Made by a program: the position numbers and the translations under genes | The notes under the pieces: generated by a model | Database searches by the model: none | What the model was told of the DNA's origin: nothing | What the model saw: only the letters and a program-made list of their open reading frames with translations | In this document: piece by piece, positions 1-27,154 of the stretch | Layout: each line of letters starts with the position of its first letter | How positions within the stretch are numbered: position 1 is the stretch's first letter | IMG/VR virus record: IMGVR_UViG_3300010883_000343 | Span: 1 to 27,154 of that record | Length of the DNA stretch: 27,154 nt | Source of the DNA: a virus | Reading direction: 5' to 3' (one strand)

Positions 1-192
1 AGGACTTACCTCCTGGTTATCTTCCGGAGGATTTACAATATCAGTTATTGCCCTATAAATGCGATACGCATGCGTATCCCCGGATATGTTTATATCCTTA
101 TATTTAACAGGCCCCTTTATTGAAATAGTATACTTACTACCGTTATCTAGGGCCGGGTCGTTTTCTTCTACCAATTCAAGAAACTTATTCAT
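1..192 (-). CDS. Partial late gene of unknown function, running off the left edge
   Basis: An open frame of 64 codons starts with ATG at 192 and continues past base 1 without a stop. The product begins MNKFLELVEEND and then has a mixed charged and hydrophobic sequence with no motif I recognise. A late-type box (CATAAATA, 198-205) lies five bases before the ATG, inside the 3' end of the upstream gene, so it has its own late promoter. The N-terminus, with a hydrophobic-acidic helix ending in Leu-Val-Glu at residues 7-9, resembles the start of T4 internal head proteins. A virion role is therefore possible but unproven. It is last in the visible leftward cluster 1369-1. Confidence 0.6.
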   Translation of the reverse strand, partial: MNKFLELVEENDPALDNGSKYTISIKGPVKYKDINISGDTHAYRIYRAITDIVNPPEDNQEVSP

Positions 193-197
193 GTATA

Positions 198-205
198 TAT
201 TTATG
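198..205 (-). promoter_or_regulatory. Late promoter box CATAAATA
   Basis: This matches the T4-type late promoter TATAAATA in seven of eight positions. It is followed by five bases (TATAC) and the ATG at 192. With T4 late spacing, transcription would begin at the A of the start codon. The box overlaps the last codons of the gene at 201-713. Confidence 0.6.
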
Positions 206-713
206 GAAGTAGTGATAGTTTTATATTTACATCGGCAAGAAACTCTTTCTCTAAATGCTTTAGGTCATATCTTTTAAGAAGGTTCCTAAAGTTCCTAAAA
301 GACAGCCGTGCCTCAGAGGGACTCTTCCATACTTCATACTCATGCTCTTTAATAAACTCTTTAAATCCTACCTCTCCGTAATTAATCACGCTAGGTAATG
401 TGTTAAAGATACGTTTTACAAGCTGATATTCAATGATCTTCTCATCTATCTTGTAATAAAACAGCTTTTTATGCTCTTTATTAATCTTAACCGCTTCAAT
501 TATTTGTTTTAGTATAAAATGTATACCAAGCTTATTTTTATCATAGCGTTTGAGCTTTAAATCATTCTCTACCAAGTGATAACTATATTCCTTAAATGAC
601 CTATCTAAGAAGTAGTTGAGATTTATGATAGTTTTATGAAACGTCGGTATATAGAGATGACTAGTTCCGTCGTTTACCAATTCTAAGGTTGATGATCCCA
701 TTATAGTAGTCAT
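201..713 (-). CDS. Hypothetical protein, late cluster
   Basis: This 170-residue protein is not recognised. It is rich in Lys, Tyr and Phe, with a basic, helical-looking C-terminal half (about residues 70-165), and has no signal peptide or membrane segment. Two in-frame ATGs exist, at 713 and 701. An AAAGGA stretch just before the first could act as a Shine-Dalgarno for the second, so 701 is a fair alternative start. The 5' end overlaps the GIY-YIG gene by 53 bases from 713 (41 from 701), which implies cotranscription. Leftward orientation in a cluster headed by a late promoter suggests late expression, perhaps a virion component. Confidence 0.65.
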   Translation of the reverse strand: MTTIMGSSTLELVNDGTSHLYIPTFHKTIINLNYFLDRSFKEYSYHLVENDLKLKRYDKNKLGIHFILKQIIEAVKINKEHKKLFYYKIDEKIIEYQLVKRIFNTLPSVINYGEVGFKEFIKEHEYEVWKSPSEARLSFRNFRNLLKRYDLKHLEKEFLADVNIKLSLLP

Positions 714-1062
714 CCTTTAATAATACTTCTTCTTCAAATTGTAGCTTACCTTCATAATAACTCAACTCCCACTTTGAATCACACCATCTTATGATTTGAA
801 ATTTAAAACTGTCCTTACCAAGTGTATCCAGATCCTCATTAAGCTGGTTTGACGAAGAAGTGTAAGTTTTCCAGTCAGTTTCTATGGTTTCATGCCGCTT
901 ATTTTTTTTACCTTTAAGAGGAGGCCGCTTTCTAACAGACTGACACTGCTTCTTACCAATATACTTCTTGTTATTAGTATTATTAGTGATCAGATATACA
1001 AATCCATAAGGTATATCTGTACCTTCCTCGAGGATCCCCTCCCAATGTCCTAAATTACTCAC
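661..1062 (-). CDS. GIY-YIG domain putative endonuclease
   Basis: The 133-residue product has the family hallmarks in order: a Phe-Val-Tyr strand (21-23), KKYIGKKQ (32-39), a conserved Arg (44), and a Glu around 104 in YYEGKLQFEEE that fits the catalytic metal ligand. It ends with YYNGIINLR. Single-domain GIY-YIG proteins of this size occur in T4-like phages and are usually annotated as Seg-like or putative endonucleases. No separate DNA-binding domain is visible, so it may be a repair or DNA-processing nuclease rather than a homing enzyme. The start is GTG at 1062, overlapping the preceding gene's end by 8 bases with AAAAGAG just upstream. It lies second in the leftward late cluster. Confidence 0.75.
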   Translation of the reverse strand: MSNLGHWEGILEEGTDIPYGFVYLITNNTNNKKYIGKKQCQSVRKRPPLKGKKNKRHETIETDWKTYTSSSNQLNEDLDTLGKDSFKFQIIRWCDSKWELSYYEGKLQFEEEVLLKDDYYNGIINLRIGKRRN

Positions 1063-1369
1063 TCTTTTCTTTTAATTTATCCTCAAGTTCTTCTTCATTT
1101 TCAGAACCAGTCAAATATAAATTTTTACGCTTAGGCCACTTTACCCTCTTCTTACCCTTCTTACCCTTTATACTACCTTTTCGTGTCTGTACCTTACCAA
1201 CCGGCGTTGGATTCCTAGCATCTCCTGGTGCATACCAATCTGAAGAACCTATGTCACCTTTACTTGGATCAAATCCGCTTCCTGTGCCTAGAGAACCACC
1301 AGCGCCGGCAATATTATCCTCTTTTAACATCTTAAAGAACATTCTTTCAAATTTACAAGTTGATTCCAT
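1055..1369 (-). CDS. Small late protein with Gly-rich middle and basic/acidic tail; possible head protein
   Basis: This is a 104-residue protein. The N-terminus contains FERMFFKMLKED, a Gly/Ser-rich stretch follows (about 22-45), then SDWYAPGDAR, a very basic KGKKGKKRVKWPKRK segment, and an acidic C-terminus. Small proteins with an SDWYAPGDAR-like centre and basic patch recur in T4-like phages without an assigned role. The Leu-Lys-Glu at 15-17 would fit the [I/L]-x-E consensus cut by T4 prohead protease gp21. A perfect late box (TATAAATA, 1378-1385) lies eight bases before the ATG. It is the first gene of the leftward late cluster and diverges from uvsY across 24 bases. Confidence 0.7.
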   Translation of the reverse strand: MESTCKFERMFFKMLKEDNIAGAGGSLGTGSGFDPSKGDIGSSDWYAPGDARNPTPVGKVQTRKGSIKGKKGKKRVKWPKRKNLYLTGSENEEELEDKLKEKSE

Positions 1370-1387
1370 TTTAATAATATTTATAAT
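1360..1387 (+). promoter_or_regulatory. Sigma70-type promoter of uvsY-uvsW
   Basis: The -35 box is TTGATT (1360-1365), followed by a 16-base spacer and a -10 box TATAAT (1382-1387). Six bases then lead to the GTG start at 1394. Predicted transcription starts at or next to the start codon. The -35 box lies inside the first codons of the divergent late gene. Confidence 0.75.
1378..1385 (-). promoter_or_regulatory. Late promoter box TATAAATA
   Basis: Perfect T4-type late promoter box on the minus strand, eight bases before the ATG at 1369. It overlaps the -10 box of the divergent uvsY promoter (1382-1387). Confidence 0.75.
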
Positions 1388-1393
1388 AAAAGA

Positions 1394-1789
1394 GTGGAAT
1401 TGCTAAAGAAGTATATAGAGGACATTAATAAAGATTTGTATTTAGATGATTTTAATCTTAAAGAGGTGCAGATGAGACTACCTGCGCGTAAGCATTTTTG
1501 GGTTGCTCGGTTAATTGAAGCTAAGATTACGCGTAATACTCTTTTTGGTAAAAAGAAAAAATTAAAAAAGGAACTTGTGAAGAAGGTTCTAGAAGACTCA
1601 CCGGTGCGTATTAATCAAACTGCAGCTGAAACTGCAGCTGAAAGGTATGACTCGGTTGTTAATATTAACAATTCAATAAAGGAACAAGATACTATTATTG
1701 AATATCTTGAAAAGGTTGAAAAAATACTAAGCACCATGCATTGGGAGATAAAAAACATAGTAGATATTAATCGAATGGAACAATTATAA
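1394..1789 (+). CDS. uvsY: UvsY-like recombination mediator
   Basis: The 131-residue product aligns by eye with T4 UvsY (137 residues): an N-terminal helix with KYIEDINKDLYLDD, a basic centre around 50-65, and a C-terminus MHWEIKNIVDINRMEQL like T4's GFAIKHIQDMRAFEAG. UvsY loads UvsX recombinase onto gp32-coated single-stranded DNA during recombination-dependent replication. Position just before uvsW supports the call. The start is GTG at 1394, six bases after a TATAAT box, so the mRNA is probably leaderless. The stop overlaps the uvsW start by one base (TAATG), implying translational coupling. Confidence 0.85.
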   Translation: MELLKKYIEDINKDLYLDDFNLKEVQMRLPARKHFWVARLIEAKITRNTLFGKKKKLKKELVKKVLEDSPVRINQTAAETAAERYDSVVNINNSIKEQDTIIEYLEKVEKILSTMHWEIKNIVDINRMEQL

Positions 1790-3225
1790 TGCTCTCCTTT
1801 GATTATAACCCCAGTACGCGTAGGCTCTTAGTACGTACAGAAGATACTGACTTATTTAACCAAATAAGAGAGCACTTTAGTGTAGAGAATGAAGCAGCGA
1901 AATTTGGTAGGCGTTATGGTAGGTTTATACCGCGTAGAAAGTATGCTATAACAGGAGCCGGCGCTTGTGATGTTGGGTTATATTGGGAAATCCGGAAGTA
2001 TCTTGTAGAGCTTAATACCACCTATAATATAGAGGTAACAGATAAGCTTCAAAAAGTAATAGACATAGGTACAACTATTGATATGTTTAAAGATTTTAAA
2101 TTTGACCTTAGAGATTATCAAGAAGATGTGGTTGATAAAGCATTAAAGATCGGTAGAGGTACATGTGTACTAGGCACCGGTGCTGGTAAAACGTTCACAA
2201 CAGCAGCTTTAATAGAAAACTACTTTAGATGTAGTAAAGATCCGGATACATTTAAGTGTATAGTACTAGTACCCGACTTGGGGCTAGTTACACAAACGTA
2301 TGATGAATTTTTAAACTGCGGTATTACCTTTAAATTAACAAAATGGACGGGTAAAACAAAGCCAGACCTAACAGCTAACGTTATTATATGTAACATTGGT
2401 ATTGTACAGAGTCAATTTGAATCTAGTGATTGGATGCAGTATGTGGATTTGTTAATTGTAGATGAATGTCATAAGATAAAAGCTTCGAATAAGATTAGTA
2501 AGATTGTATCAAAGATAAAAACTCACAACAAATATGGGTTTACTGGTACACTTCCAGAGAATAATTTAGATAAATGGTCGATTATAGGTAAATTAGGGCC
2601 AGTTATATATGAAAAAACAAGTTATGAGCTAAGATTGGAGGATTATCTCGCAAATGTTAACGTAAAGATACTAAACTTAGAGTATAATACACCTCCGAGA
2701 TACCTTTCCGATAACGCTTATAGGGAAGAGTTAGATTTTATATATGAAAACCACTTTAGAAGTGACCTTGTTACTAAATTATGTGAAAAGCTCGAAAATA
2801 ATACACTTATATTAGTAAATCACCTTAAACATGGCCATTACTTAACAGATTTCCTCTGTACTATACCTAATAAGCGCATTTACTTTATTAGAGGTGAGGT
2901 AGATGTTAAAGAACGTGATGAAATTAAGAAAATAATGGAAAACAACACAAATGTAATATGTGTTGCTATGAGCGCAATTTTCTCGACTGGAATTAACATT
3001 AAAAACCTGCATAACATTATTTTGGCATCCGGAGGTAAGTCTTTTGTACGAACTGTACAGTCAATTGGAAGAGGATTACGAAAACACGCCTCAAAGAACA
3101 AACTTATTATATTTGACATATGCGATCGCTTAAGATATGGGATTCGTCATTGTGAAAAGAGAAAAGCGATATATAATATTGAGAAAATTAAATATTCTGA
3201 GAGTACTATTGTTGAAAAAGTTTAA
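1789..3225 (+). CDS. uvsW: UvsW-like DNA/RNA helicase (superfamily 2)
   Basis: The 478 residues compare with about 503 in T4 UvsW. A small N-terminal domain (1-100) precedes the helicase core. Motifs seen: Walker A GTGAGKT (129-135), DECH (225-228), FTGTLP (251-256), and motif VI QSIGRGLRK (424-432). T4 UvsW unwinds branched DNA and R-loops, and helps switch replication from origins to recombination forks. It is translationally coupled to uvsY. The C-terminal residues overlap the -35 box of the gp55 promoter. No motif is missing, so it should be active. Confidence 0.92.
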   Translation: MLSFDYNPSTRRLLVRTEDTDLFNQIREHFSVENEAAKFGRRYGRFIPRRKYAITGAGACDVGLYWEIRKYLVELNTTYNIEVTDKLQKVIDIGTTIDMFKDFKFDLRDYQEDVVDKALKIGRGTCVLGTGAGKTFTTAALIENYFRCSKDPDTFKCIVLVPDLGLVTQTYDEFLNCGITFKLTKWTGKTKPDLTANVIICNIGIVQSQFESSDWMQYVDLLIVDECHKIKASNKISKIVSKIKTHNKYGFTGTLPENNLDKWSIIGKLGPVIYEKTSYELRLEDYLANVNVKILNLEYNTPPRYLSDNAYREELDFIYENHFRSDLVTKLCEKLENNTLILVNHLKHGHYLTDFLCTIPNKRIYFIRGEVDVKERDEIKKIMENNTNVICVAMSAIFSTGINIKNLHNIILASGGKSFVRTVQSIGRGLRKHASKNKLIIFDICDRLRYGIRHCEKRKAIYNIEKIKYSESTIVEKV

Positions 3226-3239
3226 ATATATGTTATAAT
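3212..3239 (+). promoter_or_regulatory. Sigma70-type promoter of the 55-47-46 operon
   Basis: TTGAAA (3212-3217), a 16-base spacer, and a perfect TATAAT (3234-3239), then seven bases to the ATG at 3247. The -35 box overlaps the end of uvsW. Predicted transcription start is at the start codon. Confidence 0.8.
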
Positions 3240-3246
3240 TGTATAA

Positions 3247-3684
3247 ATGGCCGGTAAAGAAAAAAAACCATATTATATAGAACCTAAAGTCTTTAAAGCA
3301 TCATTAGGAAAGTATTACGAAACTGATATTCTAACAGATGATTTAGCAGAAAACATTAAAAAAATTGCGTACGGTTTAAGCTATAATGCGTCGTTTATCA
3401 ATTACACCTATAAGGATGATATGATAGGCGATGCTTTAATTAAAATGTATGCAGCATTAAAATATAAAAAGTTTAGTTTTGCGAAAGCCACTAACCCCTT
3501 TTCATACTTTACAACCATAGCTTATCATGCCTTTATTAATAGGATTAAAAAAGAAAAGAAGCATCATGCAGCTCTCGTTAGTTATAGGGAGCGTGTATAC
3601 GATGATTATATGAGTAATCCTGACAACACTCACGGTCACGTCTATGTAAAGCCGCCTGACGAAGAGAATGCGTTTGAAGATTAA
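3247..3684 (+). CDS. 55: Late sigma factor gp55
   Basis: The 145-residue product matches T4 gp55 (185 residues) through the sigma region 2-like part: GLSYNASFINYTYKDDMIGDALIKMYAA in two blocks (43-70) and SYFTTIAYHAFINRIKKEKK (86-105). gp55 directs host RNA polymerase to late promoters such as TATAAATA. Eight such boxes are listed in this window, consistent with it being functional. The protein is shorter than T4's, and its C-terminus (KPPDEENAFED) lacks the SLDFLYE-type tail with which T4 gp55 binds the sliding clamp. It is first gene of an operon with 47 and 46, overlapping gp47 by 17 bases. Confidence 0.88.
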   Translation: MAGKEKKPYYIEPKVFKASLGKYYETDILTDDLAENIKKIAYGLSYNASFINYTYKDDMIGDALIKMYAALKYKKFSFAKATNPFSYFTTIAYHAFINRIKKEKKHHAALVSYRERVYDDYMSNPDNTHGHVYVKPPDEENAFED

Positions 3685-4723
3685 CAAACCGCGTGTTGCA
3701 ATCTTCTCTGATCTCCACTTAGGTGTACATACTAATAGCTCCGAATGGCATAACTATGCTGTAGAGTGGGCTAATTGGTTTAAAGATGAATGCAACCGAA
3801 ATAATATTAAGGATATTATATTTTGTGGTGATTGGCATCACAATAGAAGTGAAATTTCGGTCAATACCCTCCAAGTATCAGCTGATATATTAGACATTTT
3901 ATCGGAATTTAATGTAATCGCGATAACAGGCAACCATGATCTTTATTACAAGCATAGAACAGACGTTAATTCCCTGTCTATCTTTAAAAAGCGTGAAAAT
4001 GTAACAATTTTAAATACATTTGAAACAATAGAAGCGTTTGATCGAACAATTACTTTCTGCCCATGGAACACAAATGTTAAAGACATACCAAAAAGTGATG
4101 TAATATTTGGTCACTTTGAGATTGAAACATTTAAAATGAACACATATAAGGTATGTGAAGAGGGTGTTAAGGTAAAAGACTTATTAAGTAAAAGTAGTTT
4201 AATTATATCCGGACATTTTCATACTAGACATAATAAAAAATTTAGTAAAGGTACAATTCTTTATACTGGCAACCCATTCCAAATGGATTTTGGTGACACA
4301 AACAACCAAAAAGGTTATTATATTTTAGATTTTGATACATTAGAGTATGAATTTACACCTAATAATATATCACCTAAATATAATAAAATAAGTTTAAGTG
4401 ACTTAGTAAGAGAAGGTAGTATTACATCAAATATTATTAATGAGGTTTGTAATAATATTATTAAGTTAAAAGTAGATATGAATATATCACAAGAAGATAT
4501 GGATATATTACTAAAGAAGTTAGCGTCGCTTAAACCAGAAGCATTAACTGTAGATTATGATATAAATTTTAATCGTCTTATTGATGATACAGATAATAAA
4601 GAGGATCTTTCCGGTATTGATATACCACAAGCAATTGAAGAGTTTGTAAACTTGCTTGAAATAAAAAATAAAAAGGAGATAATTGATTATACTCTAGGTT
4701 TATATGAAAAAAGTAAACTTTAA
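3668..4723 (+). CDS. 47: gp47 recombination nuclease subunit (Mre11/SbcD-like)
   Basis: The 351-residue product is close to T4 gp47 in length (339). Calcineurin-type phosphoesterase motifs are intact: FSDLHLG with Asp15 and His17, GDWHH (54-58), GNHD (88-91), GHFE (148-151) and SGHFHTRH (181-188). With gp46 it forms the Mre11-Rad50-like complex that resects DNA ends and supports recombination-dependent replication. The start at 3668 lies inside the end of gp55, and its 3' end overlaps gp46 by 20 bases. A tight three-gene operon is therefore likely. Confidence 0.94.
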   Translation: MRLKINKPRVAIFSDLHLGVHTNSSEWHNYAVEWANWFKDECNRNNIKDIIFCGDWHHNRSEISVNTLQVSADILDILSEFNVIAITGNHDLYYKHRTDVNSLSIFKKRENVTILNTFETIEAFDRTITFCPWNTNVKDIPKSDVIFGHFEIETFKMNTYKVCEEGVKVKDLLSKSSLIISGHFHTRHNKKFSKGTILYTGNPFQMDFGDTNNQKGYYILDFDTLEYEFTPNNISPKYNKISLSDLVREGSITSNIINEVCNNIIKLKVDMNISQEDMDILLKKLASLKPEALTVDYDINFNRLIDDTDNKEDLSGIDIPQAIEEFVNLLEIKNKKEIIDYTLGLYEKSKL

Positions 4724-6509
4724 AAAAATAACTATAATTAATTTTTTATCTGTTGGTGAAGTCCCTGTAACGGTTGAATTTACAAAGGGTTTACATGTTA
4801 TAACAGGTAGAAATAGAGATAAACCTGATCGTAGAAATGCAATTGGTAAGAGTACTATTGCTGATGCAATATATTTTGCTATCTTTGGTGAGACCTTACG
4901 TGAGTTAAAAAAAGATCTTATACCTAACAACCTTACAAACGGTAAAACACATATTGAATTAGAGTTTGAATTAGATTCACCGAAAGGTATTAATCAGTAT
5001 AAAGTTATTCGGACACTATCACCATCTAAAGTCTTAATATTTAAAGATGGAGTTGATAGAACTCGTGATAGTATAAAAAATACAACTACTTATATTTGTC
5101 AGGTACTAAGTGCGTCACCTTCAATCTTTCAAAACTGTGTTATAATGACAGTTAATAATGCAGTGCCTTTTATGGCAAAGAATAAAATTGAAAAACGAAA
5201 ATTTATAGAAGATATTTTCGGTATGGAGGTTTTTAGTACGATGGTAGCTGCACTCCGTAATGAATATAACGAACTATCTCGGGAACATGATACAGAGTTA
5301 ACCAAATTAGAAGAAATAGAAAAGGCTTATAAAAACTATGAAGAGCAAAAAGAAAAACTTCTCCAAATCCGGAGAGATAAAAAGCAAGTCTACTTATCTC
5401 GTCAAAAAAATAATACCAAAGAAAAAGACGACCTCAAGCAACAGCTCGACCAAATACAAATAGTAGATAGTACCGTTATAGCAACCAAAGTATCTTTATA
5501 TGAAGAAAAATTAACATTGTGTGAAGAAAAAATAAATGAATATTTTAGTGATGCTAGTGCTGGAAAAGCTGATATTACCCATGCTACAAACGCTTATAAA
5601 AAGATAGGCACTAGTGAAGAAAAGTGCCCGGTCTGTTTACGTGAAATAGAAGAGCATGATTCAGCATATATTGAAACGGAAAAAAAAGACCTAAAGTCTC
5701 AAATAGAGGACATGGTAAGTAGTATTAAAACTATTAATAGTAATTTAGTAAAAGCAAAAGATATTAAAGCTAAGATACAGTTTAGTATACAGAATAGTAA
5801 TGCAAAAATATCTGAAGCTAAATTACAGCTTCAAAACAAGAATAATGTTTTACAGCGTATTAATCAATTAGATGAATGGCAGCAGGAGTTAAAGGGAGAT
5901 CTTGAAGCTATAGAGTCGACCGAAACAGATTTTGATACTATTATTATTGATACCCATCGGCGTGTTAATAAATTACAAGCAAAGGTCAAAACATATAGAA
6001 ACAAATTAAGTAAACTTGATATTGTAAAGTATGTAGTTTCAGAAGAAGGTGTTAAATCATATATCGTTAATAAGCTACTCGAGTTACTTAACAGTAATCT
6101 TCTACATTACTTAAAACGATTAGATTCTAATTCAATTTGTATTTTTAATGAATATTTTGAAGAAGAAATTTTAAACGAGAAGAATAAAGTTTGTTCATAT
6201 TTTAATTTTTCGGGAGCAGAAAGAAAGTCAATCGACTTAGCGTGTCTCTTTACATTTTCAGATATAAGGAGACTGCAAGGCGGAGTTCAATACAATATTG
6301 CAATTTATGATGAATTGTTTGATTCATCATTTGATGAAAAAGGTATTGAGCTAATTACGCGTATACTACAAGATCGAGTAGAAGAACTAGATGAGTGTTC
6401 TATAGTTATATCACACCGTAAAGAATCAACTAAAGCAGTAACAGGAGATGTTATATACCTTGAAAAGGAAAACGGTATTACACGACGTGTAGATTATATA
6501 GATTTATAA
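4704..6509 (+). CDS. 46: gp46 recombination nuclease subunit (Rad50/SbcC-like ATPase)
   Basis: The 601 residues compare with 560 in T4. Order: an N-terminal ATPase half with the P-loop ending NAIGKST (45-51), a long coiled coil (about 185-450) broken by a zinc-hook CPVC (308-311), then signature FSGAE (502-506), Walker B YDELFD (535-540) and a switch His in ISHRK. The P-loop is unusual. GRN at 35-38 is separated from GKST by about six extra residues (DKPDRR region), and the expected NGxGKS reads NAIGKS. Signature, Walker B and hook are intact, so an active ATPase is expected. It partners gp47. Confidence 0.94.
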   Translation: MKKVNFKKITIINFLSVGEVPVTVEFTKGLHVITGRNRDKPDRRNAIGKSTIADAIYFAIFGETLRELKKDLIPNNLTNGKTHIELEFELDSPKGINQYKVIRTLSPSKVLIFKDGVDRTRDSIKNTTTYICQVLSASPSIFQNCVIMTVNNAVPFMAKNKIEKRKFIEDIFGMEVFSTMVAALRNEYNELSREHDTELTKLEEIEKAYKNYEEQKEKLLQIRRDKKQVYLSRQKNNTKEKDDLKQQLDQIQIVDSTVIATKVSLYEEKLTLCEEKINEYFSDASAGKADITHATNAYKKIGTSEEKCPVCLREIEEHDSAYIETEKKDLKSQIEDMVSSIKTINSNLVKAKDIKAKIQFSIQNSNAKISEAKLQLQNKNNVLQRINQLDEWQQELKGDLEAIESTETDFDTIIIDTHRRVNKLQAKVKTYRNKLSKLDIVKYVVSEEGVKSYIVNKLLELLNSNLLHYLKRLDSNSICIFNEYFEEEILNEKNKVCSYFNFSGAERKSIDLACLFTFSDIRRLQGGVQYNIAIYDELFDSSFDEKGIELITRILQDRVEELDECSIVISHRKESTKAVTGDVIYLEKENGITRRVDYIDL

Positions 6510-6525
6510 ACTATATATATATATA

Positions 6526-7746
6526 ATGCTAGGCAACCCTACACCGTTTCCACCACCGTTTCCATCACCTGTAGTACGAGGCACTCCTATTAAAGCGCCC
6601 GCAGTAACCCGACCCAATCCTATACCTGCAGAAGCAACATTACCTAGGTACGTTAACTATCTTGCAGATTATTCTGGTTGTGGTCATTGGAGAATTTTAT
6701 GGCCTGAAGCGGTAATTAACTCTAGAGGAGACGGCATGTCGCAATCAACCACAGCGATGGTTACTGAACCGAGATGGTATACTGGTGTTAAGTGTGTTAA
6801 AGTTCAACGACAAGCATCATCTCAACAAAAAAAGTTTGTTGAGTTTTTAAAATCAATTCAAAAAGACTACGGGTTTAAAATTGTCTATGTAGTAGACGAT
6901 GTGGTCTTTAGAGAAGTAATTCCAGATTATAATAAATTTAAATTTGCATTTGATACTGATGAGGTTCGTCAAAACTGCATTGATATTATTAATATGGTGG
7001 ATGAAGTTACGGTTACATGTGACTTTATGAAGAAGCTGTATATCGAAAAAACAGGTCAAGAAAAAATAACTACTCTCCCTAATTTTGTTCCTAATACGTG
7101 GATGGGTCATCTGTATAATGGTCGACAAGTTGCAAGATCGTTTGAAGAAAATAAGAGGAAGCCGCGAATTTTATATACAGGATCCGGAGCCCACTATGAT
7201 GTGGATAATAAAACCGGCGGTAAAGACGATTTATCTGAAATAAGAGATTTTGTACGCAATACGGTTAATAAATACCAGTGGGTGTTTGTAGGGGCATACC
7301 CACCACAACTACATGATCTTGTACAGGAACGTAAAATTGAATTTTACCCATGGCAACCTCTCTTGAAATACCCATATTTTATTGCTAACCTAAATGCGCA
7401 GTTAATGGTTGCGCCACTACAAGCGAACGATTTTAATAGAGCAAAATCTGATATTAAATTTATTGAATCATGTATTTTAGGTATACCTTGCTTATGCCAA
7501 AATATTGAGACATATAAAAATGCACCAGTCAAGCTAAGATTTGATACAATTGATGATTTCGAACAAAAGATTAGTACTATTCTAAATTACAAAAAGAAAA
7601 ATAAATATTTTCAAAATAGTACTAAGCTTAGAGAAATAGGTCAGAAAAGAATTTTAGAATTAGATCATAATATTGGTGCTTTTCTCGAGACACTTAACAC
7701 ACCCTTTGGTTCTGATGAAAGAACCTACCTTAAAAAGTGGAATTAG
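6526..7746 (+). CDS. GT-B-type glycosyltransferase with Pro-rich N-terminus
   Basis: This is a 406-residue protein. The first ~40 residues are strikingly proline-rich, followed by LADYSGCGHWR. A Rossmann-like half comes next, with KIVYVVDDV (about 118-126), VDEVTVTCDFMKK and LPNFV. A second half begins RILYTGSGAHYD (about 213-224) and contains WVFVGAYPP, LMVAPL and KFIESCILGIPCL, the last resembling the nucleotide-sugar binding region of GT4-family enzymes. Acceptor is unknown; DNA base, virion or host glycan are all possible. It sits between gp46 and gp43, where T4 has 45-44-62-regA. A run of TA repeats precedes the ATG at 6526. A degraded match to the early module (TAGATT, 16 bases, TATATA, 8 bases) is too weak to call. 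Confidence 0.72.
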   Translation: MLGNPTPFPPPFPSPVVRGTPIKAPAVTRPNPIPAEATLPRYVNYLADYSGCGHWRILWPEAVINSRGDGMSQSTTAMVTEPRWYTGVKCVKVQRQASSQQKKFVEFLKSIQKDYGFKIVYVVDDVVFREVIPDYNKFKFAFDTDEVRQNCIDIINMVDEVTVTCDFMKKLYIEKTGQEKITTLPNFVPNTWMGHLYNGRQVARSFEENKRKPRILYTGSGAHYDVDNKTGGKDDLSEIRDFVRNTVNKYQWVFVGAYPPQLHDLVQERKIEFYPWQPLLKYPYFIANLNAQLMVAPLQANDFNRAKSDIKFIESCILGIPCLCQNIETYKNAPVKLRFDTIDDFEQKISTILNYKKKNKYFQNSTKLREIGQKRILELDHNIGAFLETLNTPFGSDERTYLKKWN

Positions 7747-7774
7747 GAACTAGTCTATAATATACTATATATAG

Positions 7775-10354
7775 ATGTCATATCGGAATGTAGTATATAA
7801 TGGACGTAATAGATGCGTACACCTATTTACGTGGGATGAAGATGGTAAGCGAGTGGTAAACACGTGCACATTTGAACCATACCTATATTTGGAACACACA
7901 ACCGGTGATAAAACATCGATTTACGGTACAAACTTACAGAAGCGTAAATTTAGAGATAATTATAGCAAATCGCTTTTTATTAAACAGTCAGGTATTAAGA
8001 GAGTATTTGAAAATATACCACCAGCTCAGCAATTCTTAATAGATTCATATTGGCAGGAAAACGAAAAACCTGAATTTGACTCAAACCCGCTAAAAATATG
8101 TTTGCTTGATATTGAGACTTATTCACCTGATTCATTTCCAGATATTGAAACCGCAAATCACGTGGTTAATGTAATAACATGTTATGACAATTTTACTAAA
8201 AAGTTTCACACGTTTGGTCTTAAGCCATATACCGGTGAACCAAAAGATAATGTAAACTATGTTCACTGTAAAGATGAAAGAGAACTATTTTTAAAGTTTA
8301 TAGATTATATCGAAAGCGATTATCCGGATATTTTAAGTGGTTGGAACTCAGAGTTTTTTGATATACCATATATTATTAATAGAATTGAGCGTATATTAGG
8401 TCAGGATTATGTTAATAAACTATCACCGCTTGGTACAGTTTATTTTAGAAATATTAAAGGTAAGTTTGGTAGAGAGCAAAAGAGATATTATATAGACGGT
8501 GTTGCTTGTTTAGATTATCTTGATGTTTATAGACGTTTTTGTTTAAAATTAAGAGAATCTTATAAGTTAGATGCAATTGGTGAAACAGAATTAGGTCAGA
8601 GAAAGGTTGAATACGGTGATACCAACTTAGCAACATTAGCTGATGAAGATTGGAATAAATTTATTGATTATAACATTCAAGACGTTAACTTGCTAGTGCG
8701 GTTAGAAGAGAAACTTCAATATTTCCCCTTATTACGAATGTTGTCATATGTTGGTCTCACAACACTAGAGGGAGCTATGGGAACGATTCAGGTTATTAAT
8801 GGTGCGTTATGTATTAGAGCTCGTCAAAGAGGTGAGATCATTTCAACTTTCGTTCGACATGGTAATACAGGTAAGAATCCAGGTGCATATGTTGCTGAAC
8901 CTAAGTCAGGATTTAAGAATCATCTTGTATCTTTTGATGCTAACTCACTATACCCTAACGTGATGATATCACTTAACACATCACCTGAAACTAAAGTAGG
9001 TAAAATTGAAAAAACCACAGACTCAAAGGTAATAGTGCAGCATGTATCAGGTAAGTTGTTCGAATTAGATCACCCATCCTTTATGAAGTTTCTTAAAACC
9101 GAGGATTGTTCCTTATCAAAGGCTGGGTTTTTGTTCTCTCAAAAGAAGAAAGGTATCATACCAGAGTTTTTAGAGTACTACTACAACAAACGGGTTGAAA
9201 TTAAAAAGCATTTATATAAAGCTAAACAAAAATTAAAGAAACTTAAGAAAAATACACCGGAATATATTGATGCAAAGTATGAGCAAGAGAGATTAAACAC
9301 TTCGCAGATGGTTATTAAGATTCTTATTAACTCCTGCTATGGTTATATGGGTAATAAGAATGCTCCAATTGGGGATGATGATATTGCTTCATCAGTAACA
9401 CTAACAGGTCAAGCTGTCATCAAGTATTCCAATAAGTTAATTAAAGAATTTATTAAAAACTCTTTACCAGACATTACAGATAATGAATTAGAACAGTGTA
9501 TTGTGTATAATGACACAGATTCATCATATGTGTCAATTACACCACTAGTAGAGAGTGGTTTAATAGAGTTTATGGATGGAGATAACATTCATAAACAGGC
9601 TTATGATAAGATTCAAGAAATTGAAGATTATTTAAACGAGGGAGTTAAAAAGTGGGCAATTAAATCACTACGTACAAAGGATAGTCGATTTGTGTTTAAG
9701 CGTGAATGTATTGCTGATGTAGGTGTATTCTTGCAAAAGAAGAGATACGTTATGCATATACTAGATGACGAAGGTATAAAGGAAAACAAATTTAAGTATA
9801 CAGGGGTTGAAGTAGTTAGAACGACCATGCCAAATGCTATTAAGCCGTATGCTAAGGAAATAATTGAAACAATGCTTTCAACACAGTCGCTTAGTAAGAC
9901 TAATAATTTGCTAAACAAAACATATGATATCTTTAAAGGTTTATCTCCACAAGAGTTAGCGTTTGTAATGGGTGTGAGAGGGTATGAAGATTATGCTGCA
10001 CGAAGTAACGAATTTACGACAGCTAAAGGAATGCCAATTCATGTAAAGTCATCCTATTTTTATAATTTATTGCTAGATAAACTTAATACTGGTAACAAAT
10101 ATGAGTCTATAGGGTCGGGTGATAAGGTCAGGTATATGTATGTTGAAAGACCTAATAAATATGGGTTGGATAGTATTGGATTTAAGTATGATTACCCCAA
10201 TGAGTTTAAAGAGCTATTTAAACCTGACTATGATAAAATGTTTGAGAAGATCTTATATCAAGCAATTGAAAGATTCTATGATTGTGTTGGGTGGAAAATA
10301 AGAAAACCATCCGAGAATGTTACAGTGGAATTATTTGACCTATTTGGTAAATAA
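7775..10354 (+). CDS. 43: DNA polymerase gp43 (family B, with 3'-5' exonuclease)
   Basis: The 859 residues compare with 898 in T4. Exonuclease motifs: DIET (112-115), Exo II around Asn191-Asp196 (NSEFFD), Exo III YNIQD (299-303). Polymerase motifs: A, SFDANSLYPNV (386-396); B, KILINSCYGYMGN (515-527); C, YNDTDS (578-583). Motif C has Asn before the DTD where T4-like enzymes usually have Gly or a small residue, but both metal-binding Asps are present. The C-terminus ELFDLFGK resembles the clamp-binding tail of T4 gp43, so it should use a sliding clamp. It is the replicative polymerase. The next gene begins five bases after the stop. Confidence 0.96.
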   Translation: MSYRNVVYNGRNRCVHLFTWDEDGKRVVNTCTFEPYLYLEHTTGDKTSIYGTNLQKRKFRDNYSKSLFIKQSGIKRVFENIPPAQQFLIDSYWQENEKPEFDSNPLKICLLDIETYSPDSFPDIETANHVVNVITCYDNFTKKFHTFGLKPYTGEPKDNVNYVHCKDERELFLKFIDYIESDYPDILSGWNSEFFDIPYIINRIERILGQDYVNKLSPLGTVYFRNIKGKFGREQKRYYIDGVACLDYLDVYRRFCLKLRESYKLDAIGETELGQRKVEYGDTNLATLADEDWNKFIDYNIQDVNLLVRLEEKLQYFPLLRMLSYVGLTTLEGAMGTIQVINGALCIRARQRGEIISTFVRHGNTGKNPGAYVAEPKSGFKNHLVSFDANSLYPNVMISLNTSPETKVGKIEKTTDSKVIVQHVSGKLFELDHPSFMKFLKTEDCSLSKAGFLFSQKKKGIIPEFLEYYYNKRVEIKKHLYKAKQKLKKLKKNTPEYIDAKYEQERLNTSQMVIKILINSCYGYMGNKNAPIGDDDIASSVTLTGQAVIKYSNKLIKEFIKNSLPDITDNELEQCIVYNDTDSSYVSITPLVESGLIEFMDGDNIHKQAYDKIQEIEDYLNEGVKKWAIKSLRTKDSRFVFKRECIADVGVFLQKKRYVMHILDDEGIKENKFKYTGVEVVRTTMPNAIKPYAKEIIETMLSTQSLSKTNNLLNKTYDIFKGLSPQELAFVMGVRGYEDYAARSNEFTTAKGMPIHVKSSYFYNLLLDKLNTGNKYESIGSGDKVRYMYVERPNKYGLDSIGFKYDYPNEFKELFKPDYDKMFEKILYQAIERFYDCVGWKIRKPSENVTVELFDLFGK

Positions 10355-10358
10355 TTAT

Positions 10359-10676
10359 ATGGCAGTACAACCAGGTGGATACACCGATAATATTAAAGAT
10401 GATAATACGCGTAATGCACACCCCGCCTTTAATCGGGGTAAAGCTCGTGGAATTTTAGAAACCCTCAGTATTATTGGGGATGTAATTGTAGGAAAGGATA
10501 ATGGATCAGGATCCATTAATTCTTCAGAAATAGAAAAGATAAGAAGGGCAGTATATATTATGAGAGAATCATTGCTACACGCTTCAGATAAATCCACCTA
10601 TCTATCAAAACCGGCTAAAGAAGCTCTTAATGAAGCAACAGAACATGCCAAAAGTTTAATTTTTCAAAAACAATAG
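10359..10676 (+). CDS. Hypothetical protein downstream of DNA polymerase
   Basis: A 105-residue product starting MAVQPGGYTDN at 10359, five bases after the gp43 stop. An in-frame ATG at 10317 lies inside gp43 and is less likely. The N-terminal third is polar (with RNAHPAFNRGKARG), the middle has a hydrophobic LSIIGDVIVG strand, and the rest looks helical. No family is recognised. The position suggests cotranscription with gp43. No membrane segment or metal motif is visible. Confidence 0.6.
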   Translation: MAVQPGGYTDNIKDDNTRNAHPAFNRGKARGILETLSIIGDVIVGKDNGSGSINSSEIEKIRRAVYIMRESLLHASDKSTYLSKPAKEALNEATEHAKSLIFQKQ

Positions 10677-10713
10677 TAGATTATTAATATTAATAACATA
10701 AAATATATATATC

Positions 10714-11121
10714 ATGGCAGACAAGCAGTATAAAACAATCGTGGATCACATCGGTCGTACAGTAATTGGTAATGTTGTAAAAGAGGATTCAAAAACTCTT
10801 ACGCTTAACAACCCCGTTATTATTCATGTACAACCAGATGCTGAATCCGGTCAACTCCAAGTTCAATCTTTTCCTTATATCTTTATGGAATTTCTAAAAG
10901 ATAAAGAGCAAAATAACTGGACATTTAATAAAACAGTTATTTCAGTATCTGATGTTCAGTTAGATGATAAGATTATCACTCAATACGAAAACATTAATAA
11001 CCCACAACCTCCAATCGCGAACGCCCCTCCGGCAGCAGGTGGAGAGCCAGAGGTTATTAAGCTTTTTGATGACGACGAAGAAGCCGGTGATACAGCCGAT
11101 ACATGTATCACTAGTTGTTAA
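10714..11121 (+). CDS. Sm-like (LSm) fold protein with acidic tail
   Basis: A 135-residue protein. Residues 7-90 look like a small Sm-type beta barrel: DHIGRTVIGNVV, then LTLNNPVIIHVQP, a loop, and a final strand region ISVSDVQLDDKIITQYE. A Pro/Ala linker (about 95-110) leads to an acidic tail with FDDDEEA and two Cys at the end. Sm-like proteins of putative cyanophage origin are known structurally, but their role is not established; RNA binding is the family's usual property. It is a single gene between an unknown and hsp20. Its ATG follows an AT-only stretch with no clear Shine-Dalgarno. Confidence 0.6.
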   Translation: MADKQYKTIVDHIGRTVIGNVVKEDSKTLTLNNPVIIHVQPDAESGQLQVQSFPYIFMEFLKDKEQNNWTFNKTVISVSDVQLDDKIITQYENINNPQPPIANAPPAAGGEPEVIKLFDDDEEAGDTADTCITSC

Positions 11122-11152
11122 TTGTCTTTTAGTTGGGTAACCTACCTAGGTT

Positions 11153-11160
11153 AATAAATA
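11153..11160 (+). promoter_or_regulatory. Late promoter box AATAAATA for hsp20
   Basis: Matches the late consensus in seven of eight positions and lies eight bases before the chosen hsp20 start at 11169. It supports that start over the upstream in-frame ATG at 11133. Confidence 0.55.
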
Positions 11161-11168
11161 TTTTAACT

Positions 11169-11579
11169 ATGAAACTAACTAAATATACACATAACCCAAT
11201 AGCAGAAATTGAAAGAGCCTTTGATGGTTTTTTTAATCTAACACCAGTCTTCCACCAGTTGGAGGAAGTCTATAAAACAGGAGATCAAGTCCGATTCGCG
11301 TCGGATGAAGAAACACTAAGTGTTCAAATTGATCTACCAGGAGTCACAAAAGATAATCTAGATCTCTCTACTGACACCGATCAACGTGAAGTCTATGTTA
11401 AGGCTAAGCGTAAGGTAAAAGCCCACGACGGTGAAAAGGAGCAAACCTATAATAGGTCGTTCTCAGTCGGAAGGGAGTTTGATCTTAATAAAATTAACTT
11501 TGCTTACGTCGATGGGGTTCTAGAAGTAGATGTCCCTCGCAGGAAGAAAGAAGAATACATTAAAACTTATTCTGTTTAA
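11169..11579 (+). CDS. hsp20: Small heat shock protein (Hsp20/alpha-crystallin)
   Basis: The 136-residue product has a short N-terminal arm with FDGFF (18-22) and an alpha-crystallin domain from about 42. Inside it are VQIDLPGV (52-59), VYVKAKRK (75-82) and the hallmark YVDGVLEVDVP (113-123). Hsp20 genes are common in cyanophages and pelagiphages and probably keep phage proteins soluble during assembly. An ATG at 11133 exists in frame. I chose 11169 because the late box AATAAATA lies between them and because MKLTKYTHNP resembles usual family starts. A strong terminator follows. Confidence 0.9.
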   Translation: MKLTKYTHNPIAEIERAFDGFFNLTPVFHQLEEVYKTGDQVRFASDEETLSVQIDLPGVTKDNLDLSTDTDQREVYVKAKRKVKAHDGEKEQTYNRSFSVGREFDLNKINFAYVDGVLEVDVPRRKKEEYIKTYSV

Positions 11580-11601
11580 CAATTAATATTAACCCTTATC
11601 T

Positions 11602-11636
11602 AAAACCGCTACCAATTAATTGGTAGCGGTTTTTTT
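11602..11636 (+). terminator. Rho-independent terminator after hsp20
   Basis: A perfect palindrome centred at 11617/11618 has the arm AACCGCTACCAATT, with its complement running directly into seven T's (11630-11636). The stem is GC-rich at its base and lies about 25 bases after the hsp20 stop. It isolates hsp20 from uvsX, whose -35 box begins two bases after the T-run. Confidence 0.92.
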
Positions 11637-11637
11637 A

Positions 11638-11665
11638 TTGACTAACATGTTATATATTATATAAT
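11638..11665 (+). promoter_or_regulatory. Sigma70-type promoter of uvsX-queC
   Basis: TTGACT (11638-11643), a 16-base spacer and TATAAT (11660-11665), then seven bases to the ATG at 11673. It begins immediately after the hsp20 terminator. Confidence 0.8.
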
Positions 11666-11672
11666 ACCTTAT

Positions 11673-12791
11673 ATGGATAAAGATATTACTAGTGCATTAG
11701 ACACTATCGATTCTGTCAACCCTTTTGCGACTTATCTTAACAATAATACCTTAAGCCACGTTGGAGAATGGATTGATACAGGGTCTTATGTGTTAAACGC
11801 AATTATTTCAGGGTCAATTCACGGTGGAATTCCTAAAGGAAGAGTAACAGTACTCGCCGGTGAGTCAATGACCGGTAAATCCCTTTTTGTTCAAAAAATA
11901 TTAGCTAAGGCCCAGGAGGACGGGTTAGTCCCTGTTATCTTTGATACTGAAAATGCTATTGACCCTGAAGGAGCTGAGAGATTAGGGCTAAATATTAGTA
12001 AAGTTAAGTATGTTCCTTGTACCAGCATTGAACAAACTCGAAATTCTTTGTATAGGTTTCTTATGGCAGTCAAAGAGAAGGGACTAGAGGGTAAATTTAT
12101 TGTAGCTATTGATTCATTGGCTAATCTTCAATCAGAACTTGAATTAACACGAATGAGTAAAGATAGTGTTAGTACTGATATGGGTACAAAGGCACGAGCA
12201 ATGAAAACACTAATGCAGACATGTACGAATCTCGGTGCTGTTACCCAGACAACAATCCTTTGCACTAATCATGTATATGATGACCCAACCGCATTGTTTC
12301 CTTCTATTGAAAAGAACATGCCTGGTGGCAAATCATGCATTTACCTCCCATCAGTAACAGTTCAATTAGCGCGCAAGCCAATGAAGTCGGATGGTGGTAA
12401 GACAGTTGATGGTGAATTAGCAGTTGGGCAGAAAAAGTACGCGGGTATTATAATTAGAGCACTAACTCGTAAAAACCGATTTATTAAACAATACCTCGAA
12501 GGTGAAATGTATCTCTCATTTGCTTCTGGGCTTGATCGTTACTATGGATTAGTTGATCTAGCTGTCGGTGTAGGTGCAGTAATTCAAACTGGGGCAACTT
12601 ATCAGCTTGAAGATGGTAAGAAGCTAGGCTATTATAAGAATTGGAGAAAAGATGTAAAGCTTTGGGAAGAGACTATTCTTCCAAAACTAGAAGAGCGAAT
12701 TAAAGATGAGTGGTCATATAGTAATAAAGAAGAAGAACCACCGGATGAAGTAGAGGGAATTATTGATGAAAAAACTAGTACTGACTCTTAG
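11673..12791 (+). CDS. uvsX: UvsX recombinase (RecA-like)
   Basis: The 372 residues compare with about 390 in T4. Motifs: Walker A GESMTGKS (63-70), a catalytic Glu in FDTENAID (90-97), Walker B FIVAIDSLAN (142-151), and an L2-like segment with NMPGGKS. The acidic tail (KEEEPPDEVEG) resembles T4 UvsX. UvsX pairs and exchanges strands and acts with UvsY and gp32, all encoded here. The predicted transcript is leaderless, since TATAAT ends seven bases before the ATG. The 3' end overlaps the queC-like gene by 26 bases. Confidence 0.95.
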   Translation: MDKDITSALDTIDSVNPFATYLNNNTLSHVGEWIDTGSYVLNAIISGSIHGGIPKGRVTVLAGESMTGKSLFVQKILAKAQEDGLVPVIFDTENAIDPEGAERLGLNISKVKYVPCTSIEQTRNSLYRFLMAVKEKGLEGKFIVAIDSLANLQSELELTRMSKDSVSTDMGTKARAMKTLMQTCTNLGAVTQTTILCTNHVYDDPTALFPSIEKNMPGGKSCIYLPSVTVQLARKPMKSDGGKTVDGELAVGQKKYAGIIIRALTRKNRFIKQYLEGEMYLSFASGLDRYYGLVDLAVGVGAVIQTGATYQLEDGKKLGYYKNWRKDVKLWEETILPKLEERIKDEWSYSNKEEEPPDEVEGIIDEKTSTDS

Positions 12792-13521
12792 TGGTGGGAT
12801 GGACTCATCTGTGCTGTTGCATATGGCGCAAGATAGAGGTTATGATCATATACACACTATAACCTTTGACTATGGGCAGAGGCATAAACGAGAATTAGGT
12901 TGTGTTGGTAAGCAAATTAACAACTTTAATGAAATGTTTAGTGGGTGGTTAAATTTAAAAGTTACTAATAAGGTTCTTGATGTAAAGTATATTAAGGACA
13001 TTGCTCCTACTTCCTCTCTCACTAATAAAGATATTGATAATCCTAATATTAGTGAGATGGCAGGTGATGCACAACCAGTATCATACGTACCGTTTCGTAA
13101 TATGATGTTTTTGTCTATCTGCTCTTCGTATGCTGAAAGTGTAGGTGCAGATACTGTATGGTACGGAGCCGCACAAGTTGATTCATTAGCTGGTTACTGG
13201 GATGGTAGTGAAGAGTTTGTTGATACTGTTAATGGTGTAACAGCTCTCAATAGAGAAAACAGAATTAATATCGAAGCACCTTTACTAGTTATGTCTAAGG
13301 CGGAAATTATTGAAGAAGGTCTTAGACTAGGGGTTAAATTTAATGATACTTGGACGTGTTATTCCGACAGGGAAGATAAATTAGCTGATGCAACAACACC
13401 ATCAAGCAGTCTGAGAGTAAAGGGGTTTATGGATGCGGGTTATAGAGATCCGATACAGTATATCCAACAGGAAAAGTTGGAAAAGTTATATAAAGAGAAT
13501 GACTGTAAGGAATGTGCTTAA
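12766..13521 (+). CDS. queC: QueC-like 7-cyano-7-deazaguanine synthase homologue with altered metal site
   Basis: A 251-residue PP-loop ATPase: SGGMDSS (9-15), FDYGQRH (34-40), YVPFRN (107-112, versus YVPARN) and TWTCY (195-199). QueC makes preQ0 from 7-carboxy-7-deazaguanine for queuosine-type RNA or DNA modification. The usual ACGxCxxC zinc region reads ADATTPSSS (207-215) in a length-matched alignment, so three of four Cys are gone; a new CKEC ends the protein (247-250). The usual GYPDCRPEF reads GYWDGSEEF (143-151). It may be a divergent subfamily, for instance the QueC half of Gat-QueC. I chose ATG 12766 over an upstream TTG because AGAGGG lies nine bases before it. Confidence 0.82.
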   Translation: MKKLVLTLSGGMDSSVLLHMAQDRGYDHIHTITFDYGQRHKRELGCVGKQINNFNEMFSGWLNLKVTNKVLDVKYIKDIAPTSSLTNKDIDNPNISEMAGDAQPVSYVPFRNMMFLSICSSYAESVGADTVWYGAAQVDSLAGYWDGSEEFVDTVNGVTALNRENRINIEAPLLVMSKAEIIEEGLRLGVKFNDTWTCYSDREDKLADATTPSSSLRVKGFMDAGYRDPIQYIQQEKLEKLYKENDCKECA

Positions 13522-14729
13522 AGACCGTAGCGTCTAAGCTCCTCTAATTGCCAATGGGTCTTAGGCTTGTAGCGATCTTTAAAAGATTCGGAAAGGACTT
13601 CCTTTTTCTTATTACGCTTGTCGCTGCTTGACTGATCGGACATATAACCATCGGTGTAAGACTCTCTAAACTCTTCTTCCTCCGTGTAGCCATTACTAAT
13701 CTTATTTTTTACTCTTTGAACGAATTCATTATCTTCTGGCGCTACTGTTAGTCCCTCTTCAACATCATTAAAAAGAATACCTTTACGGTTTAACGCCTTC
13801 TTAAGAGCGCGTTTTACGCTATCGGTTACAGTTAGTATAAATGCTTCTTTGTCGTTGTTCATAATTAAATCGTCTACTTCATCCTCCTCTACTTCGTTCT
13901 CCGCGTAGCTATTACCCGCTTCATCACCGTATAAAGGCATCTCTAAATCTTCTTCAGCGCTAGTATTAAGCGCCACCTGTATATCTTTTTCTTCTACAGC
14001 TGGAAAATACTTAGTTATAAGTCTATTCATCTGGTCATTTATCTTTACCTCTCCACCAAAAGCACCTATTGGTCCTTCAATATTTAAACCAACTGGTGTA
14101 ACAACTGCTGTAAAATCTTTATAAAATTTATTAATTTTATCTACTATATTAGCTGCTACTTCATCCTTATTATCTACACCTAAATAGACGTCAACATCAT
14201 CAAAAGGTAAATCTGGTATTCGTTTTTTCATATCATCAATTTCCTTTTCGATATCAACAACTGCCCCTTGTACTGCATCGCCAACATCTACACCGGCTTT
14301 AATATCTTTAGCAAGCTCATTAGCCCGGGCATTATACAACTCTGTTTTTTGTCTATCAGTACCAGTTCTATTTAAAAATAATGCCATTTCCTCCTCCACC
14401 TCATCGGCGATCTCATCCCTCCTACTATCAATTTCTTTTTTATTATCATCTAGTAGTGCTAATAAATTGTCTCCTTTTCCTTTTATCCCCCCCCTTTTAG
14501 CTGCTTGCATTTCGTCATGACTAATAATATTTAAAGTAAATAATAATTTTCTAATAAAGGTAATAGTGTCTAGAGTAGCAGCAGTTCGACCAGCTGTAAC
14601 TAATGTTTTCCTTAAACCACCAAAAGATTTATGGTAGTCTCCAAACTTGCGCGCTTCCGCAAGAAAATCAACCCGGTTGATTAAATCATTAAAGCCGCTA
14701 AAATTATCACTATATTGAAAGGAACTCAT
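13518..14729 (-). CDS. Large late protein of unknown function, probably virion-associated
   Basis: A 403-residue charged protein with no recognised domain. The N-terminus is MSSFQYSDNFSGF, followed by FLAEARKFGD (22-31). The middle has helical Glu/Lys-rich stretches (about 90-160), there is an acidic centre, and the C-terminus is basic, ending KTHWQLEELRRYGL. A perfect late box lies nine bases before the ATG at 14729; the in-frame TTG at 14735 is less likely. Leu-Ala-Glu-Ala at 23-26 fits a T4 gp21 protease site. It contains an eight-G run (14487-14494), a possible slippage site. Its stop overlaps the queC stop tail-to-tail. Late orientation suggests a structural or head protein. Confidence 0.7.
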   Translation of the reverse strand: MSSFQYSDNFSGFNDLINRVDFLAEARKFGDYHKSFGGLRKTLVTAGRTAATLDTITFIRKLLFTLNIISHDEMQAAKRGGIKGKGDNLLALLDDNKKEIDSRRDEIADEVEEEMALFLNRTGTDRQKTELYNARANELAKDIKAGVDVGDAVQGAVVDIEKEIDDMKKRIPDLPFDDVDVYLGVDNKDEVAANIVDKINKFYKDFTAVVTPVGLNIEGPIGAFGGEVKINDQMNRLITKYFPAVEEKDIQVALNTSAEEDLEMPLYGDEAGNSYAENEVEEDEVDDLIMNNDKEAFILTVTDSVKRALKKALNRKGILFNDVEEGLTVAPEDNEFVQRVKNKISNGYTEEEEFRESYTDGYMSDQSSSDKRNKKKEVLSESFKDRYKPKTHWQLEELRRYGL

Positions 14730-14742
14730 ATACAATTATATT
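14715..14742 (+). promoter_or_regulatory. Sigma70-type promoter of the helix-hairpin-helix gene
   Basis: TTGAAA (14715-14720), a 16-base spacer and TATATT (14737-14742), then seven bases to the ATG at 14750. The -35 box lies inside the first codons of the divergent late gene. Confidence 0.7.
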
Positions 14743-14746
14743 TATA
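14739..14746 (-). promoter_or_regulatory. Late promoter box TATAAATA
   Basis: Perfect late box on the minus strand, nine bases before the ATG at 14729. It overlaps the -10 box of the divergent rightward promoter (14737-14742). Confidence 0.75.
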
Positions 14747-14749
14747 CCT

Positions 14750-15226
14750 ATGAAGCTGAATTATAAAGATTTTAATAAAATGACTAAAAGAGAGTTATGT
14801 AAAGTACCAGGAGTAGGTAGAACTACAGCTGGGCGTATTCTGGGGTTTAGACCCTTTAGAAATAATGATGATCTCTTTAAGGTAAAAGGACTGGGTAGAA
14901 AAACACTTAAAGACTTGGGGATTGAAAAAACTAAAAAGAAGAAAAAAAAGTGGTATACAGTTGATGGTGTAGATTACCCGGATTCTGCGCTATCTAGAGA
15001 TAAGAGATACGGTCATGTTGATTTATCTTGGAGGATCCCAAAAGAGCATCGCGAACGCATCGCCCCACCTTCCCCCTGGATACTTAGAATGCGACGCTTA
15101 GATGAAAAAATAAGGGACGATGGTCCCGATGGCCCGTATAACCGTTATATTGATTATTCATATATGTGGGAAGAGGGTTTTAAATTCCCTTGGGAAATAG
15201 AAAGCACTATTGAAAAGGAGCTATAA
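14750..15226 (+). CDS. Helix-hairpin-helix DNA-binding protein
   Basis: A 158-residue protein. Residues 12-57 carry two helix-hairpin-helix elements of the ComEA/RuvA kind: LCKVPGVGRTTAGRIL and then LFKVKGLGRKTLKDLGI. Such motifs bind the DNA backbone without sequence specificity. A lysine run follows (about 60-67), then a Trp/Tyr/Pro-rich C-terminal part with SWRIPKEHRERIAPP that I cannot assign. It probably binds DNA in replication, repair or packaging. It is expressed from its own early-type promoter; the next gene starts 18 bases after its stop with its own promoter. Confidence 0.7.
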   Translation: MKLNYKDFNKMTKRELCKVPGVGRTTAGRILGFRPFRNNDDLFKVKGLGRKTLKDLGIEKTKKKKKKWYTVDGVDYPDSALSRDKRYGHVDLSWRIPKEHRERIAPPSPWILRMRRLDEKIRDDGPDGPYNRYIDYSYMWEEGFKFPWEIESTIEKEL

Positions 15227-15237
15227 TATACTATTAT
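15210..15237 (+). promoter_or_regulatory. Sigma70-type promoter of the amidotransferase gene
   Basis: TTGAAA (15210-15215), a 16-base spacer and TATTAT (15232-15237), then seven bases to the ATG at 15245. The -35 box lies within the end of the helix-hairpin-helix gene. Confidence 0.65.
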
Positions 15238-15244
15238 ATTATAT

Positions 15245-15922
15245 ATGTGCGCAATTTTTGGTGGTGTAAAACCAAGTATTTTTGAAATATTGTATGAAGC
15301 TAATAAGCAAAGAGGTACCTTTGCTTCTAGTGTTGTTGGGTTAACAGAAAATGATCAGCATGTTTTTAAAAAGAGCGGTGGTATTGACTTTGATAAGTTT
15401 AATTATATTGATGATACGTTGTATTACTTAGGACATGTTCAAGCGCCGACATCTGCAAAGAGGACTTGGTTGTATGGTACATCACATCCGTTTGAATCTT
15501 TATCATGGTTGGTTAGTCATAACGGAGTGTTAACCAACCATGACAAGCTTAAAAGAAGGTATTGTAGTTTTCTAGAAAACCCTGTTGATACAGCTGTAAT
15601 AGTTCACCTATTAGAATACTTTACCCAACTTGCTATCGCTAAGGAGAAAAAAATAAAACCTGTTAAAATAATAAAAAATACATTAAAGCTTTTAGAAGGT
15701 ACTTACGCATTAAGTATTTTAGATTGTAATTCCAACGATGTATACTTAGCTAGAAGTGGATCTATATTACATTATTCTAAAGCCGGTGGTTATTATTCAT
15801 CCATGCCAGGTTCAAACTTAAACCCAGTACCTGAAGGTACTATTTTAAAATTAAATAAAAAAACTAAAAAGTGGAATAAAGCTGGTACTTTTGATTTTGT
15901 ATCCCCATTTTCATTCATATGA
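15245..15922 (+). CDS. Stand-alone class II glutamine amidotransferase
   Basis: A 225-residue Ntn-type glutaminase domain. Cys2 in MCAIFGG would be the N-terminal nucleophile after Met removal. QRGTFASS (22-29), GHVQAPTSAKRT (63-74) and SHNGVLTNHD (91-100, with oxyanion Asn-Gly) match the family, as does VDTAVIVHLLEYF. The domain releases ammonia from glutamine for a partner synthetase, but no synthetase is fused here. A QueC-like enzyme 1.7 kb upstream is a plausible partner by analogy with Gat-QueC fusions, which make 7-formamidino-7-deazaguanine. Other partners are possible. Its stop overlaps the next gene's start (ATGA). Confidence 0.82.
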   Translation: MCAIFGGVKPSIFEILYEANKQRGTFASSVVGLTENDQHVFKKSGGIDFDKFNYIDDTLYYLGHVQAPTSAKRTWLYGTSHPFESLSWLVSHNGVLTNHDKLKRRYCSFLENPVDTAVIVHLLEYFTQLAIAKEKKIKPVKIIKNTLKLLEGTYALSILDCNSNDVYLARSGSILHYSKAGGYYSSMPGSNLNPVPEGTILKLNKKTKKWNKAGTFDFVSPFSFI

Positions 15923-16572
15923 TAAAAACAATGATATTTTCTGCGTCTGCAGGTAAAGAAGCTGACACAACACTGTTTAAAACTACTAAAGCTGAGCAGA
16001 TTGTTATTAAAGAAAATAATAAACAATCTCTTCATAAGGTATATAATAAGGCTATTGATTTTGCACTGCAGGAAGACGTAGAACGTTTAGTATTAGTTCA
16101 TGATGATGTAATATTAGAAAGTTATTCAGAACATAAATTAGATAAATTGTTTAAGAAATTTGATGTAGTAGGCTGTGCTGGTACAACTGAAGTAAATTTA
16201 AAGCTACCCGCGCTATGGCACTTAATGGGCGGTGGGTTTGGTTCTGGAAATTTACATGGGGCAGTAGCGCATGGTGATGAAAACCACAAACATATGACAG
16301 CTTTTGGTGAATACCCAAAGCGTGTTGTTCTACTTGATGGTGTTTTTCTAGCTATACATAAACGCGTGTTTAAAAAAATACGCTTTGATGAAACATGCCC
16401 ATCTAAATGGCATTTTTACGATTTAGATTATTCTATGCAATGTCATAAAGCAGGATTTAAATTAGGTGTCGGTGATATTTTAATTACACATAATTCACCT
16501 GGTCTTACGTCATTTACAGATGAATTTAATAAAGGCCAAGAGTGGTTTTTAGACAAGTGGAAAACCAAATAA
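15919..16572 (+). CDS. GT-A-type glycosyltransferase (family 2-like)
   Basis: A 217-residue protein. VLVHDDVIL (58-66) looks like the nucleotide-sugar strand and acidic metal motif of GT-A enzymes. LLDGVFLAIHKRVF (138-151) and WHFYDLDYSMQCHKAGFKLGV (164-184; here the acceptor-side Asp residues at 168 and 170) follow the usual GT2 order. HNSPG near the C-terminus may bind metal. The acceptor is unknown. It overlaps the amidotransferase gene (ATGA) and so is likely cotranslated with it. It is only about half the length of the GT-B enzyme at 6526 and is not a paralogue. Confidence 0.7.
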   Translation: MIKTMIFSASAGKEADTTLFKTTKAEQIVIKENNKQSLHKVYNKAIDFALQEDVERLVLVHDDVILESYSEHKLDKLFKKFDVVGCAGTTEVNLKLPALWHLMGGGFGSGNLHGAVAHGDENHKHMTAFGEYPKRVVLLDGVFLAIHKRVFKKIRFDETCPSKWHFYDLDYSMQCHKAGFKLGVGDILITHNSPGLTSFTDEFNKGQEWFLDKWKTK

Positions 16573-16590
16573 ATTATTATACCATTAGTT

Positions 16591-17895
16591 GTGAGTAAGT
16601 TAGATTTAGATTATTTTGAAAATGTTCTAATTTATAAATCGTTAACCGATGGAACATATCTTGCATCAGTAGCGGACTTTGTAAAGCCAGAATATTTTCA
16701 AAATAAAGCGATAGCAAGTATTTTTGCTATTGTTCGAGACTTTGTAGATAGGCGAAATAAACTACCAACTGTTACAGAAATTAAATCACATTTAGTTTCC
16801 GATGAGCAAAAGGAATCGTTCAAGCAACTAGTACATTCCTTTAATGATATAGATAAAAATTTAGATAAAGAAGAGCTGTATGATAATACAGAGCAATTCT
16901 TAAAAGAGAAAGCTGTTTATCATACTATGCTAAATGTAGCATCAGATGTATCCACCGGTGAAGTAGATACATCTGAAATTTTAGATAAGTTTGAAAAATC
17001 TTGTAATATAAATTTAGTTACAGACCTTGGTTTAAATTTATATGATAATGTTCAGCTTTTAATTGATGATATAAATTCAGTAGAGAGACATATACCGTCA
17101 AATTGGGAATGGTTGGATAATTGTTTGGGAGGTGGGTTTTTAGAAGCAGGGAAATCATTGTATGTGTTCGCCGGAGAAACAAATATTGGTAAATCTATAT
17201 TCTTAGGTAATATTGCACACAATATAGCTAAACAAGGTAAAAATGTGCTTTTAGTCACGTTGGAAATGTCTGAACTCTTATACGCCCGTCGAATATGTAC
17301 AAATGTTACTAAGATACCGATGAAAGAGCTGAAACAAAACTCTTCAACTATTAGAGATGTAGTAAAAGATGAGAAGGGTAAGATTTTTATTAAAGAATTT
17401 CCACCCGCTACCATTACACCTAATCAGTTAAAGGCATTTATTAATAAATTTCAAGACAATGGTATTAAACTTGATGCTATAGTGTTAGATTATTTGAATC
17501 TTATGCATTGTACTACGGGTAATAATTCATATGAAAGAATAAAACATGCAACTGAGCAGGTTCGCGCTATGAGTTATTCATTTAATTGTCCAATTATATC
17601 TGCTACCCAGTTAAATAGATCTGGGTTTGACCAAGATAATCCGGAATTGGCAACCATTTCGGAATCTATTGGATTAGCGGCTACAGCTGATGTCATCGTG
17701 TCCATTTATCAAAATGAAGAAGATAGAGAGCTAAACATTATAAGATTGGGGATGATGAAGAATAGATATGGACCGCGGGGTAGTACCCAAGCAATGCGTA
17801 TTGATTACTCCACTCTTACTATAGATCAAGCAGATGACATGGAATTTGAAGATGATGATAACACTCTTAATACTTTAGCCGGTCTTGCAACATAA
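16591..17895 (+). CDS. 41: Replicative DNA helicase gp41 (DnaB family)
   Basis: The 434 residues compare with 475 in T4. An N-terminal helical domain (1-140) is followed by the RecA-type core: Walker A GETNIGKS (195-202), LEMSELLYARR (224-234), Walker B with VLDYLNLM (298-305), sensor Gln in SATQLNRSG (337-345), and KNRYG (390-394). The C-terminus is acidic. It unwinds the lagging-strand template and works with primase gp61 and loader gp59, both probably encoded downstream. The start is GTG at 16591; a possible -10 (TATACC) lies seven bases upstream, but no matching -35 is seen. Confidence 0.94.
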   Translation: MSKLDLDYFENVLIYKSLTDGTYLASVADFVKPEYFQNKAIASIFAIVRDFVDRRNKLPTVTEIKSHLVSDEQKESFKQLVHSFNDIDKNLDKEELYDNTEQFLKEKAVYHTMLNVASDVSTGEVDTSEILDKFEKSCNINLVTDLGLNLYDNVQLLIDDINSVERHIPSNWEWLDNCLGGGFLEAGKSLYVFAGETNIGKSIFLGNIAHNIAKQGKNVLLVTLEMSELLYARRICTNVTKIPMKELKQNSSTIRDVVKDEKGKIFIKEFPPATITPNQLKAFINKFQDNGIKLDAIVLDYLNLMHCTTGNNSYERIKHATEQVRAMSYSFNCPIISATQLNRSGFDQDNPELATISESIGLAATADVIVSIYQNEEDRELNIIRLGMMKNRYGPRGSTQAMRIDYSTLTIDQADDMEFEDDDNTLNTLAGLAT

Positions 17896-17930
17896 AATGT
17901 TCCTTATAAATATTAGAAGTGAACATTTTA
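17893..17930. repeat. Inverted repeat enclosing a late promoter and start codon
   Basis: The arms TAAAATGTTC (17893-17902) and GAACATTTTA (17921-17930) are perfect 10-base complements around an 18-base centre. The centre holds the late box TATAAATA (17905-17912) and the first bases of the GTG start at 17919. It could be an operator or an RNA hairpin; there is no T-run typical of a terminator. Confidence 0.6.
17905..17912 (+). promoter_or_regulatory. Late promoter box TATAAATA for the DHH gene
   Basis: Perfect late box, six bases before the GTG start at 17919. It sits in the centre of the inverted repeat 17893-17930. Confidence 0.65.
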
Positions 17931-18794
17931 ATATGGACCGATAATGATTTAGATGGGGCTGCTTCAGCTCTACTAATAAAAAAGCTTTACGGTACAAAAG
18001 CCACAAAACTTACAATACATGAAGTTACTGAACTCACACTAGCTGGTAAATTTAAAGCAGCTAAAGATACCCTCGGCCATTATGACGCTATATATATCTT
18101 AGATTTAGACTTAAAGGAAGAGGATATACAGATGGTGGATATAGATAAAGTGGTAGTTATAGATCACCACAAACAACATGTTGAAAACGCTCATCTATAC
18201 TATAATGCAAAAGTTATAATTGAAGTGGAGACATCTTGTGTAAGATTAATAAAAAGACGGTTTGCAAAGCATCTAAAATTAACAAGTAAACATGAAGACC
18301 TTTTCGTATTAGTAGATGATTATGATTGTTATAATCTACAATTTAAAGATAGTTTAAAGCTTAATGCTGTTTTTTGGACATTAAACGCTCCAAGAGTAGA
18401 AAATTTTATAAAAGCATTCGAAGAAGGTTATAGACAATTTACTATACATGAAAAAAATGCCATAAGATTGTATTTAAAGAAATTTAAAGCGCAAATAGAG
18501 TCTGCGGAAACTTATAACGGTAATATAAAAGGTAATAAAATAATCGCAGTGTTTGCTGATTATGCTGTAAATGAAGTAGCGCAGTATTTTATTAAAAAGC
18601 ATAAAGCTGATATAGGTATAGTAATCAACCTTAAAAGTCATACTGTATCTTTTAGAAGATCTAAAAAAAGTAAAGCAGATGTAAGTGTTCTAGCAAGAAC
18701 TTTATGCGAAGGTGGCGGATCTGCAGCTGCAGCCGGCGGTAGACTTACCGATCGATTTGCAGATTTAACCAAAAAATTTAACCCATGCAAATAA
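17919..18794 (+). CDS. DHH-family phosphoesterase
   Basis: A 291-residue protein with DHH-family motifs in order: TDNDLDG (7-13), LDLD (61-64), DHH (82-84) and DDYD (133-136). The C-terminal DHHA1 domain carries VSFRRS (243-248) and GGGSAAAAGG (265-274). The family includes RecJ, nanoRNases and pAp or cyclic-dinucleotide phosphodiesterases. The usual GGGH of DHHA1 reads GGGS, so substrate contact may differ. At this length it is closer to NrnA-type enzymes than to RecJ. Breakdown of short oligonucleotides or a signalling nucleotide is possible. The GTG start follows a late box by six bases. The next gene overlaps it by 10 bases. Confidence 0.85.
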   Translation: MNILIWTDNDLDGAASALLIKKLYGTKATKLTIHEVTELTLAGKFKAAKDTLGHYDAIYILDLDLKEEDIQMVDIDKVVVIDHHKQHVENAHLYYNAKVIIEVETSCVRLIKRRFAKHLKLTSKHEDLFVLVDDYDCYNLQFKDSLKLNAVFWTLNAPRVENFIKAFEEGYRQFTIHEKNAIRLYLKKFKAQIESAETYNGNIKGNKIIAVFADYAVNEVAQYFIKKHKADIGIVINLKSHTVSFRRSKKSKADVSVLARTLCEGGGSAAAAGGRLTDRFADLTKKFNPCK

Positions 18795-19081
18795 ACAACA
18801 TTTCACCTGCTCCATCAAGTATGTTAATCCGTGAAGAAACGGAGCACCTGTTACTCTGCTTTTGTACGTTTTGCTCACTTCTTAAAGGTAAAAAACTCTC
18901 CCTTCAAAATATTTTTATATTAGTTCTTCAGGAAAAAAAATTAAGAAGAATTTTAAAAGACCTTTTAACGATTGAAACTAACTATGATGTAGTTAAACTA
19001 TTTATAGATTTTGAGCCTTCAATAACTAAGTCAAAATATGTTACAAAGTTCCTGAATGCCAATTCTAATATTAGGTTATGA
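18785..19081 (+). CDS. Hypothetical protein in the position of T4 gp33
   Basis: A 98-residue protein not recognised by sequence. It is mostly helical-looking, with a Cys-rich hydrophobic patch LLLCFCTFCSLL (27-38) and a basic end. It lies directly before gp59 and gp32, where T4 encodes gp33, the late transcription co-activator. However, it lacks the LDFLL-type clamp-binding tail of T4 gp33, so I do not assign that function. It overlaps the DHH gene by 10 bases and the gp59 gene by four (ATGA), so it is probably translated as part of an operon. Confidence 0.6.
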   Translation: MQINNISPAPSSMLIREETEHLLLCFCTFCSLLKGKKLSLQNIFILVLQEKKLRRILKDLLTIETNYDVVKLFIDFEPSITKSKYVTKFLNANSNIRL

Positions 19082-19737
19082 TTACAGAAAAGGAGAAGTC
19101 AATTTACAACAGTTATCTGTATGCTTCTCGTAAGGTTAAAAATAAGCCAGTCAGACTCCGACAAAATTTTGATAACATAAACGACATTGATACTGTCGCT
19201 CTAAAAAAGCTTAATTTACTTTTATCAAAATATAACCATATCAACTATAGTGACTTTTTTATTGCACCGTATAAGATCTATGGATCCGATAATTACTTTG
19301 ACCTACCCTTTTTTAATACGAGGAAAGCAATAAAATGTTATTCTTTATTTTGTAGAGACAAACAGGTTCAAGATCCTGATGGTGAAGAAAATATTAATAC
19401 ACTAAAGGAGTGTTTAAAGTTTATTTTTGATTTCTGCTGTGACAACCAAATAACGTTAGCACAATATAAAGTGTATATTGGTGATAACCCCCTAGGAGCA
19501 CTCCCATACCCCTTCATACATTTAAAGGACCATAAAATTAATTTTTATATGCTACATGCTCTAAACATGGATACTAATGTTAAAAATACCCCCGGTACGT
19601 TGGGGTTTGTTATTAAAGATTTTTATAATTTATACGCCAAAACACGTATAAAGTTTATAAGTTCCAAATACCTTAAGAACAAATCTACTAAGGGTCTAAA
19701 AATAATTGAGCAAAAGCTCTTGAAGTTTAGTTCTTAG
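19078..19737 (+). CDS. 59: Helicase loader gp59 (probable)
   Basis: The 219 residues compare with 217 in T4 gp59. The sequence is basic and aromatic-rich, consistent with this all-helical loader: NYSDFFIAPYKIYG (56-69) and LPFFNTRKAIKCYSLF (75-90). The assignment rests on length, composition, similarity I recall to cyanophage gp59 proteins, and position directly before gp32 as in T4. gp59 places gp41 helicase on gp32-coated DNA. Its last codons overlap the -35 box and spacer of the gp32 promoter. Sequence divergence from T4 is large, so confidence is moderate. Confidence 0.72.
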   Translation: MITEKEKSIYNSYLYASRKVKNKPVRLRQNFDNINDIDTVALKKLNLLLSKYNHINYSDFFIAPYKIYGSDNYFDLPFFNTRKAIKCYSLFCRDKQVQDPDGEENINTLKECLKFIFDFCCDNQITLAQYKVYIGDNPLGALPYPFIHLKDHKINFYMLHALNMDTNVKNTPGTLGFVIKDFYNLYAKTRIKFISSKYLKNKSTKGLKIIEQKLLKFSS

Positions 19738-19747
19738 TTCTTATAAT
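19720..19747 (+). promoter_or_regulatory. Sigma70-type promoter of gene 32
   Basis: TTGAAG (19720-19725), a 16-base spacer and TATAAT (19742-19747), then six bases to the ATG at 19754. The -35 box is inside the gp59 gene. Confidence 0.78.
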
Positions 19748-19753
19748 AATTAC

Positions 19754-20611
19754 ATGAGTACGTTTAATTCTTCCATGTTTCAATCAATTAAAGATGCACT
19801 TGCATCTGCAGACAATAATAGTCAGGCTACATTCAACGAAATTATGCCAACAAAGCCAGGTAATACTTACACCGTAAGATTGCTTCCATTTGCAAAAGAC
19901 CCGGCGAAAACATTTTTCCATTATTATAACCATGGTTGGGTATCTTATGCAACCGGTCAGTATGTTCAAACGCTAAGCCCTCAGACATTCGGTGAACGTG
20001 ATCCAATTGCTGAGGAAAGGTTCCGTGTATTACGAACAGGTAGCGAGGAAGAGAAAGAAAGAATGGGAGCTATTCGTAGACTTGAAAAGTGGTTAGTAAA
20101 TATTTACGTTGTAGATGATCCCTCTAATTCAGATAATAACGGCAAGGTAAAACTTCTTCGTTATGGTAAGCAGCTTCAAAAAATTATTACTGAAGCTATT
20201 GAAGGTGAAGATGCAGAAGAGTTTGGTCCTCGTATTTTCGATCTCGGACCTGATGGCGTTAACTTTAAGATTAAAGTAGAACAACAAGGTGATTATCCGA
20301 CATATGTTTCTTCTAGATTTACAACCGCTGGTAAGATTGATTTGTCAGAGGATCAACAAAAAGAAGTTTATGACAATGTATTTGATTTAACCGAGGTATT
20401 TACTCTTAAATCATTTGATGAACTCAAGCAAATGTTAAATGAGCATTATTACTGCAAATCCGATGAACCGGAACCAGCTCCAGTAGTTACACCGGAGAGT
20501 GGTTCGGATGTTTATCCAGGTGAAGTTCAACCTGAGCCTAGTTTAGTGACAGCAGCAGCGACCACAGATACAGTAGAAGAGGATATTGACGAACTTCTTA
20601 AAGATCTTTAA
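19754..20611 (+). CDS. 32: Single-stranded DNA-binding protein gp32
   Basis: The 285 residues compare with 301 in T4. The OB-fold core is recognisable through WLVNIYVVDDPSNSDNNGKV, in two parts around 113-132 (T4 WANILVVKDPAAPENEGKV), YGKQLQKII and NFKIKVEQQGDYPTY. The acidic C-terminus VEEDIDELLKDL matches T4's partner-binding tail. The T4 zinc site (His64, Cys77, Cys87, Cys90) is absent: the corresponding HGWVSYATGQYVQTLSPQ stretch has no Cys, and the whole protein has one. gp32 coats single strands and organises UvsX, UvsY, gp59 and polymerase. It is expressed from its own early-type promoter, and the next gene begins two bases after its stop. Confidence 0.93.
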   Translation: MSTFNSSMFQSIKDALASADNNSQATFNEIMPTKPGNTYTVRLLPFAKDPAKTFFHYYNHGWVSYATGQYVQTLSPQTFGERDPIAEERFRVLRTGSEEEKERMGAIRRLEKWLVNIYVVDDPSNSDNNGKVKLLRYGKQLQKIITEAIEGEDAEEFGPRIFDLGPDGVNFKIKVEQQGDYPTYVSSRFTTAGKIDLSEDQQKEVYDNVFDLTEVFTLKSFDELKQMLNEHYYCKSDEPEPAPVVTPESGSDVYPGEVQPEPSLVTAAATTDTVEEDIDELLKDL

Positions 20612-20613
20612 AA

Positions 20614-21084
20614 ATGACTCCAACTGAAAAAAAACAACTACTGCAGTTTATGGGTCAAACGTATGGTCAAGTGCATCAACAAGATCAAATGATAGTAGGC
20701 CAAGCTGGTAACTTAAAACCCGGTTCACACGATGTTAAACAATCTTTTGAAGACGCTGCGAGACTCCCGGTTCAGGAGCAGTACTCTAAACCTAATGTTC
20801 CTGGACCACCCCCCATGGGAGCACCCCCCGCACCTGTTCAGGCACCGCCAGTTGGAATTTCAACGGTAACGCCTGCGCAGGCTGCTGAGCAACTAGCACT
20901 ACCGGAACTACCACATGTAGCACCCGAACCAGTACCACAATCGAATCAACTTGAATTAGATTTATCCGAGCTTTCAAAACTTGATAAAATTATTAAAGTC
21001 TTAAAAGACCAAAATTTGCTATTAAAACAAATTAGTTTAAAATTAGATAATGGAAAAAAAGCTTCTAATAAAAAATCCGGATGA
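20614..21084 (+). CDS. Proline-rich protein with C-terminal coiled coil
   Basis: A 156-residue protein. The first part (1-50) is polar and Gln-rich. Residues about 60-105 are strongly Pro/Ala-rich (PGPPPMGAPPAPVQAPP) and likely disordered. Residues about 112-148 form a leucine-rich helix, ELDLSELSKLDKI continuing to LLLKQISLKL, which suggests oligomerisation or binding to a partner. Function unknown. Its location between gp32 and the clamp-like gene suggests a replication accessory. It overlaps the next gene by 35 bases. Confidence 0.65.
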   Translation: MTPTEKKQLLQFMGQTYGQVHQQDQMIVGQAGNLKPGSHDVKQSFEDAARLPVQEQYSKPNVPGPPPMGAPPAPVQAPPVGISTVTPAQAAEQLALPELPHVAPEPVPQSNQLELDLSELSKLDKIIKVLKDQNLLLKQISLKLDNGKKASNKKSG

Positions 21085-21769
21085 ATTTCTAAAATTTTTA
21101 GATTGTAATTCTAAAATAAGTGATAGTTCAATCTTAGAGGTAACATCAGATAAAATATCTAGCCTCGCGTCAAGTGCTGATAATACTCTAATATTGCAAT
21201 CAGAATATACAGCTGATACCGGGTTTAATGATACTTTAAATATTCCAGATTTAAAAAAATTATATAGAGTAATAGACACAATACAATCTGAAGATATTAC
21301 ACTGCAGGTAAACTCTAATAACATAGAATATAATGGATCCGGAATTAAGTTTAAATATCATCTATTTGATGAAGGGTTTTTATCTAAACCAAGTTTAAAC
21401 TTAGATAAAATAAACTCATTTAAATTTGATATTACATTTACTATTAGTAAAGACATTATTCAGCAAGTCTTTAAGGGTAGCACTTTTGCTTCCGAAACTA
21501 ATAAACTATATTTTTATACAGATAATGGGAATATTATGGCAGAGCTGACTGATAGAGCTAGACATAATACTGATAAATTTAGTATCAGTCTAGGTAAAGC
21601 AGACTTTAATCTTAACCCAATCCCGGTAAATTTTGATAATATTAGGTTGTTATCTATTATTAATAATGATATAACTGTTAACATTAATACTGAGTATGGG
21701 GTAATAATATTTGATATTGAGCAAAGTAACATTAAATTAAAGTATATAATCTCAGCTTTGACCCAATGA
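21050..21769 (+). CDS. 45: Sliding clamp gp45 (probable)
   Basis: The 239 residues compare with 228 in T4 gp45. The pattern fits a two-domain clamp: short alternating strands, LASSADNTLILQSEYTA (55-71), LNIPDLKKLYRVID (80-93), FKGSTFASETNKLYFYTD and GNIMAELTDRARHN in the second half, and a C-terminal strand IKLKYIISALTQ. I recall similar sequences annotated as clamps in pelagiphages; similarity to T4 gp45 itself is faint. The clamp would tether gp43 and, in T4, activates late transcription. The loader genes 44 and 62 are not in the window. It overlaps both neighbours. Confidence 0.65.
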   Translation: MEKKLLIKNPDEFLKFLDCNSKISDSSILEVTSDKISSLASSADNTLILQSEYTADTGFNDTLNIPDLKKLYRVIDTIQSEDITLQVNSNNIEYNGSGIKFKYHLFDEGFLSKPSLNLDKINSFKFDITFTISKDIIQQVFKGSTFASETNKLYFYTDNGNIMAELTDRARHNTDKFSISLGKADFNLNPIPVNFDNIRLLSIINNDITVNINTEYGVIIFDIEQSNIKLKYIISALTQ

Positions 21770-22101
21770 CAATCGATCACCGTAAAAATAAATTAAGGAC
21801 ACCAGGATACTTTATTAAAAGATTAAAAGATAATGGGTTCGTCACGTTTAGAATGTTTGATAAGTATAATATGGCAGATCCTAGAAAATGGACTGTTTTA
21901 GTTGACCCGGGAGGCGCTTCTGTATTTATAACATGCTTTGAAAACACACCATTTAAGGATGAATACTTGTTTAACTTTTATGATGGTAATCAAAATTTTG
22001 TAAATAATTTTAGTTTAAAAACATCTTCAATAGAAGTTGTTGTTTCTAGATTGCTAAAAAACAATGTAACACAAAAGGAGGATAGTGTATTTTTAAAATA
22101 A
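21766..22101 (+). CDS. Conserved-looking hypothetical protein
   Basis: A 111-residue protein. It has RTPGYFIKRLKDNGFVTFRMF (11-31, here in outline), DPRKWTVLVDPGGASVFITC (39-58) and NFSLKTSSIEVVVSRLL near the end. The strand-helix pattern looks like a compact mixed alpha/beta domain. I recall related proteins next to clamp genes in marine T4-like phages, all unassigned. It overlaps the clamp-like gene by four bases (ATGA), so it is probably cotranslated with it. Confidence 0.65.
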   Translation: MTIDHRKNKLRTPGYFIKRLKDNGFVTFRMFDKYNMADPRKWTVLVDPGGASVFITCFENTPFKDEYLFNFYDGNQNFVNNFSLKTSSIEVVVSRLLKNNVTQKEDSVFLK

Positions 22102-22104
22102 ATA
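22097..22104 (+). promoter_or_regulatory. Possible late promoter box AATAAATA
   Basis: Seven of eight late-box positions match, five bases before the ATG at 22110. It overlaps the stop of the previous gene. In AT-rich DNA a chance match is possible, but the spacing to the start agrees with the other late boxes. Confidence 0.45.
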
Positions 22105-22109
22105 TTAAT

Positions 22110-22433
22110 ATGCACAATGATCCAGAAGTTCCTAATGAAGAAGAAGAAGAAGAGTTAAGAGAACTTATTGAGCTAGCCCTTAAACAAAATCTTAAAGAAA
22201 AAAAGCAGTTTAAACGCCGAGTCGATTTAACTCAAAGGTTAGCAACAATATTAAGTGAATACTTAGATAGTTATATTCTGTTAGGTTTTGATTTTTCTGG
22301 TCGACATGTCGAAATAAAAGCAGCTAATACTCCTCAAAAAGTTGAAGCGTTAAATTCATTTCTTTTAAAATATTTCGCGGCTGAATCTCAATCGATTAGA
22401 GGTACAAGTCATGGTCAAGACGAAATTCTGTAA
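22110..22433 (+). CDS. Small acidic-to-basic hypothetical protein
   Basis: A 107-residue protein. The N-terminus is extremely acidic (PNEEEEEELRELIELAL), followed by a basic KEKKQFKRR segment. A compact region DSYILLGFDFSGRHVEIK (about 55-72) then NTPQKVEALNSFLLKYF follows. No family recognised. It has a possible late box just upstream and overlaps the next gene by 23 bases. Confidence 0.6.
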   Translation: MHNDPEVPNEEEEEELRELIELALKQNLKEKKQFKRRVDLTQRLATILSEYLDSYILLGFDFSGRHVEIKAANTPQKVEALNSFLLKYFAAESQSIRGTSHGQDEIL

Positions 22434-22758
22434 AAGGCAGGTATATGCTGTCGAAACCGGTGATTATGCCGGTCAGATGTTTATTGTTGTAAATCCTACA
22501 ACAGAAAATGTTGGGTGTTTATCAATTCCTGTTATGGAAAATGTTAAAGTTCCACGGAACGCTCTTGAACATGCTGTAAATAGTAATATAATAACATTTG
22601 TAGAGACTCTACCTAAAAAGATATATAAAATATCAGAAGCACAATATATAAAGAATGAAGACCCTGATAATAGACGGAAACAACTTAATCCACCGAACAT
22701 TTCATACAGCGAAAAATCAATCGAAGAGATCCCCGGAGATAACGCAGAAACAAGTTAA
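22411..22758 (+). CDS. Hypothetical protein overlapping the RNase H gene
   Basis: A 115-residue protein. Residues 1-75 look like a small beta-rich domain (QVYAVETGDYAGQMFIVVN, IPVMENVKVPRNALEHAV). The last 35 residues are polar and are encoded in the region shared with the downstream nuclease gene. AGAGG lies eight bases before the ATG, one of the few clear Shine-Dalgarno matches here. The 104-base overlap with the next gene is the longest in the window. Function unknown. Confidence 0.6.
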   Translation: MVKTKFCKRQVYAVETGDYAGQMFIVVNPTTENVGCLSIPVMENVKVPRNALEHAVNSNIITFVETLPKKIYKISEAQYIKNEDPDNRRKQLNPPNISYSEKSIEEIPGDNAETS

Positions 22759-23539
22759 TAATCTCCATATTTACTTTACTCTTAATGCATTGAGCTCCTA
22801 CGTGAGGCAGTTTGTTCCAGAAGACATTATATTTGTATGGGATGAAAAAAAAGAGCGGCAAACCAATATACGAAGGGATATTTTAAAGGAATATAAGCAG
22901 AATAGATCAAAAGACCCTGCGCCTCATCAAAATAATGAGACTATAAAATCTATACTACTATCTATGGGGATAAATTCCATATTACCACGTCAATTAGAGG
23001 CTGATGATATAGTGTCATATATATGTAGGGAGCATAAAGGTAAAAAAGTAATAATTTCGGTAGATAGGGACTTTTTACAACTAATTACCTCAGAATGTTC
23101 TTTATATGACCCTATAAGGAAGACTATTTTTAATAATTATAATTTTAAAGAAAAGACCGGGTTTAAAGATGTAGAGGAATGGTATACAGCTAAGTGTTTA
23201 ACAGGAGATAGTTCAGATAATGTACCAGGTATACCAGGATTTGGTAAAGTTACTACTAAAAAATATTTAAACGACCCCGGGTATATCTTAACAGAGCAAG
23301 AGCATGAAATTTTTAACCGCAATGCAGATATATTTTGTCTGGATAAATACGAAGAGCTTCCAGATGAAAAGCAATATTACAAGGAACAATTAGCAGTTAA
23401 AGTAGAATCAGACTACAAGCAGTTTATTAAGTTTTGTGAACAATTTTCTTTTACCAGGATACTAGACAAAAAAACAGAATGGCATAATTTGTTTTTTCTA
23501 AAAAGTCTGTATAATAAGTTAAATGATCTCACTTCCTGA
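22655..23539 (+). CDS. rnh: RNase H-like 5'-3' exonuclease (FEN family)
   Basis: The 294 residues compare with 305 in T4 RNase H. Metal-binding acidic residues are in place: IIDGNN (Asp7), VWDEKKER (Asp63), LEADDIVSY (Glu115, Asp117, Asp118), SVDRDF (Asp137, Asp139) and GDSSDNVPGIPGFG (184-197, with Asp185 and Asp188 and a helix-three-turn-helix). It removes RNA primers from Okazaki fragments. The start at 22655 is fixed by the MKTLIIDGNN motif, which lies inside the upstream gene. It overlaps the primase gene by 17 bases, giving a nuclease-primase pair. Confidence 0.9.
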   Translation: MKTLIIDGNNLIHRTFHTAKNQSKRSPEITQKQVNNLHIYFTLNALSSYVRQFVPEDIIFVWDEKKERQTNIRRDILKEYKQNRSKDPAPHQNNETIKSILLSMGINSILPRQLEADDIVSYICREHKGKKVIISVDRDFLQLITSECSLYDPIRKTIFNNYNFKEKTGFKDVEEWYTAKCLTGDSSDNVPGIPGFGKVTTKKYLNDPGYILTEQEHEIFNRNADIFCLDKYEELPDEKQYYKEQLAVKVESDYKQFIKFCEQFSFTRILDKKTEWHNLFFLKSLYNKLNDLTS

Positions 23540-24578
23540 AGATTTTGTTGTTCTTAAATTTTTTGAGCTTGGCTATTACCCAAAGTATAATAAATTTAAC
23601 AATGTCTATCAGTGTAGCTGCCCTATTTGTAGAGAGGGTAAGTCCCTAGGTAAAAAGCGTAGATGTTATTATATTCCCAAAAACGAAAACATATTTTGTC
23701 ATAATTGTGGGTGGTCGGGTAAACCTTTAAAATGGATAACTGAAGTATCGGGACATACAAGTGCAGATGTAATACAAGAACTTAAGGAGTATGTTCCAGA
23801 TATTACTGATATTGTAGAAGAAGAAGCACCAGTTAAAGTAGTTACTGATACACTACCAAAAGATTGTATTAATCTATCAGATACAGCTCAGTTAGATTTT
23901 TATAAGAATAACGACATGCTGAGAACAGCAACTCAAACTATTAAAAATAGACGATTAGATACAGCAGTTAATAAGCCTGATAGTCTTTATATTTCATTGG
24001 TTGATAAGGTTCATAAAAATAGACTTGTAATACCGTTTATTAATGAGAACAAAGAAATTGAATTTTATCAAAGTAGGACTTTATTAAATAGAGATAATAA
24101 AGTAAAGCCAAAATATCTTGGAAGAATAAATGCGGAAAAAACATTGTTTAATATAGATCGAGTCTCTACTGATCATAACACAGTATATATTTTTGAAGGA
24201 CCGTTAAATGCATTTTTTACAAAAAACTCTGTAGCTGTGGCTGGTATTACTGAAAGAGGTCGATCATTTACAACCCGGCAGGAGCAACAATTAACCAATA
24301 CATTAAAATGGTATGATAAAGTATGGATATTAGACTCACAGTGGGTTGATCAAGCATCTTTAGTAAAATCAGAGGCTTTATTAAAGCAAGGGGAGAGGGT
24401 TTTTATTTGGCCAGAAAAATTCGGTAAAAGATTTAAAGACTTTAATGATATCGCCATTGCATGCAGTATTGATGAAATTAAATGGGACTTTATACAAAAA
24501 AATACCTTCGAAGGTCTCGAAGGTATTGTGAGGTTATCTGAAATAAAAAAGTATAGAAATTATACGTATTTAAATTGA
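23523..24578 (+). CDS. 61: DNA primase gp61 (DnaG-type)
   Basis: The 351 residues compare with 342 in T4 gp61. An N-terminal zinc ribbon has CPIC (33-36) and CHNC (59-62). A TOPRIM-like domain follows, with YIFEGPLNAFF (222-232, catalytic Glu225) and WILDSQWVD (268-276), where the usual DxD reads Asp-Ser-Gln. gp61 makes RNA primers for the lagging strand together with gp41. The 3' end carries an inverted repeat that looks like a terminator for the opposite strand, and overlaps the leftward late gene by 19 bases. Confidence 0.9.
   Translation: MISLPEDFVVLKFFELGYYPKYNKFNNVYQCSCPICREGKSLGKKRRCYYIPKNENIFCHNCGWSGKPLKWITEVSGHTSADVIQELKEYVPDITDIVEEEAPVKVVTDTLPKDCINLSDTAQLDFYKNNDMLRTATQTIKNRRLDTAVNKPDSLYISLVDKVHKNRLVIPFINENKEIEFYQSRTLLNRDNKVKPKYLGRINAEKTLFNIDRVSTDHNTVYIFEGPLNAFFTKNSVAVAGITERGRSFTTRQEQQLTNTLKWYDKVWILDSQWVDQASLVKSEALLKQGERVFIWPEKFGKRFKDFNDIAIACSIDEIKWDFIQKNTFEGLEGIVRLSEIKKYRNYTYLN
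24494..24527 (-). terminator. Rho-independent terminator for the leftward late gene, inside primase
   Basis: An 11-base inverted repeat (24501-24511 with 24517-24527, arms AATACCTTCGA and TCGAAGGTATT, five-base loop) is followed on the minus strand by a run of seven T's. It lies 33 bases beyond the stop of the gene at 24560-24997, so it should end that transcript. On the plus strand it is coding sequence for primase (TFEGLEG) and has no T-run after it. Confidence 0.78.
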
Positions 24579-24997
24579 GCGTTACCGGTCTGAGCGAGGT
24601 AACCTTCAAATCCTTGCTGCAGCGAAGCTATATCAGATGCAACTCGAGCAATTTTACTTTGCTGTGAATCCTTCATCCTATCAAAGATGGTATCAGGCTC
24701 AGCATTACTTAATGCTGACTGAATAGACTCCGGATCTTGACTATTTATGAATTCTAAAAAATTCTCCATCTCTTGAATCCATACCTTTAATGTAGTCCTC
24801 ATAGCTTCATTTCTTTCACCAACGGCTCGAGCTGCCTTAACATTTGGATCATCATCCACTATTGTTTCATCTACATCTATATCTACATCAAAGTCCTCGA
24901 CATCTGTATCTTTGTCGAGTTCTGTCTCAAATGCTATTTTTTCCTCTTCTCGCGCTTCATGTAATGTTGTATAAAATCTCTTTTCGAACTTAGCCAT
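24560..24997 (-). CDS. Late acidic protein, possible internal head protein
   Basis: A 145-residue protein starting MAKFEKRFYTTLHEAREEE. I chose ATG 24997 because a late box (25003-25010) lies five bases upstream; the longer frame to 25054 would run through it. Residues about 25-50 are very acidic (DVEDFDVDIDVDE). The rest is helical (WIQEMENFLEFI, SKIARVASDIASLQQGF). The N-terminus resembles T4 internal-protein targeting sequences, with Leu-His-Glu-Ala at 12-15 as a candidate gp21 cut. It overlaps primase tail-to-tail and has its own terminator. Confidence 0.7.
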   Translation of the reverse strand: MAKFEKRFYTTLHEAREEEKIAFETELDKDTDVEDFDVDIDVDETIVDDDPNVKAARAVGERNEAMRTTLKVWIQEMENFLEFINSQDPESIQSALSNAEPDTIFDRMKDSQQSKIARVASDIASLQQGFEGYLAQTGNAQFKYV

Positions 24998-25002
24998 GAA
25001 AA

Positions 25003-25010
25003 TATTTATT
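25003..25010 (-). promoter_or_regulatory. Late promoter box AATAAATA
   Basis: Minus-strand late box five bases before the ATG at 24997. It faces away from a second late box at 25016-25023 on the plus strand. Confidence 0.6.
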
Positions 25011-25015
25011 CTCTG

Positions 25016-25023
25016 CATAAATA
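25016..25023 (+). promoter_or_regulatory. Late promoter box CATAAATA
   Basis: Plus-strand late box six bases before the ATG at 25030. It forms a back-to-back pair with the box at 25003-25010. Confidence 0.58.
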
Positions 25024-25029
25024 TTTTAA

Positions 25030-25359
25030 ATGAATACGTCGCAAGATTCTCCATATAGTGTTAAACCAGATGAAAATCCTATACGTTTTAGTATGAATGT
25101 ACAGGATCAGGTAACAATGTACAAGGATAATGAAAAACATCAAAAAGCACCCCCTATTTTACCTTTCGAGCTGGAGCAAGTAACTCAAGTTTTAGGAGAT
25201 GCGTTTGTATCTCTAGCGCAATTACGAAATATGCTGAGTGAGATTGAACAAAAAGATGACCTAAATAAGTGCACTATACACGTAGTAAAGGAAAAAATCG
25301 ATAAAGTTAATGAATTAATACTTGAAATTCCGTATGATCTAGCTAAAATAGCTATATGA
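25030..25359 (+). CDS. Hypothetical protein
   Basis: A 109-residue protein. The N-terminal 45 residues are polar and look disordered (PYSVKPDENPIRFSMNVQDQ). Residues 47-105 are probably two or three helices (FELEQVTQVLGDAFVSLAQL, KEKIDKVNELILEI). Not recognised. It is preceded by a late-type box, and its end overlaps the next gene by four bases (ATGA), so the two are probably made together. Confidence 0.62.
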   Translation: MNTSQDSPYSVKPDENPIRFSMNVQDQVTMYKDNEKHQKAPPILPFELEQVTQVLGDAFVSLAQLRNMLSEIEQKDDLNKCTIHVVKEKIDKVNELILEIPYDLAKIAI

Positions 25360-25802
25360 TCATCGCCCGGTCGCTCTTTCTTACACTACTAATATCGTTA
25401 TTATTTGGATTCGCCCTTCGAAATGTCTTTGGCTTACTAGAATCAACATGCTTAGCATTTGGTATACAATTTGTAGTTTCTTTTATAATCTCATCATATA
25501 AAATTAATAGAATACAGATTTTATCTACAGAGTTTCAAGCTGAAATTGATCAACTAATTAATTTATCTGAAGTTAATATAGCCTGTCCTTGTGGAAATTA
25601 TACATTTACAGAAAATATATTTCCAAATGTATTATCAACATATACTTGTGAAAAATGTAATAATGAATTTAAAATTGATGTTAATATAACACCTACACTC
25701 ATTACAAACCCGATTGATGTTAATAAAGCATTCGTCGATATCGGAACAGACCCTAATCTAGTTCAAGATAGTAATAAAGATGCAGAAGGAACGGAACTAT
25801 AA
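25356..25802 (+). CDS. Membrane protein with zinc-ribbon-like domain
   Basis: A 148-residue protein. Two hydrophobic segments at about 5-22 and 30-48 should form a membrane hairpin or two spans. After a linker, CPC (77-79) and CEKC (98-101) form a zinc-ribbon-like pair, followed by a polar tail. The topology suggests a small membrane-anchored phage protein with a metal-stabilised domain. Function unknown. It is translationally coupled to the gene before it. Confidence 0.68.
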   Translation: MIIARSLFLTLLISLLFGFALRNVFGLLESTCLAFGIQFVVSFIISSYKINRIQILSTEFQAEIDQLINLSEVNIACPCGNYTFTENIFPNVLSTYTCEKCNNEFKIDVNITPTLITNPIDVNKAFVDIGTDPNLVQDSNKDAEGTEL

Positions 25803-25814
25803 TAATATATATAT

Positions 25815-26045
25815 ATGAAAACATTTAAATTTAAGTTAAAAGACGGAGAGACTAAAACAATGCAATTTGAAGAATTCGTCCGGTGGTCTTGTTTAATAGA
25901 AGCGCTAGAAGTTGTAGGTTCAAAGGTAGATAATATTTCTGATAATAGTTGGATTAAACCTTTAGCTTTTCAAAAATATATTGACGAGAGATTTCATTCA
26001 ATGAAGCATGATCTTAAGGTAGAAGTTGCTTTGGGTAATATTTAA
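25815..26045 (+). CDS. Small hypothetical protein
   Basis: A 76-residue protein: KTFKFKLKDGETKTMQFEEF (2-21) looks like a beta hairpin followed by helices (SCLIEALEVVG, FQKYIDERFHSMKHDL). Not recognised. It has an AT-only leader (TATAAT at 25798-25803 overlaps the previous stop but is 11 bases from the ATG). It converges on the leftward repeat-rich gene and overlaps its stop by four bases. Confidence 0.6.
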   Translation: MKTFKFKLKDGETKTMQFEEFVRWSCLIEALEVVGSKVDNISDNSWIKPLAFQKYIDERFHSMKHDLKVEVALGNI

Positions 26046-27154
26046 TAATTTAAAGTATCACAATTCTCTTCTGCATCACAAAGATCTTTTAATAATTTTG
26101 CCTCATCGCTTAATTTACTAGGTTGATCATCAACCTCATCAACCTCTATTTGGTCATCTGTAACTATTTCAATAGATTGCTCTGTTGGTAACTCTAAATC
26201 TCCGAAAACTGGAGTAAAGCTTTCTTGTAGAGGTAGAGAAGGACTAATGTATACAAACCCCGGTGGTAGAGTACCGGTTAATACCGTACTATCGTTAGTT
26301 TCATTAATACTAACCTCATAAAGTAGTTTGGAGTCTTCTTGTCTATCGTCATTATATTCTTGTTGCAGTTGCACTATTGTCTCGTCTATTGCTTGAATAA
26401 TAATATCGCTTAACCGTATACGTTCCTCATTACTATAACCTGCTAAATCGTTTATTTGGGCTCGAGCCCCTGCTCTTAGTTGTTCTATAGCTTCATTTAG
26501 AGCTTTGCTTCTATTTGCTTCGTTTAACGCAACCTGAAGCGCAATCTTATCACTCTCACTTGGAACATTAACATTACGTGTAACGCTAGGTACAATTGAA
26601 TCTACTGGTAACGATTCAGGCCAGTATACTGTACCATCACGATCTACCGGCAGATCCTGCGGGGTACGATCTACCGGTAGATCCTGCGGGGTAATTGAAT
26701 CAACCGGGTCGGAAATTACCACTTTAACCTCTTCTTCCTCTTCCTCTTTAACCTGGGCTGTTTTATCCCCTGTATATAACCTTTTCTGTACAGTAGATGT
26801 AGGTGTGTCCTCTTCCTTACTAACCCCTGTATATAACCTTCTCTGTACAGTAGATGTAGGTGTGTCATCCTTAGGTTTAACCACACTTCGACCACCTCCG
26901 GTTTGAGTAGGTGTGTCATCCTTAGGTTTAACCACACTTCGACCACTTTTGGTTTGAGTAGGTTTTTTGTCTTTAACTTCTGTTGATTTTGTAATTCTTC
27001 CGGTTTGAGTAGGTTTTTTGTCTTTAACTACAGTAACCACACTTCGACCACTTTTGGTTTGAGTAGGTTTTTCGTCTTTAACTACAGTAACCACACTTCG
27101 ACCACTTTTGGTTTGAGTAGGTTGAGGTTCTTCCTGTATTACTTCTTCTTCTTG
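26042..27154 (-). CDS. Partial late gene with tandem protein repeats, entering from the right edge
   Basis: The frame is open from the right edge: 20 codons (starting QEEEVIQEEPQPTQTKSGRS) precede the GTG at 27094, which is only a valine inside a repeat and not a real start. The upstream part has about seven units of roughly 18 residues based on PTQT or PTST plus a basic and Val-rich segment. LPVD repeats follow, then a helical region (about 200-265 of the visible part, SDKIALQVALNEANRSKALNEA) and an acidic C-terminus. Low-complexity, Thr/Pro-rich repeats suggest a virion or surface protein, but no domain is recognised. Confidence 0.7.
   Translation of the reverse strand, partial: QEEEVIQEEPQPTQTKSGRSVVTVVKDEKPTQTKSGRSVVTVVKDKKPTQTGRITKSTEVKDKKPTQTKSGRSVVKPKDDTPTQTGGGRSVVKPKDDTPTSTVQRRLYTGVSKEEDTPTSTVQKRLYTGDKTAQVKEEEEEEVKVVISDPVDSITPQDLPVDRTPQDLPVDRDGTVYWPESLPVDSIVPSVTRNVNVPSESDKIALQVALNEANRSKALNEAIEQLRAGARAQINDLAGYSNEERIRLSDIIIQAIDETIVQLQQEYNDDRQEDSKLLYEVSINETNDSTVLTGTLPPGFVYISPSLPLQESFTPVFGDLELPTEQSIEIVTDDQIEVDEVDDQPSKLSDEAKLLKDLCDAEENCDTLNY
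26641..26694. repeat. 27-base tandem duplication
   Basis: Two adjacent 27-base units (26641-26667 and 26668-26694) differ at two bases. They encode the protein repeat TPQDLPVDR in the leftward gene. Confidence 0.85.
26765..27121. repeat. Coding tandem repeats, about seven units of ~51-57 bases
   Basis: Units share the protein core PTQT or PTST followed by KSGRSVV or VQRRLYTG and a KD-rich end. Neighbouring units are more alike than distant ones, and two sub-families are visible: KSGRSVV-type on the right and VQ(R/K)RLYTG-type on the left. This is typical of expansion by slippage or unequal recombination. Confidence 0.8.

Follow-up and report, generated by a model that had tools for sequence, protein, structure and literature searches.

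Is a phage QueC-like protein that has lost most of its zinc ligands, with a glutamine amidotransferase (GAT) encoded separately downstream, half of a split Gat-QueC enzyme or part of something else? The locus lies in a 27,154-nt stretch of DNA (hereafter the window) whose source is a marine phage, and the QueC-GAT pair that it carries is common to many phages. A sequence-only reading of the window had suggested a possible split Gat-QueC with a rebuilt metal site. We examined the two genes, their linkage and phylogeny, and the gene content of related phages.

The QueC-like protein

The first gene (12766..13521; this and all features below are on the + strand) encodes a QueC-like PP-loop enzyme of 251 aa when read from the ATG, from which residues are numbered here; an alternative TTG start is found one codon upstream, at 12763. 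The protein matches PF06508 (E=1.1e-51) and the 'QueC-like' family phrog_1550 (E=3e-55), and its AF2 model (pLDDT 86.5) has the QueC structures 2pg3 and 3bl5 as top PDB matches, with Cap9 also among the structural matches. As had been read from the sequence, the ATP-binding PP-loop SGGMDS (12790..12807) is present, and its S9, G10, G11, D13 and S14 are invariant in 40 sequences. The canonical QueC motifs of PF06508 cluster 1 (SGGxDS, YxQxHxxE and VPxRN) are matched by SGGMDS, YGQRHKRE and VPFRN. The equivalents (Y36, R111, Y144 and Y199) of the residues essential in E. coli QueC (Y35, R99, Y131 and Y189; PMC13329287) are invariant in the phage QueC-like alignment. The reported change in the substrate motif was also recovered: canonical YPDC is replaced by YWDG (13195..13206), in which Tyr and Asp are retained and Cys is gone (Y144, W145 and D146 invariant in 40 sequences), the counterpart being YWDC in KVP40 and YWDT in pf16 and 2.275.O.

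Zinc ligands were assigned by alignment with B. subtilis QueC and zinc-bearing relatives. One of the four Cys of the canonical C(x)8CxxCxxC site is left, in agreement with the sequence-only reading: Cys198 of TCY (13357..13359), invariant in the alignment. In the former zinc loop DATTPSS (13387..13407), aligned with the zinc-intact relatives L066-L070 and L073, the three other Cys are replaced by D208, T211 and S214. The C-terminal CKEC (13504..13515), in which a rebuilt metal site had been seen, is not conserved past near relatives; among the 50 distinct QueCs lacking all three loop Cys, a C-terminal CxxC is found in just 36, so this is not a family-wide replacement site and the idea was rejected as a family trait. 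In the QueC tree the zinc-less sequences form one clade (L077 and 13 others, support 97/96), which indicates that the zinc site was lost once, later than the QueC-GAT pairing. The clade thus offers a natural example of a QueC without its zinc site but with the active site kept.

The stand-alone amidotransferase

The GAT gene (15245..15922, 225 aa; PF13522, E=1.5e-8) lies 1.72 kb downstream of the QueC-like ORF on the same strand, and a glycosyltransferase gene overlaps its end by 4 bp. The AF2 model (pLDDT 93.1) has the GlmS glutaminase 1xff as top PDB match. The protein begins MCAI, and Cys2 (15248..15250), the predicted N-terminal nucleophile, is invariant in 39 sequences. The HNG motif (H92-N93-G94, 15518..15526), with the oxyanion-hole Asn-Gly of class II GATs, occurs in 73/73 GATs, and Asp115 (15587..15589), the equivalent of D123 when aligned with E. 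coli GlmS, is invariant. The earlier description of a stand-alone class II (Ntn) amidotransferase therefore stands as regards the N-terminal Cys, HNG, Asp and, in the predicted structure, the Ntn fold, but the intactness that it noted for Cys2 does not extend to the glutamine-binding Arg. In HVQAPT (15434..15451), Gln66 occupies the position at which GlmS, PurF and Gat-QueC have Arg (R73 of E. coli GlmS), an Arg that binds the glutamine carboxylate. All 72 readable GATs have Gln here, and the same holds in KVP40, nt-1, F86, pf16 and 2.275.O.

A conserved two-gene unit

We found 76 QueC-like loci in viral contigs. Where at least 4.5 kb of downstream sequence was available, GAT followed QueC in 51/52 loci, and reciprocally QueC lay upstream of GAT in 40/40, with gaps ranging from 11 bp to 2.9 kb. 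The only exception, contig 3300030107_007843 (L013/L019), has two QueC copies, divergent from one another, and appears to be composite. QueC and GAT are thus a conserved two-gene unit, and the features of both proteins, conserved in dozens of distinct phage contigs, are far above chance.

The sequence-only reading had held that a split version with a rebuilt metal site would be new; the arrangement is not confined to this phage. A GAT of the KVP40 type is encoded in 51 records of cultured phages, in most of them under the label of a hypothetical protein, and immediately follows QueC in every record inspected. A single-sequence tblastn with the window GAT overlooked the KVP40 GAT, which PHROG 12378 and a profile search detected. 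Within the preQ0 operons of KVP40, nt-1 and 6E35.1a (Schizotequatrovirus and allies), pf16 (Pseudomonas) and 2.275.O (a Vibrio jumbo phage), a free-standing GAT, which belongs to the window GAT's clade, comes immediately after QueC, as it does in the other listed Vibrio records. These five phages share with the window the YWD motif and the GAT Gln for Arg; they differ in keeping the zinc Cys that the window clade has lost. The pair suggests a function for the 'hypothetical protein' beside QueC in well-studied model phages such as KVP40 and nt-1, and an earlier mention of the stand-alone GAT in the literature is possible. Among 84,980 bacterial and archaeal genomes the GAT family is almost missing (two weak partial matches).

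Phylogeny

The same partner clades are found in both trees, with support of 98/97 for GAT and 100/98 for QueC. In each tree the window protein is well separated, by good support values, from Gat-QueC, which was represented by three phage fusions, without archaeal ones. The trees thereby show an independent pairing of QueC and a glutaminase, distinct from the known Gat-QueC fusions, and speak against a split Gat-QueC by descent. Membership of the GAT in an unrelated GlmS, AsnB or PurF pathway was rejected on the QueC linkage together with the tree. One match labelled 'Acinetobacter phage MD-2021a' (H2) has bacterial genes flanking queC and was treated as a bacterial QueC.

Pathway genes and DpdA in related phages

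The larger marine relatives (155-197 kb), one of which is colinear with the entire window, additionally encode FolE or FolE2, QueD, QueE, QueF, two kinases and a phosphoribosyltransferase (PRTase). In relative G025, 33 ORFs are shared with the window and colinear with it; FolE, QueD, QueE and a QueF match are also present. In the relatives, QueD, QueE and FolE lie in the same genome as QueC, about 20 kb away; the window does not reach that far, and its phage's own copies would lie past its left edge. The relatives' QueF is of the canonical NADPH type, with ESKSIKLY and SNCRVTSQPDWGD, and is adjoined by a formyltransferase gene. The clusters of KVP40, nt-1, 6E35.1a, pf16 and 2.275.O likewise hold preQ0 genes, and most also QueF. 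7-Deazaguanine bases have been published for the DNA of cultured phages with the pair: dPreQ0, dADG and dG+ in nt-1 (PMC6884629), and dPreQ1, at 15% of dG, in 6E35.1a (PMC12028318), whose gene set comprises QueC, GAT, QueF and DpdA2. These observations bear out the view that the two genes belong together in a 7-deazaguanine pathway, and one condition that the sequence-only reading had named as refuting it, a lack of deazaguanine genes elsewhere, does not hold in the relatives.

The sequence-only reading had seen no DpdA in the window; our scans found no TGT, DpdA or DpdA2 there, and no DpdA or DpdA2 in the marine relatives, including those of 155-197 kb (PF01702, phrog_10773, phrog_887 and our own HMMs). 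PF01702 also misses nt-1, which has DpdA2, and is therefore an insufficient test, so family-specific HMMs were added; as a positive control, the DpdA2 HMM matched BUCT-ZZ01 at 250 bits. The pairs of KVP40, nt-1, 6E35.1a and pf16, by contrast, sit with a DpdA2-type transglycosylase. With no recognisable DpdA even in the 155-197 kb relatives, the standard way of inserting the base is probably missing, a negative that falls short of proof since these genomes may be incomplete.

A putative two-subunit preQ0 synthase

We propose that a glutamine-dependent preQ0 synthase is probably at work here, with QueC as its synthetase subunit and GAT as its glutaminase, within a phage-encoded 7-deazaguanine pathway. 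FolE or FolE2, QueD and QueE would make 7-carboxy-7-deazaguanine (CDG). The GAT would hydrolyse glutamine and pass ammonia to the QueC-like subunit, which would activate CDG with ATP and convert it through the amide to 7-cyano-7-deazaguanine (preQ0). QueF would turn preQ0 into preQ1, possibly formylated afterwards, and the base would most likely be placed in phage DNA, protecting it against host restriction. This assignment is supported by the retained essential QueC residues, the GAT linkage, the matching trees, the near absence of the GAT family from bacterial and archaeal genomes, the relatives' pathway genes, the bases reported for nt-1 and 6E35.1a and the agreement of the folds. A comparable division of labour is found in some archaea, where the GATase and ATP-pyrophosphatase of GMP synthetase are separate subunits (PMC13329287); there too a PP-loop subunit and a glutaminase are on separate genes, but the GATase is of another class (PF00117) and the substrate differs. 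Several points weigh against the synthase. With three zinc ligands and the Cys of YPDC gone, the reaction could have changed; canonical QueC takes free ammonia and needs no GAT; and the GAT has a conserved Gln in place of the carboxylate-binding Arg. Moreover, as KVP40-type phages keep zinc, their chemistry may not carry over to the zinc-less window clade.

Production of the archaeosine base (7-formamidino-7-deazaguanine), as by the fused Gat-QueC of phage 9g, is unlikely. Gat-QueC fusions (phage 9g, Quinobequin-P09, archaeal archaeosine synthase) do combine the same two domain types, a class II GAT with a QueC domain, and likewise act in 7-deazaguanine synthesis; their YPDC Cys is changed too (PDNE); and nt-1, which carries the pair, has trace dG+ (44 per million nucleotides), which Hutinet et al. 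nevertheless credited to an ArcS homologue (PMC6884629). However, the fusions are single chains, unlike the two ORFs 1.7 kb apart in the window, both of their domains group in clades apart from those of the pair, neither the zinc Cys nor the Arg of the GAT has been lost in them, and that of phage 9g has a DpdA partner. QueF is also present in phages with the pair, including 6E35.1a with its reported dPreQ1 (PMC12028318). The relatives' canonical QueF makes preQ0 or preQ1 likelier than archaeosine and, with the adjoining formyltransferase, points to preQ0, preQ1 or formyl-preQ1.

It is only slightly more plausible that the pair halts at 7-amido-7-deazaguanine (ADG), the loss of zinc and of the YPDC Cys blocking the second dehydrating step and giving dADG DNA. 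ADG is an intermediate of QueC (PMC13329287), and Campylobacter firehammerviruses (CPt10, CP220), reported to be highly modified with dADG (PMC6884629), resemble the marine group: they are T4-like, encode FolE, QueD, QueE and QueC, have a related PRTase and P-loop kinases, and yielded no DpdA or DpdA2. Their QueC nevertheless retains zinc, groups elsewhere and has no GAT beside it, and the full QueF of the marine relatives needs preQ0. Least probable is that the QueC-like enzyme has turned to a different substrate, be it a protein (deazaguanylation of the Cap9/QatC kind), some other base or a sugar, with ammonia fed by the GAT. Points in favour are the repeated repurposing of QueC scaffolds (PMC13329287), the structural match to Cap9 and the overlapping glycosyltransferase gene. 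Yet all experimentally essential QueC residues are retained, the relatives' genomes hold the complete pathway up to CDG, no CD-NTase or Qat (qatA/B/D) partner was present among the window proteins scanned, and deazaguanylation needs no ammonia.

A possible route into DNA without DpdA

How 7-deazaguanine enters the DNA of DpdA-less phages is an open point (PMC6884629), to which the gene set of the DpdA-less relatives offers a candidate answer; an earlier mention of the PRTase in the literature is possible. We tentatively suggest a route without a base-exchange enzyme, which we hold possible but less than probable. A purine-type PRTase would convert the free 7-deazaguanine base to its nucleotide form, which one or two P-loop kinases, together with ribonucleotide reductase, would take to the dNTP for insertion into DNA by the phage polymerase. 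The PRTase as a strict replacement for DpdA is a weakened idea, both being present in Synechococcus phage BUCT-ZZ01. Among phage records, tblastn with a marine PRTase query returned only one unannotated faecal fragment, and a CPt10 query and our own HMM were required. Cultured phages that carry the PRTase include Brevundimonas phage MaInes and Cellulophaga phage phiST. If the nucleotide route holds, the two-subunit QueC-GAT enzyme would be its glutamine-driven supply side, and the route would also account for the Campylobacter firehammerviruses.

Organisation of the QueC-GAT pair

The window covers 27 kb of an uncultivated T4-like phage and encodes UvsX, UvsY, SbcCD, a family B polymerase, DnaB and a late sigma factor. 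Its QueC-like gene (12766-13521; PF06508, E=1.1e-51) lies directly 3' of uvsX. Between it and the gene of a stand-alone class II glutamine amidotransferase (GAT, 15245-15922) are a helix-hairpin-helix gene and an ORF that runs the other way. This ORF (13518-14735, minus strand) encodes 405 aa and belongs to no known family. Both AlphaFold2 models are good (pLDDT 86.5 for the QueC-like protein and 93.1 for the GAT) and their best PDB matches are QueC (2pg3, 3bl5) and the GlmS glutaminase domain, respectively. A glycosyltransferase gene (Glyco_tranf_2_5 family, 15919-16572) shares 4 bp with the end of the GAT gene and has the same position in the larger related phage record G025 (75.6% identity); its product may act on a modified base or be unrelated.

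Among the 52 distinct QueC loci whose downstream sequence extends 4.5 kb or more, 51 carry the GAT gene downstream of queC and in the same orientation, at distances of 11 bp to 2.9 kb; conversely, QueC is present in each of the 40 GAT loci whose upstream sequence extends as far. The two genes are one unit. The lone exception, locus L013, shares with L019 the 17 kb contig IMGVR_UViG_3300030107_007843, which has two divergent QueC loci separated by about 14 kb, with no GAT found; this contig is probably a composite assembly. A KVP40-type GAT occurs in 51 cultured-phage records and bears the annotation "hypothetical protein" in almost every case. In KVP40, nt-1, pf16, jumbo phage 2.275.O and 6E35.1a, the GAT directly follows QueC and the pair is clustered with other preQ0-pathway genes, joined in KVP40, nt-1, pf16 and 6E35.1a by a DpdA2-type transglycosylase gene. 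The accession published as DpdA2, YP_008125322, is nt-1 VPFG_00171, and pf16 gp80 has 31% identity with the protein of KVP40. A search of 84,980 bacterial and archaeal genomes gave only two matches to the GAT, both weak and partial. The record named Acinetobacter phage MD-2021a (H2/L129), in which bacterial chromosomal genes flank a normal queC, is mislabelled or contaminated.

QueC motifs and relationship to Gat-QueC fusions

The QueC family motifs described in 2026 are SGGxDS, YxQxHxxE, VPxRN, YPDC and a C(x)8CxxCxxC zinc site (PMC13329287). The first three are intact in the window protein (SGGMDS, YGQRHKRE and VPFRN), and its invariant Y36, R111, Y144 and Y199 are the counterparts of the four residues essential in E. 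coli QueC (Y35, R99, Y131 and Y189; PMC13329287). The altered substrate motif and the loss of most zinc cysteines, both pointed out in the sequence-only reading, are borne out, YWDG standing where the canonical motif is YPDC and D, T and S replacing three of the four cysteines. The zinc cysteines are kept in the related loci L066-L070, L073 and L076. Since the zinc-less QueCs (L077 and 13 others) form one group on the tree (support 97/96), the zinc site was most simply lost once; the partnership with the GAT predates this loss, because a GAT already lies near QueC in the zinc-bearing L069, L070 and L076. The C-terminal CKEC, initially taken for a rebuilt metal site, does not look like a replacement: a C-terminal CxxC is found in only 36 of the 50 QueCs in which all three loop cysteines are absent, and 12 of the remaining ones have a single C-terminal cysteine.

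The pair had also been regarded as a possible split version of Gat-QueC. It is not so by descent: in trees where Gat-QueC was represented by three fusions, all from phages, the stand-alone GATs form one group (98/97) separate from the fused GAT domains (99/96), and their QueC partners form another (100/98) separate from the fused QueC domains (100/100). Furthermore, Gat-QueC retains the zinc cysteines, whereas QueC of the window clade lacks three of the four, and its GAT retains an arginine (NxRAEPT) where stand-alone GATs have glutamine (HxQAPT). In the window the corresponding HxQxPT motif lies at 15434-15451, and glutamine replaces the conserved class II arginine in all 72 readable stand-alone GATs, KVP40-type members included. 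In GlmS and PurF this arginine binds the glutamine carboxylate; its change may alter glutamine binding or partner control, and the description of the GAT as intact has to be qualified at this site.

Pathway genes and likely product

The window, part of an incomplete genome, is too short to reveal the other pathway genes, and these were read from relatives. Along the window's length, 33 ORFs recur in unchanged order in G025 (197 kb), whose FolE, QueD and QueE genes start about 5.6 kb past the position that corresponds to the left end of the window. G001, G002 and G025, which are the largest three records, each encode QueC, GAT, QueD, QueE and FolE or FolE2, together with two P-loop kinases, a phosphoribosyltransferase (PRTase) and a QueF match; the 7-deazaguanine genes to be sought outside the window are thus present in relatives. 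FolE (PF01227) and FolE2 (PF02649) swap near one locus in related phages (L108-L118).

Both domains are present in QueF of the relatives, as are the NADPH motif ESKSIKLY and catalytic SNCRVTSQPDWGD. In G001 (L302) and G002 (137654-139729, i.e. L311 17654-19729) it adjoins the second, thymidylate-kinase-like P-loop kinase and a formyltransferase-like gene (Formyl_trans_N, PF00551), which suggests formylated preQ1. As QueF reduces preQ0 and occurs in phages with the pair, its presence argues that QueC and GAT yield preQ0. Vibrio phage 6E35.1a combines QueC, GAT, QueF and a DpdA2-type gene, and 15% of dG in its DNA is reported to be dPreQ1 (PMC12028318). The DNA of nt-1 contains mostly dPreQ0, with some dADG (7-amido-7-deazaguanine) and a trace of dG+ (archaeosine-type base) (PMC6884629); ADG or archaeosine as end product of the window's pair is possible but less likely than preQ0. 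We infer the QueC-GAT complex, the ammonia transfer, the product and the target nucleic acid.

DpdA, also proposed as a search target, and DpdA2 were not found in the marine relatives, whose records may be incomplete, with PF01702, phrog_10773, phrog_887 and our own HMMs (E up to 10). PF01702 alone is insensitive, because it also misses nt-1; the DpdA2 HMM finds Synechococcus phage BUCT-ZZ01 at 250 bits.

A phosphoribosyltransferase with a probable link to the pathway

The PRTase (about 140-170 aa, phrog_8995, C-terminal WIVFPWE-type motif) is encoded in L143 (1498-1932, minus strand), L142, L144, L145, G025 (7258-7695) and Campylobacter phage CPt10 (163073-163486; marine HMM, 1e-14). The CPt10 query retrieved the same Campylobacter phage set as CPt10-type QueC (15 records each); other annotated matches were Brevundimonas phages MaInes and StAshley, Cellulophaga phage phiST and relatives, and BUCT-ZZ01, besides two faecal fragments without annotation. 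The literature searched contained no earlier account of either the stand-alone GAT or this PRTase, although a previous mention may exist.

In annotated cultured phages of these four host genera, the PRTase co-occurs with 7-deazaguanine genes: in MaInes its neighbours are FolE and, beside ribonucleotide reductase, a dNMP kinase; elsewhere it sits between QueE and QueD in BUCT-ZZ01, and accompanies QueD, QueE and FolE in phiST. This gene context supports a tie to the pathway and suggests that, in phages lacking DpdA, the base could reach DNA through the nucleotide and the dNTP. However, BUCT-ZZ01 has DpdA2 too and the marine PRTase gene is not adjacent to pathway genes, so this route is put forward as a novel possibility and not as our main claim. 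The DpdA2 gene of BUCT-ZZ01 (250 bits; L293, 23242-24492) is unannotated and lies beside a FolE-QueD-PRTase-QueE cluster.
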